Below are positions 1-64,000 of a stretch of DNA of 64,000 nucleotides, piece after piece; positions within the stretch are counted from its first letter, which is position 1, and every line of letters starts with the position of its first letter. The notes under the pieces were generated by a model, which did no database searches, was not told where the DNA came from, and worked only from the letters and a program-made list of their open reading frames with translations. The DNA is taken from contig JAIQFS010000013.1 of NCBI GenBank assembly GCA_020073145.1, positions 1-64,000 of the forward strand, read 5' to 3'. A program made the translations under genes and the position numbers. This DNA is from Terriglobia bacterium. Lineage in GTDB: Bacteria; Acidobacteriota; Terriglobia; Bryobacterales; Bryobacteraceae.

Positions 1-138
1 CAGGTGTTCTGGAAGCACTTCCAAGGTCTCCCCGTCGACCTCCTCAACGGATGGGAACCGCCGTACGGGCTTTCAGGGCCCTGCGGGGAGTTCAGTTCCA
101 CTACAATGCAACGCTTGCTGGCCAGCAAGTTTTCCTGA
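1..138 (+). CDS. C-terminal end of an unidentified protein (partial)
   Basis: An open frame enters from the left edge and runs 45 codons to a TGA at 136-138. The tail is rich in aromatic residues and glycine (includes WKHF and GWEPPYG) and ends in LLASKFS. I do not recognise the family. It could be a chance open frame, because only the end is visible and no start can be seen. It is on the plus strand and convergent with the minus-strand glycosyltransferase that follows. Confidence 0.3.
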   Translation, partial: QVFWKHFQGLPVDLLNGWEPPYGLSGPCGEFSSTTMQRLLASKFS

Positions 139-252
139 TCTCACCATAACAGGCAGGGCGGCGGAAACAGACCGAGGCGACGAGCCAAGTGCTTGAAGGG
201 ACGGGCTCAGATTTTTTTCGAATGCAGTGACTGCGCTCCGACCGAGCGCGGC

Positions 253-2100
253 TCACTGGTTGGCGAACAAATACTTGCCGCCGTTCTCAGCCACCACGTG
301 AAGAGCGGCTTTACCGACGACGCTCTCAAGGTGCGGGACGGCGGGGCCTTCCGCCACCAGGTAGGTGCGTTCGCGCTGGGGCCAGAGGCGGGCCAGATCG
401 CCGTCGTCGATAAAGACGTCCTTAGGGGCGTCGGGGGCGTAGGATCCGTAGACCAGGTTGTTGACACGACCGTTGAGGAGCTGCGCGCGGCGGTTGGTGT
501 AGAAGAAGACCGAAGAAAAGGTGTAATACTGGTCGCCCATGATGAGGCGGCCGGGGGGCTGGCGCAACAGGGCCTCGGCCAAGGGGCGCGAGGAGAGGTA
601 GGGATCGAAAACCACCAGGGCCAGGCGGGCGGCGTGAAAGAACAGCAGCATCATGACGGTGAGGGCGGCGACGGGGGCGAGGTTGCCGCGGCGGCGGAAT
701 CCGGCGATGGCGCCTATGGCAAACGCCACGCCGGCCAGCGCCAGCGGCCCGCGCAAATAGGCGAAGGCGTTGAGCGTCAAATCCGCCATGTGTCCGAGCG
801 ACAGGGTGTAGAGATCGGGATTCTGGCTGAGGGCGACGGAAATATCTCCGGGGGCCGGCAGGCCGCGCACCAGCCAGAGAATGGCGGCGATGATCACGGC
901 GGCGAGGCCGGCGACGGCGGCGATGGCTTTGGTTCCGAAGCGCAGGAGCGGCCCATCGGCCGCAATGGCCGAACCGAGCAACAACGCCAGCGCCGGGTAG
1001 CACGGCATGGAATAGTATTCCTGGGTGGTTGAGAAAGTGAAGAAGACCAGGATGAAGCCGGTCCAGCACAAGGCCAGCAGACGCACGCGGCTGGCGCGGT
1101 CCGGCCGGCGAACCGAGAGTTTTACCGCGGCCGGAAAATAGACGCTCCACGGGAAGAGCCACAGCAGGTGGAACAGCCAGAAATAGAGGCGCGGCACGGT
1201 GTTGTAGTCGCGCGGATACCGCAGGTTCAAGAAGCGGAGCACGTGCTCGTTGATGAAATAAAACCAGAAGAAGCCGTGGTAGGAGCCGCGCTCACTGTGC
1301 AAGGTGAAATCGAAATACGGCGGGTTGCGCAGGGTGGCGAGCACGTGCCACGGGGCCGCAATGGCCAGCAGCACGAGGATGCCGGAGAACGGACGAAGGC
1401 GCTGCCACGTGCGGCGGGAAACCAACTGGCGGGTGATGGCTAAGTAGAGCAACGCGGCGGCCGCGGGGAACAAGGCCGCGATCAGCCCCTTGAGCAGCAG
1501 GCCGGTCCCGACCGAGGCCCACATCAGTAAGGCCCATCGCGCGGGATGCGGCTCGTCCTCTTCCAGGGCGCGCAACAGGCTCCACAATGCCAGGGTGATG
1601 ACCAGGGTCAGCATGGCGTCGGGAATGAGGATGCGGGTAAACAGAAACAGCCCCACGCTGGTGGCTAATACGAGGCCGGCGTACATTCCAGCGCGCCGCC
1701 CAAACGCCCAGGAGCCGAAGCGCGCGGTCACCCAGCACAACAGCACGGTGGCCCCTGCCAGAGGAATTCGGGCCGCCCAATCATGGACGCCGAAGACCAG
1801 GAAGGAAATGGCGACCAGCCAGTACTTGAGGGGCGATTTTTCCAGGTAGGCCACGCCGTCCAACCGGGCTGTGACCCAGTCGCCGGATTGCAGCATGTTG
1901 TGGGCGATCTGCGCCTGCACGGCGTCCACGTCATCCATCAAGGACGGTGGACTGAAGACGGAGGCTCCGAAGATCAGGGTCGCGACGAGGACGACGATGA
2001 ACTGGTAGCGAAGACGGGACGAGGAGTGGGTGCTTCCACCGGCGGAAGGATTTCCACCTTCCATCGCTTCATCCACAGGAAGAGGGTCAGCAGACCCCAT
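253..2100 (-). CDS. GT39-type (ArnT-like) membrane glycosyltransferase
   Basis: A 615-residue multi-pass membrane protein. The N-terminal third has the layout of the PMT/ArnT GT-C fold: a first membrane helix near residues 32-52, then a short extracytoplasmic loop with an acidic pair (MDDVDA), then many hydrophobic helices to about residue 500. A soluble C-terminal domain of about 110 residues follows. Such enzymes move a sugar from a polyprenyl-phosphate donor to lipid or protein on the outer face of the inner membrane; the acceptor here is unknown. The ORF begins inside the 3' end of asnB. ATG at 2100 or at 2064 could be the start and neither has a clear Shine-Dalgarno, so a long out-of-frame overlap with asnB is unavoidable. 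The pairing suggests co-expression and possibly a surface-glycan role, which is inference. Confidence 0.8.
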   Translation of the reverse strand: MGSADPLPVDEAMEGGNPSAGGSTHSSSRLRYQFIVVLVATLIFGASVFSPPSLMDDVDAVQAQIAHNMLQSGDWVTARLDGVAYLEKSPLKYWLVAISFLVFGVHDWAARIPLAGATVLLCWVTARFGSWAFGRRAGMYAGLVLATSVGLFLFTRILIPDAMLTLVITLALWSLLRALEEDEPHPARWALLMWASVGTGLLLKGLIAALFPAAAALLYLAITRQLVSRRTWQRLRPFSGILVLLAIAAPWHVLATLRNPPYFDFTLHSERGSYHGFFWFYFINEHVLRFLNLRYPRDYNTVPRLYFWLFHLLWLFPWSVYFPAAVKLSVRRPDRASRVRLLALCWTGFILVFFTFSTTQEYYSMPCYPALALLLGSAIAADGPLLRFGTKAIAAVAGLAAVIIAAILWLVRGLPAPGDISVALSQNPDLYTLSLGHMADLTLNAFAYLRGPLALAGVAFAIGAIAGFRRRGNLAPVAALTVMMLLFFHAARLALVVFDPYLSSRPLAEALLRQPPGRLIMGDQYYTFSSVFFYTNRRAQLLNGRVNNLVYGSYAPDAPKDVFIDDGDLARLWPQRERTYLVAEGPAVPHLESVVGKAALHVVAENGGKYLFANQ

Positions 2101-3917
2101 AGGTGATATCCGACATTGATGCGTCTTTCCTTATGATCGCGTATGAGCGCGTGGATTGCCTGCGTATCGAAGATGCCGGTGGCGTTGATGGCCTCGGGGG
2201 TCAGGGTATCCATCAGCAGCCCGCGCAGCGGTCCACGAAACCAATCGTGGGCGGGAATGTCGAAGCCGGACTTCTTGCGTTCGATGACGGCGGGCGGCAG
2301 CTTTCCGCGCATCAATTCCTTGAGGATGAATTTCTGTTGCAGGCCGCGAACCTTCAAGCCGGGCGGCAGGGAGGCGGCGAACTCGACGATGCGGCAGTCC
2401 AGGAAGGGCGGGCGCACTTCGAGCGAGTGGGCCATGCTCATGCGGTCGGCTTTGTACAGAATGTCGTCGGGCAGGTAGTAGGCCTGATCCACCGATAAAT
2501 AGCGATTGAGGGTATTGCCGCGCGGATCCAAATGGAGGGCGTCCACCAGACTGCGCAAGGTGCTGCCGTTGGTGGCCGGACAGATGCGCCGCCGCTGCTC
2601 GGCGGAGAATGTGCCGTTCCAGAAAAAATGGGCTTCGTCACGCTGCAACTCGGAGCCTTCGAGCAATCGCTTGAGTTTGTACTCGAAGCCGATTTTTTCG
2701 TCGGAGACCGGCACGCACCGGTCCACGGCGGCGCGCAGCAGGCGGCGCCCGGAGCCGGGCAACCGGCGCAACGGGCCGGTCATCCGGTCGGCGACATAAG
2801 TGAGGTAGCCTCCGAACAACTCGTCGGCGCCTTCGCCCGAGAGAGCCACGGTGACGTGCTCACGAGTCATGCGCGAGAGATACCAGACGGGGAGGGCTCC
2901 TGCATCGGCGCTGGGCTCATCGGAGTAAAAGGCCAAGTCCTCGATCGCGGCGCTCAGGTCCAGTTGGGGGCTGAGGTCGAACTCGTAGTGGTCGGTGCCG
3001 TAGACGCGGGAGACTTCGCGGAAATAGCGGCTCTCGTCAAAGGTGCGCCCGGCGAAAGAAACCGAAAACGTTTTGAGCGGCTGGGAGCTCGCCTGGGCCG
3101 CGTAATGCAGGATGGTGGAGGAGTCCAGGCCGCCCGAGGCCCAGATTCCGAGCGGAACGTCAGCCACCATCTGCTCGCGCACCGCGTCACGCAGCAACTG
3201 ATCCAATTCCTCGGTCGCCTCGGGAATGGAGACGCGGCGGGAAACCCCAGCGGAAGGCTGCCACCAGGGTTCCATACGGAGATTCCCCTGGCGCCATTCC
3301 AGCCAATACCCGGGCGGCACCTTGCGGATCCCTTCGATTAAGGTGCGGGGTCCGGGAACGTAGTTGACCGAGAGGTACGAAGCGAGTGCTTCCATGTCCA
3401 GGCGGCGCGGGACATCGGGATGCTCGAAGATGGCCTTCAGCTCGGAGCCGAAGTAGAGATTTTCGCCCTGTTGGTAGTAATAGAGCGGCTTGATCCCCAT
3501 GCGGTCGCGGGCCAGCAACAGCCGCCGGGTCGATTCAGTCCACAACGCCACCGCGAACATGCCGCGCAGGCGCAAGAAACACTGGGTGTCCCACTCGCGA
3601 AAGGCGGCCAGAACGGTTTCGGTGTCGCAACTGGAATGGAACCGGTGCCCGCGGGCCTCTAACTGAGCCCGGATTTCCAGGTGGTTGTAGATCTCGCCAT
3701 TAAACACAATGACGGTGTCACGATCATCGGAGAAGAATGGCTGGTCACCCCCGGCCAAATCGATGATCTTCAGCCGTACAGCGCACAACGTCGCCAGGCT
3801 GCCTTCAAAAACACCCTGCTGGTCAGGTCCCCGATGGTACAACGCTTCGGTAATCCGCCTGGCCACACCCGGGTGCGCGTCTTTCCCCAGACGCGTAAAC
3901 CCTGCAATGCCACACAT
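1974..3917 (-). CDS. asnB: asparagine synthetase (glutamine-hydrolysing)
   Basis: A 647-residue class II amidotransferase. It starts MCGIAGF, so Cys2 is the glutaminase nucleophile after Met removal. The glutaminase domain (about residues 1-200) has FNGEIYN and the IKPLYY linker. The synthetase domain carries the pyrophosphate loop SGGLDSS. It makes asparagine from aspartate, glutamine and ATP, or acts as a related amidotransferase for cell-surface polysaccharides, as in some exopolysaccharide/PEP-CTERM loci. The C-terminus has an extra Pro-rich tail ending in a run of seven serines, which overlaps the start of the downstream glycosyltransferase gene. The exact acceptor cannot be told from sequence alone. 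Confidence 0.88.
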   Translation of the reverse strand: MCGIAGFTRLGKDAHPGVARRITEALYHRGPDQQGVFEGSLATLCAVRLKIIDLAGGDQPFFSDDRDTVIVFNGEIYNHLEIRAQLEARGHRFHSSCDTETVLAAFREWDTQCFLRLRGMFAVALWTESTRRLLLARDRMGIKPLYYYQQGENLYFGSELKAIFEHPDVPRRLDMEALASYLSVNYVPGPRTLIEGIRKVPPGYWLEWRQGNLRMEPWWQPSAGVSRRVSIPEATEELDQLLRDAVREQMVADVPLGIWASGGLDSSTILHYAAQASSQPLKTFSVSFAGRTFDESRYFREVSRVYGTDHYEFDLSPQLDLSAAIEDLAFYSDEPSADAGALPVWYLSRMTREHVTVALSGEGADELFGGYLTYVADRMTGPLRRLPGSGRRLLRAAVDRCVPVSDEKIGFEYKLKRLLEGSELQRDEAHFFWNGTFSAEQRRRICPATNGSTLRSLVDALHLDPRGNTLNRYLSVDQAYYLPDDILYKADRMSMAHSLEVRPPFLDCRIVEFAASLPPGLKVRGLQQKFILKELMRGKLPPAVIERKKSGFDIPAHDWFRGPLRGLLMDTLTPEAINATGIFDTQAIHALIRDHKERRINVGYHLWGLLTLFLWMKRWKVEILPPVEAPTPRPVFATSSSSSSSRP

Positions 3918-4042
3918 CTACGATCCTGTCCCCGTCCCTTTGATAGGGAGATCCTGATGTCCATCGAAGATGGATTTGTGAAGAACTATATCACATTGCT
4001 CCAAATTGTACACGGGCTTTTAGGGGGATCGCCGGATGCCGC

Positions 4043-4963
4043 TCATGCGGGGACCGGCGCATCGAGAAAACTGCGCAGATCGGATTCCGCAATCTCCGGC
4101 AGACCGGGGGCGACATTATCCAGCTTTCCGGCGCGCATCCAGCGCTCCAGCTGGTCGACCAGTTCGAACAGGTGGTCGAAGGAATCCACGATGAACAGCA
4201 GGGGCTGGTAATGATCGATCTCGGCCCCCTGATTGATCAGCCACTCCAGTTGGACCGGATATCGCTGCACTTCCGCAGATTGAATGGCGTGTTCGAGTTC
4301 CCCATACGAACTCAACAAACCGCTTCCGTAGGCGCAAGCGCCCCGGGGACCCCGCATCAGGCCGAACTCGACCGTAAACCAGAAGAAGCGCGACATGGCC
4401 TTGATGATGTTGGTGAGGCGCCGGGCACGCTCCTTGGGATCGCGCACGGAGGCCGTGATCTCGACGGCGGTATGGGCGCAGTCGCCAAAGCGGACCAGGG
4501 TGTCGGCGAAGGCGCGCTCGGTGTGCATGGGAACGTGGCCGGCCACGTCATGGAAGATGTCGGGCTCGGGCAGGTAATCCATGCGATCGGCAGGGCGAAT
4601 GGTGATGGTAGTCGGAAATTCGCGGCGCCGCAGGCAATCAAAGAAGAGGAATCCCGGCACGTATCCACTGACCGGCTTAGCCTGGAACCCGGTAAGCGGC
4701 AGCAGACGGCGGTTGATGTCGGCGAGCCGGGGAACGCGGTCTGGGGAGAGATCGAGCGCCTCGATGCCCTTGAGAAAGTGGTCGTTGGCATAGCGCTCCC
4801 AGCGCGGCTGCATGCGCTGGTACAACCGGCGCCAGGAATCATGATTTTCGGGGGAATAGAGGTTGTATGCCTGCTCGATGTACAACTCACCGCGGTGACG
4901 AGCCTCCTCGACGAAGGGGGCGTGGCCCGTGGTGAGCCCGAGAGCCGTGACCGGCTGCGGCAT
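4043..4963 (-). CDS. phhA: phenylalanine 4-monooxygenase (aromatic amino acid hydroxylase)
   Basis: A 306-residue protein of the iron- and pterin-dependent aromatic amino acid hydroxylase family, in the size range of bacterial phenylalanine hydroxylase, which converts phenylalanine to tyrosine. The iron-ligand motif PDIFHDVAGHVPMH gives His138 and His143, and TVEFGL supplies the third ligand, Glu199. There is no N-terminal ACT regulatory domain. No pterin-4a-carbinolamine dehydratase gene (phhB) lies next to it. It may form a loose minus-strand group with asnB, but about 125 bases separate them, so it is probably transcribed on its own. Confidence 0.92.
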   Translation of the reverse strand: MPQPVTALGLTTGHAPFVEEARHRGELYIEQAYNLYSPENHDSWRRLYQRMQPRWERYANDHFLKGIEALDLSPDRVPRLADINRRLLPLTGFQAKPVSGYVPGFLFFDCLRRREFPTTITIRPADRMDYLPEPDIFHDVAGHVPMHTERAFADTLVRFGDCAHTAVEITASVRDPKERARRLTNIIKAMSRFFWFTVEFGLMRGPRGACAYGSGLLSSYGELEHAIQSAEVQRYPVQLEWLINQGAEIDHYQPLLFIVDSFDHLFELVDQLERWMRAGKLDNVAPGLPEIAESDLRSFLDAPVPA

Positions 4964-4972
4964 TGCAATTTC

Positions 4973-5001
4973 AGCTTACTACGAACCGGATGAATTGACA
5001 A
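4973..5001 (-). promoter_or_regulatory. candidate promoter of phhA
   Basis: On the minus strand TTGTCA (4996-5001) is followed after 17 bases by TAAGCT (4973-4978), a fair -35 and a weak -10 box. Transcription would begin only a few bases before the ATG at 4963, giving almost no leader. The -10 is poor, so this is tentative. Confidence 0.3.
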
Positions 5002-5068
5002 CCTCTTGGAAGTGGTGTTAACTATCATACCCTTCCGGAACGGTCGGCAGATTGAACGCCTGCTCCAC

Positions 5069-5788
5069 TTAAGGCATTTGGGGGCAAGCGGTTACTAGCG
5101 TCCTCGCAAACCAGTCGGGATGCGGGAGACCGCACAGGGCGAGGGCCTTCAACTCGCGGTCCAGGTCGTATTCGACACGCCGGACGGTGGGGGTGGAGTC
5201 ATCCACCAAAAGGTAGGCCGCCCGTGGGTCGCCATCGTAGGACAGACTGACGCTGCCGGAATTGGCCACCGTCAGGGCCGAGACGGTCCGAATGAAGGAT
5301 CGATGGACATGGCCGTAGACGACGAGCGGCCGGCCGAGCGGCGCGTAGACCGACTCCAACTCGGCATCCGCGGCCTCGGGCGCGGGGGAGCGCCAAGGAC
5401 TCTGGGGACTGGCGTGAACCAACGCCAGCGGGCCGTGCCTGTGCACGAACGGCAGACCACGCAGCCAAGCGATCCTTTCTTCTCCCAGGGCCGCGCGTGT
5501 CCACGCGGTGGTCTCGCGGATGGCGGCCCAGAGAGCAGGCGGAGCCGATGACTGGCTGGCAAACTCATCGAGCGACTCGGGCCTGGAGTGCGCTTCATCG
5601 GTATTGCCCAGAACACCGGACCAGCCGAGATCGCGAATCTGGTCCACGACGTGGGCGGGACTGGCGCCACCGTCCGCCAGGTCGCCGCCGTGGAGGATGA
5701 GGTCGGGAGAGGTTTGGCGCAAATCCGCCAGCACGGCTTCCAACGCGGTGCGGTTGCCATGGATATCGGAGACGATGGCGACGCGCAT
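5069..5788 (-). CDS. metallophosphoesterase, YfcE-like
   Basis: A 239-residue calcineurin-like phosphoesterase. Metal-binding motifs are in order: SDIHGN near residue 7, GGDLAD near residue 34, GNTDE near residue 60, and late histidines including VYGHVHRSF. It is a single-domain cytoplasmic phosphodiesterase or phosphatase; the substrate cannot be predicted. It sits 27 bases downstream of the putative anti-sigma gene, so it may be the last gene of the ECF sigma operon. Confidence 0.85.
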   Translation of the reverse strand: MRVAIVSDIHGNRTALEAVLADLRQTSPDLILHGGDLADGGASPAHVVDQIRDLGWSGVLGNTDEAHSRPESLDEFASQSSAPPALWAAIRETTAWTRAALGEERIAWLRGLPFVHRHGPLALVHASPQSPWRSPAPEAADAELESVYAPLGRPLVVYGHVHRSFIRTVSALTVANSGSVSLSYDGDPRAAYLLVDDSTPTVRRVEYDLDRELKALALCGLPHPDWFARTLVTACPQMP

Positions 5789-5815
5789 CGGGGTTCCCGG
5801 GGCGGAGCGGACGGG

Positions 5816-6232
5816 CTAGTTGAGAACCGGGGAATGACACTGGTGGCAGCCAGCCGTATCCGGTTGAGGGCTGACAGCGGCCAGGACGTAGCCCGGGGGT
5901 TTCCGCACCGGGAACGCGGCCAATTGAAAGGCCGAGGAGCGGGCGGGCAGAGTGCAGTGGAGAGGCCAATCGGCGGCAGGGAGAGCGGGCGGCTCCGAAG
6001 CACGAACGGACGGCACGGCCGGGTAGAGCTCAGGACCCTGCGGTTTGCCGGCCAGCCAGAGCATTCCGGCCGAGGCAGCGAGAGTCAGAAGGGCGGCGAT
6101 GGGCCAACGGACCCAGGCCGGCGCGGCGGGGCGCCGCGGCTCCAGGGGGCGCTGCAACCGGTCCCACAGGCCTTCCGGAGCGCGGGTCGAAGCCAGGTGA
6201 CGCGACAACTCCCGTTCGAGCCATTCAGACAT
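5816..6232 (-). CDS. putative membrane-anchored anti-sigma partner with C-terminal CxxCH
   Basis: A 138-residue protein whose gene overlaps the end of the ECF sigma gene by 8 bases, a classic sigma/anti-sigma arrangement. Residues 1-40 form a charged cytoplasmic segment (MSEWLERELSRHL). One membrane helix follows at about 42-62 (WPIAALLTLAASAGMLWLAG). The rest is a Pro-rich extracytoplasmic tail ending in AGCHQCHS. It lacks the HxxxCxxC zinc signature of ZAS anti-sigma factors in its cytoplasmic part. The terminal CHQCH matches a haem c binding motif but might instead bind a metal or act as a thiol switch. Anti-sigma function is inferred from context only. Confidence 0.6.
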   Translation of the reverse strand: MSEWLERELSRHLASTRAPEGLWDRLQRPLEPRRPAAPAWVRWPIAALLTLAASAGMLWLAGKPQGPELYPAVPSVRASEPPALPAADWPLHCTLPARSSAFQLAAFPVRKPPGYVLAAVSPQPDTAGCHQCHSPVLN

Positions 6233-6824
6233 AGTGACCTCCCTGTTCTCGAGCCCATGGAGCCAGGCGGCGCTCCAGGGTTTTGTGCGCGCGATTCAAG
6301 CGGGATGCCACGGTGCCGGGCGAACACCCGAGCACCTCGGCAATCCGGTCGTAGGCCAACCCTTCGGTGTAGCGCAGGACGATGACCATGCGCAGGCCAG
6401 GCGCGAGTTTCGCGATGGCGGTTTGGACATGAGCGCGCCGCTCGGAGCGCAGCAGTTCCTCGCACGGGCTGGCTCCCCGGTCCCGCAGAGTGGCAGCCCA
6501 CTCGTCCACCAGAGGCAAGAGCCGGCGATCTTTTCTTTTCCGGTCGAGGCAACTATTCACCACCAGGCGGTAGATGAAGGTTTCCAGGCTGGAATGGCCG
6601 CGAAACTGGCGGATGCCGGAAAAGAGCTTGAGGAAGCTGTCCTGGGCGATGTCCATGGCATCGGCCGGCTCCCCCGTAAAACGAAGGGCGATGGAATACA
6701 CGCGGTCCTTATGGAGCTCAAAGAGGGCGCGGAAGGCGTCGCGGTCGCCGGCCTGGCAAGCTGCCACGAGTTCCCGCTCGGTCCCTTCCAGCACCATCCC
6801 TAACTCGGATTGGACGAACGGCAT
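6225..6824 (-). CDS. ECF-family RNA polymerase sigma factor
   Basis: A 199-residue sigma-70 family protein with only regions 2 and 4. Region 2 spans about residues 20-90 (YSIALRFTGEPADAMDIAQD, then SFLKLF). Region 4 is near 140-190 with a helix-turn-helix (YDRIAEVLGCSPGTVASRLN). It redirects RNA polymerase to a stress or envelope regulon that is not identifiable here. ATG at 6797 is an alternative start. The next gene overlaps it and probably encodes its membrane-bound inhibitor. It lies 50 bases downstream of pntB on the same strand. Confidence 0.9.
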   Translation of the reverse strand: MPFVQSELGMVLEGTERELVAACQAGDRDAFRALFELHKDRVYSIALRFTGEPADAMDIAQDSFLKLFSGIRQFRGHSSLETFIYRLVVNSCLDRKRKDRRLLPLVDEWAATLRDRGASPCEELLRSERRAHVQTAIAKLAPGLRMVIVLRYTEGLAYDRIAEVLGCSPGTVASRLNRAHKTLERRLAPWAREQGGHYV

Positions 6825-6874
6825 GGGGAAATACTTCCGCTATTTTGGAGGGCAGGCTCCAGCCGGCGCCACGG

Positions 6875-8293
6875 TCAGGCCGCGGCCCGGGCCGGGAGTT
6901 CCTTGACCAGTTCGGAGACAAAGGCCTTGGCGTCGCCGAACAGCATCAGGGTTTTGTCCAGGTAATAGAGATCGTTATCGATGCCGGCAAAGCCGGGGTT
7001 CATGGAGCGCTTGATCACCATGACGGTGTGGGCCTTGTCGACGTCGAGAATCGGCATGCCAAAGATGGGGCAACTCTTATCGGTGCGGGCCTTGGGGTTG
7101 GTGACGTCGTTGGCGCCGATGACCAGAGCCACGTCGCACTGCGGGAATTCGCCGTTGATTTCGTCCATCTCGACCAGTTTGTCGTAGGGGATGTCGGCTT
7201 CGGCCATGAGGACGTTCATGTGGCCCGGCATGCGGCCGGCGACGGGATGGATTCCGAACTTCACATCCACGCCGCGCTTGGTGAGGCTGTCATACAACTC
7301 GCGGATCTTGTGCTGGGCCTGGGCGACAGCCAAGCCGTAGCCGGGGACGATGATGACGCTGGAGGCGGCCTCCAAAACCGACGCGGCTTCTTCGGCGCTG
7401 GCGCTGCGATAGGCGCGCTGTTCCGCCTTGCCGGTGCTCACCTGCACCTGCCCGAACGCGCCGAACAGCACGTTGGTGAAGGAGCGGTTCATGGCCTTGC
7501 ACATGATGATCGAGAGGATCAAACCGGAAGATCCGTCGAGCGCGCCGGCCACAACCAGCAGGCGGCTGTTGAGGGCAAATCCCATGGCGCAGGCCGAAAG
7601 ACCGGCATACGAATTCAGGATCGCGATGACGGTGGGCATATCGGCGCCGCCGATGGGGATGATCAAGAGCACGCCGAAGACCAACGAGAGGCCGGCGAAG
7701 ATGGGAAAGAGAATGGTATCGGTGGGGACAAAGGCCATGCGGACGGCCAGGCCCAACGCGATGGCGAACAGGATGAAGTTGACCAGGTTCTGGTTGCGAT
7801 AGGTGATGGGCCGCTGCGGCAGGACTTCCTGCAATTTGCCCATGGCCATCAAGCTGCCGGTGAAGGTGAGGTAACCGAGCAAGGTTTCGATGACCAGCGC
7901 CACCATGATGAAGCCGCGCAGTTCGGTATCGGCGTGCGGCTGGCGCTGATAGAATTCCGCGGTCCCGACCAAAGCCGCGGCCAGGGCGCCGCAAGCGTGG
8001 GACAGGGCCGTCCGCTGCGGAACAGCGGTCATGGGCATGATGTAGGCAATGGGAACACCGACCACGATGCCGATGACGAAGGCGGCGATGATCCAGGTCC
8101 AATTGTGGACGAAGGCGATGCCCACACCATCCATACCGGGAAAGCCGATGAAGGTGCCGACGATGGCCAGCAACATTCCGATTTCGCCGGCCCAGACCCC
8201 GTGGCGGGAGCTGGCGGGATGGTTCATCCAACGGAGGGACAGAATGAAGAGTCCCGCCGAGATGATATAGAGGTACTGCATCACGTGCGCCAT
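6875..8293 (-). CDS. pntB: NAD(P) transhydrogenase subunit beta
   Basis: A 472-residue protein with about eight to nine membrane helices in the first 260 residues (domain II) and a C-terminal NADP(H)-binding domain III (VPGYGLAVAQAQ, then RMPGHMNVLMAEA and IGANDVTNP). With the two alpha subunits it couples proton flow to hydride transfer from NADH to NADP+, supplying NADPH. Its ATG overlaps the stop codon of pntA2 by one base (TAATG), so translation is likely coupled. Length is normal for the family. Confidence 0.95.
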   Translation of the reverse strand: MAHVMQYLYIISAGLFILSLRWMNHPASSRHGVWAGEIGMLLAIVGTFIGFPGMDGVGIAFVHNWTWIIAAFVIGIVVGVPIAYIMPMTAVPQRTALSHACGALAAALVGTAEFYQRQPHADTELRGFIMVALVIETLLGYLTFTGSLMAMGKLQEVLPQRPITYRNQNLVNFILFAIALGLAVRMAFVPTDTILFPIFAGLSLVFGVLLIIPIGGADMPTVIAILNSYAGLSACAMGFALNSRLLVVAGALDGSSGLILSIIMCKAMNRSFTNVLFGAFGQVQVSTGKAEQRAYRSASAEEAASVLEAASSVIIVPGYGLAVAQAQHKIRELYDSLTKRGVDVKFGIHPVAGRMPGHMNVLMAEADIPYDKLVEMDEINGEFPQCDVALVIGANDVTNPKARTDKSCPIFGMPILDVDKAHTVMVIKRSMNPGFAGIDNDLYYLDKTLMLFGDAKAFVSELVKELPARAAA

Positions 8294-8589
8294 TACTTTT
8301 TCACCTCCCGCTTCTTGAACATCTTGACCATGCGGTCGGTGATGAGAAAGCCGCTGACAATGTTGGTGACGACGGCGGTGATGGCGACGAAGCCGAGCAC
8401 CTTACTCAGAAGGGTGGCGCCGGCCGAGCCGGTGATCAAAATCGCGCCGACCACAGAGATGGCGGAAATGGCGTTGGTGAGCGACATCAAGGGCGTGTGG
8501 AGCAAGGGGGAAACCTTGCGAATGACCTCCAGCCCGATGAAGGTCGCGAGCATGAACACGAATAATCCCAACTCTAGGTCGGTCGCCAT
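8293..8589 (-). CDS. pntA2: NAD(P) transhydrogenase subunit alpha part 2
   Basis: A 98-residue membrane protein with about three hydrophobic helices, carrying the alpha-subunit transmembrane part (domain II) seen as a separate polypeptide in the three-subunit, Rhodospirillum-type transhydrogenase. It sits exactly between pntA1 and pntB. It contains the motif VRKVSPLLHTPLMSLTNAIS, typical of this piece, and ends in a lysine-rich tail. The gene abuts pntA1 with no spacer. Confidence 0.92.
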   Translation of the reverse strand: MATDLELGLFVFMLATFIGLEVIRKVSPLLHTPLMSLTNAISAISVVGAILITGSAGATLLSKVLGFVAITAVVTNIVSGFLITDRMVKMFKKREVKK

Positions 8590-9780
8590 TTATTTCTCCT
8601 GGCCCACGGTCTGCAACTCCGGCAGTCCCAACAACTCGCGCACACGCGGATGAACCACCTCGCCGCCATGCGTCACTAGCGTTTCCTTCACAATTTCATC
8701 CTCGCGGTTCAGGGTCAAATTGCCTTCCTTGGTGAGGAGGAACTTCAAGAACGTCAGGATGTTTTTCGCATACATCTGGCTGGCGTGGTAGGGAATGGCC
8801 GAGGGCAGGTTGACGGGTCCGAAGATCCGGACTCCGTTGAACTCCACCACCTCGCCAGCCTTGGTCAGCTCGCAGTTGCCGCCGCGCTCGGCGGCGATAT
8901 CCACGATCACCGAACCGGGCCCCATACGCTCGACCATGGCTCGGGTAATCAGCACGGGCGCTTTTCTGCCGGGGACAGCGGCGGTAGTGATGACCACCTG
9001 CTGTTGGGCCAACACCGCGCCCAAGGCCTCCTGTTGTTTGCGATAGAAGTCCTCGCCCATGGCTTTGGCGTAGCCGCCTTTGTCCTCGGCGCCGCCGGCC
9101 TCAATGTCGAGCACCACGAAGCGCGCGCCCAGACTCTCGATCTGCTCCTTGACGGCGGCGCGGATATCGTATCCGCTGACGACCGCGCCCAGACGCCGCG
9201 CGGTGGCGATGGCCTGCAAACCCGCCACACCCGCGCCGATCACGAGCACGCGCGCGGGAGTGAGGGTGCCGGCGGCGGTCATGAGCATGGGGAACATGCG
9301 GTTGAGATTATCGGCGGCAATCAGGACCGCCTTGTAGCCCGCGATGGTGGCCATCGACGAGAGCGCGTCCATGCTTTGCGCGCGGGTGATGCGCGGCATC
9401 AGTTCCATGGCGAGGTAACTGACCTCGCGCTCGGCCAGCGATTGGGCGGCGGCGCCGGCAGTCAGGGGCTCGCCGAAACCGATCAGCACCTGGCCTTTCC
9501 GCAAGAGCGACAAGTCCGCTGTTCCAGTCTCGGGGTTAGCGCCGAGGCTGCGCACCTGAAGAACGACCTCGGCTCCGGAGAAGACCTCCGCCCGCGTCTT
9601 GACCAAGCGCACGCCCTTGTCGGCGTATTCGGAATCCGGAAAGCCGGAAGCCGCCCCGGCCCCCGCCTCCATGAGGATCTGAGCCCCTGTCTTGTTCAAA
9701 ACCGACAGCGCACTGGGCGCTACGGCTACCCGGCGCTCACCGGGCGCCGATTCAGTCACCACACCGGCAATTACAGCCAC
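8590..9780 (-). CDS. pntA1: NAD(P) transhydrogenase subunit alpha part 1
   Basis: A 396-residue soluble NAD(H)-binding domain I, related to alanine dehydrogenase. It has the N-terminal motif TESAPGERRVAVAPSA and the Rossmann motif VLVIGAGVAGLQAIATARRL near residue 175. It is the first gene of the pntA1-pntA2-pntB operon. The separate soluble subunit distinguishes this enzyme from the two-subunit enterobacterial form. No clear promoter was found in the roughly 190 bases upstream. Confidence 0.95.
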   Translation of the reverse strand: MAVIAGVVTESAPGERRVAVAPSALSVLNKTGAQILMEAGAGAASGFPDSEYADKGVRLVKTRAEVFSGAEVVLQVRSLGANPETGTADLSLLRKGQVLIGFGEPLTAGAAAQSLAEREVSYLAMELMPRITRAQSMDALSSMATIAGYKAVLIAADNLNRMFPMLMTAAGTLTPARVLVIGAGVAGLQAIATARRLGAVVSGYDIRAAVKEQIESLGARFVVLDIEAGGAEDKGGYAKAMGEDFYRKQQEALGAVLAQQQVVITTAAVPGRKAPVLITRAMVERMGPGSVIVDIAAERGGNCELTKAGEVVEFNGVRIFGPVNLPSAIPYHASQMYAKNILTFLKFLLTKEGNLTLNREDEIVKETLVTHGGEVVHPRVRELLGLPELQTVGQEK

Positions 9781-9940
9781 GCGTTATCTCCAGGTATGCT
9801 CACAGCCAACGGTACTCACTCTGCGGCATGAAACTTTAGCATTTCATGATTACATACTCCGGGGTCAATCGGTCAACCGGGTGGGAGGCTGCGCGGAGAA
9901 CCGGCTGCCCGGGTTAGAAGAAGAGGATGCTAAGTGAGGC

Positions 9941-9965
9941 TGGGGCAGACGAAACGCCTGCCCCA
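9941..9965. repeat. palindromic intergenic repeat, copy 1
   Basis: An imperfect inverted repeat: left arm TGGGGCAGACG, loop AAA, right arm CGCCTGCCCCA, with one A/C mismatch. The ten-base right arm CGCCTGCCCC recurs exactly in another hairpin at 15626-15646, and both are followed by CGGG. It lies between the TPR gene stop and pntA1. It may be a REP-like dispersed element or a transcription barrier. Confidence 0.45.
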
Positions 9966-9975
9966 CGGGGAAGAC

Positions 9976-11583
9976 TTATTCGATGGTGGGCCCGAAATAT
10001 CCCTGGGCCAGCTCCGGTTCCGATTCGAGGGCCTTGCTCCAGCAGGTGCGGGCTTCGTCGCTCTTGCCCATCGAATCCAGGATGCGGCCCAGATTGAGCA
10101 GGGCTTCGGGCATGTCGGGCTGCTGGGCCAGAGCGTCGCGATAGAGTTTGGCGGCCTTGTCGGGCTGCCCGCCCTTTTCGTACATGAGGCCGGCGTTGTA
10201 CAGGACTTCGGGAGACTTCTCGCCCAGATCGATGAGGCGAATGTGGTGTTCGAGGGCGCTGTCGAAATCCGAGGCCTGGATGGCCATGGCCGCGAGCCCG
10301 CGCAGCGCGTCGAGCGACTTGGGATCGGCGTCCAGCATTTTTTCGTAGAGATTCGCGGCCTTGTCGCGCTCGCCCAGACCGCTGTAGGCCAGGGCCAGGT
10401 TGGCTTGCGCTTCCGGCCATTGCTGGCGTTGTTTCAGACAGGCCTCGAAGGCTTCGGCGGCGCCGCGGTAATCCTCCCGCTGGAGACGAAGGAAGCCGAG
10501 GCGGAAGCGCGCGTCTTCTTCCTTGGGGGAGCGGTCGAGCACCTGCTTGTAACACTTCTCGGCATCCTCGAACTGGCCGGCGTGTTCGAACATGAGGGCC
10601 AGGTTCCAGACGGGCGCGAGGGTATCGCCGCCGAGTTTCATGGCGTGTTCATAGGCGCGGCGGGCACCGGCGGTATCGCCGAGTTGGTCGCAGACGATTC
10701 CGAGGTTGGTATGGATTTCGGAGGATTCGGGCTTCAGTTTCAGGGCTTCCTGATACGCCTCGGCGGCCTGTTCCCACCGGCTGGCTTTCTGATGCGCCAG
10801 ACCGAGGTTAAACCAGCCTTCGAAGTGGCCGGGCACGGCCGACACCAGCAGGGTGCAGAACTTGGCGGTGAGGGCATGTTCCTGGGCGGCGGCGGACCAG
10901 GCGGCCAGCCCCTCGAGCGCCACGGTGGAATCTGGGCGCATTTCGAGCAGGCGCTCGGAGTATTCGCGCACCATGTCGAAATCTTCCTTGGCGAGCCCGA
11001 TCAGGATGAGGTTGGAGAGCGGTTCTTCCGACTCGGGATTTCTCTCGAGAAGCTGCTCGTAGATTTGGGCGGCTTCCTCGGTGTGGCCGAGCGACTGCAT
11101 GGCCGCGGCCTTGCCGAAGAAGGCATCCTCGTGGTCGGGCGAGAGTTCCAAACAGCGCTCGAAGGAGAACAGGGCCGACTTGGGATCTTCGACGCGCAGG
11201 TGCGCGATGCCCAGCCCGAGGTGAGCGTCGAGGTTGGCGGGCTCGAGCGAGCAGGCTTTATGAAAGGCTTCCAGGGCTTGTTCCCAATTGCCGGCGCGCT
11301 CCAGAGAGACGGCCAGATTGAACCAGCCCATGGCGTATTGAGGCTTGAGTTTGACGAGAGCGCGATAGCTTTTTTCGGCCTGGGCGAATTCGCCGATCTC
11401 GAACTGGATGTGGCCCATGGCGCGGTACACTTCCGCCGAGGCCTGGCCGGCGGCGACGGCGCCCTGCAACTGTTTGAGGGCTTCCTCGCGCTTGCCTGCC
11501 AGGTGAAGAGTCACGGCTCGCGCCAAGTGTCCCGAGGCGTTCTTGGCGTTGGATTCCGCCGCATTGATTCCGATTGCGCTCAT
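9976..11583 (-). CDS. TPR-repeat protein
   Basis: A 535-residue protein built almost wholly of tetratricopeptide repeats (around fourteen). Each has the usual small/large pattern, for example YRALVKLKPQYAMGWFNLAV and YQEALKLKPESSEIHTNLGI. No signal peptide is seen, so it is probably a cytoplasmic scaffold. I chose ATG at 11583 because it overlaps the upstream gene's stop as ATGA, giving translational coupling; a longer in-frame start at 11655 would run through the coding end of that gene. The partners of the repeats are unknown. Confidence 0.85.
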   Translation of the reverse strand: MSAIGINAAESNAKNASGHLARAVTLHLAGKREEALKQLQGAVAAGQASAEVYRAMGHIQFEIGEFAQAEKSYRALVKLKPQYAMGWFNLAVSLERAGNWEQALEAFHKACSLEPANLDAHLGLGIAHLRVEDPKSALFSFERCLELSPDHEDAFFGKAAAMQSLGHTEEAAQIYEQLLERNPESEEPLSNLILIGLAKEDFDMVREYSERLLEMRPDSTVALEGLAAWSAAAQEHALTAKFCTLLVSAVPGHFEGWFNLGLAHQKASRWEQAAEAYQEALKLKPESSEIHTNLGIVCDQLGDTAGARRAYEHAMKLGGDTLAPVWNLALMFEHAGQFEDAEKCYKQVLDRSPKEEDARFRLGFLRLQREDYRGAAEAFEACLKQRQQWPEAQANLALAYSGLGERDKAANLYEKMLDADPKSLDALRGLAAMAIQASDFDSALEHHIRLIDLGEKSPEVLYNAGLMYEKGGQPDKAAKLYRDALAQQPDMPEALLNLGRILDSMGKSDEARTCWSKALESEPELAQGYFGPTIE

Positions 11584-13331
11584 TGAATGCTCCGTGCCGG
11601 GCGGAGGGCGGCCGCCTGTGAATTCGGACCGTCGGACGGCGACAGTCTCACCCAATAGACCCGCGCCCGGTCATTCCGGGGGGCCACAAACCCGATACCG
11701 CCGGAGGGCAGGCGCCCATCCGTCCACCGTGCCGCCACCTCGCCGTCCAGCCAGATGGTGAAATCGTTTTGCCAGGCGCGCACCTTGACCGTGAAGGCGG
11801 CCCCAGGCCGGAGGACTCCGGGGAGCGGCGCCACCGCCGGGGTCTCTTCCACGCCACCGATGACCGCACAGCGGCGCAGTTCATATCGGCCGGACTCGAC
11901 CATGGCAATGGTGACGCGCATATGGTTACTGACATTCGAAGACCGGAAGACAAAGGTGACGGCGCGGGCTTCGATGCGCGTAAAGAACTCAAATTCGTAA
12001 TCGGTCATGGTCAAGGTGGGGCGGAACAAGGCGAGTCCGCCGGGCCTGGCGCCAGCCGCGTCCAGTTTCCAATCCGAGGTATCGCCCGTCCACTGGTCCA
12101 GGCCGGAATTAAAATTTTCCTCAATGGGCACGGGGCGAGTGGCGTCGCTATCGGCAGGGCCCATGGCGTCATACAGCTCGATGGGCGCCAGCTCGAAAGA
12201 ATCGGCGGGGGCAAAGCGGACCTGGGCCGGACGATGATCCCGGGCGGCATCGCACGCGCAGTTGAAAGGAATCAGAGTGGCGGGGGCCACAGCGCCGGTG
12301 AAGCCGCGGTAGCGCAACTGGGGACCGCCGGCGGGCGCCTCCACTTGCCAGGCCACCAGGGTGAGGCGCGGAAGGGCTCCGGCCGCTGGTTCATAAGCCG
12401 CGGGCTGGAGAGGGAGAGCTTCGCGAGTGGGTGCTCCGCCGGTTCCGTGGTGAGGGCGGATGTCCGGCAGGCTCGGAGCGCGCTCCGGCCGCGGGATCGC
12501 GCAGGTTCGCGGTTGGACCGCAAGGTCGAGGGCCGGAGGCAGCGGGGCTTGCGGCTGCTGCGATCGGGCGCGATGTCCGGGCGTGCCCACATGCGCAGCG
12601 CGGGGACGCATCACCGGCGCCCGCCTGCAGAACTCGGTGGCGGCCGAGGCTCTCGGCTCGGCCAGCGGGGCCAGGACCGGGGTAGCGGAGAGTTGACGCA
12701 GACGCCGCGCGTGGTCGAGCGCGCCACGGCCGCTGACTTCCACTTCGAATCGCCTGCGAGGGACAGCAATAGCGCGAGACACGCGCAGCACCGCGCCGCA
12801 TTCCCGAAGCGTCTCCCCGGACGCCGGGACCTGACGAGCCAGGGGCGCCCATTGAGCCTGAACGACACCAGCGGCGGGTCCCCGCGCGTTCAATGGGCCC
12901 AGCACGGGCGACGAAGCGGCTCGGCCCGAAAAGGGCAGGGAGACGGGTTCCACGAACCGGGTTTGGGCCGCGGCGCGCCGGGACCAAGCGGCCATGGGAT
13001 TGACCAATTGTCCGGGCCGGTCGGCGATTCGCGGCACATAGAGCATGGGAGAAGATGCCCGGAAAACGGCGTCGGCGGCCTGGGGAGAGAACGGGGCCGC
13101 GTCGAGCAAGGCGCGGAACTCGCGCGCGGCGCCGACGGCTAACCGGGCGGCCGGGATTGGCTTGGGGGTTTCGCGACGGCGCATGAGGTTGGCCACTTTG
13201 TTGGCTTCCTCCAGCCGGTCCATGCCGCGGCGGAGCTGAAACTGGTTGCGATGTTCGCGCGAGCAGAAATCTCCGTCGCTGCGCCTCCGGCCCAGGGGCT
13301 TACCGCAAAGCTGGCACGTCTTGACACTCAT
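11580..13331 (-). CDS. zinc-ribbon protein with C-terminal LamG/DUF1080-like domain
   Basis: A 583-residue protein of unusual build. Residues 3-26 form a zinc-ribbon-like motif (CQLCGKPL, then FCSREH). A long low-complexity stretch rich in Ala, Pro and Arg follows to about residue 390. The last 190 residues resemble a concanavalin-like jelly roll of the LamG or DUF1080 kind (FNSGLDQWTGDTSDWKLD, later DFTIWLDGEVAARW). There is no signal peptide, so the sugar-binding-like fold would be cytoplasmic, which is odd. The start at 13331 places the zinc motif at the N-terminus, directly after a good -10 box. It is coupled to the TPR gene by ATGA. Function unknown. Confidence 0.7.
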   Translation of the reverse strand: MSVKTCQLCGKPLGRRRSDGDFCSREHRNQFQLRRGMDRLEEANKVANLMRRRETPKPIPAARLAVGAAREFRALLDAAPFSPQAADAVFRASSPMLYVPRIADRPGQLVNPMAAWSRRAAAQTRFVEPVSLPFSGRAASSPVLGPLNARGPAAGVVQAQWAPLARQVPASGETLRECGAVLRVSRAIAVPRRRFEVEVSGRGALDHARRLRQLSATPVLAPLAEPRASAATEFCRRAPVMRPRAAHVGTPGHRARSQQPQAPLPPALDLAVQPRTCAIPRPERAPSLPDIRPHHGTGGAPTREALPLQPAAYEPAAGALPRLTLVAWQVEAPAGGPQLRYRGFTGAVAPATLIPFNCACDAARDHRPAQVRFAPADSFELAPIELYDAMGPADSDATRPVPIEENFNSGLDQWTGDTSDWKLDAAGARPGGLALFRPTLTMTDYEFEFFTRIEARAVTFVFRSSNVSNHMRVTIAMVESGRYELRRCAVIGGVEETPAVAPLPGVLRPGAAFTVKVRAWQNDFTIWLDGEVAARWTDGRLPSGGIGFVAPRNDRARVYWVRLSPSDGPNSQAAALRPARSIQ

Positions 13332-13343
13332 GGCCCGCGCACA

Positions 13344-13372
13344 ATTATATAGAGTTGGCCGTGGAATGGGAA
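13344..13372 (-). promoter_or_regulatory. promoter of the zinc-ribbon/TPR operon
   Basis: On the minus strand TATAAT (13344-13349) is preceded, after 17 bases, by TTCCCA (13367-13372). The -10 is perfect and the -35 matches four of six. The predicted transcript starts about six bases before the ATG at 13331, leaving no room for a Shine-Dalgarno site. Confidence 0.55.
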
Positions 13373-13495
13373 GGATAATTCCCGGGAGCATTTCCCTGCT
13401 TGCCAACGATAGCATCCATAGTAAATCCAATGTTAACAGATATTTGCAAATTCAGTGAGGATTCTGAATTCATTGATAAAATACCCATGGTAAAC

Positions 13496-13524
13496 ATCCA
13501 TTCGATGGATATTTCGGGTACAAT
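13496..13524 (+). promoter_or_regulatory. candidate promoter with palindromic operator for the TonB-domain gene
   Basis: The perfect palindrome ATCCAT-TCG-ATGGAT (13496-13510) lies just upstream of TACAAT (13519-13524), a plausible -10 box, in an AT-rich stretch between divergent genes. The palindrome would cover the spacer and -35 region, a good place for a repressor or an activator. The gene's GGAGGG ribosome site (13560-13565) and ATG (13570) follow. Confidence 0.4.
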
Positions 13525-13569
13525 TTACAAGGAAAATCGGCTCCATGCGTGGATCCGATGGAGGGAATC

Positions 13570-15558
13570 ATGAGTGAGTCGACTGCCCGGGCGGATCGAT
13601 TTGGACTGCCCGCTTCTTCGGCTGCCTCCTACCTGTGGGAGGTGGCGAACAAGCCCGTCACGGTGCGCCTGAACCTGGAGATGGTGGAGCGCCTGGAGCG
13701 CGAGGTAGTGGAGAGTTTTCGCTCGCTCAGTTCGCGCGGATCGGAGATCGGCGGGTTTTTGCTGGGCAGCATCCAGAGCGGAAGTCCGGCGCGGGTGTCG
13801 GTGGAAGGGTACGAACTGGTTTCGTGCGATTACACGCGCGGCCCGTTGTATCAGTTCTCGGAGACCGATGCAGAACGCTTCGAGCAAGCCGCCGAGCAGC
13901 GGAACAGCGATGGCAACCTGCGCGTGGTGGGCTTCTTCCGAAGCCATACGCGGAAGGGATTGGGGCTGGACGCCGAGGACACGGCCTTCTTGACGGGACA
14001 TTTTCGCGATCCGCAACAAATCGCGCTGCTGATCCGGCCGTATGCCAGCAAGCCAAGCACGGCGGGCATCTTCATCTGGGAAAACGGCGCAATTCGGGGA
14101 GAGGCCAGCTATCAGGAATTTCCATTCCGGCGCTCGGAGCTGGAACGAGCTCCGAAACCGGAGAGCCGGGTTACTCCGGAAAGAGCGGCGGCCAACGCAG
14201 AGCCGGTCCAATCGGCGCCGGAGCCGACTCAACCGAAGCCGGCGACGCGCGCACAGATCGTGCCGATCGCCTCGCGGCGGGAAATTTCGATGCCGGCGCC
14301 GCCGGAACGTTCCGCGGCCCGGCCCGAATCCACGGCGGAGCCGGCCCCTTCGCGGAGCATGTTCGAGAAACCAGCGCCACCTGAGCCGATGCATGCCGCG
14401 GCCGAGCCGGAGTTGCCGGCCTTCGCCCGGTCCGCCGAGCCGGCGGCTCCCAGAGCACCTGCGCCGGGGGCTCCCAAACCGGAGCACGAGAACTACGGAC
14501 TAGCGGATATTGTTCTGCCGCCCTTGGAGCGGCCGCATCGCAGCAAGATGGTTTGGATTACCGCGGGGTGCGCGGCCGGCCTGTTGCTGCTCAGCGGCGC
14601 CCTCATTGTCCCGGGCCTGCGACACAAGGGCAAGGCGGCTCCGAGTCTGCCGATTCCGGCGGCGGTCGCGATGTCGCTGCGGGTCGAACGCTCGGGCAAC
14701 GAGCTGCAACTTACCTGGAATCGCGAGTCCGACGCCATCAAGACGGCAACGCGAGCCGTGCTGGCAATTTCCGACGGGGACCAGCATGAGAATGTGAACC
14801 TGGACCTGGCCCAACTGCGCATGGGCAGCGTGGAGTACCTGCCCACGACCTCGGACGTCAGCTTCCAACTGTCGGTGATGGGGCAAGACGCATCGCAAAC
14901 GCATAGCGAATCGGTGCGCGTGCTGAAGACGCGGAATGCGGCGGCGGAAACCCAGGCGCCCATGCAAGTGAATGTGACGGCGGAGGCGCCGCGCGGGAAT
15001 GCCGCCTCCACGAACACTCCTGCGCCGGCCGCGGCCGCGCCCGTTCTGGTAGCCGACAACCGGTCCAAGACCGCAGCCCCGCAGCTTCGGGAGTTCCACC
15101 CCGAGTCGCTGGCGCAGCGGCTGCGCCCCACGCGCTCCGCCGACCTACCCGAAGCACCGGGCCTGACGGCCACCGCGCCCGTGGCGGTGACGCTGCCCGG
15201 CCTAGGCACTTCCGTGCCGCAGATCGCGGCGCCTTCGCCAGCGCCCACGCGGCCCGCGGCCGCACCTTCGGTGCCCAAGGCCGGCGGACAGATTCAGCAA
15301 GCCCAGCTGATTTCCAGCCAGCCTCCGGAGTATCCGCTGGTGGCGAAACAAGCCCACTTGACGGGCGTCGTGGTGGTTTCGGCCATCGTCGGCGTGGATG
15401 GCAAGGTGAAGTCCGCGGCGGCCGTTTCGGGACCGGCGTTGCTGCAGAAGGCAGCGGTGGCCGCGGTGCGGCAATGGATCTACAAACCGACCACGCTCAA
15501 TGGAGCGCCGGTGGAGTCGGAGACGCGGGTCGAAATCAAGTTCACGAACGGGCGCTAG
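13570..15558 (+). CDS. JAB/MPN-like plus TonB C-terminal domain membrane protein
   Basis: A 662-residue protein. Residues about 25-190 resemble the JAB/MPN fold (SRGSEIGGFLLG, then VVGFFRSHTRKGLGLDAEDT). The HxH of the JAMM metal motif reads RSH, so it is probably not an active peptidase. A Pro/Ala-rich linker follows, then one membrane helix near residues 325-345 (TAGCAAGLLLLSGALIV). The last 80 residues form a TonB C-terminal domain (YPLVAKQAHLTGVVVVSAIV, then AVRQWIYKPTT). The JAB-like part would face the cytoplasm and the TonB part the periplasm. ATG at 13570 is preferred because GGAGGG lies four bases upstream. Function unknown; it could transmit energy or a signal to an outer-membrane partner. 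Confidence 0.75.
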   Translation: MSESTARADRFGLPASSAASYLWEVANKPVTVRLNLEMVERLEREVVESFRSLSSRGSEIGGFLLGSIQSGSPARVSVEGYELVSCDYTRGPLYQFSETDAERFEQAAEQRNSDGNLRVVGFFRSHTRKGLGLDAEDTAFLTGHFRDPQQIALLIRPYASKPSTAGIFIWENGAIRGEASYQEFPFRRSELERAPKPESRVTPERAAANAEPVQSAPEPTQPKPATRAQIVPIASRREISMPAPPERSAARPESTAEPAPSRSMFEKPAPPEPMHAAAEPELPAFARSAEPAAPRAPAPGAPKPEHENYGLADIVLPPLERPHRSKMVWITAGCAAGLLLLSGALIVPGLRHKGKAAPSLPIPAAVAMSLRVERSGNELQLTWNRESDAIKTATRAVLAISDGDQHENVNLDLAQLRMGSVEYLPTTSDVSFQLSVMGQDASQTHSESVRVLKTRNAAAETQAPMQVNVTAEAPRGNAASTNTPAPAAAAPVLVADNRSKTAAPQLREFHPESLAQRLRPTRSADLPEAPGLTATAPVAVTLPGLGTSVPQIAAPSPAPTRPAAAPSVPKAGGQIQQAQLISSQPPEYPLVAKQAHLTGVVVVSAIVGVDGKVKSAAAVSGPALLQKAAVAAVRQWIYKPTTLNGAPVESETRVEIKFTNGR

Positions 15559-15625
15559 CAGAGCGCTGTTCGCACGATACGGCCGGCGAACAACCGCATG
15601 GAAACGCCGCGATTGAAACCGGCTT

Positions 15626-15646
15626 GGGCGGGCGATTCGCCTGCCC
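15626..15646. repeat. palindromic intergenic repeat, copy 2
   Basis: GGGCGGGCG, loop ATT, CGCCTGCCC: a nine-pair stem with one G-T pair. The right arm plus the next base (CGCCTGCCCC) is identical to that of the hairpin at 9941-9965. It lies between two convergent genes, so it could also serve as a two-way transcription terminator, although there is no T run. Confidence 0.45.
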
Positions 15647-15703
15647 CGCGGGCTTCGCAAGCTGTTGATCCACCGTAGTGGGCTCCCCTCGTCACCGCGA
15701 TCG

Positions 15704-18700
15704 CTAGTCGGAGCGGAAGGCGGCCCGAATGCCGGGAACCACCGCCCAGAGCAGGCTGGCGGCCATCACCAGCGCAACGGCCAGACCGTGCGGCCGCAGG
15801 GATGGATTGCCCGAGTCCCACAGCTCAGCAGCCGCGGGCCGAAGGGCCACGAACCAGAGCACCAAGGCGTAGGCCAGGTAGTTGGCTCGCGCAAACACCA
15901 GGCAAAACCACAGCGCCCCGGCAGCCCACAGGAACGCCAGCGAGTATTGGAGCGCGAATTCGCCCGGCGAGCGGACGGCGGACGGCACCAGGACGGTGAG
16001 AGCCACCAAGCCGAGCGGCGCCAGCATCCAGCGGTGGGGGATGTATTTCACAAGGAGGGCCAGCAAGGCCAGGACGGCGCTGAGGAGCAAGGTAGTACGG
16101 ACCGCACCAGCGACCGCGGCCCCAGCGGGAGCAGCACTGGCCACCAGGGTGGGCGCGGCTACGGAAAACAGCGTCTGGGCCGGGAACCGGTCGAGCAGCC
16201 GCGCTTCCACCTGGCCGAGGAACATTGCCAGGCCGGCCGCCGCCAGCAAGGCCGCAGCCGCGTCAAGGCCCATCAGACGGCGGCCCGACGCACGAAGGGC
16301 GCGGAGGCTCTCGGGGTAGAAGGACGTCACCAGCGCGGCCGCTGCCGCGAGCACCAAGAAGCCCGCCGCCACGGTCAATCCAATGCTGGTATAGGCCACA
16401 GCCTCGTACGTCGCGAGGGGAATGGCCGTGTTGTAGTCCTGGAGCAAGAGAGGCAGGGAGAGTAGAGGGCCGACAGCCATCAAGAGCGCGGCGGGAGCGG
16501 CCCAGCGGAGGGCCACTCCCCAGGGTACGTGCCCCTTGCGAATCCTCATTGTCAGCAGCAAGATGCCGCAGACAATGGCCGATGCCAACGCCGCGAGGCG
16601 GAGCGCGAGCAGCACGATGGAGAGGGCGTTTTGGCGCGAGCGTGCCCGCACAAAGGCTTCCGGAATTTTCCAATACGAGCGGAGCGAGGCGATGCGGTCG
16701 CCGACGACTCCGATCTCGATGCGAAAGCGGGCTTCCTCGAGATTGCGCGGATCGCCGGGACGAGCTTCCCAGACCAAGGTGTAGTCGCGCCGCGCTTTCT
16801 TCTTTTCCGAAGCGCTGTCCTTCAGCTCCATGGCATCCACGTCCACGCCCTGGGTCCGGGCGAATTCCGTTGCGGCGCGGCGGGCGGCCTCAGCGGGCAG
16901 GTCGGCGCCGGGCCGGTCCTCGGGCAGGGTGTGGGCAAACGCGAGGACCTTGCCGGTTTCCGGATGCACCGAGACCAGCATCTCCTCCTGATCGAGGGAG
17001 CGGAAATAGCGGGTGGCCCAATGGCGCAGCGGACGGTTCCGCGCAAACAAGGCGGCAGCGGTGCTGACCGAGCTGCGCTCGAGGAAGTACTTTCCGGCCA
17101 GGCTGTCGTCGCCGCCCCAGTGGACGGCCGGAAAGGTGACGGCGCGGAACCCGGCCGCGTCCATCCCTTGAGCGCGCACGAAGGCATCGGCGGCCGCGCG
17201 CGCCTGGGCGGGCCCGATGCGATATTGCGGCGATTCGCCGAAGCCGGTCACGGGAATCAGGAGGGCGAGAAGGCCAACGGCGCAGAGGGCGGCGGCCAGA
17301 ATGCGGACGCGAGCGGTCAGCGGGCGGTACGAAACGGCTTCGGACACGGGCGGCGGAGCCACGGGCGGCGGCTCCGCAACTCCGGAGGTTTCCTCCGCAT
17401 TGCTCAGCCCGGCCTCGGGCACGAAGCCGCCGCGCCGCCAATAGGCGATTAACGCGAAGGCTACAGGCAGCACCATGATGCCGGCGCTGGCCGCTCCCGA
17501 GAATTTGAAATACAGGCTGGGCGAGCGGAGCAGAAGCATCGCCGTGTACATAGCGTCCACCGAATAGTGCCAGACCAGCGTGGGGAGGATTCCCCAACGG
17601 AGCATGATCAGGCCGAGGGCGACGCCGCCGATTCCCACTTCGACGCCGCGAATATAGAAGGGCTGCTGCGGATAACCGGCATGGCCGAAGCCCCAGATGA
17701 AGCCAGCCAGGATCACGGCCGCCGGAACCCAGCGCACCAGTTTGCGCAGAAAGGGGATGGCGAACATGCGGAACAGGAACTCTTCCGAAACGGCGGGGAA
17801 GAATCCGCCGAACAGGACGTAGGCCCACGGGAAGCGCGTGTTGAGCAGATCGTCGTAGGGTACGTCGGCCGGCGACCAGGCGCCATAGCGATAGGCCACC
17901 ATGTAGAACGCGGTTTGATAGGCAATGAAGATACCGCACAGCGAGAGCCCGAGAATGGAGCCGAGCAGGAAGGCCTTGGTGCGGATGCCGCGCAACTGGA
18001 ACAGATGACCGAGCGCAATCTTGGCGGGGAAATACTCGCGGTACAAGGATTCCGCCGCGGCTGTGAGGAGAAACAAAAGGCCGCCATAGCTCAGGGCCGT
18101 GAGCGCGGCCTGCAGGACCTGCTGGGCCAGGAAGCTGCCGTAGGAATCGGTGGTGGGATAGCCGAATTCCTGGAGCGGAAACTGATTGGCGGTGGCGCAA
18201 AGCGAGAGCGCCATCGCCAGAACTCCCACGCGAGCCGCGAGCCGCCAGCGGATCTCGTGACGCCGGAGACGGAGCACGATCACGACCAGCATGCCGGCGG
18301 CCAGAGCCAGCAGTGCGGCGGTATCGACATAACTGGCTACGTCGTTCTTGGAGCGCAGCCGCTGGTAATCGCGCGTCCACTGTTCGGGGATCTTGAGGTA
18401 TTCCCGATAGCCGCCGATTTCGTCGCCGAGCAGGGTCACTTCCACCCGGTAGGTGGCGTCGTGCAGGTTGAAATCGCGTTCTTTCCAGGTGAAGACGCGG
18501 TCGGCACGGGCTTTGCGGTCGACGGTGGAGGATTCCACGAATTCGAGGGTGGCCGGGTCGCGGTGGAGGCTGTCGCGCAGGAACCGCTCGGCGGCCGCTC
18601 GCGCCGGTTCGTCGGACAGCGCGGGGCGCGGCGCGTCTTCGGGGATCTGGTGCGCGAAGCCGACCAGCTCGCCGCGCGGCGTGATATCGGCGCGGAATTC

Positions 18701-19048
18701 CTCCTTCTGCAGCGGCCGGAACCAGCGGTACGACCAGCGCCACAAGCGCACGCGCGAACCCATGATCTGGCCGGCGCGCTGCAGCCCGGCTTCGCGCTCC
18801 AGAAAGGTCTTGGCGTTGTCGTCGAAGGTGAAGCTGGCAGCGTTGCGGTAGCCGGCGAGGGGATCACCGCGCCCCGCGAGAAATTGTTCCGCGATGGTTC
18901 GGGCCTCCGCGCGCCCCACGCGGAATTCGATGGAGGCTTCGGGAAAGGCCAGGTAAAAATAACGGACCGAGAACCAGGTGCTGGCGGCCAGAAGCGCGAG
19001 GCAAACCGCGATGAACCGGTAGTCGGAGGCGCGCAGGCGCTCGGTCAT
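15704..19048 (-). CDS. large CPBP-family intramembrane protease with duplicated extracytoplasmic domain
   Basis: At 1114 residues it is far longer than the usual 200-300 residue CPBP (CAAX-protease-like) protein. The protease core, about residues 400-500, shows SEEFLFRMF (EExxxR), FIWGFGHAGY (FxxxH) and HYSVDAMY (HxxxD). An N-terminal helix is followed by an extracytoplasmic domain of about 200 residues. After the core, a membrane helix near residue 590 leads to a second, clearly related domain, then a C-terminal block of about eight helices. Both copies share landmarks such as ARAAAERF/ARAAADAF, FAHQIPED/FAHTLPED and YLKIPEQW/YWKIPEAF. CPBP members cleave within the membrane or act in bacteriocin immunity or maturation; the target here is unknown. 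Confidence 0.85.
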   Translation of the reverse strand: MTERLRASDYRFIAVCLALLAASTWFSVRYFYLAFPEASIEFRVGRAEARTIAEQFLAGRGDPLAGYRNAASFTFDDNAKTFLEREAGLQRAGQIMGSRVRLWRWSYRWFRPLQKEEFRADITPRGELVGFAHQIPEDAPRPALSDEPARAAAERFLRDSLHRDPATLEFVESSTVDRKARADRVFTWKERDFNLHDATYRVEVTLLGDEIGGYREYLKIPEQWTRDYQRLRSKNDVASYVDTAALLALAAGMLVVIVLRLRRHEIRWRLAARVGVLAMALSLCATANQFPLQEFGYPTTDSYGSFLAQQVLQAALTALSYGGLLFLLTAAAESLYREYFPAKIALGHLFQLRGIRTKAFLLGSILGLSLCGIFIAYQTAFYMVAYRYGAWSPADVPYDDLLNTRFPWAYVLFGGFFPAVSEEFLFRMFAIPFLRKLVRWVPAAVILAGFIWGFGHAGYPQQPFYIRGVEVGIGGVALGLIMLRWGILPTLVWHYSVDAMYTAMLLLRSPSLYFKFSGAASAGIMVLPVAFALIAYWRRGGFVPEAGLSNAEETSGVAEPPPVAPPPVSEAVSYRPLTARVRILAAALCAVGLLALLIPVTGFGESPQYRIGPAQARAAADAFVRAQGMDAAGFRAVTFPAVHWGGDDSLAGKYFLERSSVSTAAALFARNRPLRHWATRYFRSLDQEEMLVSVHPETGKVLAFAHTLPEDRPGADLPAEAARRAATEFARTQGVDVDAMELKDSASEKKKARRDYTLVWEARPGDPRNLEEARFRIEIGVVGDRIASLRSYWKIPEAFVRARSRQNALSIVLLALRLAALASAIVCGILLLTMRIRKGHVPWGVALRWAAPAALLMAVGPLLSLPLLLQDYNTAIPLATYEAVAYTSIGLTVAAGFLVLAAAAALVTSFYPESLRALRASGRRLMGLDAAAALLAAAGLAMFLGQVEARLLDRFPAQTLFSVAAPTLVASAAPAGAAVAGAVRTTLLLSAVLALLALLVKYIPHRWMLAPLGLVALTVLVPSAVRSPGEFALQYSLAFLWAAGALWFCLVFARANYLAYALVLWFVALRPAAAELWDSGNPSLRPHGLAVALVMAASLLWAVVPGIRAAFRSD

Positions 19049-19066
19049 GCCGCCGTCACTCCCGTC

Positions 19067-19762
19067 TTACTCCTTGGCGGCCCAATGCAGGCCGATGCCG
19101 CCGAGGATGAAGCTGCGGGTCTGCACGCGGCCATAACCGTTGCGGCGCAGCAGCGAGGAAAAATCGTCGATGGAGAGGAAGCTGCGCAGCGAATCGGGGA
19201 TGTAGGTGTAGATGCGCGGCCGGCCGTGCAGGAGGAAGCCCCACAACGCGCCCTGGGCGTAGAGGTAACTGAGGTAGAGGCGGCGTAACAGGGCATTGGT
19301 GGGGAGGAAGAAATCGAGGCTGACCAGCAGCCCGCCCGGCCGCGTGACCCGCTCGATTTCCGCTACCGCCGCGGCGAGGTTCGAGAAATTGCGCAGCCCG
19401 TAGCCGATGAAGACGCAATCGAAGGAGCGGTCGGGAAAGGGGAGGCGGCCGGCGTCGGCGCAGGCGGCGTGAGGGATGCCGCGCTGCCGGGCCAGTTGCA
19501 GCATGCGCTCGGTGAGGTCGACCGCGACCGTGGTCGCCCCGGGACGATGCCGGCTGACGAGCGCGCAGAAGTCGCCGGTTCCAGCGGCCAGATCGAGAAT
19601 CACCGGGTTCTGGGGAAGGCCGGCCCGCTCCACGCCGGCGCGTTTCCAGCGGCCGTCCATCCCGTAGGAGAAGACGCGCGTGATGAAGTCGTAGCGCGGG
19701 GCGATGGTGTGGAACATGGTCCGCATCAGGCCCAAGTCTTGTTTTTCGGCAGGAAGTTTCAC
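19067..19762 (-). CDS. ubiE: demethylmenaquinone methyltransferase
   Basis: A 231-residue class I SAM methyltransferase of the UbiE/MenG family. It has FHTIAPRYDFITRVFSYGMD near the N-terminus, the SAM motif ILDLAAGTGDFC near residue 55, and the family stretch FIGYGLRNFSNL. It adds the last methyl group to demethylmenaquinone. I chose GTG at 19762: it gives the family's normal length, clears the upstream Nudix gene, and sits just after an extended -10 box. mqnC, an earlier step of the futalosine menaquinone route, lies at 31616, which supports menaquinone rather than ubiquinone synthesis. Confidence 0.9.
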   Translation of the reverse strand: MKLPAEKQDLGLMRTMFHTIAPRYDFITRVFSYGMDGRWKRAGVERAGLPQNPVILDLAAGTGDFCALVSRHRPGATTVAVDLTERMLQLARQRGIPHAACADAGRLPFPDRSFDCVFIGYGLRNFSNLAAAVAEIERVTRPGGLLVSLDFFLPTNALLRRLYLSYLYAQGALWGFLLHGRPRIYTYIPDSLRSFLSIDDFSSLLRRNGYGRVQTRSFILGGIGLHWAAKE

Positions 19763-19772
19763 TCGCAGCCGA

Positions 19773-19781
19773 ATTGTATCA
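19773..19781 (-). promoter_or_regulatory. extended -10 promoter before ubiE
   Basis: The minus strand reads TGATACAAT, an extended -10 element, ending about ten bases before the GTG start. No good -35 box was found. It predicts a near-leaderless internal promoter within the SDR-Nudix-ubiE-CPBP gene row. Confidence 0.4.
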
Positions 19782-19820
19782 GCCCGATGCCCGCTCTGGG
19801 AACACGGCGCGCGGCGCCGG

Positions 19821-20642
19821 CTACGCTTGGGAGGCGAGCGCCTGCCAATCGACACCGTACCGGAAGCCGCCATACCGAGCTAAGGCCGCCCTGCCGGATG
19901 GAGCGAACGCAGCCTTCTCGGTGCGGAGGAAGCCAAGGAGTTGGGCGGGATCGTCTGGGAGGCACACCAACTCCGAGTGCTCGGCATCGTTGGCCAGCAG
20001 GAGAAGCTCCTGACCGGTATACTGCACGTCGGCCAGAAACAGCAATTCCGGCTTGAGGGAGTCGAGGGGGCGAATCAAGCTCAGGCAGGTCAGGGAGACG
20101 CGGTCTTCGGCGCAGCCGATCTCTTCGTGGATCTCGGCCAGGATCGCCTGGAAGACATCCACAGAGCCCGCGTGAACATGGTTACGGGGGTCCACGTTGC
20201 CGCCCGGCACGTGCCAGCGGCCGGGATGCTCTATCACCCGATGGCTGCGGCGGCCGATCAGGAGTTGGCCGTCCATGGTGCGAATGGCAGCGCAAACCGC
20301 TAGCGGATTGGCGAGATATGCAGGAAGTTCGTATTCCCCTACGGCCTGCTGAATCAGAGGCCACTGCATATTGGTGCCTAGAAACTCGCGGTAGTCGGTG
20401 GGCCCGAGCGAGAGCCGCAAGCGGTCGCCGAGACACTCGTACCGAACCAGGCGGCACTGCGGGCCGGCAAACAGGATCTTTCCCTGGCCGGCGGCCTCGC
20501 GCACCGACCGGTCCCACTGCTCCGCAATCAGACTATCGATCCGCGCGTCCGTCGTCCGCCGCGCGGCCGGATCGAAGACGGTGTCGATGAATCCACGCGG
20601 CCACACACCCGAGGCCAGGATGTCTACCTCGAGATCGCCCAT
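19821..20642 (-). CDS. Nudix-like hydrolase
   Basis: A 273-residue protein with an N-terminal region of about 140 residues and a C-terminal Nudix-like fold. The box region begins HVPGGNVDP and ends ILAEIHEEIGC. Compared with the GX5EX7REUXEEXGU consensus the RE is replaced (LAEIHEEIG) and the spacing is longer. The long N-terminal part is reminiscent of eukaryotic NUDT22-like enzymes. Nucleoside diphosphate-linked substrates are typical, but specificity cannot be set. The gene abuts the SDR gene upstream with no spacer, so the two are probably co-expressed. Confidence 0.7.
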   Translation of the reverse strand: MGDLEVDILASGVWPRGFIDTVFDPAARRTTDARIDSLIAEQWDRSVREAAGQGKILFAGPQCRLVRYECLGDRLRLSLGPTDYREFLGTNMQWPLIQQAVGEYELPAYLANPLAVCAAIRTMDGQLLIGRRSHRVIEHPGRWHVPGGNVDPRNHVHAGSVDVFQAILAEIHEEIGCAEDRVSLTCLSLIRPLDSLKPELLFLADVQYTGQELLLLANDAEHSELVCLPDDPAQLLGFLRTEKAAFAPSGRAALARYGGFRYGVDWQALASQA

Positions 20643-21362
20643 CTATTTTTTCGGGCGCGACGGGCGCATCTCGACGCGGCTCACCATGGTCCGGGCGGGC
20701 ATCCGTAGGACCATGACGACGGCTTCGGCCACGTCCTCGGGCGCGATCATCCACCCGGTGTCGCCCGCGCGGTTGGAGGGACCACCGCCGAAGCCGGTGT
20801 CGACGCTGCCCGGCATGATGGAACTGACGCGCACGTGGTCATAGCGGTGGTCGAGCATGAGCGCTTCGGTAAAGCCGTTCAGGCCGAACTTCGACGCGTT
20901 GTAGCCAGCTCCGCCGCTGAACGCGTTCTTCCCGGCCAGGCTGGAGATATTCACGATGAAGCCGCCGCCGCGGCTCTGAAACCGAGGCAGCGCTTCGTGG
21001 GAGCAATAAAACGGCCCGTTCAGATTGAGGTCGATATTGCGGTGCCATTCTTCAGTGGTCATCTCCCCGACTTTTTTGAAAGCGCCGGCGCCGGCATTAT
21101 TCACCAGGATGTCCAGACCGCCGAAGGCCTGGTCGACAGCCTGGAAGAACTGGGCAACGTCGCAGGCCCGGCTGACGTCGGCGGGGTGTCCGAAGACTTT
21201 GCCGCGGCCTTGCAGTTCGCCAACAGCGCGATCGACGGATTCGCGGCTGCGGCCGCAGAAGGCCACCGAGACCCCTTCCGCGAGCAGGCGCTCGACGATG
21301 GCCCGCCCGATGCCGCGCGTCCCGCCCGTGACCGCAGCGACTTTTCCCGAGAGTGGTTCCAT
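20643..21362 (-). CDS. short-chain dehydrogenase/reductase
   Basis: A 239-residue classical SDR: cofactor motif TGGTRGIG (residues 13-20), NNAGAG, and the catalytic Ser/Tyr/Lys set in NISSLAGKNAFSGG and YNASK. It oxidises or reduces an alcohol or ketone with NAD(P)(H); the substrate is unknown. The Arg after the first motif (GRSRE) is more in line with NADP use, which is an inference. First gene of the row SDR-Nudix-ubiE. Confidence 0.87.
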   Translation of the reverse strand: MEPLSGKVAAVTGGTRGIGRAIVERLLAEGVSVAFCGRSRESVDRAVGELQGRGKVFGHPADVSRACDVAQFFQAVDQAFGGLDILVNNAGAGAFKKVGEMTTEEWHRNIDLNLNGPFYCSHEALPRFQSRGGGFIVNISSLAGKNAFSGGAGYNASKFGLNGFTEALMLDHRYDHVRVSSIMPGSVDTGFGGGPSNRAGDTGWMIAPEDVAEAVVMVLRMPARTMVSRVEMRPSRPKK

Positions 21363-21469
21363 AACCGAATTCTACGCGAAGGGGGCGGACTGCGCTGGGG
21401 GAGCCAGCAGGCCGAAGGCCGCCGTTGATCCGGCCGAAGACTAAATTTAAGCTAAACAGGTCTTTTTAA

Positions 21470-21498
21470 TTGCATCGGAATTCGAGCGGCAGTATACT
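21470..21498 (+). promoter_or_regulatory. sigma-70 type promoter for the small secreted protein genes
   Basis: TTGCAT (21470-21475) and TATACT (21493-21498) are separated by exactly 17 bases. Transcription would start near 21505, about eleven bases before the ATG at 21516. Confidence 0.6.
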
Positions 21499-21515
21499 GA
21501 AAGCGGAACGAGCCT

Positions 21516-21830
21516 ATGAGACCAAGAATCACATTGCTGCTGCTATTGGTGATGGTCTCGATGCTTGTTGGCACTGCCTTCGCGGAATGCGCGGCGATGA
21601 ATATGCCGTGCTGCGCGCTGCACCACAACACGAACTGCCATGAGATCTGCGCCGCACCGGCCGGGAATATCGGTAGCGCCACCGTACCGCAATTCGCAGG
21701 TGACTTCCAAGCGGTTGCGACTGTTCGGCCAGTGGTTCCGGTCTCCCGAGCCAGCGTCCTTCCGATCAGGTACGAGTTTGCGGGTTCGACAGAGTGCCTG
21801 TTGATGCGCATCCACGTGCTACTGATCTAG
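21516..21830 (+). CDS. small secreted cysteine-rich protein
   Basis: A 104-residue protein with a clear signal peptide (MRPRITLLLLLVMVSMLVGT, cleavage likely after AFA). The mature part begins with a Cys/His cluster (ECAAMNMPCCALHHNTNCHEICA). Five cysteines and three histidines in about 25 residues suggest disulphides or metal binding. The rest shows no recognisable domain. It has its own promoter and lies about 120 bases ahead of a second secreted protein. Function unknown. Confidence 0.6.
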   Translation: MRPRITLLLLLVMVSMLVGTAFAECAAMNMPCCALHHNTNCHEICAAPAGNIGSATVPQFAGDFQAVATVRPVVPVSRASVLPIRYEFAGSTECLLMRIHVLLI

Positions 21831-21949
21831 TCTCCTCTCCCTCTTTGATCCGGCAGACAGGAATTGACTGCCGTGATCCGTCGTTCCGCTGAGGGACGGG
21901 GCCGACGGAAATAGCGTCCGTGAGTTTAACGAGAAGAGGAGATACGAAA

Positions 21950-22438
21950 ATGTCCACTTTCAAGAAGCACGTGGCGGCTGCCGTCATGGCGATGTTTGCG
22001 TTGTTCATCGTCGCCGTTCGGGAAGTTCGGGCGGGAGTCCTTGAAACCCCGAAATCAGGGGTCTGCCGACAACTGCCGGTCATCAAGAACCTGACCGGCC
22101 TGAAGGGACAGCACATCTGCAACCCCATGGTAGCGGCGGAGCTCACCAGGGGTGAGGTGAAAAAGCTCGCGGCCACTGCGAAATACCCCGAAGATCATCT
22201 CACCATTGCGCGATTCTACAGAGCTCAAGCGAACGGTCTGGACGCTCAGGCTGCCGGATATGAATCGGCTTCCGCCAACCTGCGCAACGGCCCCGTCGTG
22301 AAGAACTTCACGTCGTTTACGACCGCAGGCCGCCTTGCCTTTGCGGCGAAGGGGCTCCGTGAAGAAGCCAGAGCCGATCGCGCGTTAGGTGCCTCCCACG
22401 AGGAGATGGCGAAAACAGTTGTGGCCTCCCTCGATTGA
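21950..22438 (+). CDS. secreted protein of unknown function
   Basis: A 162-residue protein with a signal peptide (MSTFKKHVAAAVMAMFALFI, cleavage probably near VRA-GV). The mature protein has two cysteines near its N-terminus and a helical second half (HLTIARFYRAQANGLDAQAA, then ASHEEMAKTVV) of a kind common in secreted acidobacterial proteins. ATG at 21950 is chosen over the upstream GTG at 21920 because AGGAGA lies just before it and the signal peptide starts there. Confidence 0.65.
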   Translation: MSTFKKHVAAAVMAMFALFIVAVREVRAGVLETPKSGVCRQLPVIKNLTGLKGQHICNPMVAAELTRGEVKKLAATAKYPEDHLTIARFYRAQANGLDAQAAGYESASANLRNGPVVKNFTSFTTAGRLAFAAKGLREEARADRALGASHEEMAKTVVASLD

Positions 22439-22467
22439 AACTCTTGATCGCCGGTTTCCTGATTAGG

Positions 22468-22494
22468 ACCGGCGCGGCCGATGGCCGCGCCGGT
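22468..22494 (+). terminator. strong GC-rich hairpin, likely terminator or processing barrier
   Basis: ACCGGCGCGGCC, loop GAT, GGCCGCGCCGGT: a perfect 12-pair stem with a three-base loop, 30 bases after the stop of the secreted protein. No T run follows, so it is not a standard intrinsic terminator. Confidence 0.5.
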
Positions 22495-22574
22495 GCGCAG
22501 TCGGCGTCTACGTCCGAGCTGCCGGGCTGAGGCTCGGACTCCTCCGAGAACCGCTGTTAGAATGAGAACAGTCC

Positions 22575-23558
22575 ATGGCTTCCAGCGCTCCGTCTCCCTC
22601 GCTTCGGCAGATCCTCGAACAGCGCTTGTCGCAGTTGCTGGTGGAGCTGGAAGGGTTGTTTGACGAGCACTTGACGGCGCAACTGGAACAGCGCATGTCA
22701 CCGGCGGTGGAGCAGGCGGCGACCGAATCGCGCGACCAGGCGCGGCTCGAACTCGCCGATATGTTGAACCAGGGGGCGCGGCGGATCCGCCAATCGGTGG
22801 ACGTGGCGGACTTGACCGCGACCCTGCTCGACGCCAGCGCGCCGTTTTCGACCGGCGCCGCGGTCTTCCTGGTGGGCAACGCGATGGCCCGGGGCGAGCG
22901 GATGCGCGGGGTGCCCGAGGATCGCGCGCGCGCGTTCCGCGGGCTGGAGATTCCGTTTTCGTCGGCGGCGGCTCTGGGGGAAGCGGCGGAGAGCGCCGAT
23001 CCGGTCGCGACCGTCACGGCTCCGTCTGAAATCTCGGCCGAGCTCGGCGTGTTCGCCGGTCATTCGGAGGACGCGCGCGCGTTCATTTACCCGCTGGTGG
23101 TGCGCGGCCGCACAATGGCGTTGCTCTATGTGTGGGGAGAGGTGGTGGGCTCGGCGCTGGAGCTGCTGACGCAATTGGCCGCGGCGGTGTGGACCATCAT
23201 GCCGGCCCCGGCCGAACTGGTAAGCATCGCGCCCAGCCAGACGGCGGCCGCCCCCACGGCTTGGGAGAAGCTCTCTCCGGTGGAGCAGCAGCTTCACCTG
23301 CGCGCGCAGCGCTTCGCCCGCGTGCAAGTGGCCGAGATGCGGCTGTTCGAAACCGACGCTGTGCAGGCGGGCCGCGCGGATCGGGATTTGTACAGCGCGC
23401 TGCGCGCGCGCATCGACACCGCCCGCGATGCGTTTCGGCGCACGTTCTTCGTCTCTAGCCCGAGCATGGTGGATTACCTGCATCTCGAACTGGTTCGGAC
23501 GCTCGCCCATGATGATCCGGAGGCCCTTGGTAGCGACTATCCCGGTCCGATGGTGTAG
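22575..23558 (+). CDS. unknown protein with coiled-coil and GAF-like region
   Basis: A 327-residue soluble protein. Residues about 10-80 are strongly helical and probably coiled coil (LEQRLSQLLVELEGLFDEHL). Residues about 75-215 look like a GAF-type sensor fold (GAAVFLVGNAMARG, later FIYPLVVRGRTMALLYVWGE). The C-terminal 100 residues are helical and rich in Arg. No catalytic motif is visible. Its end overlaps the start of the lytic transglycosylase gene by about 50 bases, so the two are probably co-expressed. Confidence 0.7.
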   Translation: MASSAPSPSLRQILEQRLSQLLVELEGLFDEHLTAQLEQRMSPAVEQAATESRDQARLELADMLNQGARRIRQSVDVADLTATLLDASAPFSTGAAVFLVGNAMARGERMRGVPEDRARAFRGLEIPFSSAAALGEAAESADPVATVTAPSEISAELGVFAGHSEDARAFIYPLVVRGRTMALLYVWGEVVGSALELLTQLAAAVWTIMPAPAELVSIAPSQTAAAPTAWEKLSPVEQQLHLRAQRFARVQVAEMRLFETDAVQAGRADRDLYSALRARIDTARDAFRRTFFVSSPSMVDYLHLELVRTLAHDDPEALGSDYPGPMV

Positions 23559-25728
23559 CGTCCTGGCGCTGGCGCTGGCGGCCACCGTCACCGCCGTACC
23601 CGCCCGGCGGCCACGCACCAAGCCAGCCAAGCCTGTGGTGCGGGCGATTCCCGCCAAGCCCGGGAGCCTGGCGGCGCTGGTGCGCGCCTTTCGCGAAACG
23701 CCGACGCCGGCGCGGCGCGCCGCGATCGAAAAGTATGCCGCGGCCCACACCAAGGACCTCAATGGCAGCCTGGCCCAGCTGGCGCTGGGAGTGACGGCGT
23801 ACGAGCAGAAGAGCTTCCCGGCGGCCATCGCCGATTTGAAGCCACTGACCGCGAAGCTGCCGGAGATCGCCGATTACACGGCTTACTATTTGGGCGCCGC
23901 ACGGGTGGAATCGAACGACCTGACCAGCGCGGTGGAGGATCTCGCGCCGGTGCATCGCGCCGAGTTCCCGTCGCCGTTTTCCGGGCGGGCCTGGATTCTG
24001 GAAGCGCGGGCGTTCAAAACCACGGACCCTGGTCAGGCCGTGCGCGTGCTCCGCGAACACTACGCAGAGTTGCCAGAGCCGGTGGGCAACCTGACGCTGG
24101 CCGACGCTTATCAGGCCGCGGGCGACCTGCCGCGCGCCGCCGACTTCTACCAGCGCGTCTACTTCGAAAATGTTTCGGGCGACGCCGTGGCCCGTGCCGG
24201 CGCGGGGCTGATGGGGCTGCAGGACAGCATGGGGGCGGCCTATCCCCCGCCGCTTCCGAGGCAGATGCTGCAGCGCGCCGACCGGTATCTGGACGCACGC
24301 GAGTACCGCGAAGCCAAGCGGGAGTATCAAGCGCTGCTGAACCAGCTCGGCGGATTGGAGCGAGACCAGGCGCGCGTACGCATCGGCGCCGCCGACTACC
24401 TCAACGGCAATACGGCCGCGGCGTATCCGTATCTGCGCGGCCTGGAGCTTCCCGAATCCGAAGCCGACGCGGAGCGGTTGTACTACCTGGAGGAATGCGC
24501 GCGCAAGCTTACCGACGATGACGAAATGATGGGCGCGGTGAAGCGCCTGGACAAGGTTTATCGGCAGTCCCCCTGGCGATTGAAGGCGCTGGTCTCGGCG
24601 GCCAACCGGTTTCTGCTGGAAAACCGGCCGGACGACTACGTGCCGCTGTACGCAGCGGCGTCTGGCGACTTCCCCTCCGATGCCACGGCCGCGACCTCGC
24701 ACTGGAAGGTGGCGTTTCAGGCCTACCTGGCGGACCGGCCGGATACCGGAGCGCTGCTCCGCGAACATCTGCAGCGCTACGGTACGAGCCCGACAGCGCC
24801 GGCCGCGCTCTACTTCCTGGCGCGGACGGCCGAGATGGGGAACGACCCCGGGTCGGCGCGCGCGTACTTGACGCGGCTGACGGCGGCGTTCGCCAACACG
24901 TATTACGCGATGCTGGCGCGCGTCCGCCTGCGGCGGCTCGCGACAGCGCCGCCCTCGCCGAAGGCCGAGGAGTTCCTGGCGACTCTGGCGGCGCCGGACG
25001 CGAAGCCGGTCCCGACGGCAGCGGGACGCGACACCGCCTGGCACATGGAGCGCTCCCGGCTGCTGCGGACGGCGGGGCTGAACGACCTGGCCGACGCCGA
25101 GCTGCGCTTCGGAGCGCGCAACGGCGGCCAGGGGGCGCTGCTGGCGATGGAGATGGCGGTTTCCGCCGACGCGCCGTACCAAGCCCTGCGCGACATGAAA
25201 TCGCTCTCGGGAGACTATCTGGACTTGGCGCTCGAGGATGCGCCGCGCCAGTTCTGGGAACTGCTGTTTCCGCTGCCCTATCGGAAGGACGTGGAGGCCA
25301 ATGCGCGCGCCCAGGGCATCGATCCCTACCTGCTGGCGGGTCTGATCCGGCAGGAATCCGAATTCAATCCAGAGGCGCTGTCACGGGCCATGGCCTACGG
25401 GTTGACGCAGGTGCGCCCCGGCACCGGCCGCCTGTACGCGCGCCGCGCGGGCATCCGCCGGTTCACCAACCGCTCGCTGTTCCAGCCGGCGATCAATCTC
25501 AAGTTGGGGGCTCTGATTTTCCGCACCATGCTCGACCAGCACCAGGGGAGCCTGGAGCAGACGCTGGCGTCGTACAACGCCGGCCCCAACCGCGTGCTGG
25601 AGTGGCTGATGTGGAAGACTTACCGGGAGCCGGCCGAATTCGTGGAATCGATTCCGTTTACGGAGACGCGGGACTACGTGCAAGCCGTGCTGCGGAACGC
25701 GGACATTTACCGGCGGCTGTACCGGTAG
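23509..25728 (+). CDS. lytic transglycosylase with helical repeat domain (Slt-like)
   Basis: A 739-residue exported protein. It starts with a signal sequence (MMIRRPLVATIPVRWCSVLA), then about 530 residues of TPR-like helical repeats, as in the doughnut of Slt70. The C-terminal SLT domain carries LIRQESEFNPEA with the catalytic Glu, YGLTQVRPGT and ASYNAGPNRV. It cuts peptidoglycan to 1,6-anhydro-muropeptides in the periplasm. ATG at 23509 is chosen because the signal peptide begins there, although it lies inside the end of the previous gene. Confidence 0.88.
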   Translation: MMIRRPLVATIPVRWCSVLALALAATVTAVPARRPRTKPAKPVVRAIPAKPGSLAALVRAFRETPTPARRAAIEKYAAAHTKDLNGSLAQLALGVTAYEQKSFPAAIADLKPLTAKLPEIADYTAYYLGAARVESNDLTSAVEDLAPVHRAEFPSPFSGRAWILEARAFKTTDPGQAVRVLREHYAELPEPVGNLTLADAYQAAGDLPRAADFYQRVYFENVSGDAVARAGAGLMGLQDSMGAAYPPPLPRQMLQRADRYLDAREYREAKREYQALLNQLGGLERDQARVRIGAADYLNGNTAAAYPYLRGLELPESEADAERLYYLEECARKLTDDDEMMGAVKRLDKVYRQSPWRLKALVSAANRFLLENRPDDYVPLYAAASGDFPSDATAATSHWKVAFQAYLADRPDTGALLREHLQRYGTSPTAPAALYFLARTAEMGNDPGSARAYLTRLTAAFANTYYAMLARVRLRRLATAPPSPKAEEFLATLAAPDAKPVPTAAGRDTAWHMERSRLLRTAGLNDLADAELRFGARNGGQGALLAMEMAVSADAPYQALRDMKSLSGDYLDLALEDAPRQFWELLFPLPYRKDVEANARAQGIDPYLLAGLIRQESEFNPEALSRAMAYGLTQVRPGTGRLYARRAGIRRFTNRSLFQPAINLKLGALIFRTMLDQHQGSLEQTLASYNAGPNRVLEWLMWKTYREPAEFVESIPFTETRDYVQAVLRNADIYRRLYR

Positions 25729-25884
25729 AGCTGAAGTCCTCCGCAACGCCACACGCTCCAGCATGCGGCGATACCTCGCCGGCGACGCAGGGCCGATCGC
25801 ACCCAGAGAAAGCCCAAACCCTGGTTCGGGTCATCGGCTGCGCAAGAAAGTTCACCCGGATTACTCATCGCGCCTCATCAGGGC

Positions 25885-26079
25885 CTACCCGTTTCCGATC
25901 TCGGGTGTCCACATGCCGGACAAATCCGGCTTGCCATCCGGCGTCCGGGGCGCGGGAGCCGTCAGGTTTGGCTTCCCATCGGCAGTCCGGGGAATCCCCG
26001 GCGTCGGCAGGTTGAGCCATTGAGCGCATAGGGAAACCGGCAGCAGCCATAGTGCCGCCGCGATCGCGATTCTTTCCAT
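25885..26079 (-). pseudogene. N-terminal fragment of a secreted acidobacterial 'DGKPNLTAP' family protein
   Basis: A 64-residue ORF with a good ribosome site (GGAGGA, seven bases before the ATG at 26079) and a signal peptide (MERIAIAAALWLLPVSLCAQ). The repeat PRTADGKPNLTAPAPRTPDG then PDLSGMW follows. This is the start of a large acidobacterial family of secreted proteins of about 300 residues, many of which continue with a conserved domain. Here a TAG follows GNG and no continuation was found in the other frames of the next 150 bases. It looks like a truncated remnant, though a short peptide could still be made. Confidence 0.55.
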
Positions 26080-26364
26080 GAAGGCTTCCTCCGGCTCGGC
26101 TGACGGTCCGTTCGTTTCCATGGACTTGTCTTGGCGAAATTATACAGCAACATGACCCTGCATCCCCCGGCCTGCATGCCCGTGAAGACGCGGCAGCGAA
26201 ACCAGCCTAGCGAGAAAGAGTTCCATATCGGACCGTGGGAATCTTCGGACGGGGCCGGATTCCGAATGGGAGTAAAGCCCTGTCCTTTTCCCGGTGGGTT
26301 AGACTTAGCTGACTCATTCAGATGCCGCTTTCTGAGCATTTTGTTTTCTAGTTTGGAGGTCAAG

Positions 26365-27780
26365 ATGAAGAGGATTCGCTGCCTGACGGCGCTGGCCGTG
26401 CTGTCGATGTTGTTCGGCTCGAGACAGGGCCACGCGCAGTCCGGCGATCGAGAGCTTCAGCGCTTTCGCGAGATCTACAAAGAACTCGTCGAGACCAACA
26501 CGACACTTTCCGCAGGCGACTGTACTTTGGCCGCGAAGCGTATGTCCGCCCGGCTGAAGACTGCAGGCTATCCGGACGCCGACCTCCGCGTGTTCGTCCC
26601 CGACGGCCATCCGAAGGAAGGTGGGCTGCTGGCCGTGCTCCACGGATCGGACTCCAAAGCCAAGGCGATCCTGCTGCTCGGCCACCTCGATGTGGTGGAG
26701 GCGAAGCGCGAGGACTGGACTCGGGATCCCTTCACGATGATCGAGGAAAACGGATACTTCTACGGTCGCGGCACGTTTGACGATAAAGCCCAGGTTGCGG
26801 TGTGGGTCGACACTCTGATTCGTTTCCGGGAAGAGGGGTTTCAGCCGAAGCGCTCTCTCAAATTGGCGTTAACCTGCGGGGAAGAAACCAGCAGCGCCCT
26901 CAACGGCGCCGGCTGGCTGGCCACGCATGAACGCGCCGCCATTGATGCGGAATTTGCCATAAATGAAGGCAGTTGGGGCGACTTGGATGCACAAGGACAC
27001 CGCATCTCGCTCGGAGTGCTGGCGGCGGAAAAAACCTCGCAGAATTATGTGCTCGAGGCTACCAATCCCGGCGGCCACAGCTCCTTGCCGGTGCCCGATA
27101 ACGCCATCTATCATCTGGTGCGTGCGGTCGACCGGATCAGCCACTACGAGTTCCCGGTTCAACTCGATGACGCCAACCGCGCGCAATTGACCGGATTGTC
27201 AAAGATTGCGGGCGCCAAGGCAGGTGCGGCCATGTTGGCCGTTCTCAAAAATCCCAACGACGCCCAATCGGTCGCGGTGCTCGATCAGAATCCCAAGTGG
27301 CATGCCATTCTTCGCACCACCTGTGTGGCCACCATGCTCTCGGCCGGCCACGCGACCAACGCCTTGCCGCAGCGGGCCACCGCGAATATCAACTGCCGTA
27401 TCTTCCCGGGCGTGTCGCGCGACGCTGTCCTGGCCCAACTAGGCAGAGTCGCGGCCGATCCCGGCGTCAAGATCACGATTCCCGAAGTGAGGGGCCCGCT
27501 CGCGAAAGCAACCCCTCTGACGCCCCAAATCCTCAAGCCGGTGGAGAAACTTGCGGATGAGATGTTTCCTGGCACCCCTGTCATTCCGATTCTCCAACCC
27601 GGCGCTACCGATGCCCAGTTTCTGAACCCTGCGGGAATTCCCACTTACGGGATCAGCGGATTCTTCGCAGACCCGGACACAGGTAACATTCACGGCCTGA
27701 ACGAGCGCATCCGCGTGAAGTCCCTTTATGACGGGCGGACGTTTCTCTACCGCCTGGTGAAGCTCTACGCGGACCAGTAG
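26365..27780 (+). CDS. exported M20-family metallopeptidase
   Basis: A 471-residue zinc peptidase of the M20 (ArgE/DapE/carboxypeptidase) family with a signal peptide (MKRIRCLTALAVLSMLFGSR, cleaved near GHA-QS). Metal and catalytic motifs: GHLDVVEA, YGRGTFDDKA, CGEETSS, NEGSW and a late NIHG. The dimerisation lid with GGHSS is present, so the length is complete. It likely trims dipeptides or amino-acid conjugates in the periplasm. ATG at 26365 is chosen because GGAGGT lies five bases upstream and the signal peptide begins there. Confidence 0.88.
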   Translation: MKRIRCLTALAVLSMLFGSRQGHAQSGDRELQRFREIYKELVETNTTLSAGDCTLAAKRMSARLKTAGYPDADLRVFVPDGHPKEGGLLAVLHGSDSKAKAILLLGHLDVVEAKREDWTRDPFTMIEENGYFYGRGTFDDKAQVAVWVDTLIRFREEGFQPKRSLKLALTCGEETSSALNGAGWLATHERAAIDAEFAINEGSWGDLDAQGHRISLGVLAAEKTSQNYVLEATNPGGHSSLPVPDNAIYHLVRAVDRISHYEFPVQLDDANRAQLTGLSKIAGAKAGAAMLAVLKNPNDAQSVAVLDQNPKWHAILRTTCVATMLSAGHATNALPQRATANINCRIFPGVSRDAVLAQLGRVAADPGVKITIPEVRGPLAKATPLTPQILKPVEKLADEMFPGTPVIPILQPGATDAQFLNPAGIPTYGISGFFADPDTGNIHGLNERIRVKSLYDGRTFLYRLVKLYADQ

Positions 27781-28367
27781 TGCGGGGTGACGCGTTGAGT
27801 AAACGCTCCAACTCCCTAATGTGGTGTTTCCTCCAATAGATTAAGAATCGTGCTATGTTTGGGTCCTGTCTATTCACGCTTGCGGGGAAGCGACGAGTCT
27901 CGTGGATAGCTGCTTTGCGGCCCTGTCCGCATTCCACGTTGCACAGAATCCCATCCTTGGTGCGAGTCTGCCTGAATCTGAATCAACGCTCAAACTGACG
28001 AAATCCAGTTTGCATCGAGCGCGGAAGAACTATTGGAATCATGTACGCCTGCATTGCTGTCGCGACAAGTAAGTGATTCGAGTATACGCTGAGTAATCAA
28101 CGGGACACGACCCGATCGCCTGGTGTCGTCCATCGTGCATTCTCACATCTGAATTCTTCCCGGCATTTTGTTGTGCTTGGCTCCTCGCCACATCGCGCTG
28201 GACTTCGCTGCCGAATACGGCCCCGATCGTGACAGAACGGTGATGTGTGTTCTCAGGCGGTTCCGCTACTGGTGTCGATAGCGATTCCGGGCCCGCCGGT
28301 AGCGCCCGGCGCGCGCAGCTTCAGGCCGATGCGCTCGCGGGCAGGGCTGAGAGATCGCGCCGGCCGG
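27781..28367. other. gene-poor interval
   Basis: 587 bases between the M20 peptidase and the convergent GlcG-like gene. Base composition is lower in GC than its neighbours in the first 400 bases. Short open frames exist in several directions, but none has a ribosome site plus a recognisable product. No tRNA or terminator hairpin was recognised. It may hold the debris of a lost gene. Confidence 0.4.
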
Positions 28368-28787
28368 TCAGCCTTCGAGAACCGCCAGACCCGCCGCCGC
28401 CACCTGGCCGTCCTGCGGGCTGGTGCCGCCGCTCGCCCCGATCCCGCCGATCACTTCGCCGTCCACCACGATCGGCAGGCCGCCCTCGATCGGGGTTGCG
28501 CCCGCCAGTTTCATGACCACCGTGCGGCCTCCGGCGACGGCGTCTTCCAATACCTTGGTGGGCCGTTTGAAGCGCACCGCGGAAGCGGCTTTGTCTTGCG
28601 CCACCACCACGCTGGCGATCTGCGTTCCGTCCATGCGCGCCAGATAAATCGGGTGGGCGCCGTCGTCCACGATGCAGATCACCATCGTCCAGTCGTTCTT
28701 CTTCGCTTCCGCTTCCGCGGCCGCCGCAATTGCCCGGGCTGCCTCCAGGGTCAGCACCTTCTTGGTTGCCAAATGTAGTTTTGCCAT
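28368..28787 (-). CDS. GlcG/HbpS-type haem-degrading family protein
   Basis: A 139-residue protein of the GlcG/HbpS (DUF336) family: LTLEAARAIAAAAEAEAKKN at the start, VDDGAHPIYLARMDGT in the middle and the Gly-rich end EVIGGIGASGGTSPQDG. Members bind haem or small molecules, or accompany oxidases; the role here is not fixed. ATG at 28787 follows AAAGGAG by two bases; a longer start at 28832 would add residues without family similarity. Confidence 0.82.
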   Translation of the reverse strand: MAKLHLATKKVLTLEAARAIAAAAEAEAKKNDWTMVICIVDDGAHPIYLARMDGTQIASVVVAQDKAASAVRFKRPTKVLEDAVAGGRTVVMKLAGATPIEGGLPIVVDGEVIGGIGASGGTSPQDGQVAAAGLAVLEG

Positions 28788-29051
28788 AGCTCCTTTACTT
28801 CTCCCCGCAGTCTCTCGTCCCGTTTGCTCCATCCAATGAACCGGTGAAGACCATCATCTTACAGTCGTTCCCCTCTCGCGCTGGAACCGGCGAGAGCCTG
28901 TGAGATACAAGGACCTTGTCCTCTTCCTCACGCCAGGAAGAACACACCGTTGTGGGCAGCGAATTTGGACAGTTTCATACCAGTACCGGGGATTCCAGGA
29001 CTGTTGGAAGTCCTTGCCGGCGTGTTTCACTGATTCGAGGAGGAACACTCA

Positions 29052-29249
29052 ATGTTGTTGAAGACAAGTGCGACGATGCTGCTCGGAACACTGATTGCAA
29101 GCGCCGCGGGCACGGGACACTCACTGATTGGCCTGCCGGACCCGACGACGCTGCTCCCAGCCGTGCCGGAGCCAAGCGTGGCGCTCCCAGTGGCGCTCTT
29201 AGCGGCCGGCGTTTGGTTTTTCGGCAAACGTTTGGTTGCGAGTCGCTAA
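29052..29249 (+). CDS. tiny PEP-CTERM sorting-signal protein
   Basis: A 65-residue exported protein. It has an N-terminal signal-like segment (MLLKTSATMLLGTLIASAAG), a mature stretch of only about 20 residues, and a textbook PEP-CTERM tail: VPEPS, a hydrophobic helix (VALPVALLAAGVWFFG), then basic KRLVASR. PEP-CTERM tails direct proteins to exosortase for cleavage and surface attachment. A strong ribosome site (GAGGAGGAA) precedes the ATG, and a hairpin terminator follows the stop, so it appears to be a complete, independent gene. No exosortase gene is in the window. Confidence 0.75.
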   Translation: MLLKTSATMLLGTLIASAAGTGHSLIGLPDPTTLLPAVPEPSVALPVALLAAGVWFFGKRLVASR

Positions 29250-29255
29250 CGCAGT

Positions 29256-29280
29256 AAGCCCAGCCTTCGTGGCTGGGCTT
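29256..29280. terminator. hairpin terminator with UUCG-type loop
   Basis: AAGCCCAGCC, loop TTCGT, GGCTGGGCTT: a perfect ten-pair stem seven bases after the PEP-CTERM stop codon, followed by ATTCAT. The near-symmetric ends let it work in both directions. On the minus strand it follows the stop of a possible small ORF. Confidence 0.7.
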
Positions 29281-29479
29281 ATTCATCATCGATCGGCTGA
29301 ACCGGGCAAGCAACTCGCCAGCCGTTTCCCTCCGTTGAACGTTCCGTGTCTCCGTTTGTGAGAACCTCCAGACGGACCCAATCCCGAAGCAGCATCTTGC
29401 CGTCAGCGGCCCGGTGCTTGCACCGCGCTTCGGTGATGGTACCAGATCGACCGCCCGCGGCGATGCGACAATCGAGCAT
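29279..29479 (-). CDS. possible small protein, weakly supported
   Basis: An open frame of 66 codons, beginning MLDCRIAAGGRSGTI and ending VACPVQPIDDE. It fills most of the interval between the PEP-CTERM gene and the aminotransferase, and its stop codon touches the bidirectional hairpin, as expected for a real convergent gene. No family is recognised and no strong ribosome site is visible. It may be noise. The rest of the 29281-29604 interval shows nothing else. Confidence 0.25.
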   Translation of the reverse strand: MLDCRIAAGGRSGTITEARCKHRAADGKMLLRDWVRLEVLTNGDTERSTEGNGWRVACPVQPIDDE

Positions 29480-29604
29480 GCACTCGAAGTTTGCGGAGTG
29501 GTGGGCGGACTGATCGCCGTGTTCGTGATCTGGGTGGCTACGCGGAACCGCCGCTAGTCGCGGCCGCTTTACATCGCCTCGCCGTTTCTCTTACTCTCGA
29601 AACA

Positions 29605-30795
29605 ATGTCCCATTCGTCAACCCTGTCCGCCACCCGCGCGCGCTTTCGCAGCCAGCGCATCGAGCGCTTCACCGAGTCGGTGATCCGCGAGATGACCCGC
29701 CGCGCCATCCAGGAAAACGCCGTCAACCTGGCCCAGGGGTTTCCCGATTTTTCGGCGCCTGAGCCGCTCAAACGCGCGGCCGCAGAAGCCATCGTCGCCG
29801 ACCAGAACCAGTATTCCATCACCTGGGGCGCCCAGCCCTTCCGCAACGCCATCGCTGCCAAATACCGGCGGGACTACGGCCTGGACTTCGACCCGGAGCG
29901 AGAGATCACCGTGTGCTGCGGCGCCACCGAAGGCATGATCGCTTCCTTGCTGGCCGTGCTGAACCCTGGCGACGAAGTCGTGCTCTTCGAGCCGTTTTAC
30001 GAGAATTACGGGCCCGACACCCAGCTCTGCGGCGCCAGTGCGCGCTACGTCACGCTGCACGCACCCGACTGGACCTTCGATCCCGAGGAACTGCGCCGCG
30101 CCTTCACCCCTCGCACCAAGGCCATTATTCTCAATACGCCCAATAACCCCACCGGGAAGGTGTTCTCGCGCGAGGAGCTGGGCTTGATTGCGGAGCTGTG
30201 TCAGGAGTTCGACGCGCTGGCCATCACCGATGAGATCTATGAGCACATCCTCTTCGATGGCGCCACGCATGTGCCCATTCTTTCGCTGCCCGGGATGCGC
30301 GATCGCGCCATTCTGGTCAACAGTTTGAGCAAGACCTATTCGGTGACGGGCTGGCGGGTGGGCTGGGTGCTGGCGCCGCCGGACCTCACGGACTCCATTC
30401 GCAAAGTTCACGACTTTCTGACCGTGGGTGCCGCCACGCCGCTGCAGCACGCCGGCGTGCGGGCTCTGGAATTTGGTGCGGAATACTACCGTCAGGTAAC
30501 CGAGAGTTACGCGGAACGCCGTAATCATATCGTAACTAGCCTGGAAGCTGTTGGATTTCAGTGCTTCCTTCCGCGCGGCGCTTATTATGTGATGGCGGAT
30601 ATATCGAGTTTCGGCTTTCCAGACGATCACTCCTTTGTTACTCATTTACTGGGCAAAGCGAAGGTAGCCGCGGTTCCGGGATCCAGTTTTTACGCTCGTG
30701 CGGGGGGTGGCAGGCAGCAAATTCGCTTTTGCTTTTGCAAGAAATATGAGACATTGGAAGTAGTACGGCACCATCTGAATTGCCTCCTGAAATGA
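29605..30795 (+). CDS. PLP-dependent aminotransferase, class I/II
   Basis: A 396-residue fold-type I aminotransferase close to the kynurenine/methionine (YbdL-like) group: AQGFPDFSAP near residue 43, the NTPNNPTGKVFSREEL motif, and the PLP lysine in NSLSKTYSVTGWRVGW. It moves the amino group of an aromatic amino acid, methionine or glutamine to a 2-oxo acid; the exact substrate is open. ATG at 29605 fits family length. From about 30540 to the end, codon use is distinctly lower in GC than the rest of the gene, while the protein still reads as a normal C-terminus. Confidence 0.9.
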   Translation: MSHSSTLSATRARFRSQRIERFTESVIREMTRRAIQENAVNLAQGFPDFSAPEPLKRAAAEAIVADQNQYSITWGAQPFRNAIAAKYRRDYGLDFDPEREITVCCGATEGMIASLLAVLNPGDEVVLFEPFYENYGPDTQLCGASARYVTLHAPDWTFDPEELRRAFTPRTKAIILNTPNNPTGKVFSREELGLIAELCQEFDALAITDEIYEHILFDGATHVPILSLPGMRDRAILVNSLSKTYSVTGWRVGWVLAPPDLTDSIRKVHDFLTVGAATPLQHAGVRALEFGAEYYRQVTESYAERRNHIVTSLEAVGFQCFLPRGAYYVMADISSFGFPDDHSFVTHLLGKAKVAAVPGSSFYARAGGGRQQIRFCFCKKYETLEVVRHHLNCLLK

Positions 30796-30829
30796 GGGTG
30801 CAATTCGGTGGTTTGGATGAGATGATCCC

Positions 30830-31213
30830 ATGCTTCCGGAATTTATCCTGCCCGAAACCACGATCCGGGAAGCCGGTGCCGGGGCTGCTATCGCCTTAGG
30901 CGCGAATCAGAGTGGAGTGTTGACTCTCACTCTGGGCATCACGCGAATCATCGAACAAGAGAGTCTGGATGTCGCAATCTGGGGATCACCGGATGGCACC
31001 GAGTGGGGCACGCGGCCCCTGGTGACATTTCCGCAGAAGTTTTATTGCGGGACTTACCAGATTCTCCTGGATCTGACCGAACATCCGGACGTCCGGTACA
31101 TCCGCGCCAAATGGCAGGTGAACCGCTGGGGTAAGGGAGATCCCACCCCGTTGTTCGACATGTACCTGTTCGTCAGGGAATTCGAGAGCGAAGCCGTGGC
31201 TCTCGGCGCTTAG
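30830..31213 (+). CDS. conserved protein of unknown function
   Basis: A 127-residue soluble protein, probably all beta, without signal peptide. Landmarks are AIWGSPDGTEWG, FPQKFYCGTYQILLDL and RYIRAKWQVNRWG. I have the impression that similar short proteins are common in Acidobacteria, but the function is unknown to me. It sits 34 bases after the aminotransferase on the same strand, so it may be co-transcribed, and converges with the cupin gene. Confidence 0.6.
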   Translation: MLPEFILPETTIREAGAGAAIALGANQSGVLTLTLGITRIIEQESLDVAIWGSPDGTEWGTRPLVTFPQKFYCGTYQILLDLTEHPDVRYIRAKWQVNRWGKGDPTPLFDMYLFVREFESEAVALGA

Positions 31214-31214
31214 T

Positions 31215-31544
31215 TCAAGCCCGCACCTGCTTATACATCGACAGCAGCATCACCACCGGCGTGCGCGCCACAATGCCGTGCTGCAGTTGGGGCGGCATGC
31301 GAACGAAAGCGCCGGCCTTCACCTCCCGAACGTCGTCGCCCAGCGTGAGTTGGGCTTCGCCGCTGAGGATGTGGATGGAGGCGGCCATGGGGGCGGTGTG
31401 GGCCGACAACTCCTGGCCGGTGGCAAAGCCGAAAATGACCACCTTGACCGAGTCGTCGTTATGCAGCGTACGGCTGAGAATGCCGCTTTCGGGAATCGGC
31501 GCTTCCATCTCCAGGCTCGGGTAGAACGTGTAGTTTGCGCTCAT
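31215..31544 (-). CDS. single-domain cupin protein
   Basis: A 109-residue cupin: motif 1 includes GQELSAHTAPMAASIHILSG and motif 2 includes FVRMPPQLQHGIVA. One expected metal histidine is replaced by other residues in motif 1, so metal binding may be reduced. Small cupins act as isomerases, dioxygenases or sensors; no assignment is possible. ATG at 31544 is chosen because the cupin begins shortly after. Divergent from mqnC. Confidence 0.75.
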   Translation of the reverse strand: MSANYTFYPSLEMEAPIPESGILSRTLHNDDSVKVVIFGFATGQELSAHTAPMAASIHILSGEAQLTLGDDVREVKAGAFVRMPPQLQHGIVARTPVVMLLSMYKQVRA

Positions 31545-31615
31545 GGTTTCAGTGTGGCGCAGATGCCACCGGGGCGCAGTGACTGGAATCACCGGCTTCT
31601 GCTATCTTGTTAAGA

Positions 31616-32647
31616 ATGATGACTCGGGAAGAAGCCCTCGATCTGTTCCGCTCCGACGACCTCATCGGAATCGGGATGGCGGCCGATGCCGTGCGCCGCA
31701 AATGGCACCCCGAGGGCGTCGTCACCTACATCATCGACCGCAACATCAACTACACCAATTTCTGCACCGAGTACTGTAGCTTCTGCGCCTTCTACCGGCC
31801 GATGGGCCACGCCGAAGGCTACATTCTCCCGAATGAAGTGATCTATCAGAAGATCCAGGAAACCATCGATCTCGGCGGCACCGGAGTCCTGATGCAGGGC
31901 GGTCTCCACCCCGATTTGAAAATCGAGTGGTACGAAGATCTCTTTCGCGGCATCAAGCAGCGCTTCTCCATCCACCTGCACTGCCTCTCGGCCCCCGAAG
32001 TCACCAACATCGCCGAAGTGAGCGGGCTCAGCCTGCGCGACACCATCGCGCGGCTGCGGGACGCCGGTCTCGATTCCATCCCGGGCGGCGGCGCCGAGAT
32101 TCTGGATGACGCCGTACGCCATCGCATTGCCCGCCTCAAGTGCAAGACCCAGGAATGGACCGACGTGCACCGAACCGCCCACCAGCTGGGCATGCGCACC
32201 ACCGCCACCATGATGTTCGGGTGCGGTGAGACCTTCGAGCAGCGCATGAACCACCTCGACCTGGTCCGCAACCTGCAAGAAGAGACCGGCGGCTTCACTG
32301 CCTTTATCCCCTGGCCGTTCCAGCGCGAAAACACCTCGCTCGGCCGCTTTGTCAAGGAAGAGGCCACCGCCGTCGAGTACCTGCAGATGCTGGCCATCTC
32401 CCGCATCTACCTGGAGAACATCGAGCACATCCAATCGTCGTGGGTGACGCCGGGCCTGAAGACCTGCCAGCTCGGTCTGCGGTTCGGCGGCAATGACGTG
32501 GGCAGCATCATGATCGAGGAGAACGTGGTCTCGGCCGCTGGCACGCACAACCGGGCCAGTGAGGAAGAACTGCGCCGCCTGATCCGCGAGGCCGGCTTCA
32601 CGCCCAAACAGCGCGATACGCTGTACCGCACGTACTTCTTGAACTAG
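31616..32647 (+). CDS. mqnC: cyclic dehypoxanthinyl futalosine synthase
   Basis: A 343-residue radical SAM enzyme. The cluster motif CTEYCSFC gives Cys50, Cys54 and Cys57. Further family landmarks are LMQGGLHPDL, GLDSIPGGGAEIL and MMFGCGET. MqnC cyclises dehypoxanthine futalosine in the futalosine route to menaquinone. ATG at 31616 or 31619 is the likely start. It sits about seven bases after an extended -10-like TGCTATCTT (31600-31608), another short-leader case. The other mqn genes are not in this window. Confidence 0.92.
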   Translation: MMTREEALDLFRSDDLIGIGMAADAVRRKWHPEGVVTYIIDRNINYTNFCTEYCSFCAFYRPMGHAEGYILPNEVIYQKIQETIDLGGTGVLMQGGLHPDLKIEWYEDLFRGIKQRFSIHLHCLSAPEVTNIAEVSGLSLRDTIARLRDAGLDSIPGGGAEILDDAVRHRIARLKCKTQEWTDVHRTAHQLGMRTTATMMFGCGETFEQRMNHLDLVRNLQEETGGFTAFIPWPFQRENTSLGRFVKEEATAVEYLQMLAISRIYLENIEHIQSSWVTPGLKTCQLGLRFGGNDVGSIMIEENVVSAAGTHNRASEEELRRLIREAGFTPKQRDTLYRTYFLN

Positions 32648-32746
32648 CGGTCCGGCTCCCCTCGCTTCGTTCTTGATCTCTGCGGGGCCGCGAGAGTGGC
32701 CGGGCGGACGCAATTGTCCGCGGCAGGCCGAGCTGCCCGATGCACC

Positions 32747-33727
32747 CTAATCGGTAGGCGCGTAGTAGCCGAGGCGCCAGTGCGCCTGGAGCTTCTTCAT
32801 GCCGGGCGGCGGCGCCAGCTTGACCTGCAGGCGATGATAGCGTCCGTCGCGCCGCACGTTGGTGGGCGAGAAACCCAGCATGTAGCGGTTGCGCAGCTCA
32901 TTTCCGATTTTGGCGGCCACGTCCGGAAGTTCCTTCAGGTTGTCGACCGCGAATTCGCGGCCGCCGGTCTGCTCCGCCAGTTCGTCGAGTAGGGTCGGGC
33001 CATACGTTTCTTCGGGAGTCCGGCCGCCGGAACCGTATGCCTCGTAGATGCCGATGCCGTAGATCAACACATCGCTCTCCCGCACCTGGCTCTTGACCTC
33101 GGCCTCGGTATAGCGGCTCGCATTGTCGCCCCCGTCGGATACGACCAGCAGCGCTTTGCGCGGCTTGTTGGATTTCTTCAGCTCACTCAGCGCCAGAACC
33201 ACGGCATCGAGCAGCGCCGTCCTGCCTTTGGAGCACGTCAACATGAGCTGATTCAGAACCTGATTGGGGTCGCTGGTGAGCGGGGCCGCGAGGGTCGGCC
33301 GGTCGTGGAACGTCACCAGGAAGAACTCGTCCTCGGGATTGGCCGTTGCGAAGAACGCCGCCGCCGCGGCGCGCGAACGGCGCAGTTTCTTCCCCATACT
33401 GGCGCTGGTATCGAATACCAACCCCACAGCCAGCGGAGCGTCTTCCATGGCGAAATGGGTGACGGTCTGCTCCACCTTGTCGTCAAAGACCCGAAATCGG
33501 TCTTTTTCCAGGCCCGTGACCAGGCGATCCCGGGCGTCGGAAACGGTGACCGGAACCAGGACGAGAGATTCGTCGATGCGGAGACGAACTTCCGATAGCG
33601 CCGTCCGCGGGGGAGCCGCGCGCGCCCGTAGATCGAGCGACACCTGCGCCCCGGACGGCAATCCCAGCAGACACAAGCCCGCCAGCAGCCCCAGTACCCG
33701 TCTGCCAGCCCTCCGCCCCGTGGCCAT
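32747..33727 (-). CDS. exported VWFA-domain protein, acidobacterial type
   Basis: A 326-residue protein with a signal peptide (RRVLGLLAGLCLLGLPSGAQ) and a von Willebrand A domain from about residue 90 to 290. The metal-adhesion site begins LVFDTSASMGKK. The N-terminal part has the LVPVTVSDARDRLVTGLEKD pattern of the VWFA-related family expanded in Acidobacteria. Such proteins are thought to bind protein partners in the envelope; the partner is unknown. Convergent with mqnC. Confidence 0.88.
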   Translation of the reverse strand: MATGRRAGRRVLGLLAGLCLLGLPSGAQVSLDLRARAAPPRTALSEVRLRIDESLVLVPVTVSDARDRLVTGLEKDRFRVFDDKVEQTVTHFAMEDAPLAVGLVFDTSASMGKKLRRSRAAAAAFFATANPEDEFFLVTFHDRPTLAAPLTSDPNQVLNQLMLTCSKGRTALLDAVVLALSELKKSNKPRKALLVVSDGGDNASRYTEAEVKSQVRESDVLIYGIGIYEAYGSGGRTPEETYGPTLLDELAEQTGGREFAVDNLKELPDVAAKIGNELRNRYMLGFSPTNVRRDGRYHRLQVKLAPPPGMKKLQAHWRLGYYAPTD

Positions 33728-33827
33728 TCGTGATTCCCTCAGGCCGTATTCTACTGTGGGGGCCTGACCTGGGAAAGGGGGCCCGGTCTAGTACTGGGAT
33801 GCTCGGGGCCCGGGAATTCAGGTACAA

Positions 33828-34676
33828 TTGAAGCGTTGGCGGAGGTGGGTCTTCTCGAGTAGCAGAGCCACAAGCTTCGGTCCTGCGTTGGTTCAGTCCC
33901 TCCCTTGCGCCCTTTTTTCCCTTCTATTCCCGAGCGACTGCCGCATCTGCGGAAAGGCTCTGCAGGAAGTTACGCGGATCCCGTTGTGCGCGGAATGTCT
34001 GCGCCCGCCCGAGCCGTTTCAGGCCGAGTACTATTGCGTAAGCTGTAGAACTCCTTTTCAAAATGCCTTTCCCTTGGACGCCGAGGGGCGCTGTGCGGTG
34101 TGCCGCACGGGTCTGCGCGGTTTCGATGCGGCGTACTGCTTCGGCTCCTACGAAGGGCTGCTGCGGGAGTGGATTCACCTTTACAAATACGGGCGCATCA
34201 AGACCCTCGCGCGGCCGCTAGAGCAGTTGCTGGCCCGCGCGGTGCCGCGCGACGAGCGCTTCGACGCCATCGTACCGGTGCCGCTACACTGGCGGCGGCA
34301 ATGGCAGCGCGGTTTCAACCAGGCGGAACTGCTGGCGCGGGGTCTGAGCCGGCGGCTGGGGATCCCGGTCGTGAAGGCGCTGCGCCGGTCCCGATCCACG
34401 CAGGCGCAAGCGGGGCTCAGCAATACGGGGCGGCGCAAGAATGTCACTGCCGCTTTTCGCAGTCGTCGGGGCCAAGTGGTGGCCGGCCAGCGCATTCTTC
34501 TGATTGACGACGTCATGACCACCGGCTCTACCGCCGCCGCGTGCGCGATGGCGCTCAAGCGGGCCGGCGCGGCGCGGGTGGCGTTGGGGACGGTGGCGCG
34601 CGTGGACCGGAGAATGGAACCCGCGCGCTTGGCGGTTTCGCAATCCTCAGGGGAGGAGCTTCCGGATGCCCAGTGA
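33828..34676 (+). CDS. comF: ComF-family phosphoribosyltransferase-like protein
   Basis: A 282-residue protein. The N-terminal zinc finger has four Cys pairs (CRICG, CAEC, CVSC, CAVC) around residues 37-90. The phosphoribosyltransferase domain has the PRPP loop [13 protein letters not shown] near residue 223. ComF proteins take part in DNA uptake or DNA handling. The start is uncertain: no ATG is in frame, so TTG at 33828 is used, with TTG at 33888 as the alternative. The end overlaps the HNH nuclease gene by 11 bases. Confidence 0.85.
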
Positions 34677-35190
34677 TCGACTACAGAAGCCTGTCTTGGT
34701 GCTCAATGCCAGCTACGAGCCGATCAATATCTGCGGCGCGCGGCGGGCGCTGGTTTTGGTGCTGAAGGGCGTGGCCTCGGCCGAGGAAGAGTCCATGCAC
34801 GCCATTCACTCGGCGCGCGCCGCCATCCGCCTGCCTTCCGTGATTCGCCTGCTCGAATACCGCCGCATCCCGCACCAGACGCGGGCGCTGTCGCGCAAGA
34901 ACATCCTCATGCGCGACCGCTACACCTGCCAATACTGCCATTGCACCATGCCCTCGGGCGAGCTGACGCTGGACCACGTGGTGCCCCGCTCGCGGGCAGG
35001 AGAATCGGCCTGGGAGAACCTGGTGGCCTGCTGCCACCCCTGCAACAACCGCAAGGGAAGCCGTACGCCGGAAGAGGCGGGGATGAAGCTGGCCCGCCAG
35101 CCGCGCCCCTTCAGCCTGCATACCAGCCGGCACCTGATGCGCATGCTCGGCAAGGGCGACGCCCAGTGGCGCAAGTATCTATTCTACTGA
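34666..35190 (+). CDS. HNH endonuclease family protein
   Basis: A 174-residue protein with a C-terminal HNH domain: RDRYTCQYC, then [13 protein letters not shown] and [14 protein letters not shown], giving the zinc cysteines and the catalytic DH/N/H set. The N-terminal part ([20 protein letters not shown]) is typical of a widespread bacterial HNH subfamily of unknown role. Its ATG lies inside the last codons of comF, so the two are translated together; a DNA-processing role is an inference. Confidence 0.88.
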
Positions 35191-35240
35191 CGGCCGGGCC
35201 GGTCTCGGAGCTCTCCCGACGGTCCTGCTAAGATGAGGCG

Positions 35241-36665
35241 GTGAGCGCGGCTCCCACTACCTTGGCCCAGCCTCGCGCACGAGCCAGGGCGGCTGCCGCT
35301 CTGGCGGCATACCTCGGCGCGCTCCTCGCGTTGACCTGGGCTCTCCCGCTCTGGCTCGACGAGCTGTTGCAGTTGCTGGTCACACGCGATCCGGATTCCG
35401 CCTCACGCCTGGCCGAGATTCATCGCACCCCCGGGGCCGTGCCGCTGGGATACGAAGTGCAGAGGCTGGCGATCCACTGGCTGGGGTATTCCGTGTTTAC
35501 GGCCCGCTTTCCTTCCGAAGTGGCCAGTGTGCTGGCGCTGGCCGGTCTGCTGTTGCTGGCGCGCGAGATCGGCACCCGCGGTTTGGTCTTCGTCGGGGTG
35601 GTTTGGGCCGTGATCCCCCTGCTGCTGCGCTATGCGGTGGAAGCGCGGCCGTATTCCCTGGCGCTGTTGTTCTCGATTGCTTCCACCGCCTTGCTCTTTC
35701 GCATCCTGCGCGACCCCGAGGCACGCTGGGTGCTGCTCTACGCCGCCTGCGTGGCCGCTGGCCTGTACACCCAACCCTTTTCCGTATTCCTGCAAATCGG
35801 ACTGCTGGCGCCCCTGGTCTTCGAGCGCCGCACTTCCGCGGAGCGCCGGACCTTGGCGTCTTGCGCCGCATCCCTGTTGGCCGGCGTCTTGCTCTTGGCT
35901 CCCTGGGTTCTCAGCTCGTCCCACAACTGGCGCACGTACGCGCACGGGATGGACGAGCACTTTTCTCTCCCCGGAAAGCTGCCGTTGTTGCTGCTCCGCG
36001 AACTGTCGGGAGGCGGCTACGTGTGCTCGCTGAGCCTGCTGGCGTTCGTGGCGATGGGTTGCCTTTCGAAGCGGGCCGCCGGCTTGCTGAAACTCCAGCT
36101 TCTCTCCGGTGCAGCATGTTGCATCGCACTGGCCCTGGCCTGCGACGCGGTTTTCAACTACTTCTTCGCGATCCGGCAGGTGATCCCGGCGCTCGTGCCG
36201 CTCTGTCTGCTGGCGGGCGAGGGGTGGGCCGAGGCGAGAACGCGGTGGGGCACCTATCCGGGCCTGGCGCTGCTCGCGGTCCTGGTGTCCGGATCGCTGG
36301 TCAAGAACGTGCGCCATTTTCGAGATCACTCCGAAGAATGGGCACTGGCGGCGCAACGGCTGGAACGGTCGTCCCGCGACGGCTGCGTGATGTATCTCCC
36401 GGCGGACATGCCGGGCTTGTATGAGTTCTTCGCGCCGGACCTGAAACAGGAGAGGTGCGGTGCGGCTCCCGCCGCCGACAACGTATTGGTGCCCGTCACG
36501 AAATACAGCGTGCCGGCGGAAATCCGGCTGGCTTCCGATCGCCTGGCCTCCCGAGGGTATCGGGCGATGGAAATCCAGCGCGTCTGCGAGGCCATCGGGA
36601 TTCAGCGATACCAGAAGGGCGGCCCGTCCGGCGAACCCGCGCCCCACCGTATAATCAGGGAATAA
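35241..36665 (+). CDS. GT39-like multi-pass membrane glycosyltransferase
   Basis: A 474-residue protein with about ten membrane helices. The first extracytoplasmic loop carries the acidic pair in PLWLDELLQLL, as in the ArnT/PMT GT-C families. The C-terminal 80 residues are soluble. It would use a lipid-linked sugar; donor and acceptor are unknown. The start is GTG at 35241. It is in the same direction as comF-HNH and ntrY, 50 and 10 bases from its neighbours, so it may bridge one long transcript. Confidence 0.75.
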   Translation: MSAAPTTLAQPRARARAAAALAAYLGALLALTWALPLWLDELLQLLVTRDPDSASRLAEIHRTPGAVPLGYEVQRLAIHWLGYSVFTARFPSEVASVLALAGLLLLAREIGTRGLVFVGVVWAVIPLLLRYAVEARPYSLALLFSIASTALLFRILRDPEARWVLLYAACVAAGLYTQPFSVFLQIGLLAPLVFERRTSAERRTLASCAASLLAGVLLLAPWVLSSSHNWRTYAHGMDEHFSLPGKLPLLLLRELSGGGYVCSLSLLAFVAMGCLSKRAAGLLKLQLLSGAACCIALALACDAVFNYFFAIRQVIPALVPLCLLAGEGWAEARTRWGTYPGLALLAVLVSGSLVKNVRHFRDHSEEWALAAQRLERSSRDGCVMYLPADMPGLYEFFAPDLKQERCGAAPAADNVLVPVTKYSVPAEIRLASDRLASRGYRAMEIQRVCEAIGIQRYQKGGPSGEPAPHRIIRE

Positions 36666-36675
36666 GGCCGGTGTC

Positions 36676-38772
36676 ATGAAGAAGCGCCTGGCGTACATCT
36701 TCGCCATTATCGTGCTGGTGCTGTCGGTGCTGCTGGTGGTGTGGCAGGGCTCGTTCCGCCTGTTCGGGCCGGCCAATCCGCAGCAGACGTTCATCTTCTG
36801 GGCCATGTCCAGCCTGATCTTCATCCTGATGGTCACCATCGGCTGGATCCTGTTTCGCGAGGGCGTCAAGCTCTACATCGCGCGCCAGAGCAATCATCCG
36901 GGCTCCCGCATCCGCACCAAGCTGGTGGTGGGAGCGCTGGCACTCACCTGTCTGCCGGTCTCGGTCTTCCTGCTGTGGAGCTATGAGGTACTGAACTACA
37001 ACCTCAATGCGTGGTTCACCAATCCGGTCGAAAAACAGATCAACCTGTATATCGATATGGCGGGCTCGCTCGGCCGTGAAATGCAGAACCGTCTGGCCAC
37101 GCAGGCCGCGCTGCTGGCCGAGCGGCCGGAAACCCGGCAGCTCCTGATGGGAGGAGCGCGCACGCCGGGGTTCCTGCAGCAATTCTGCCAGGAGCAGAGT
37201 CTGGATGCCGCTGCGATTCTGGGTCTCTCGGGGGATGCCCCCCTCGACGTTTTCGGACCCTACCCAGCCAATCCGAAGGACCGCAACACGCATAGCGCGC
37301 GTTCGGCGGTCACCGCGGGCGCGCAAACCATCGGCTCCGTGGTGTTGTCCGACCGCCTTCCGGTCAACGTGGCCCAACAGCAGGCCGAAATCGAGAAGTA
37401 TAACCGGGAGTTCGGGCAGGTCCGGAAGGAGCGCCGGGACTTTCGCACGTTCTATCTGATGCTGATGGGTCTGCTGACCCTGTTCATGCTATTTGTCACC
37501 ACCTGGATCGCCTTGTTCTTCGCGAAGCAGATCAGCGTGCCCATCACGGCTCTGGTGGAGGCCGCGGGCGAAGTGCGCAAGGGCAACCTCAAACATCGCG
37601 TGAACGTACGCGCGATCGATGAGCTGGCCCTGGCGGTTCGCGGCTTCAACCAGATGACTCAGGAACTCGAGGCCAGCGGCCAGGAGCTCGACCGCCGCCG
37701 CCGCTTCACCGAAGCCATCCTCGAGAGCATTCCCACAGGCGTCATCTCGATTGCATCCGACGGCTCCATCCAGCGCGTGAACCAGGCGCTGTCGAAAATT
37801 TTCCCCGCCGAGCAAGTGGCCCAGGCTACACGTTTGGAAGATCTGTTCTCGCGCGAAGATACGGCCGAACTCAAGTACCTCATGAAGCGCGCGCGGCGCA
37901 CCGGCGCGGCCTCGCGGCAGATGGAGCTGCACACCGGGAATCGCAATCTGAATCTGTCCGTGACGGTGTCCGCTCTCGAGGAGAAGCTGACGTCGGGATA
38001 CGTGCTGGTGTTGGAGGACACCAGCGAGCTGCTGCGCGCTCAGAAGGCCACGGCCTGGCACGAAGTAGCGCGGCGGGTGGCGCATGAGATCAAGAACCCG
38101 CTGACTCCCATCGCGCTGTCGGCCGAGCGAATCGAACGGCAGATCGATCGAGCCGGCCTGGCGCCCGGGCCGGCCCGCATCCTGCGGGAGTGCGCCGCCA
38201 ACATCGCCAAGTCGGTCGAGTCGGTGAAGACGCTGGTGGATGAGTTCGCCACGTTCGCGCGCCTCCCCGCGGCGCAGCCGGTGCGCTCCGATCTCAATGA
38301 AGTCGTGGCCGGAGCACTGGCCGTGTTTCACGGACGTCTCGAAGGCGTCGCCATCCGCACCAGCTTTGCGCCCGGCCTGCCGGCGGTCCATCTGGACCGC
38401 GAGCAGTTCCAGCGCGTGGTGATCAATCTGGTGGACAACGCCGCCGAAGCGATGCAGGAGTCCTTGATCAAGGAGCTCTATATCGCCACCCAGCCCGGCG
38501 CGGCGGAGACGCTGGAGCTGGTGATTGCGGATTCCGGCCCCGGCGTCAGCCCGGAGGACAAGGAAAAGCTCTTTCTCCCCTACTTCTCCACCAAGAACCG
38601 CGGAACCGGACTGGGGCTGGCCATCGTAGCCCACATTCTGGCGGAGCACAACGCACAGATCCGCGTAGAGGATAACCAGCCGGTGGGCGCGCGCTTCACG
38701 GTCGAGATTCCGGTGTTCGTCGAGGCCGAGCCCGCCGATCCCGCCGCCAGGCCGGCGGCCGTCAAAGCATGA
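36676..38772 (+). CDS. NtrY-like sensor histidine kinase
   Basis: A 698-residue membrane kinase. Three N-terminal helices (about 7-27, 39-60 and 75-97) and a fourth near 260-285 frame an extracytoplasmic sensor segment. A HAMP linker follows at about 285-340, a PAS domain at about 345-450, then the phosphoacceptor His470 in RRVAHEIKNPLTP and an ATPase domain with NLVDNAAEA and GTGLGLAIV. It belongs to the NtrY class, which partners with NtrX-type sigma-54 regulators. It is coupled to the next gene by an ATGA overlap. Confidence 0.92.
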   Translation: MKKRLAYIFAIIVLVLSVLLVVWQGSFRLFGPANPQQTFIFWAMSSLIFILMVTIGWILFREGVKLYIARQSNHPGSRIRTKLVVGALALTCLPVSVFLLWSYEVLNYNLNAWFTNPVEKQINLYIDMAGSLGREMQNRLATQAALLAERPETRQLLMGGARTPGFLQQFCQEQSLDAAAILGLSGDAPLDVFGPYPANPKDRNTHSARSAVTAGAQTIGSVVLSDRLPVNVAQQQAEIEKYNREFGQVRKERRDFRTFYLMLMGLLTLFMLFVTTWIALFFAKQISVPITALVEAAGEVRKGNLKHRVNVRAIDELALAVRGFNQMTQELEASGQELDRRRRFTEAILESIPTGVISIASDGSIQRVNQALSKIFPAEQVAQATRLEDLFSREDTAELKYLMKRARRTGAASRQMELHTGNRNLNLSVTVSALEEKLTSGYVLVLEDTSELLRAQKATAWHEVARRVAHEIKNPLTPIALSAERIERQIDRAGLAPGPARILRECAANIAKSVESVKTLVDEFATFARLPAAQPVRSDLNEVVAGALAVFHGRLEGVAIRTSFAPGLPAVHLDREQFQRVVINLVDNAAEAMQESLIKELYIATQPGAAETLELVIADSGPGVSPEDKEKLFLPYFSTKNRGTGLGLAIVAHILAEHNAQIRVEDNQPVGARFTVEIPVFVEAEPADPAARPAAVKA

Positions 38773-40130
38773 AGGCGCGGCGCATTCTGGTGGTGGATGA
38801 CGAACCCGGCATCCGCCAATCGTTGATGGGGGTCCTCGAGGACGAGGGGTATTCCGTGGAAGCCGTCGCAGACGGCGAAGCCTGCCTGGCGGCTCTGCCG
38901 CGCGCCGACTTCGAATTGGTGCTGCTGGATGTCTGGTTGCCCGGCCTGGACGGCATGGAGGTGCTGGCGCGCATTCAGGAGATTCCCCCCGCCGGTCGGC
39001 CCATGGTGGTGATGATCTCCGGCCATGCCAGCATCGAAGGCGCGGTCAAGGCGACCAAGCTCGGGGCCTTCGACTTTCTGGAAAAGCCTCTCTCCATCGA
39101 GAAAATCTCGGTGGTGGTGAAGAACGCGCTCGACCATCGCCGTCTCTTGCTCGAGAACAGCCTTTTCAAGGCCGACCGCGATTCGCGCTACCGCATCATC
39201 GGAGACAGCGTCTCCATGAAGGCCCTGCGCCAGCAGCTCACCCTCATGGCCGGCACCAACGGCCGTGTATTGATCTATGGCGAAAGCGGGACCGGCAAGG
39301 AACTGGTGGCTCACGCCATTCATGCCCTGAGCCCGCGCGTCGCCGAGCCCTTCGTGGAGGTGAACTGCGCCGCCATCCCCGAAGAGCTCATCGAGAGCGA
39401 GCTGTTCGGGCACATCAAGGGCAGTTTCACCGGCGCACACGAAGACAAGACCGGGAAATTCCAGAAGGCCAACGGCGGCACCCTGTTTCTGGACGAAGTG
39501 GGCGATATGAGCCTGCGCACACAGGCCAAGGTGCTGCGCGCGCTTGAAGAGCAGCGCTTCGAGCCGGTGGGCGCCGCGCAATCGTCGCAGGTGGACGTGC
39601 GCGTGGTAGCCGCCACCAACAAGCACCTCGAAGACGAAATCGAACGCGGCAACTTTCGCGAAGACCTGTTTTACCGCCTCAACGTGATCCCCTTCTTCGT
39701 GCCGCCGCTGCGCGACCGGCGGGAGGACATCCCGCTGCTGGCCGATCATTTCCTGCGCGAGTTCACCACCGCCTACGGGCGCAAGCCCAAGGAGCTGACT
39801 CCGGAGGCCTACCGCCTGCTCATGGACCATCACTGGCCGGGCAACGTGCGCGAGCTGAAGAATCTGATCGAGCGAATCGTCATCCTCAACCCGCAGGTGC
39901 GGGTCGACGCCCGTCACATTCCGATCAACCCGGCGCGCCGGCCGAGCGACCGCCCGCTCGGCCGCTTCGGCAGCCTGCAGGAAGTGCGCGAAGCCGTGGA
40001 GCGCGAGTACATTCTGCGCAAGCTGGACGAAGCTAACGGCAACGTCACCCGCACCGCGGAACTGCTGGGCCTGGAGCGCAGTAACCTCTACCGCAAGATG
40101 AAGACGCTGGGAATCGGGCCGAAGGAATAA
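38769..40130 (+). CDS. NtrX-like sigma-54 dependent response regulator
   Basis: A 453-residue regulator. The receiver domain has phosphoacceptor Asp54. An AAA+ domain follows with Walker A GESGTGKE and Walker B GGTLFLDEVGD. The sigma-54 contact loop reads GSFTGA, a known variant of GAFTGA. A Fis-type helix-turn-helix lies at the end (NVTRTAELLGLERSNLYRKM). It activates sigma-54 promoters under control of the preceding kinase. A diverged copy of its last 14 codons lies 1770 bases downstream. Confidence 0.93.
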   Translation: MKARRILVVDDEPGIRQSLMGVLEDEGYSVEAVADGEACLAALPRADFELVLLDVWLPGLDGMEVLARIQEIPPAGRPMVVMISGHASIEGAVKATKLGAFDFLEKPLSIEKISVVVKNALDHRRLLLENSLFKADRDSRYRIIGDSVSMKALRQQLTLMAGTNGRVLIYGESGTGKELVAHAIHALSPRVAEPFVEVNCAAIPEELIESELFGHIKGSFTGAHEDKTGKFQKANGGTLFLDEVGDMSLRTQAKVLRALEEQRFEPVGAAQSSQVDVRVVAATNKHLEDEIERGNFREDLFYRLNVIPFFVPPLRDRREDIPLLADHFLREFTTAYGRKPKELTPEAYRLLMDHHWPGNVRELKNLIERIVILNPQVRVDARHIPINPARRPSDRPLGRFGSLQEVREAVEREYILRKLDEANGNVTRTAELLGLERSNLYRKMKTLGIGPKE

Positions 40131-40245
40131 GCCTGTGTCGGTTCGGCCTTCTTTGCGATCCTTTTAAACTCTTGCAGCGTTCCGCGTGGTCATGCTACCC
40201 TCAATGTGCTCTCCACTGAGCCCAAGGAAAGGAGGTACATCCGTG

Positions 40246-40326
40246 ATGCGACACGAATTCAATCCGCTGCATCCAGCGATGATCGGCGCGCTTCAGGATG
40301 GCCTGCTTTCCGCCAGTCTTCGCTAG
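40246..40326 (+). CDS. micro-ORF of 26 codons with ideal Shine-Dalgarno
   Basis: AAAGGAGGT (40228-40236), nearly a perfect complement of the 16S end, is followed by ACATCC and then GTGATG. From the ATG the ORF reads MRHEFNPLHPAMIGALQDGL then LSASLR and stops at TAG. The peptide is amphipathic in its second half. It lies 100 bases ahead of the beta-lactamase-like gene and after ntrX. It might be a leader peptide or a small protein; no family is known to me. GTG at 40243 is the alternative start. Confidence 0.45.
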   Translation: MRHEFNPLHPAMIGALQDGLLSASLR

Positions 40327-40425
40327 GCCAACCCTCTCAACAAAGTTCGGCACAGGGCCGAAGTGTGTCTCCTCAAATGACCTTTGGTCTTTGATTGGGG
40401 CACAGTGTGGAGTCTATTTCAACGT

Positions 40426-41793
40426 ATGAATCCGAATACTGTCCAACCACTCTCAGTCCCTGGCACCGACGAAATCCGCGAGATTCTCGTCAAACGCATT
40501 GATCAGCAGAAGCAAGCGGTCGGCCTTGTCGTGGGTGTCATCGAACCCAATGGCCGTCGCGTCGTCGCCTATGGCAACCTCGCCAATGGCGATCCACGCA
40601 CGGTCGATGGAGATACGATCTTCGAAATTGGATCCGTCTCCAAGGTCTTCACGTCGCTGCTGCTGGCGGACATGGTGAACCGCCAAGAGGTCGCCCTCGA
40701 CGACCCAGCCGCCAACTATCTTCCCGAAACTGTCAGGATGCCGGAGCGAGGCGGAAAATCCATTACGCTGCTCGATCTGTCCACCCACAGCTCCGGGCTC
40801 CCACGCCTTCCCGGCAACCTCAAGCCGAAGGACCTGCTCAATCCCTACGCCGACTATAGCGTGGACGATTTGTACCAGTTCCTTTCCGGCTACACGCTGC
40901 CGCGCGACCCCGGTTCCGAATTCGAGTACTCCAACCTGGGCGGGGGGCTGCTCGGCCACCTCCTCGCGTACCACGCCGGCACGGATTATGAGAGCTTGAT
41001 CCGAAGCCGCATCACGCAACCGCTCGGCATGCCCGACACGGGCATCACGCTATCTTCCTCCATGACCCAGCGCATGGCTACCGGTCACACCCCGATGCTC
41101 GCGCCCACGGCCAACTGGGACCTTCCCACGCTTGCCGGTGCAGGCGCACTGCGCTCCTCCGCCCATGACATGCTGACGCTCCTGGAAGCGTTCCTCGGTT
41201 ACCAGGAATCGCCTCTGGCGCCCGCCATGAAAGCCATGCTCGACGTGCGCCGTCCCGCGGGCCAGGCAACGATCGGTTTGGGATGGTTGATTCACTCGGC
41301 TTCAACGGACGGCGGAGAGATCGCCTGGCATAACGGAGGCACGGGAGGCTTCCGCTCCTTCGTCGGATACGATCCGAAAGCGCGGATCGGCGTCGTTGTA
41401 CTGTCCAATGCCTGCGGTGTCGATGACATCGGGTTTCATCTCCTGAACCCGAAGCTGGCGCTTGCCAATCCCGAGCCCCCCAAGGAGCGCACTGAGATTC
41501 CCATCGATCCGAAGCTCCTCGATCACTACACCGGGCGCTATCAAGTGACGCCGAACCTCATTTTGGAAATCACGCGCGACGGCGACCGGCTCTTCGGACA
41601 GGGCTTCGCCCAAGTCAACGGTCAGACTATGGTCCTGCCTCAGTTTGAGCTGTTTGCCGAAGGTGAGAGGAACTTCTTCGCTAAGGTGACCGACAAACAG
41701 ATCGCCTTTGAAACCGGCCCCGAGGGCCGAGCCACGAGCTTTATTCTGTACCAGGCCGGCCGCGAACCGGTGCCTGCCCCCCGATTACCCTGA
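40426..41793 (+). CDS. class C beta-lactamase-like serine hydrolase
   Basis: A 455-residue penicillin-binding-protein/AmpC-fold hydrolase. The catalytic SxxK motif is SVSK (Ser70, Lys73). EYSNLGGG provides YxN, and HNGGTGG stands for the KTG triad. A C-terminal extension of about 110 residues (DHYTGRYQVTPNLILEI) is the lipocalin-like DUF3471-type tail seen in esterase members. There is no signal peptide, so a role as cytoplasmic esterase or peptidase is likelier than antibiotic resistance. The start at ATG 40426 is uncertain, with TTG 40384 the alternative. Codon use is a little more C-rich and less GC-rich than its neighbours. Confidence 0.85.
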   Translation: MNPNTVQPLSVPGTDEIREILVKRIDQQKQAVGLVVGVIEPNGRRVVAYGNLANGDPRTVDGDTIFEIGSVSKVFTSLLLADMVNRQEVALDDPAANYLPETVRMPERGGKSITLLDLSTHSSGLPRLPGNLKPKDLLNPYADYSVDDLYQFLSGYTLPRDPGSEFEYSNLGGGLLGHLLAYHAGTDYESLIRSRITQPLGMPDTGITLSSSMTQRMATGHTPMLAPTANWDLPTLAGAGALRSSAHDMLTLLEAFLGYQESPLAPAMKAMLDVRRPAGQATIGLGWLIHSASTDGGEIAWHNGGTGGFRSFVGYDPKARIGVVVLSNACGVDDIGFHLLNPKLALANPEPPKERTEIPIDPKLLDHYTGRYQVTPNLILEITRDGDRLFGQGFAQVNGQTMVLPQFELFAEGERNFFAKVTDKQIAFETGPEGRATSFILYQAGREPVPAPRLP

Positions 41794-41850
41794 TTCCCGC
41801 GTCACTCGGCCTGCCGGGAGACGATGCACGTTCGAAATCGTCTCCCCGGC

Positions 41851-41900
41851 AGTACCGCTACCGCAAGACGGAGACGCCGAGAATCGGGCCCAAGGAATCA
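41851..41900 (+). pseudogene. decayed duplicate of the ntrX 3' end
   Basis: Aligned without gaps to 40081-40130 (the last codons and stop of the NtrX-like gene), 40 of 50 bases are identical, and 37 of 43 over the inner part. The remnant still reads YRKTETPRIGPKES where the gene reads YRKMKTLGIGPKE and stops. The stop codon TAA has become TCA. No other ntrX sequence is present before it, so only the tail was copied or left. It marks the right edge of the inserted segment that holds the micro-ORF and beta-lactamase. Confidence 0.7.
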
Positions 41901-41943
41901 GACGCCCGCCGACTTCGACGGTCCGCGCACCAAAACCCGACGG

Positions 41944-43038
41944 TTACGCCCCGCCCCACACCTGCCGCGCGGTCCGCGCCACGAGTTCCAGCTTCCGCCA
42001 CTGCTGGTCCATCGTGAGCAGGTTGCCGGCCGCCACCGACGCAAACCCGCACTGCGGGCTGAGCGCCAGGTTCTCGAGCGGCACGTACTTCGCGGCTTCC
42101 TCGATGCGCTGCCGCAGGCCGTCGGGCGATTCGAGCGTTGGCTCTTTGGTCGTGACCAGCCCCAGCACCACGGTCTTGCCGCGCGGGACGAACCGCAGCG
42201 GCTCGAAGCCGCCCGAACGTTCGGTGTCATACTCCAGCAGAAACCGGTCGACGTCCAACTGTTGGAAGAGCTTCTCCGCGATGGCGTCATAGCCGCCCTC
42301 GGTGTACCAGCGGCTGCGGCTGTTGCCGCGGCAGACGTGCACCGCAATGGTCACTTGGTCGCGCGGAATCCCCTGGAACGTGGCGTTGTCGCCGGCGATT
42401 CCCGCTTCGAAGTCCCGATCGGGGTCCCGGCCCGCGCGGCGCATGTGTTCCCGCTGCGCCGGATCGAGATAGTGCGAATAATAGGGCGCATCGAACTGGA
42501 TGTAGGTCACACCCTGTTGCACCAGCCACCGCACCTCGTCGCGGACGATCTCCACCAGATCGCGCAGCAGATCGGCGTGCGTGGGATAGAAGCGGTCGCT
42601 GATCCCGGGCTTGTAGCTGGCCAGCATGAAATTCGCCGGCGCCGGCAGCGTGATCTTGAAGGGCCCCGGCGCGGTCTTCTTCAGAAACGGCAATTCGTGC
42701 GCGGTCAGCTTCCTGGTTTTGCGGAGCTTCGCGCCGACCGCGTTGGCAGTGGTGGGCTCGGCCCCGCCCCCCGGCCCTTTCCATTCCAGCATCACCTGAT
42801 CGCCGGCCACGAATCCTTCCACCGCGTCCGCCATATCAGTCAGCCAGGAACCGCGCCGCAGTTCGCCGTCCGTGAATACATCGATGCCGGTGGTGCGCTG
42901 TTTCTGGAGGGCCTCCGCGATGGCCCGGTCCTCGGCCGCGCGCAATTCGGCTTCCGGAATCCGCGCTGCGCGGGCTTGCAACAACGCTGGAGGACGCAGC
43001 AAACTTCCCACATGGTCGGCTCGACAGGTTGAGTTCAT
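41944..43038 (-). CDS. MetE-like (cobalamin-independent methionine synthase C-domain) protein
   Basis: A 364-residue protein of the YxjG/YxjH type, matching the C-terminal catalytic half of MetE. Zinc-ligand motifs are VHVCRGN, EYD and SPQCGFA. The N-terminal segment has RADHVGSLLRPP, typical of the group. It may methylate homocysteine or a related thiol; without the MetE N-terminal half its methyl donor is not certain. ATG at 43038 is chosen over the TTG at 43059. It diverges from mtaB with only about 26 bases between starts. Confidence 0.87.
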   Translation of the reverse strand: MNSTCRADHVGSLLRPPALLQARAARIPEAELRAAEDRAIAEALQKQRTTGIDVFTDGELRRGSWLTDMADAVEGFVAGDQVMLEWKGPGGGAEPTTANAVGAKLRKTRKLTAHELPFLKKTAPGPFKITLPAPANFMLASYKPGISDRFYPTHADLLRDLVEIVRDEVRWLVQQGVTYIQFDAPYYSHYLDPAQREHMRRAGRDPDRDFEAGIAGDNATFQGIPRDQVTIAVHVCRGNSRSRWYTEGGYDAIAEKLFQQLDVDRFLLEYDTERSGGFEPLRFVPRGKTVVLGLVTTKEPTLESPDGLRQRIEEAAKYVPLENLALSPQCGFASVAAGNLLTMDQQWRKLELVARTARQVWGGA

Positions 43039-43064
43039 CACAGGCAATTCTATAATCAAATGAG

Positions 43065-44387
43065 GTGGGGAAATACTTCGTCCAAAATTTCGGGTGCCGC
43101 GCCACGCAGGCCGATGGCGCCGCGCTGGAATCGCAACTGGCCGCCAAGGGCCTGGCGGCCGCCGGCGAGCGATCCACAGCCGACCTGGTAGTGCTCAACA
43201 CCTGCACCGTCACCTCCGCAGCCGATGACGATGTGCGCCAGACCATCCGCCGCGTGCATCGCGAGAATCCCGAAGCGCGCATTCTGGTCACCGGCTGCTA
43301 CGCGCAGCGCGCCCCGCACGAACTGGCCGCCATGCCCGGTGTGGAGTGGGTGGTGGGCAACTCCCACAAGACCGGGATTGCGGAATTGGTGACGCTCGGC
43401 GATTCCGCGGCGCCGTATCACGGCAACATCCACGTGGGCGATATCTTCGCGCAGCACGATTTTCTCTCCGCTCCCGTGGAAGACGCGGCCGGCGACCGCA
43501 CCCGCCCCAATCTGAAGATCCAGGACGGCTGCAACAACCGCTGCTCGTTCTGCATCATCCCCTTCGTGCGCGGCCGCAGCCGCAGCGCGCCGGTCGACCG
43601 CGTGGTCGAGCAGGTGCGCGGCCTCGCCCGCCGCTACCGGGAGATCGTGCTCAGCGGCATCAATCTGGGCCGCTGGGGCCGGGAACCGGGCAGCACGATG
43701 CGCCTGGCGGACTTGCTCCGCCTGCTGCTGGCCGAAACCGAAGTCGAGCGTCTCCGCCTTAGCTCGATCGAGCCCATGGACTGGTCCGAGGATCTGCTCG
43801 GCCTGGTGTCCGCCTCGGTACGCATCGCCAAGCACGTCCACGCCCCGCTGCAGAGCGGGTCCGACCGCATTCTGCGCCGCATGCACCGCAAGTACCGCCC
43901 GCGCCACTACGCCGAGCGGGTGGAAAAAGCGCGCGCCCTGATGCCCGACGCCGCCATCGGCGCCGATGTGATGGTGGGGTTCCCGGGCGAAACCGACGCC
44001 GACTTCGAGGAGAGCCGGCGCTTCATCGAGAGCCTGCCGTTTACCTACCTGCACGTGTTTACGTATTCAGAGAGGCCCGGCACTCCTGCCGCCACAGAGC
44101 CGCTCGCCGTACCGATGCCCGTCAGGAAGGAACGCAACCGCGTGCTGCGCGACCTGGCGGCCGCCAAGAATCGAGCGTTCCGCGAACGCATGGTGGGCAA
44201 AACGCTGTCGGCCGTGACCCTGCAGGAGCCCTTCACCGGGCTAACCGACAATTACCTGAAAGTGGAACTGACGCGCGACCGCGAACCCAACCGCATTGTC
44301 GATGTCGCTATCGGCAGTCTGACTGACAGGGGGGTGAAGGAACAGACGGTGACCCCACCTCTGCGAATTCCTTCTGCCATCGGATAG
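43065..44387 (+). CDS. mtaB: tRNA methylthiotransferase, MtaB-like
   Basis: A 440-residue radical SAM methylthiotransferase. The N-terminal UPF0004 domain binds one cluster through Cys11, Cys47 and Cys78. The radical SAM motif CNNRCSFC gives Cys156, Cys160 and Cys163. The MtaB group makes ms2t6A at position 37 of tRNAs reading ANN codons. The usual C-terminal TRAM segment appears short (LTDNYLKVELTRDREPNRIV). The start is GTG at 43065. A HEPN-domain gene begins nine bases after its stop. Confidence 0.88.
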   Translation: MGKYFVQNFGCRATQADGAALESQLAAKGLAAAGERSTADLVVLNTCTVTSAADDDVRQTIRRVHRENPEARILVTGCYAQRAPHELAAMPGVEWVVGNSHKTGIAELVTLGDSAAPYHGNIHVGDIFAQHDFLSAPVEDAAGDRTRPNLKIQDGCNNRCSFCIIPFVRGRSRSAPVDRVVEQVRGLARRYREIVLSGINLGRWGREPGSTMRLADLLRLLLAETEVERLRLSSIEPMDWSEDLLGLVSASVRIAKHVHAPLQSGSDRILRRMHRKYRPRHYAERVEKARALMPDAAIGADVMVGFPGETDADFEESRRFIESLPFTYLHVFTYSERPGTPAATEPLAVPMPVRKERNRVLRDLAAAKNRAFRERMVGKTLSAVTLQEPFTGLTDNYLKVELTRDREPNRIVDVAIGSLTDRGVKEQTVTPPLRIPSAIG

Positions 44388-44396
44388 CATAAGGGC

Positions 44397-44810
44397 GTGG
44401 ACCGGAGAGACCTCCAGGCGCTTTGCCGGATTCGAATCAGGGAGGCCAAAGCGCTCTTCAACTCGGGCCTGAATGACGGCGCGTACTATCTCACGGGCTA
44501 CGCCGTGGAATGCGCATTGAAAGCCTGCATTGCGAAGGAGACGCGGAGGCATGACTTTCCCGATAAGAAAAGGGCTGAGGCAAGCCACACCCACAAGCTA
44601 GAGACACTTGTCGCGCTGGCCAATCTCGAAGAACCACGCCGGGATCGCGTGAGAACTGACGAGGCATTCCGAAGAAACTGGGACGTCGTTGCGGCGTGGA
44701 CGGAGCAGAGCCGCTATCGTAGAACCTCGCCGGAAAATGCTCGGGCGCTGATTGAGGCAGCGAACGACAGGTATCATGGAATCATCCCATGGATAAGGCT
44801 GCATTGGTGA
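44397..44810 (+). CDS. HEPN-domain protein
   Basis: A 137-residue all-helical HEPN protein. The core reads NDGAYYLTGYAVECALKACI and continues with ETRRHDFP, which carries the R-x-x-H like polar motif, then SHTHKLETLVALANLEE. HEPN proteins include RNase toxins, but this subgroup (with AVECALKACI and HDFP) is largely uncharacterised. The start is GTG at 44397. Its end overlaps the next gene by 22 bases, so the two form a tight pair. A minimal nucleotidyltransferase partner, usual for HEPN/MNT toxin systems, is absent. Confidence 0.8.
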   Translation: MDRRDLQALCRIRIREAKALFNSGLNDGAYYLTGYAVECALKACIAKETRRHDFPDKKRAEASHTHKLETLVALANLEEPRRDRVRTDEAFRRNWDVVAAWTEQSRYRRTSPENARALIEAANDRYHGIIPWIRLHW

Positions 44811-45172
44811 ACGTTGATATCGAACGAGGCGCGGAAATTCTTCGGGCCCTCGATGAGGCCGACCTGAACGTCAAGGTGGTTCTATGGCTTCACTTGCCCG
44901 AATACGAGGATTGGCGTCTGGTGCTTGCGTCCCGTAGCTTCGACGCGGCGGATCCGCGGGAGGCATACGGACTGGTTCACAAAGCGCTCGATGCTGCGGG
45001 ATTCCCGATCGAGCACACACCGGCGCTGCTGATCCTTCCAATGAATGATCCGTCTATTCGGGATTTGCGCCGAATCTTCGGAAAGGCGAAGAGTGTTCTG
45101 GGTATGCGTCTGGGCGGTCAAATGATCGGCGACCGTTTCATTGAAGACGGATACGCCTACCGCATCTCCTGA
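44789..45172 (+). CDS. partner of the HEPN protein, unknown family
   Basis: A 127-residue protein with no family I can name. Landmarks are KVVLWLHLPEYEDWRLVLAS, YGLVHKALDAAGF and a conserved-looking end (GQMIGDRFIEDGYAYRIS). It is alpha/beta with no membrane segment. Its ATG lies 22 bases inside the HEPN gene, which implies coupled translation and a joint function, such as toxin with neutraliser or a two-subunit nuclease. It lacks the GSxxxxxxDxD motif of MNT antitoxins. Convergent with recR, four bases away. Confidence 0.65.
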   Translation: MDKAALVNVDIERGAEILRALDEADLNVKVVLWLHLPEYEDWRLVLASRSFDAADPREAYGLVHKALDAAGFPIEHTPALLILPMNDPSIRDLRRIFGKAKSVLGMRLGGQMIGDRFIEDGYAYRIS

Positions 45173-45176
45173 ACGC

Positions 45177-45776
45177 TCACATCTCCCGCCGGCCTTCCAT
45201 GGCTTTCGAGATCGTCACTTCGTCGGCGAATTCCAGATCGCTGCCCACCGGAACTCCCATCCCGATTCGCGTGACCTTCACGCCCAGCGGTTTGAGCAGC
45301 CGCGCCAGGTACACCGCCGTGGCTTCGCCTTCCACCGTCGGATTGGTCGCGACGATCACTTCCTGAATCTCGCCCTGCCCGATGCGCTCCACCAGTCCCT
45401 TGATCTTGAGCGCCTCCGGGCCAATCCCGCGCAGCGGCGAGAGCGCTCCGTGAAGAACGTGATAGCGGCCTTCGAACTGGCGCGTGGTCTCGATCCCCAC
45501 GATGTTGGGCGGCTCCTCCACCACGCAGACCACCTTGGCATCGCGGTGCGGGTCCCTGCAATACAGACACAGCTCGCTCTCGCTGATGTTGTTGCAGACA
45601 CCGCACAGGCCGAGCTTGTCTTTGACGTCCAGAAGGGCCGCCGAAAGGTGCTCGGCCTCTTCGCGCGGCGCGCGCAACACGTGAAACGCAATGCGCTGCG
45701 CCGACTTCTGGCCGATGCCCGGCAGCCGCTTGAATTCAGTGATGAGCCGCGCCAGCGGCTCCGCGAAGTCGGGCAT
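45177..45776 (-). CDS. recR: recombination protein RecR
   Basis: A 199-residue protein of standard length: N-terminal helix-hairpin-helix ([18 protein letters not shown]), a C4 zinc finger (Cys58, Cys61, Cys70, Cys73), and a Toprim domain with [14 protein letters not shown]. RecR loads RecA at gaps with RecF/RecO. It is the third gene of the dnaX-ybaB-recR operon, three bases after ybaB. Confidence 0.95.
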
Positions 45777-45779
45777 CGC

Positions 45780-46088
45780 TTAGAACATGCCGGGCGGCAG
45801 GCCCATGCCGCCGAGCATGCCGCCCATCTTACCCTTGATTTCCTCGTCCACCTTCTTGGCGGCTTCGTTGACCGCGGCCACCACCATGTCCTGCAGCATC
45901 TCCACGTCGCCCGCCACTTCCGGATCGATCTTCACCGCCAGCAGGTTCTTCTGCCCGTCCATCTGCGCAGTGACCATGCCGCCGCCGGCGGTAGCCTCGA
46001 CCTTGATGAGCGCGATCTCCTGATGCAGCTTCTCCTGCATCTTCTGCGCCTGCTGCATCATCTGCTGCATGTTGCCCGGTAACTTCAC
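45780..46088 (-). CDS. ybaB: YbaB/EbfC nucleoid-associated protein
   Basis: A 102-residue DNA-binding protein: QQMMQQAQKMQEKLHQEIAL at the start, VKIDPEVAGDVEMLQDMVVA in the middle, and a Met/Gly/Pro-rich tail. It binds DNA as a dimer and is nearly always encoded between dnaX and recR, as here. The start is GTG at 46088, preceded by AAGGAG that overlaps the end of dnaX. Confidence 0.93.
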   Translation of the reverse strand: MKLPGNMQQMMQQAQKMQEKLHQEIALIKVEATAGGGMVTAQMDGQKNLLAVKIDPEVAGDVEMLQDMVVAAVNEAAKKVDEEIKGKMGGMLGGMGLPPGMF

Positions 46089-46092
46089 GTCG

Positions 46093-47760
46093 CTACTCCT
46101 TCAAGTTTCGAACTTTGCGAACTTCGCCGCCGAACACTTCGCGAAACCGCTGCACTTCCGGATTGGCCAGCGCCTTACTGGCGATGTCGTCGGCGCCGTT
46201 GCCGGCCGCGGCCTTGGCTGGGATCGCCGCCGGCGGCGATCCGGTTTCTCCCACCGTGATCTTGATCCGTAGGGGCCGGCCGAACACCTCACGTACCGCG
46301 CTTTCGAAATGACGGTCCTCGAGGTACATCTTATAAGTTTTGGCGGTCACGATCTGCAACTCCGCGCCCGCCGCGGTCACGCTCGAATTCTCCACGGCAT
46401 CGGCCAGGTGGGTCAGGCCGTTCTGGACCAGGTGCGCGAGCAGGCGCTCGCGCGCATCGCCCTCCGGGGCCGGGGGGCGGGAGCCAGGGGCCGGAGCGGC
46501 CTTCTTCGCGCTATCGATCTCAAACGGCGACGGCCCGGCTCGAGGTTTGGGCGCAACAACTGCAGGAGACGAAGGCGGAGGCACGGAATTTGCCGGCCGG
46601 CGCATTTCGGCCGCGCTCCCGGCTCCTGACCCCTGGATTTCCGCCAGCGCCTTTTCGATGGGCACGAGACGCCCGGCCTGCACCAGCCGCACCAGTCCGA
46701 TCTCCAGATGAAACCGCGGCTGCAGCGAATACTGCAGGTCGCGGAACAGCTCGAGCGAAAGGTGCAGAAAGCGCGTCAGGTCCTCCTCCGAAAATCCCGC
46801 CGCAACTTCCGCTAGGCTCTGGCGCTGAACCTGGGAGGCTGCAATCAGCCGGGCGGCGCCTTCCGCCCCGGCGATCCGCGCCACCAGCAGGTTGCGGAAA
46901 TAGCGGGCCAGCTCGCGGCTGAAGTGCTGCAGGTTGTGCCCGTTGCGCTCGAGCTCGTCCACCACGTCCAGCATCCGCCGGGAATCGCTGTCGCTCAGAG
47001 CCTGGCTCACCTGCCCGAGCGACTCCAGCGAGAACATGCCGAGCAACGCGCGGATCTCGGCCGCGTGAAGTTGGGCGCCGCAACAGGCGATCGCCTGGTC
47101 GAGCGCCGAAAGCGAATCGCGCACGCTGCCCTCGCCCGCCTGGGCCAGCACGGCCAGCGCCTCGGCATCGGCTTCAATGCCTTCCTGCCCGCAGATCCAG
47201 GCCATGCGCGCCATCAGGTCCTCGAAATCCACCGAGCGAAAACTGAAATGCTGGCAGCGCGACGCGATGGTGGCCGGAATTTTGTGCGCCTCGGTGGTGC
47301 AGAGAATAAAGACCACCCACTCCGGCGGCTCTTCGATGGTCTTCAAGAGCGCATTAAAAGCATCCGTCGTGATTTGATGAGCTTCATCGATGATGAAGAT
47401 CTTGTACCGGGCGCTGGCGGGCCGCTGCAGCACGCTTTGGTTCAACTCGCGCATCTCATTGATGCCGCGATTGGAGGCCGCGTCGATCTCGATCACGTTC
47501 ATGCCGCCGCCCTTGGCCGCTTCCAGGCAGTTGGCGCAAACGCCGCAAGGTTGTGGGGTCGGACCGTTGACGCAGTTGATGCAGCGCGCCAGAATGCGCG
47601 CCACCGTGGTCTTGCCCGTGCCGCGCTGCCCCGAGAAGATATAGCCGTGGGCGATGCGCTGCTGCGCGATGGCGTTTTCGAGCGTCGTCTTGACGTGCTC
47701 CTGGTTGACCACGTCCGAGAACGTCTGCGGCCGGTATTTGCGGGCGATGACCTGGTACAT
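46093..47760 (-). CDS. dnaX: DNA polymerase III subunit gamma/tau
   Basis: A 555-residue clamp-loader ATPase. It starts MYQVIARKYRPQTFSDVVNQ. Walker A is GQRGTGKT (residues 44-51), zinc cysteines are at 60, 63, 72, 75 and 78, and the DEAH box is FIIDEAHQ. The region from about 370 to 450 is Pro/Ala-rich, then a C-terminal domain binds the polymerase. No obvious slippery A-run for a gamma frameshift was noticed. ATG at 47760 matches the family; a longer ORF start at 47808 is not supported. Confidence 0.94.
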   Translation of the reverse strand: MYQVIARKYRPQTFSDVVNQEHVKTTLENAIAQQRIAHGYIFSGQRGTGKTTVARILARCINCVNGPTPQPCGVCANCLEAAKGGGMNVIEIDAASNRGINEMRELNQSVLQRPASARYKIFIIDEAHQITTDAFNALLKTIEEPPEWVVFILCTTEAHKIPATIASRCQHFSFRSVDFEDLMARMAWICGQEGIEADAEALAVLAQAGEGSVRDSLSALDQAIACCGAQLHAAEIRALLGMFSLESLGQVSQALSDSDSRRMLDVVDELERNGHNLQHFSRELARYFRNLLVARIAGAEGAARLIAASQVQRQSLAEVAAGFSEEDLTRFLHLSLELFRDLQYSLQPRFHLEIGLVRLVQAGRLVPIEKALAEIQGSGAGSAAEMRRPANSVPPPSSPAVVAPKPRAGPSPFEIDSAKKAAPAPGSRPPAPEGDARERLLAHLVQNGLTHLADAVENSSVTAAGAELQIVTAKTYKMYLEDRHFESAVREVFGRPLRIKITVGETGSPPAAIPAKAAAGNGADDIASKALANPEVQRFREVFGGEVRKVRNLKE

Positions 47761-47817
47761 GGGGGGCGATCCGGTTCCGGCACGCACACGTTCACGTGCG
47801 TTCCGCAAGCTGCCAGG

Positions 47818-47910
47818 CCCCGGGGGATCCGCGGCACACGAGCCGCACCACTACCGTTGCTTCCTTCCGGACCTGGCGGGGTTTGCGGCCGCCCATTGCA
47901 CGGAGCCCGA
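47818..47910 (-). ncRNA. ffs: signal recognition particle RNA (4.5S, bacterial small type)
   Basis: The minus strand carries the SRP RNA signature CAGGTCCGGAAGGAAGCAAC then GGTAGTG, which is the apical loop and the Ffh-binding internal loops. The 5' half begins near GGGCTCCGTGCAATGGGC, and the 3' half closes with GTGCCGCGGATCCC. Arms pair as in the small 4.5S form. Ends are approximate by about ten bases. It lies directly upstream of dnaX, a common bacterial arrangement. Confidence 0.88.
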
Positions 47911-48082
47911 GACCTGACAAGTACCCATCCTAACACGGGGGCTGGCGCCCGGTCGGCTGCCGTCGCGGTCAGCCGAAAACACTGATTCGATTGCTCTTGA
48001 CAGGGTCTCTCTTGCGGGCTGGGATTCCCGCCGATAGACCAGTGCCTCGATGCTTCGTGCGTCGTTTGCGCGAGGAGGTCCG

Positions 48083-49318
48083 ATGGGTTTGACTTGGAAG
48101 GCCACTCTGTTGCCCTTGCTGTGGGGTTCGGCGGCGCTGCCCTTGGAGGCGCAGTTCGATTTCACCCTCGGCGGACGCCCCGTGCAGATCCACAGCTTCG
48201 CCTCGCAAGGCTTTGCTTATTCGAACCAAAACAACTACCTGACCATGAAGACGAGCCGGGGCACTTTTGACATGACCGATGTCGGTGTCAACGTATCCAT
48301 CCAACTCACCGACAAACTCCGCATCGGCGCGCAGGCCTACGACCGAGACTTCGGCAGCCTGGGTCAATGGCATCCGCAACTGGACTGGGCCGTTGCGGAC
48401 TACCGCTTCAAAGACTGGTTCGGCATCCGCGGCGGCGTGGTGAAAACCGTGTTCGGACTGGAGAACGACACGCAGGACGTGGACGCGCTGCACACGTTTG
48501 CGTTGTTGCCGCAATCCGTTTATCCCACCGATCTCCGCGACAGCCTGCTGCGCCACCGGGGTGGCGATGTCTATGGCGACATCCCGCTCAAGCGACTGGG
48601 CGCTCTGGCCTATACGGCGTACGCGGGCCTCCGCCAGGATGGCCTTTACGGCGGATATCCGTACTTGCTGTCGGGTAGCGGCGGGCACCTGACCAGCTAC
48701 GGCGGTCTCCAGGTCGGAGGCGACTTGCGCTGGACCACTCCCCTGCGGGGTCTGCTGCTCGGCGCCTCGCACGCGGGCGCGGATGTCAGCGGGACCGGCT
48801 CCTGGACGCTGGCGTTTCCAGGATATGATCCGTTCGTCATCCCCTACGAGGAACACTCCAAACGGGACTGGACCCACCAGTTCTACGGTCAGTACACAAC
48901 AGGCAACTGGCGACTGGCCAGCGAATACCGGCGCTATTGGCGCGATCAAGTGACCTTCAGCGAAATGTGGGAGGTAACAACGGACGTGCGTGGTTGGTAT
49001 GCGTCCGCCTCGTATCGGGTCTCGAAGCGGCTGGAGCTGGGAGCCTATTATTCACGCTGGGTGGTTTCGTGGGTGAACACCATGCCCGGCCTGATCCCGG
49101 CCGCCGACCAGTCGTCGCCGGACCGCCACTTGTACGACAAAGTCGTCACCGCGCGCTTCGACTTGAACACGCATTGGAACTTGAAGCTGGAAGGTCATTT
49201 CATGGATGGCTACGGTGGCACCTGGGCCTATCCGAGCGGGTTCTATACGGCGGACAACGCACAGGGGCTGAAACCCCGGACCAACCTGTTGCTGATCCGG
49301 ACGGGCTGGAGTTTCTGA
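48083..49318 (+). CDS. outer-membrane beta-barrel protein, porin-like
   Basis: A 411-residue exported protein with a signal peptide ([20 protein letters not shown], cleaved near LEA-QF). The mature part alternates hydrophobic and polar residues and is rich in Tyr, Trp and Gly. It ends in aromatic GWSF, the C-terminal signature of outer-membrane barrels. It resembles porin-like proteins found next to sensor kinases with phosphate-binding-like partners. ATG at 48083 is chosen because AGGAGG lies just upstream. It starts the barrel, periplasmic protein, hybrid kinase set. Confidence 0.75.
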
Positions 49319-49329
49319 GGAAGATCGTT

Positions 49330-49761
49330 ATGCCCTGTCTCAAGAAGCATTCACTCCTGCTGGCGGCTGCGCTGTGGAACCTGATGGCCGGCGCCGCCCC
49401 CGCGACCGGCATCCAGGTGATCGCGAATCCGAGCGTCACGGCCACGGCGATTTCCTGCGAAGAAATCAAGGGGGTCTTTCTGGAGACCCGGACAGCCTTA
49501 TCCGACGGCAGCCACGTGGAGCCGGTCCTGCTGCAGTCCGGCGTCGTACACCGGGCCTTTGTCAAAGAGTTCCTCGGCAAGGGCGACGCCGCGCTGGAGA
49601 CCTACTATCGCAGCCTGGTGTTTGCGGGGCGCGGGCTGATTCCGAAGACGCTCGAATCCGACGCCGCAGTGGTCCAATACGTGGCCAAGACCAAAGGCAC
49701 GGTGGGATATGTCAGCGCCGCGGCCAGCGTGGCGGGGGTCAAGGTGCTCGACATCCGATGA
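49330..49761 (+). CDS. small PstS-like periplasmic binding protein
   Basis: A 143-residue exported protein with signal peptide ([20 protein letters not shown], cleaved near APA-TG). The mature part matches a short PstS-like (phosphate-binding-like) domain: [15 protein letters not shown] at the start, [21 protein letters not shown], and the end [20 protein letters not shown]. It is half the length of a real phosphate-binding protein, and no pst transport genes are nearby. Its stop overlaps the hybrid kinase start (ATGA), so it probably delivers a signal to that kinase. Confidence 0.78.
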
Positions 49762-52076
49762 ACTCGCCGTTCCATGGGAAACCTGGAACGCCACCCCGGG
49801 AGCCGGTCGCGGTCCGGCTCAACGTCGCGGCCCGGATCTGGCTGGCGATCGGTATCTTCGTCATGGGCTTCATCCTCTCCATGGTTCTGCAACAGGTGCA
49901 GGGCCGCAATACCGAGGAGCGTCTGCGGAATACCTCCGAAGCGTTGTTTCCAGCGGCGCTCTTGAGCCAGGACGCGACAGCCGCATTCCAGCGGACCCTG
50001 AAGGGATTCAGCGACGCGGTGCTGGTGGAGGACGAATCCGGACTGCGTCACGCCACAGCCGACGGGCAGCAAGCGGTCGGATTCCTTCGCACGGCGGCGG
50101 CCGTCCGGGGACTGCCGCCCGACCAGACGGCCGAGGCCGCCAGGCTGTCGGCCGCGCTGGAGGGGTTTCTGGCCGACGCGCGGTCCACCTATCAAGCCGT
50201 GGCGGGACCGGGAAAGATGACCATCGAGAACCAGCGGCGGATGCACCATCTGGCAGCCCGCACCGCGATTCTCAAAAGCGACCTCCAAAGGTTGCAGGAG
50301 AAGGTATCGTCCGCGATGCAGGAGAACCTGCGCACCGTGCAGGCCCGGTCCCGGCGGGACCGGTGGCTCAGCCTGCTGCTGTTCGCCACCACCTTGCTGA
50401 TTTCGGCGATCCTGGTCAACTGGACCATTGGCCGCGTCATCACGGCCCCGCTGCTGCGCGCCGAAGCAGCCCTGCTCAACTCCAAAGAAGCGGCCGAGGC
50501 GGCCGACCGGGCCAAGAGCGAGTTTCTGGCCAATATGAGCCACGAAATCCGCACCCCGATGAACGGCATTGTGGGCATGACCGAGTTGGCGCTCGATACC
50601 GACCTGACGCCGGAGCAGAGAGAATACTTGGGGATGGTGAAGGCATCGGCCGATTCGTTGATGACCGTGATCAACGACATCCTGGATTTCTCCAAAATCG
50701 AAGCGGGCAAGTTGGATTTCGAAGCCATCGATTTTAGCCTGCGCGATGCCGTGGAGCAGATGACGAAAGCGCTGGCTCTGCGCGCCGGGCAGAAGGGCCT
50801 CGAACTGAATTGCCGGATCGGGACCGGGGTACCGGACGTGCTGGTCGGCGATCCCGGGCGGCTGCGCCAGATTCTGCTCAACCTGACGGCCAATGCCATT
50901 AAGTTCACCGAGCGCGGCGAGGTGACGATCGAGGCTGAGCTGGAAACCGAAGACCCCGAATTCGTCTGGCTCCACTTCAGCGTGACCGATACCGGAATCG
51001 GCATTCCCCCGGACAAGCAGGCCTCGATCTTCAGCGCCTTCGCGCAAGGGGACAGCTCTACCACCCGGCGCTACGGCGGCACGGGGCTGGGGTTGAGCAT
51101 CTCCCAGAGACTGGCGGAGATGATGGGCGGACGGATTCTGGTCGAGAGCGCGGCGGGCCAGGGCAGCCGGTTCCACTTCCGGGCGCGATTCGGACGAAGT
51201 TCGGCAGCCGTGAGGGCGCCGGCTGGTCCCGTGAACCTGGACGGCGTGGCCGTGCTGGTAGTGGACGACAACTACACCAACCGGCGCATCCTGGAGGAAA
51301 TCCTGGCGGGCTGGCACATGCACCCCGTGCTGGCCGGTCATGGCGCCGAAGCCCTCCGGCAGTTGGAGAACGCGGTCGAGGCCGGACGGGCATACCCGCT
51401 GGTGGTGGTCGACGCCCACATGCCGGAAATGGATGGATTTCAGTTGGCCGAGCGGATCCGCGGCAACCCCAAGCTATCCGAGACCAGTCTCATGATGTTG
51501 AGCTCGGCCGGCCAGCGAGGGGATGCCAGCCGCTGCCGCGAATTGGGAATGGCGGCCTACCTCACGAAACCGGTAGCGCGCGCGGAATTGCACGATGCCA
51601 TCGTGCGCGTGCTGGCGGGGCGCGCCGAAACGGAGCCGCAGGTCCCGCTGGTCACGCGCCACTCCCTGCGCGCCAGCCGTAGGGAGCCGCGCATCCTGCT
51701 GGCCGAGGACAACCCGGTGAACCGGACGCTGGCAATCCGGCTTCTGCAAAAGCGGGGATACCAGGTGGAGGTGGCGTCGAACGGCCGCGAGGCGGTGGAG
51801 AAATTCACCGGCGGAGGCTTTGACGCGGTGCTCATGGACGTCCAGATGCCCGATATGGATGGCTTCGAGGCCACGGCTGCGATCCGCGCGAGGGAAGCAG
51901 GCACGATTGCCCACATCCCCATCATCGCCATGACCGCCCATGCCATGAAAGGGGACCGCGACCGTTGCTTTGCCTCGGGGATGGACGGGTATGTCACCAA
52001 GCCGATCCGGCCGGAGGAACTGGTCCGGCAAATCGAGGCGAATCTCGCCGCCAGACTGCAGCCCTTCCCCGCCTGA
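49758..52076 (+). CDS. hybrid histidine kinase with two receiver domains
   Basis: A 772-residue kinase. A membrane helix at about 28-48 and another near 210-232 enclose an extracytoplasmic helical sensor of about 160 residues. A DHp domain with His262 ([20 protein letters not shown]) and an ATPase domain with [10 protein letters not shown] follow. Two receivers have Asp552 ([12 protein letters not shown]) and Asp694 ([12 protein letters not shown]). There is no histidine phosphotransfer domain. Translation is coupled to the PstS-like gene, and the barrel gene is just upstream, pointing to one envelope-sensing unit. Confidence 0.92.
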
Positions 52077-52106
52077 CGGTCTGGCGGATCGGAGGATCGC
52101 GGGAAG

Positions 52107-53438
52107 CTAGGAGTTCGGGTCGGCGGGCTCCGGGCCTTCCGGTGCGGGAGAAACGGGCAGGGTCACGACGAACGTCGTTCCCTGCATTCCGTTCGGTTCG
52201 AAGTTCAGAGTGCCGCCGTGCTTCCCCACTACAATGGCGCGGGCGATGGCCAGCCCCTGCCCGCTTCCACTACCCACCGGCTTGGTGGTGAAAAACGGGT
52301 CGAACACTTTCGACCGGATGGCCTCCGGGATGCCGCCTCCCGTATCGCTGATGCGGACCGCCACCCACTGGCCTTCGCGCCGGGTCTGAAGGGAAATCCG
52401 GCCTCTCCGTCCGGTCTGCTTCATCCGGTCCCGGACGGCCTGCGCGGCATTGAGGATCAGGTTCAGAAATACCTGGTTGATTTCGGCGCCGTGGCAGACC
52501 ACCGGCGGCAACTCGCCAAAGTCCGTCTCCGCGTCGGCCGCCGGATTGATTTCGTGCTGCGCGATCAGCAAGGCGTTTTGCAACGCGCGGTTGAGATCTG
52601 CCGCCGCCTTCTCGGTGCGCCCCGGATGCGCGAATTCCTTCATGGCGCGCACGAGGGCCGCCACCTGTTCGGCGCCCGCCAGCGACTGCGCCAGCGCTTT
52701 GGGCGCTTCGGCGCGCAGGTAGTCTACATCCGCTTCGTCGAAAGCCCGCGCCAGCGCCGCCTGCCAGGGATCGAGCGGCATCCCCTCGCTCGCGGCCCCC
52801 CACGCTTGTTCGTAGGCGGCCAGCACAACCTGCCACGCCGCGAAGGCCCGCCCCAGAAATTGCAGGTTGTCGCAAACAAACTGGATGGGCGTGTTGACCT
52901 CGTGCGCTAGGCCGGCTGCCAGCTGCCCCACGGCCTCCAGCCTCTGCGCCTGTCGCAGTTCCAGTTCGAGCGCCCGCACTTCGGTGACGTCGGCCGCGGT
53001 GACGATGAAGCCGGCCGTCTCTTGGCCTCTTACCATGCGCCGCACCGTCAATCCCAGAATTCGGGTTTTCTGGTCTCTCCGATACGGGACGTCTTCGGAC
53101 CGGAACGAAGGCGCGGCGGCCCGCAGCCAGCGCGCGACTTCGGCTTTCATGCCGGGCTTCTCCCACTGGATTCCGCTGTCCTCGAAAGCGCGGCCTAGGG
53201 CGCGCTCGGGGCTGACTCCCAGGATGGCCACGGCCGCGGGGTTCCAGCGGGTGACGAGGCCGTCGGGGTCGAGCCCGATCAGGATCGAGGGCACACAACT
53301 CAAGAACAGCTCGGCATCGGCGCGCGCGGCTTCCAGCCGGGAATTCGTCGTTGGATCCTCGTCCCCGCTCGTGGCGCTCCCCGATTCCCGGCGGCCCCAG
53401 TCCTCCGCAGATCCGCTCATGCCCGGCCTTCCGTCCAC
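52107..53438 (-). CDS. PAS-domain sensor histidine kinase (soluble)
   Basis: A 443-residue cytoplasmic kinase. PAS domain at about 40-150 (PSILIGLDPDGLVTRWNPAA). Phosphoacceptor His179 sits in QLAAGLAHEVNTPIQFVCDN. A roughly 90-residue insert precedes VRAMKEFAHPG and the ATPase motifs (NLILNAAQAV, ISDTGGGIP, GSGQGLAIA). It is paralogous to the C-terminal half of the kinase at 57865-59943. ATG at 53420 is an alternative start. It faces away from the response-regulator row, giving a divergent layout. Confidence 0.9.
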   Translation of the reverse strand: MDGRPGMSGSAEDWGRRESGSATSGDEDPTTNSRLEAARADAELFLSCVPSILIGLDPDGLVTRWNPAAVAILGVSPERALGRAFEDSGIQWEKPGMKAEVARWLRAAAPSFRSEDVPYRRDQKTRILGLTVRRMVRGQETAGFIVTAADVTEVRALELELRQAQRLEAVGQLAAGLAHEVNTPIQFVCDNLQFLGRAFAAWQVVLAAYEQAWGAASEGMPLDPWQAALARAFDEADVDYLRAEAPKALAQSLAGAEQVAALVRAMKEFAHPGRTEKAAADLNRALQNALLIAQHEINPAADAETDFGELPPVVCHGAEINQVFLNLILNAAQAVRDRMKQTGRRGRISLQTRREGQWVAVRISDTGGGIPEAIRSKVFDPFFTTKPVGSGSGQGLAIARAIVVGKHGGTLNFEPNGMQGTTFVVTLPVSPAPEGPEPADPNS

Positions 53439-53555
53439 CTGCTCCCGAAAGGATCGGCTCTACCGGGCATGACCTTTAGGAGACCGGGCGGAGGCTCGAG
53501 CCGTCGCCGGTTCGGAACTGCTGATTTCCACCCCAATCGTACGCTTCGCCCGCCA

Positions 53556-53594
53556 GACCTCTCGAGGAGGTCGGTTTGACGGCGGTGCCGCCGT
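53556..53594 (+). promoter_or_regulatory. two hairpins in the leader of the HDOD regulator
   Basis: GACCTC, loop TCGAG, GAGGTC (53556-53572), then the palindrome ACGGCGGTGCCGCCGT (53579-53594), both in the 236-base interval between the divergent kinase and regulator genes. They may be operators or leader structures. No riboswitch class matches. Confidence 0.25.
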
Positions 53595-53674
53595 AATGAG
53601 CACCTGGGTTTCGGACGATAGAGCAAATAGCGGGTGGACAGCGCCGTGTCCAGCGGCCCAGTCCGGGAGAGCCC

Positions 53675-54865
53675 ATGAAGCGCATTCTGTTCGTCGACGA
53701 TGAGCCCAAGGTTCTGGAGGGCTTAGAGCGCATGCTCCACGCTCAGCGCAAGCAGTGGGAGATGAGCTTCGTCGCCAGCGGGGCGGAGGCCCTGGCCCTG
53801 CTGGAGACCCGTCCGTTCGACGCCATCGTGACCGACGTGCGGATGCCGGAGATGGGCGGCGTGCGGCTGCTCGAATGCGTCCAGCAGCGATTTCCCGCGA
53901 CGATGAGGGTGGTCCTTTCGGGCTTCTTTGAACGGGAGGCCGCGTTGAAGGCGGCCGGGCTGGCCCACCAGTATCTGGCGAAGCCCTGCGATCCCGAAAG
54001 ACTCTGCGAGGCCGTCGAGCGGCTGTGCCGTCTCGGGCCGGTCTTCTCCGACGAAGCCACGCGGCGCGTGGTAGCGGCGGTCGGCCGTCTGCCGTCTCCC
54101 GGGCGAACGGATGCGGGCTTGATCGAAGCCCTGGGCAAGCCGGACGTACCTCTGGAGGAAGTCGACCGGATCCTGCGGCAGGACGAAGGCATGAGCGCCC
54201 GGGTGCTCGACCTGGTGAACTCCGCCGGATTCGGCCTTTTCTGCGAATTCGCCTCGCTCTACCAGGCGGCCGGGCCGGTTGAATTGGAGCCGCTGAGCCA
54301 CCTGTGGCTAGCCGTCGAGATCTTCCGGACCTTCCAGCCCGACTGCTCCATTGCCGGATTTTCGCCGGAAGGTGTGCGGCGTCACTCCCGGCGGGCGGCC
54401 CGGATCGCGGCCCGCTTGCCGGTGCCGCGGGAAACGTTTGCCGAGGCGGTCACCGCCGCGCTGTTGCATGACGTCGGAAAGCTGGTGCTGGCGGTACGTC
54501 TTCCGGGGCCGTTGGAGCGGGCCCTGGAAACGGCGGCGCGGGAGAACCGGCCGCAGTGTGCCGTCGAGCAGGAGATCCTCGGGACCGACCACGCGGAGGT
54601 GGGCGGGTTTCTGCTGAGCGTGTGGGGCCTGCCGCGGACCATTGTGGACGCGGTCACCCGCCACCACCACCCCGCCGCGGAGGGACCGTTGCTGGACGGC
54701 CTCGACGTCCTCGCGGTGGCCCACACCGCCAACGCGCTCGACGCGGAGCGGTCGGCGGGGGCCGATCCTTGGGACTCCGAGTATCTGGCCGCGCTGGGCG
54801 TCGCCGACCGGCTGCCGGCCTGGCGCGCGATGGCGGAACAAATCGCGAGCGCGGGAGGAATCTGA
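53675..54865 (+). CDS. response regulator with HDOD output domain (first copy)
   Basis: A 396-residue protein: receiver domain at 1-120 with Asp54 (IVTDVRMPEMGG) and Lys in YLAKPCDPE, then an HDOD domain from about 140 to 330 (LVNSAGFGLFCEFASLYQAA, ALLHDVGKLVLAVRL). HDOD proteins control c-di-GMP, stress or cell-cycle outputs by protein contact, usually without catalysis. This copy is more diverged in the helix before the core than the next gene. It is eight bases ahead of its paralogue, forming a tandem duplication. Confidence 0.88.
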   Translation: MKRILFVDDEPKVLEGLERMLHAQRKQWEMSFVASGAEALALLETRPFDAIVTDVRMPEMGGVRLLECVQQRFPATMRVVLSGFFEREAALKAAGLAHQYLAKPCDPERLCEAVERLCRLGPVFSDEATRRVVAAVGRLPSPGRTDAGLIEALGKPDVPLEEVDRILRQDEGMSARVLDLVNSAGFGLFCEFASLYQAAGPVELEPLSHLWLAVEIFRTFQPDCSIAGFSPEGVRRHSRRAARIAARLPVPRETFAEAVTAALLHDVGKLVLAVRLPGPLERALETAARENRPQCAVEQEILGTDHAEVGGFLLSVWGLPRTIVDAVTRHHHPAAEGPLLDGLDVLAVAHTANALDAERSAGADPWDSEYLAALGVADRLPAWRAMAEQIASAGGI

Positions 54866-54873
54866 AACGCGCC

Positions 54874-56088
54874 ATGAAACGGATTCTCTTCGTCGATGAC
54901 GAGCCCAAGGTGCTCGAAGGGTTGCAGCGCATGCTCCGCCCCCAGCGCAAGCAGTGGGAAATGGTCTTCGCCAACAGTGGAGCGGAGGCCCTGTCGGTGC
55001 TGGAGACCGCTCCCTTCGACGTAATTGTCAGCGACATGCGGATGCCGGAAATGGACGGCGCCACGTTGCTCGAGCAGGTGCAGCAACGCTTCCCGGGTGT
55101 GGTCCGGATGGTGCTGTCCGGATACTTCGAAATGGAAATGGCGATGCGGGCGGTGCCGGTGGCGCACCAGTACCTGGCCAAGCCCTGCGATCCCGAAAAA
55201 CTGCGGCTGGCCATTGAGCGCGCCTGCGGGTTTGCCGCCATCTTGACCGACGAGGCGGCCCGGCGGGTGGTGGGCGCCATCGGGAGGCTGCCGACGCTGC
55301 CGCGCACCTGCGCCACCCTCATCGAAGCGCTCCGCAACCCCGATGTTCCGATTGAAGAGATCGGCCGGATCATCGAGCAGGATGTCGGCATGACGGCCAA
55401 GGTGCTGCAATTGGTCAACTCCGCGTTTTTCGGATTGCTGCAGGAGGTCACCACGGTGCGCACGGCGGTCAGCTATCTGGGGCTGGACGTGCTCAAACAA
55501 CTGGTGCTCTCGGTGGAGATCTTCCGCACCTTCCATCCGCGGCAGGCGCTCCCCTGGTTTTCCATCGAGGCCTTTCAGAGCCACTCCCGGTTGGCGGCGG
55601 CGATTGCGGCGCGGCTGCCGGCGGACAAAAAAACGGCGGCGGCGGCGGTAGTGGCCGCGCTGTTGCACGATACCGGCAAACTGGTGCTGGCGGCCCGGCT
55701 GCCCGGTCCGTTCGAGCGGGCGCTGGAAACGGCGGCGCGCGAAGGCCGCCCTCTGCACGTGGTGGAGCGGGAATTAACGGGGACGGGCCACGCCGAAATC
55801 GGGGCCTATCTGCTGGCGTTGTGGGGGTTGCCGCTCCCCATTGTCGACGCCGTCTGCCGACACCACCACCCCGCGGTCACGGAGGCCGATGGGCCGGGGC
55901 TGAGCGTGCTCGCCATCACCCATATCGCCGACGGTCTGGCCTTCGAACAGGCCATGGATACACCGAGCGAGGCGCCTCCGGACACCGGCCTGTTGAACGC
56001 CGAATACCTGGCCGAGCTCGGAGTCTCGGGGGAACTGCCCGGCTGGCGGGAAATGGCGGCTCAGGTGGCGCACCCGGTGGCAGTCTGA
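54874..56088 (+). CDS. response regulator with HDOD output domain (second copy)
   Basis: A 404-residue paralogue of the preceding gene: receiver with Asp54 (VIVSDMRMPEMDGATLLEQV), then HDOD (QDVGMTAKVLQLVNSAFFGL, TAVSYLGLDVLKQLVLSVEI, ALLHDTGKLVLAARL). It keeps the canonical HDOD sequence better than the first copy. ATG at 54874 is chosen because the receiver MKRILFVDDEPKVLEGL begins there, only eight bases after the previous stop. The next gene starts two bases after this stop, so the three regulators form an operon. Confidence 0.9.
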   Translation: MKRILFVDDEPKVLEGLQRMLRPQRKQWEMVFANSGAEALSVLETAPFDVIVSDMRMPEMDGATLLEQVQQRFPGVVRMVLSGYFEMEMAMRAVPVAHQYLAKPCDPEKLRLAIERACGFAAILTDEAARRVVGAIGRLPTLPRTCATLIEALRNPDVPIEEIGRIIEQDVGMTAKVLQLVNSAFFGLLQEVTTVRTAVSYLGLDVLKQLVLSVEIFRTFHPRQALPWFSIEAFQSHSRLAAAIAARLPADKKTAAAAVVAALLHDTGKLVLAARLPGPFERALETAAREGRPLHVVERELTGTGHAEIGAYLLALWGLPLPIVDAVCRHHHPAVTEADGPGLSVLAITHIADGLAFEQAMDTPSEAPPDTGLLNAEYLAELGVSGELPGWREMAAQVAHPVAV

Positions 56089-56090
56089 CC

Positions 56091-57827
56091 ATGACCGAGA
56101 CCGCCAAGCCGCGCGTCCTGTTTGTCGACGATGAGCCCGATCTGCTGGAGGCCTTGGCGCGCAATCTGCGCTCGGAGCACTTCGCCGTGTCGACGGCCTC
56201 GGGCGGCGCCGTGGCGCTCGAAATGCTCCAGCAAGCCGGCCCCTTTGCGGTCATCGTATCCGATCTGCGCATGCCCGAGATGGACGGAGTCACGTTGCTG
56301 CGGCTGGCCCGGCAGAGCGCGCCCGAGACCATCCGGGTGCTGTTCACCGGCCAGCCCGATCTGGAACGCTCGATTGCCGCCGTGAATGAAGGGGCCATTT
56401 TCCGGTTCCTCACCAAGCCCTGCTCGCGGGTGATCCTGGCGCTGACGTTGAAAGCCGCGGTCGAACAGTACCGGCTGGTCACCGCCGAGCGCGTTCTGCT
56501 GGAGCAAACCCTGCACGGCAGCATCCAAGCGCTCACCGATGTACTGTCGCTGACCGCTCCGCTGGCTTTCGGGCGCGCCGCCCGGCTGCGGCAGACAGTC
56601 CGCAGCCTGGCTTCGGCCTCCGGGGTGGTGGAGACCTGGCCGGTGGAGGTGGCGGCCATGCTATCGCAGGTCGGCTGCGTCATCCTGCCTCCCGCCACCC
56701 TGGAAAAGGTCCACCGGGGGGAGCCGCTCAGCGAGGCCGAGCAGACCATGGTGCGGCGGATGCCGGCGATTGTCGAACAGGTGCTCGGGAATATTCCGCG
56801 CCTGGAGCCGGTGCGCGAGATCCTCCGGCTGCGCGACAAGCCGTTTGACGGCGGCAGCCGGGCGCCTGGGGCCGAGGCCATTCCGTGGGGGGCGCGCGCG
56901 CTCAAGCTGGCCTTCGATCTGGATGTGCTCGAGAGCGAAGGCACGCCCGCATCCCTGGGATTCGAAACACTGCGGGCGCGTCCTGGCTGGTACGATCCCG
57001 ATGTTCTGCAAAAACTGGTCGAGATTCGCGCCAGCGAACAGTCGGCGCAGGTTCGGGAAGTGCCGCTCGCCGGCCTGCTGCCGGGCATGGTGATGGCGCA
57101 GGACGTGCGCACACACAAGGGGGACCTGTTCGTGGCCCGCGGCCAGGAAGTGTCCGCCAGCCTGGTGGAAAAGCTGCGAAACTTTGCGGCTAGTGAAGGG
57201 CAGATCGAAGAGGTTTGCCTGGTCAAGGCCAAGCCGGCCGAATGGCTGAACGATGCGCTGCCGGCGGCGTCCCCTGGCAGCGCCGCACCCGGCCCATCGG
57301 AACCTCCGGCTGCCGCCGTTCCAACCGCGGACGCGGCCGATCCGGTCACCGGGCTTCCCGGAAGGGCCCAGGCCGAAGCCGCCCTCTCGGCGCTCTGCCA
57401 GGGCGAAAAGCCGGCCTACCTGGCGGTCCTGGTCCTGGACAGCCTGCCCTCGGTCAGCGCCCGGTTCGGACGCCGCGCGGGAGACGCGCTGCTGCGGGCC
57501 TATGGAAGCTTCATTGCGGAAGTGCTGGCCCCGGAAGACCGCTTGTTTCGCTGGTCGGGTCCCGCCCTGGTGGCGCTGTTGCCGCGTCTGGACGATGTGG
57601 ACCGCGTCCGCGGCGACTTCCGGACGCTGCTCGACCAGCGCAAATTCCAGCATGCGGTGCGCACGTCCACGCGTTCGATTCCGTTGACCGCATCGCCGCG
57701 GTGGACCCTGCTCCCCGCCATGGAGTCGGCCCGCGGGTTCATTGAAAAGATCGACACGTTTGTGGGGGCTCTCACCGGGCCCGAGGAAGGACCAGGAACT
57801 CATCCCGCTGCAGGGAGCAGCCGATAA
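56091..57827 (+). CDS. response regulator with degenerate HD-GYP and degenerate GGDEF domains
   Basis: A 578-residue protein. The receiver (1-120) keeps its Asp in VIVSDLRMPEMDG. A second region, about 150-300, follows the HD-GYP fold (EQTMVRRMPAIVEQVLGNIP, then EAIPWGARALKLAFDLDVLE) but the HD pair reads SQ and the GYP site reads FDGGSRAPG. The C-terminal 160 residues follow the GGDEF fold (ADPVTGLPGRAQAEAALSAL, LVLDSLPSVSARFGRRAGDA), but the signature reads WSGPALVALLP in place of GGDEF. It therefore should neither make nor break c-di-GMP. It may bind c-di-GMP or act by contact. Confidence 0.85.
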   Translation: MTETAKPRVLFVDDEPDLLEALARNLRSEHFAVSTASGGAVALEMLQQAGPFAVIVSDLRMPEMDGVTLLRLARQSAPETIRVLFTGQPDLERSIAAVNEGAIFRFLTKPCSRVILALTLKAAVEQYRLVTAERVLLEQTLHGSIQALTDVLSLTAPLAFGRAARLRQTVRSLASASGVVETWPVEVAAMLSQVGCVILPPATLEKVHRGEPLSEAEQTMVRRMPAIVEQVLGNIPRLEPVREILRLRDKPFDGGSRAPGAEAIPWGARALKLAFDLDVLESEGTPASLGFETLRARPGWYDPDVLQKLVEIRASEQSAQVREVPLAGLLPGMVMAQDVRTHKGDLFVARGQEVSASLVEKLRNFAASEGQIEEVCLVKAKPAEWLNDALPAASPGSAAPGPSEPPAAAVPTADAADPVTGLPGRAQAEAALSALCQGEKPAYLAVLVLDSLPSVSARFGRRAGDALLRAYGSFIAEVLAPEDRLFRWSGPALVALLPRLDDVDRVRGDFRTLLDQRKFQHAVRTSTRSIPLTASPRWTLLPAMESARGFIEKIDTFVGALTGPEEGPGTHPAAGSSR

Positions 57828-57864
57828 GATCTAGGGCACGGGTTGCGTGCCGAGGTGGTAAACC

Positions 57865-59943
57865 GTGTCGGAGTTGGACCAGTCGCACCAGGACCGGGTT
57901 GAGAGCGAGGCCACCGCCGGAACGTCCGGACCGGCCGGCGGGGCCGGATCCAGCGAGCAGATTCGCCTGCTGGCGCAGGCTCTCCGGTGCATGGAAGAGT
58001 GCGTTTCGATCACCGATGGCGCCGATCGCATCCTGTTTGTCAACCCGGCGTTCCTGCGCACCTACGGATACGAGGAACACGAGTTGATCGGCCAGTCGAT
58101 CGACATCGTGCGCGGCGACGCGCGCCTGGAAGGCGGCGTCGAACAGATTTTCAAGGCCACGCTGGCGGGCGGCTGGCGAGGCCGCTTGTGGAACCGGAAG
58201 AGAAACGGCGCCGAGTTCCCCATCTTCCTGTCCACCTCGGTGGTGCGGGATGAGAGCGGAGAGCCGCTCGCGTTGATCGGGCTCGCCCGCGACCTGACCG
58301 AGCGCCAGCGCGCCGAAGAGCAACTGCGGTTGAAGACCGCCGTGCTCGAAGCCCAGCTGGAAGCCACCATTGACGGCATCCTGGTCGTGGACGAGTCCGA
58401 GAAAGTCATCTTGTCCAACCGCCAGTTCGCACGCATGTGGCAGACCGGGGACGACCTCCTCGACCGGAGCGACGACCGGCTCCTGCTGCAGCATGCGGCC
58501 AGCCAGGTCGACGGCTACGAGGCCTTCCTCGAAAGAGTCCAATACCTCTACCGCCACCGCGAAGAGAAAAGCCGGGATGAGATCCGATTCAAGGACGGAC
58601 GAGTGTTTGACCGGTATTCCACGCCCCTGATCGAATCCACCGGGCGGTATTGCGGCCGCATCTGGTACTTCCGGGACATCACCGCTCGCAAACAGGCCGA
58701 GGAGCTCTTGCGGGAGTCCGAACGGAAGTACCGCAACCTGTACGAGAGCATGACGGATGCCTTCGCGCAACTCGATCTGCAGGGCCGCGTTCAGGAATTC
58801 AATCAGGCCTTCCAACGCATGCTGGGTTACTCGCGCGAGGAACTGCTGGGATTGAGGTGCCATGACCTGACGCCGGCGAAATGGCGCGCGTTGGAGACCA
58901 AGATTGTGGATGAGCAGGTGGTGGCACGGGGGTATTCCGAGGTCTATGAGAAGGAGTTCCAAAAAAAGGACGGCACCACGTTCCCCGTGGAACTCCGCAT
59001 GATTCTGATGCGCGATGAAGCCGGCCGGCCGGAGGGCATGTGGGCCATCGTGCGCGACATCAGCGAGCGGAAGGCGATGGAGTGGGAGCTGCATCAGGCC
59101 CAGCGGCTCGAATCCGTGGGCCAGTTGGCGGCCGGCATCGCGCATGAGATCAATACGCCCATTCAGTACGTCGGCGACAACCTCCGGTTTATCGAGGACG
59201 CCTTCAAAACCCGCCAGGCCGTGCTGACCCAGTATGAGGAACTGCGGCAGGCCGCCGCGGCCGGAAGCGTCCCTCCTGTCTTACTGGAGCAGTTGGCCCA
59301 GACACTCTCCGACGCGGATTGGGACTACCTGTCCGGAGAAGTTCCCAGAGCGGTTGCGCAGTCGCTCGACGGCGTGGAGCGCGTAGCCACCATCGTCCGG
59401 GCCATGAAGGAATTCGCCCATCCGGGGCGCAAGGAAAAATCGGCGGCTGACCTGAACCGGGCCCTGGGCAATGCCTTGATTGTGGCCCGGAACGAAATCA
59501 AATACGTGGCCGACGTGGAAACCGATTATGGCGAACTGCCCCCGGTGATGTGCCTCATCGCCGAAATCAACCAGGTCTTCCTGAACCTGCTGATCAACGC
59601 CGCTCATGCCATCCGGGAAGTCATGAAGGAGAGCGAGAAAAAAGGCAAGATCCACGTTCGAACCCGGCAGGTCGAGGACCGGGCGGAGATTTCGATCAGC
59701 GACACCGGCTGCGGGATTCCGGACGCCATCCGGGCCAAGATTTTCGATCCGTTCTTCACCACCAAGGGGGTGGGACGCGGCAGCGGGCAGGGTCTCACCA
59801 TCGCCCGCTCGATCGTGGTGGAAAAGCACGGCGGCACCCTGACCTTCGAACCCAACGTTCCGCAAGGGACAACGTTCGTCATCTCCTTGCCTCTGGACGC
59901 CCCCACTACGGCTGGCGCGCCGGACTCTTCCGACGCCAGATGA
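57865..59943 (+). CDS. multi-PAS sensor histidine kinase (soluble)
   Basis: A 692-residue cytoplasmic kinase with three PAS domains (about 35-150, 160-275 and 285-405; for example SITDGADRILFVNPAFLRTY and AQLDLQGRVQEFNQAFQRML). Phosphoacceptor His427 lies in GIAHEINTPIQYVGDN. ATPase motifs are INQVFLNLLINAAHAI, ISDTGCGIP and GSGQGLTIA. The kinase core is paralogous to the one at 52107-53438, including the same long insert before VRAMKEFAHPG. The start is GTG at 57865, behind GAGGTGG. Last gene of the regulator operon; its end overlaps the convergent permease gene by 38 bases. Confidence 0.92.
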   Translation: MSELDQSHQDRVESEATAGTSGPAGGAGSSEQIRLLAQALRCMEECVSITDGADRILFVNPAFLRTYGYEEHELIGQSIDIVRGDARLEGGVEQIFKATLAGGWRGRLWNRKRNGAEFPIFLSTSVVRDESGEPLALIGLARDLTERQRAEEQLRLKTAVLEAQLEATIDGILVVDESEKVILSNRQFARMWQTGDDLLDRSDDRLLLQHAASQVDGYEAFLERVQYLYRHREEKSRDEIRFKDGRVFDRYSTPLIESTGRYCGRIWYFRDITARKQAEELLRESERKYRNLYESMTDAFAQLDLQGRVQEFNQAFQRMLGYSREELLGLRCHDLTPAKWRALETKIVDEQVVARGYSEVYEKEFQKKDGTTFPVELRMILMRDEAGRPEGMWAIVRDISERKAMEWELHQAQRLESVGQLAAGIAHEINTPIQYVGDNLRFIEDAFKTRQAVLTQYEELRQAAAAGSVPPVLLEQLAQTLSDADWDYLSGEVPRAVAQSLDGVERVATIVRAMKEFAHPGRKEKSAADLNRALGNALIVARNEIKYVADVETDYGELPPVMCLIAEINQVFLNLLINAAHAIREVMKESEKKGKIHVRTRQVEDRAEISISDTGCGIPDAIRAKIFDPFFTTKGVGRGSGQGLTIARSIVVEKHGGTLTFEPNVPQGTTFVISLPLDAPTTAGAPDSSDAR

Positions 59944-61303
59944 AATACACCGGCAGTCCCAACATCACGATGATCAGCCCCGGCCAGGTGTAGTCGGGCT
60001 TGTAGAGCAGCAGGAGGACTTCGATGGCGCCCGCCGCCAGAATGTACAGCGCGGGCAGCACCGGATACCCCAACGCCCGGTAGGACCGCTCCAGGTTCGG
60101 CTGCTTGCGGCGCAGCACGAACAGCGCCGAAATGGTCAGAATATAGAACAGCAGCGCGGCGAAAATCACGTAATCCAGCAGATCGCTGTAGCTCCCGCTC
60201 AGGATCAGCAGCACCGTCCAGATGCATTGCACCGCCAGCGCAAAGCGCGGCGTGTGATGGAGCGGATCCACTTGCGCCGCCCGCCGGAAAAAGAGTCCGT
60301 CCTTAGCCATGGCATAGGAGACGCGCGCGCCGGCCAGGATCAAGCCGTTGTTGCAGCCAAAGGTGGAGATCATGATGGCCGCCGCCATCAGCTGCACGGC
60401 CACCGGGCCCAGGATGTAGGCGGCCGCGGCGGTGGCCACGCGATCTTCCGGCGCATGCTGAATGGCCTCCAGCGGAAGCAGGTTCAAATAAACCAGATTG
60501 CAGGCGATGTACAGCGCCGAAACCAGCCCCACGCCCAGCGCCAGCGAGAGCGGCAGGTTGCGCTTGGGATTGCGCACCTCGGCGGCGGTGAAGGTGACGT
60601 TGTTCCAGGCGTCGGACGAGAACAGCGCCCCGACCATCGCCACGCCCACCAGCCGGACGCTGTCGAAGGTCCAGCCGCTGTTCCGCCAGAAGCCGGTGAA
60701 GTTGATGTGCACCGCGGCCGCGTTTCGTCCGATCAGGAAGCCGAAACCGATCAGCCCGAGCAACGCCGCCGTCTTGGCAAAGGTGAATACGTTCTGGACT
60801 ACCGCGCCCGTGCGGATGCCGCGCGTATTGCTCCAGGAGAGCAGCAGCACCACCGCGATGGCCAGCAACTCCTGGGTGTTGAGTCCGAGGCGGCCGTGGC
60901 CGAACAGGTAGTTCCCGGCCGAGATCGACGGCGCGAAGATTCCGGTGTACTTGGCAAACGCCACCGCCACCGCGGCGATGGTGCCGGTCTGGATCACCAG
61001 GAACAGCGTCCAGCCATACAGGAATCCCCACATCGGCCCGAACGCTTCGCGCAGATAGACGTATTGGCCGCCCGCGTGGGGCATGGCGGCGGCCAGTTCG
61101 CCGTAGCTGAGCGCGGCCGTCATCGTCATGGCGGCCGTCACCAGCCAGGTCACCAGCAGCAGACCGGGCGAATTCACCTGGCGCGAAATGTCCGCGGCCA
61201 CAATGAAGATGCCCGAGCCGATCATCGAGCCCATCACCAGGGTGGTCGAGTCGAGTAGGCCGAGCCCTTTGACTAAGCCTCCGTTTTCACGATTCGTTGC
61301 CAT
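59906..61303 (-). CDS. APC-superfamily amino acid permease
   Basis: A 465-residue transporter with about twelve membrane helices. It starts with the family motif VMGSMIGSGIFIVAADIS near residue 23 and continues with GGQYVYLREAFGPMWGF. It moves amino acids or related compounds across the inner membrane, probably as exchanger or symporter; the substrate is not clear. The gene overlaps thiE upstream by 31 bases and the kinase gene downstream by 38. Confidence 0.88.
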   Translation of the reverse strand: MATNRENGGLVKGLGLLDSTTLVMGSMIGSGIFIVAADISRQVNSPGLLLVTWLVTAAMTMTAALSYGELAAAMPHAGGQYVYLREAFGPMWGFLYGWTLFLVIQTGTIAAVAVAFAKYTGIFAPSISAGNYLFGHGRLGLNTQELLAIAVVLLLSWSNTRGIRTGAVVQNVFTFAKTAALLGLIGFGFLIGRNAAAVHINFTGFWRNSGWTFDSVRLVGVAMVGALFSSDAWNNVTFTAAEVRNPKRNLPLSLALGVGLVSALYIACNLVYLNLLPLEAIQHAPEDRVATAAAAYILGPVAVQLMAAAIMISTFGCNNGLILAGARVSYAMAKDGLFFRRAAQVDPLHHTPRFALAVQCIWTVLLILSGSYSDLLDYVIFAALLFYILTISALFVLRRKQPNLERSYRALGYPVLPALYILAAGAIEVLLLLYKPDYTWPGLIIVMLGLPVYFIWRRKSPARQP

Positions 61304-61932
61304 TCTTCCATCCGTTCGCGCAGCGACCGGGCGCTGGCGTTCTGGGGGAGCAGGTCGGAGATGACGGCCAGCGAGTCGGCCCCGGCGCGGAGCAGATCCG
61401 GAGCAGTTTCGCGCGTGATTCCGCCGATCGCCACCAGTGGTTTCTCGATCAGCGGCCGCAGGCGGCGCAGCTCGTCGACGCCCACCGCCGCATCGGGATT
61501 GCGCTTGGACGCCGTACCGAAGACCGGCCCCAGCGCCACATAATCCACCGGCTCACCGCCGGCCGCGCAGAGCTGCAGCTGGTTGTGGCTGGAAAACCCG
61601 AGGAGCGCCTCGCCGCCGAGCAGCTTGCGGGCGTCACGCGGCCGCAGATCGTCCTGACCCAGATGCAGCCCGGCATCGAGCAGCAGAGCGAAATCGGCCC
61701 GGTCGTTGATGACCAACTGGGCCCCAGCCTCCCGGCACAACCGCGCCACCTGCGTCGCACACTCGAAGACGTCGCGGCTCCAGTGGCCTTTGTGGCGAAT
61801 CTGCAGGATGCCGGCGCCTCCTTCGAGAAACGCAGCGGCGGCGGTCGCGAGCCCCAAGCCGCGCGCAGCCAGCGTCTCGGTATCGAGGATGGGGTAGACC
61901 CGCGGCAACGCTGTCATCAGCCGATTGCCCAT
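61273..61932 (-). CDS. thiE: thiamine phosphate synthase
   Basis: A 219-residue TIM-barrel protein. Landmarks are VYPILDTETLAARG, ILQIRHKGHW, LVINDRADFALLLDAGLHLG, HNQ and VAIGGIT. It joins the hydroxymethylpyrimidine and thiazole phosphates to thiamine phosphate. QIRHKG takes the place of the common RxK motif (Q-R-K-D type), so the catalytic residues are near normal. ATG at 61917 is the alternative start. No TPP riboswitch was seen in the 63 bases upstream. No other thi gene is in the window. Confidence 0.88.
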   Translation of the reverse strand: MGNRLMTALPRVYPILDTETLAARGLGLATAAAAFLEGGAGILQIRHKGHWSRDVFECATQVARLCREAGAQLVINDRADFALLLDAGLHLGQDDLRPRDARKLLGGEALLGFSSHNQLQLCAAGGEPVDYVALGPVFGTASKRNPDAAVGVDELRRLRPLIEKPLVAIGGITRETAPDLLRAGADSLAVISDLLPQNASARSLRERMEEWQRIVKTEA

Positions 61933-61995
61933 GATAGCCCATCGACGCCCGAATCCTTCAAGTCTTGGCGAACCGGCGCATGGATGCGGCGCGGC

Positions 61996-62439
61996 TTACG
62001 TCGAAGTAGCCAGCACGTCGGCGGGCTTCGGCATGCCTCGCTGCGCGAAGCGGATGATTCCATCGGGGCCGATCCGATAGACCGTCCGTTTCACGATCAG
62101 ACCGTTGGTGTGATACAACGCTCCGACCTTCTGGCCGCGATCGACCAGCAGCGGAAACGGGAAATGAAATTTCTGCCGGAACTTGCCGTGGCTGGCGGGG
62201 CTTTGCGGGTTCACGCCGAAGACCTGGATGCCGCGCTGGCGGGCCAGGTCCCAGTTGTCGCGAAACGCGCACAGTTGCCTGGTGCAGCCCGGCGTGTCGT
62301 CGCCCGGGTAGAACACCAGCACCACACCGTGCCCGCGCAGCGCGGACAGGGTGACGGTGACGCCCGCATCATCGGGCAGCGAGAAATCCGGCGCCGGCGT
62401 GCCCACCGCCAGCGGATCGGAAAACAGCCAGGAGAACAT
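61996..62439 (-). CDS. peroxiredoxin, BCP/AhpC-like
   Basis: A 147-residue thioredoxin-fold peroxidase. The peroxidatic Cys lies in YPGDDTPGCTRQLCAF, with a second Cys five residues on, as in BCP-type enzymes that form an intramolecular disulphide. GTPAPDFSLPDD at the start and VYRIGPDGIIRF near the end match the family. It reduces hydroperoxides in the cytoplasm with thioredoxin. ATG at 62439 is preferred over GTG at 62463. Divergent from the AIM24-like gene. Confidence 0.87.
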   Translation of the reverse strand: MFSWLFSDPLAVGTPAPDFSLPDDAGVTVTLSALRGHGVVLVFYPGDDTPGCTRQLCAFRDNWDLARQRGIQVFGVNPQSPASHGKFRQKFHFPFPLLVDRGQKVGALYHTNGLIVKRTVYRIGPDGIIRFAQRGMPKPADVLATST

Positions 62440-62489
62440 GCGATGCTCGACCCATTCTGCCACGAACCGTGCGCTAAAATTCTTACCTG

Positions 62490-63341
62490 ATGGCCTTTTG
62501 TACGAATTGCGGAAATCAGCTCACCGAGGGTGCCCGGTTTTGTAACAAGTGCGGACGCCCCTTCACGGGAGCGGCAGACGCTGCCCCCATGTCCGAACCG
62601 CTGGATTACACCATCCAGGGAGACAACCTGCAAGTGGCGCGCGTGCGCCTCAAGCCCGGCCAGGAAGTGTATGCCGAAGCCGGCAAGATGGTGTACAAAA
62701 CGGCCAACGTGCAGTGGGAAAGCCGCATGAGCGGCGCCACTCTGAGCGAAAAGCTGATGGGCGCTTTGCGCCGCACCGTCACCGGTGAATCGCTGATGTT
62801 TACCTATTTCCGCGCCGATGGCGCGGGCGAAATCGGCTTTGCCGGCAGCTATCCGGGCCGCATTCAGGTGTTCGAGCTGAAGCCCGGCCAGACCATCCTG
62901 GCGCAGCGCGACGCATTTCTGCTGGCCCAGCCGTCGGTGCAGTTTAACGTGGCTTTCGTGAAGCGCCTCGGCGCCGGATTGCTGGGCGGGGAAGGATTCA
63001 TCCTGGAAAAATTCACCGGCCCCGGCGCGGTCTTCATTCATGCCGGCGGCGATTTCGTGGAATTCGATCTCGCCTCCGGCCAGACCCTGCAGGTCGATAC
63101 CGGCTGCATCGTGGCCTTCGACGAGTCGGTGGAGTACGATATCCAGTTCGTGGGCGGCATCAAAATGGCCCTCTTCGGCGGCGAAGGACTGTTCCTGGCC
63201 ACGCTGACGGGTCCGGGCCATGTGGTCATCCAGAGCCTGACGCTGGAAAAGTTGCGCCGCGAGCTCTCGCCCATGCGCACCGGCGGCGACGAGCACAACC
63301 CGCTCCGCTCCATCACGGGAATTCTCGGCTCCGAAGACTGA
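62490..63341 (+). CDS. AIM24/TIGR00266-like protein with N-terminal zinc ribbon
   Basis: A 283-residue protein. The zinc ribbon uses Cys4, Cys7, Cys18 and Cys21 (CTNCGNQL, FCNKCG). From about residue 38 the double-psi beta-barrel-like AIM24 domain begins (YTIQGDNLQVARVRLKPGQE) and runs to 265. AIM24-like proteins are of unknown function in bacteria. ATG at 62490 is only ten bases after TAAAAT (62475-62480), with no Shine-Dalgarno, so the transcript is probably leaderless or nearly so. Confidence 0.85.
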   Translation: MAFCTNCGNQLTEGARFCNKCGRPFTGAADAAPMSEPLDYTIQGDNLQVARVRLKPGQEVYAEAGKMVYKTANVQWESRMSGATLSEKLMGALRRTVTGESLMFTYFRADGAGEIGFAGSYPGRIQVFELKPGQTILAQRDAFLLAQPSVQFNVAFVKRLGAGLLGGEGFILEKFTGPGAVFIHAGGDFVEFDLASGQTLQVDTGCIVAFDESVEYDIQFVGGIKMALFGGEGLFLATLTGPGHVVIQSLTLEKLRRELSPMRTGGDEHNPLRSITGILGSED

Positions 63342-63400
63342 CCGCAAGCGGCTGCCGTTCCGCGCCGGCCCGCAGGTGCGCGCCGGCCCAAAAAGGGGCC

Positions 63401-63429
63401 TTGACATTTATTTTAGTTTAATCTAAATT
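63401..63429 (+). promoter_or_regulatory. arsR-type promoter with operator over the -10 box
   Basis: TTGACA (63401-63406), 17 bases, then TAAATT (63424-63429). The inverted repeat TTTAG-tttaat-CTAAA (63412-63427) covers the spacer and -10. Transcription would start close to 63436, the ATG itself, so the mRNA is predicted leaderless. The palindrome is the likely site of autorepression by the ArsR-type protein that follows. Confidence 0.65.
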
Positions 63430-63435
63430 AATGAC

Positions 63436-63801
63436 ATGAGCCCCGAGCCCGCCGTGCTGAGCGCCCTGGCATCGCCCCGCCGGCGCGAGATTCTGCGCCT
63501 GGTGTGGCGCGACGAGCTGTCCGCCGGGGCCATCCACCGCGCCATGCCCGACGTGACTTTCGGCGCAGTCTCGCTGCAGCTTCGGTCCCTGGAACAGGCC
63601 GGCCTGGTGGAATCGCGCAGCGAGAAGCAATTCCGGTTCTACCGCGCGCGCCGCGCGGCCTTGGGCCCGGCGGGGGCGATGCTCGAGCAGATGTGGGACG
63701 ACGCCCTGTGGCGTTTGAAACTCACCGCCGAGCTGGAACAGACCCGCCGCGGCCCGCGTCCGCGGCGGCGCCGCGAGCCAAAGAACTTGAAGAGAAAGTG
63801 A
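63436..63801 (+). CDS. ArsR-family helix-turn-helix repressor
   Basis: A 121-residue winged-helix protein: VLSALASPRRREILRLVWRD at the start, a recognition region in DVTFGAVSLQLRSLEQAGLV, and an Arg-rich tail. No cysteine metal site is present, so it is of the SdpR-like or non-metal type. These repressors are commonly paired with an AHSA1/START-domain protein, as here. It probably binds the palindrome at 63412-63427 and represses itself and the next gene. Confidence 0.87.
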   Translation: MSPEPAVLSALASPRRREILRLVWRDELSAGAIHRAMPDVTFGAVSLQLRSLEQAGLVESRSEKQFRFYRARRAALGPAGAMLEQMWDDALWRLKLTAELEQTRRGPRPRRRREPKNLKRK

Positions 63802-63807
63802 GCATTT

Positions 63808-64000
63808 ATGACGCCTTTGCCGCACCGCCTCGACCGCACTGTTGTGATTGCCGCCCAACCGGAGACCGTGTTCCGCTTCTTTACCGATTCCGAGCGCTGG
63901 GCTTCCTGGTGGGGCGCCGGCTCCACCATTGATCCCCGGCCCGGCGGACCGGTTCGGATTCTCTATCCGGGCGCCATCGAAGTGCTGGGCGAGGTGGTCG
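63808..64000 (+). CDS. AHSA1/START-like SRPBCC protein (partial)
   Basis: Starts at ATG 63808, six bases after the repressor stop, and runs off the right edge (64 codons visible). The sequence TVVIAAQPETVFRFFTDSER followed by WASWWGAG is the N-terminus of an AHSA1-type SRPBCC domain, a hydrophobic-ligand-binding fold. The ArsR-SRPBCC pair is a common two-gene unit with unknown ligand. Confidence 0.8.
   Translation, partial: MTPLPHRLDRTVVIAAQPETVFRFFTDSERWASWWGAGSTIDPRPGGPVRILYPGAIEVLGEVV

Follow-up and report, generated by a model that had tools for sequence, protein, structure and literature searches.

The HDOD cassette and its response regulator

The response regulator gene described here (P0001; its product is referred to hereafter as RR) lies in a 64,000-nucleotide stretch of Terriglobia bacterium DNA, which we call the window; it is from a soil acidobacterium, with Terriglobia and subdivision-3 sequences as nearest relatives and a probable place in the Bryobacteraceae. 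Its reading frame opens with an ATG at 56091 and closes with its own stop ending at 57827, and it stands third in a tight run of four genes that encode two REC-HDOD response regulators, RR and a triple-PAS histidine kinase (Table 1). The stop-to-start gaps are 11 bases between the HDOD genes and 2 bases between the second of these and RR, and the kinase starts 37 bases downstream of RR. An original prediction, made from the sequence alone, had placed RR in an operon with two HDOD regulators, and both genes do lie directly upstream; the downstream PAS kinase was missing from it. By Pfam, the neighbors of RR in the operon are HDOD regulators and kinases, with no active c-di-GMP enzyme encoded there.

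Three Pfam matches, all exceeding the cut-off, span RR: Response_reg (residues 9-114, E 1e-18), HD_5 (147-305, E 3e-21) and GGDEF (416-530, E 1e-11). The receiver keeps Asp13, Asp14, Asp58 (within SDLRMP), Thr86 and Lys109, of which the three aspartates and the lysine are invariant in our alignment (A2) and Thr86 nearly so. The predicted domain order (receiver, HD-GYP-like, GGDEF-like) and the retained phosphoacceptor Asp are borne out by these matches and by Asp58, and the three altered motifs that had been read from the sequence (SQ, FDGGSRAPG and WSGPAL) recur at Ser192-Gln193, residues 252-260 and, for SGPAL, residues 489-493. What does not hold is the notion that signatures were lost in RR itself, as both substitutions are common to the respective families.

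Table 1. Features of the locus (coordinates in the window; aa, residues of RR).
Feature	Position	Strand	Remarks
REC-HDOD response regulator 1	53675..54865	+	Pfam HDOD E 2e-35
REC-HDOD response regulator 2	54877..56088	+	Pfam HDOD E 4e-49
RR gene P0001	56091..57827	+	REC - pseudo-HD-GYP - conserved tail - pseudo-GGDEF, 578 aa
Receiver domain, aa 9-114	56115..56432	+	Pfam E 1.2e-18; Asp58 codon 56262-56264
Pseudo-HD-GYP (HD_5), aa 147-305	56529..57005	+	Pfam E 3.2e-21
Ser192-Gln193	56664..56669	+	Replaces metal-binding HD pair
FDGGSRAPG, aa 252-260	56844..56870	+	Replaces GYP loop; no aromatic residue at Tyr position
Conserved C-terminal segment of REC-HD clade, aa 319-368	57045..57194	+	Alignment A4
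Pseudo-GGDEF domain, aa 404-566	57300..57788	+	Pfam E 1.3e-11
RW-SGPAL, aa 487-493	57549..57569	+	Replaces R-[FYW]-GGDEF; SGPAL = 489-493
Triple-PAS histidine kinase	57865..59943	+	AHEINT box; Pfam PAS x3, HATPase_c E 3e-24
Second PAS histidine kinase	52107..53438	-	Paralogue, divergent from cassette
APC permease	59906..61303	-	One border of pseudo-GGDEF slot
dnaX	46093..47808	-	Other border of slot; ybaB and recR beyond

The full-length model of RR is confident over the receiver and HD-like domain, where most block pLDDT values are 80-95, and these superimpose on 3kcn_A (Z 24.0, 135 residues, 1.1 Å) and on chain D of DvhD, 9rbz_D (VIA-align Z 19.9, 184 residues, rmsd 3.6 Å), respectively. The GGDEF region is of low confidence in this model because no alignment rows cover it (the full-length alignment misplaced separate GGDEF pieces), and we therefore used a separate model, with the receiver-HD part and the GGDEF part aligned and folded apart. 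Modeled alone with eight sequences (pLDDT 77.8, pTM 0.74), the C-terminal domain finds its best PDB match in the GGDEF domain of DgcB (6ttr, E 3e-10, TM 0.75) and also matches FimX (3hva, TM 0.74). The structural alignment that had been suggested as a check thus places both predicted folds on solved structures (9rbz and 6ttr); given these matches of the models, the domain assignments are not due to chance. Both folds are real, and the residues they carry mark each active site as dead, with metal and catalytic positions replaced; the original description of a doubly dead protein stands on this reading.

The HD-less REC-HD clade

In a maximum-likelihood tree of 45 REC-HD proteins, all 21 sequences that lack the HD pair lie across one branch (100/100 support), and RR branches inside them. 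These HD-less members come from Acidobacteriota, Myxococcota, Actinomycetota (a MAG), Gamma- and Alphaproteobacteria and Thermodesulfobacteriota. Members from 297 sampled genomes of the phylum brought the clade to 50 sequences; the broad searches scored a limited number of candidates per genome and the sample was selected for similarity to the window protein, such that the frequencies given here apply within the sample. The HD pair is present in 0/50 clade members, 29 of which carry SQ; of 28 outgroup sequences, 26 have HD or HE at this position. The metal and catalytic set of the HD-keeping proteins (His, His-Asp, Lys, His, His, Glu) reads R162, S192-Q193, C196, M224, R248 and K250 in RR.

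Three other residues, Trp183, Pro236 and Arg237, are found in all 50 clade members including RR and are rare or absent among HD-keeping proteins. Loss of the HD pair, as read from these alignments and the tree, is old, happened once only and is clade-wide rather than specific to RR. Catalysis was apparently lost while new constraint was gained at Trp183, Pro236 and Arg237, and the fold would therefore have been repurposed rather than left to decay; the newly invariant residues point to a new role. The GYP loop of the nearest neighbors is FDG-[ST]G-x-P, and that of RR has eroded further. Some other clade members retain an FDGSGFP-like loop and so could still bind nucleotide.

The clade is also tied to HDOD genes: a REC-HDOD gene lies directly upstream on the same strand in 36 of 45 clade members (the count being limited to those whose upstream sequence ran to at least 600 bases), versus 2 of 28 HD-keeping relatives. 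In longer clade loci the order is PAS kinase (of the same type as in the window), HDOD gene, regulator gene, and the window has its kinase last. The triple-PAS kinase is likely the cognate kinase of RR. Contig 41 of the window's genome encodes two further HD-less clade members, of which one sits in an HDOD and kinase cassette of its own; in this second cassette (L195:1935-9410, G000) the two HD-less regulators are arranged about a REC-HDOD gene together with a ~1400-residue frame for a multi-PAS histidine kinase. A literature search, in which subscription journals were thinly covered, returned no description of cassettes combining HDOD and dead HD-GYP proteins.

Such proteins match phosphodiesterase families by fold (Pfam HD_5; NCBIfam "c-di-GMP phosphodiesterase, NosR family"). 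The best NCBIfam model for RR is NosR NF053512 (E 8e-66), and at 222.7 bits against a curated cut-off of 400 we did not accept RR as a member of that family. Because catalysis was lost once, long ago, and the clade then acquired new conserved residues and a stable HDOD link, it offers a clean set in which to study the function of dead HD-GYP domains. The interest of the locus is this cross-phylum, HDOD-linked pseudo-HD clade, together with the captured pseudo-GGDEF domain considered below, rather than signature loss itself.

Origin of the pseudo-GGDEF domain

The closest orthologues of RR (62-65% identity) are REC-HD proteins only, ending at the conserved tail segment of the clade (consensus PGM..A.DV...G.L.VARGQEV....VEKLRNF, alignment A4) with the GGDEF-like domain absent. 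The best relatives of that domain are instead proteins that stand alone (43-44% identity) and occur commonly in the bacterial family of the window, mostly ~290-420 residues long and with an extra N-terminal region, in which the commonest motif in place of GGDEF is RW-[ST]GP-[AST]-[FL]. The RW pair is present in 31/31 stand-alone homologues, the following Gly (G2) in 29/31 and the Pro (P3) in 27/31. A match is found in 184 of 200 genomes of the family, many of the weak ones being ordinary GGDEF domains and the clear members fewer; examples of the stand-alone proteins are seen at loci L029-L041 and L132-L160 (such as L030:934-1944 and L031:1171-2043). The window's genome has no stand-alone copy, and those of its other GGDEF matches that were inspected are of different types.

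By its RW-x-GP motif and its tree position the C-terminal domain of RR belongs with this family. In the domain tree the window copy pairs as sister with the stand-alone protein of G001, a genome of the same genus (97/89), and this pair lies inside a starred nine-row set, among whose other members are G005, G034, G111, G151 and G188. Genomic context ties the two together further, as the stand-alone family occupies in several genomes a slot between an APC permease and dnaX-ybaB-recR. The full order in G005 is ThiE, APC permease, second permease, pseudo-GGDEF, dnaX, ybaB, recR; G001 shows pseudo-GGDEF, dnaX, ybaB, recR, and portions of the permease side are visible in G111, G151 and G188. In G003 the permease adjoins dnaX with neither the pseudo-GGDEF gene nor the cassette between them. 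In the window the same borders enclose ~12 kb of two-component genes including the fused RR; besides a porin-like gene and one that may encode a periplasmic binding protein, the stretch 48050-59943 contains a two-receiver hybrid kinase, two PAS kinases and the HDOD/RR cassette.

The C-terminal domain was thus apparently captured, as these sequence relationships suggest, from a neighboring gene of the RW-[ST]GP family, whose members stand as separate proteins in the same slot elsewhere. The simplest reading is that the cassette reached the resident pseudo-GGDEF locus and that the RR gene then took its GGDEF-like domain. The fused domain is on the strand opposite to the ancestral gene, so an inversion is required, and a search of the window for the N-terminal region of the stand-alone protein gave only weak matches far from the locus. 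The fusion is found in one genome only and no relative examined has it. It suggests that the stand-alone pseudo-GGDEF family can work with this regulator, and it provides that family with a concrete candidate partner.

Proposed role of RR and alternative readings

We favor, with a probability of roughly 0.6, a reading in which RR is a phosphorylation-switched docking protein that exerts its output through two catalytically dead folds and does not read c-di-GMP canonically. The downstream PAS kinase would phosphorylate Asp58, and the retained receiver residues are consistent with the phosphorylation control that had been proposed originally; the AHEINT box of the kinase is also compatible with a bifunctional kinase/phosphatase (cf. 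NosK). Once phosphorylated, RR would dock differently onto its partners through the pseudo-HD domain, the likeliest of these partners being the HDOD proteins encoded in its own operon, and the pseudo-GGDEF domain may add a docking or dimerization surface. RR would neither make nor degrade c-di-GMP, and probably does not read it through canonical sites.

In its way of working RR would resemble HnoD of Shewanella oneidensis, a kinase-controlled regulator composed of a receiver and a dead HD-GYP domain, which has no phosphodiesterase activity and inhibits the phosphodiesterase HnoB by direct contact (PMC6335343). RR shares the phosphorylatable receiver and the kinase in the same operon, and lacks an adjacent target c-di-GMP enzyme: HnoD acts on HnoB of its own signaling system, whereas the operon neighbors of RR are HDOD proteins and the pseudo-GGDEF domain is additional in RR. 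The genome does carry seven GGDEF matches and several HD-GYP matches, which leaves room for an HnoD-like effect on an active c-di-GMP enzyme encoded elsewhere as a possible further partner. A further protein of this genome with PAS and GGDEF domains (L194:316-1269, contig 3 of G000) has the motif WDEDRF, and its GGDEF domain is apparently degenerate. The genome's only EAL match (L192:513-1754, contig 76 of G000) looks like a YuxH-like EAL-HDOD protein, and c-di-GMP breakdown in this genome therefore probably rests on HD-GYP enzymes.

NosR of Burkholderia pairs a receiver with an altered HD-GYP domain (HG-GTP) and is phosphorylated by the operon kinase NosK; that it acts by contact is its authors' hypothesis (PMC12570481), and, in contrast to RR, it has no described HDOD partner and no GGDEF-like domain. 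RpfG-type REC-HD-GYP phosphodiesterases have the same domain order and fold as RR, in which the metal and catalytic positions are changed. FimX and LapD likewise use dead c-di-GMP domains for regulation (PMC8846402, PMC13090378), but have EAL domains where RR carries HD-GYP-like and GGDEF-like domains behind a receiver.

The original prediction had left the choice between a c-di-GMP reader and a scaffold; the scaffold is our best reading, and the reader fares poorly for want of contact residues. A receptor model would have RR, under phosphorylation control, bind c-di-GMP without metal at an SQ-type site and signal through the HDOD proteins. It draws on DvhD of Desulfovibrio vulgaris, which has SQ for HD in an inactive HD-GYP fold, does not hydrolyze c-di-GMP and yet binds it in the crystal structure (PDB 9rbz; PMC13090378). 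DvhD is the solved HD-GYP chain that emerged from the fold comparison, and of such chains it scores highest as a single domain against the clade profile; the genome carries apparently active c-di-GMP enzymes. However, DvhD is a PAS membrane receptor and not a response regulator, and it groups with HD-keeping proteins outside the clade (98* SH-aLRT, in a quick tree with a long branch), so that SQ most likely arose twice, independently in DvhD and in the clade. The ligand-by-ligand comparison (ligands from PMC13090378, with the chain numbering inferred from the residues named there, all of which fit) points the same way: of the eight canonical-site ligands only the hydrophobic Leu577 (kept) and Met646 (Leu in RR) have equivalents, Tyr523, Lys582 and Glu668 are replaced by Leu, Gln and Arg, Tyr621 is missing, and the loop in which Arg650 and Tyr652 contact phosphate and base has been deleted throughout the clade (50/50). 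Tree and ligands together reverse the support that DvhD's SQ had seemed to lend; the motif alone does not predict a c-di-GMP receptor. In the GGDEF-like domain, for which we take the roles of metal, catalytic, I-site and guanine-reading positions to be those of PleD, the RxxD I-site before the GGDEF motif is not found (A480-P-E-D483, with Ala480 for the Arg), and Val448 stands at the position of the first metal Asp (Asp327), Pro491 at the third position of the GGDEF motif and Ala492 at that of the catalytic Glu. With the DvhD-type contacts, the I-site Arg and the metal ligands gone, canonical reading of c-di-GMP by RR appears unlikely; binding at some unusual site may occur, and we hold the receptor model as a whole to be unlikely too.

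The pseudo-GGDEF domain might instead sense a guanine nucleotide (GTP or ppGpp) and so tune RR, in the manner of FimX or CC_3396; there is precedent for degenerate GGDEF domains that sense GTP (PMC8846402). The stand-alone relatives do keep the guanine-recognition Asn (28/31) and Asp (27/31) and the G2 glycine within a GGDEF fold, the metal ligands not being kept, which is a hint of nucleotide binding there. The window copy, though, has Ser456 for the Asn, leaving Asp465 only, and both metal positions (Val448, Pro491) are changed, making a sensor of this kind rather improbable in RR. We are similarly doubtful that RR is a functionless, decaying chimera from a recent gene fusion or an assembly join: restriction of the fusion to one genome and a GYP loop more eroded than in close relatives would fit decay, but the 578 codons are open, identity to the nearest orthologues is 62-65%, the receiver is intact, the operon spacing is tight (2 and 37 bases), both parts retain the residues that define their families, and the fusion site coincides with the locus of the resident pseudo-GGDEF gene. 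That RR works as a phosphodiesterase or cyclase by means of catalytic residues located elsewhere in the fold is very hard to credit; both folds are kept, yet the HD-type positions are R162, S192, Q193, C196, M224, R248 and K250, the GGDEF domain has neither metal ligand nor catalytic Glu, and VC1087 and VCA0895, HD-GYP proteins that likewise lack HD, have no activity (PMC4212101).

Beyond the docking reading for RR itself, we suggest, tentatively and as the less probable outcome, that kinase, REC-HDOD and REC-pseudo-HD proteins might constitute an undescribed module of several phyla, a phosphorylation-gated complex of two kinds of dead HD proteins with no enzymatic output, into which a resident pseudo-GGDEF domain would have been captured here, joining two formerly separate pathways.

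Outside the permease-dnaX interval, two small adjacent genes at 44397-45172 (+), the first HEPN-type-like by eye, possibly form a toxin-antitoxin-like pair.
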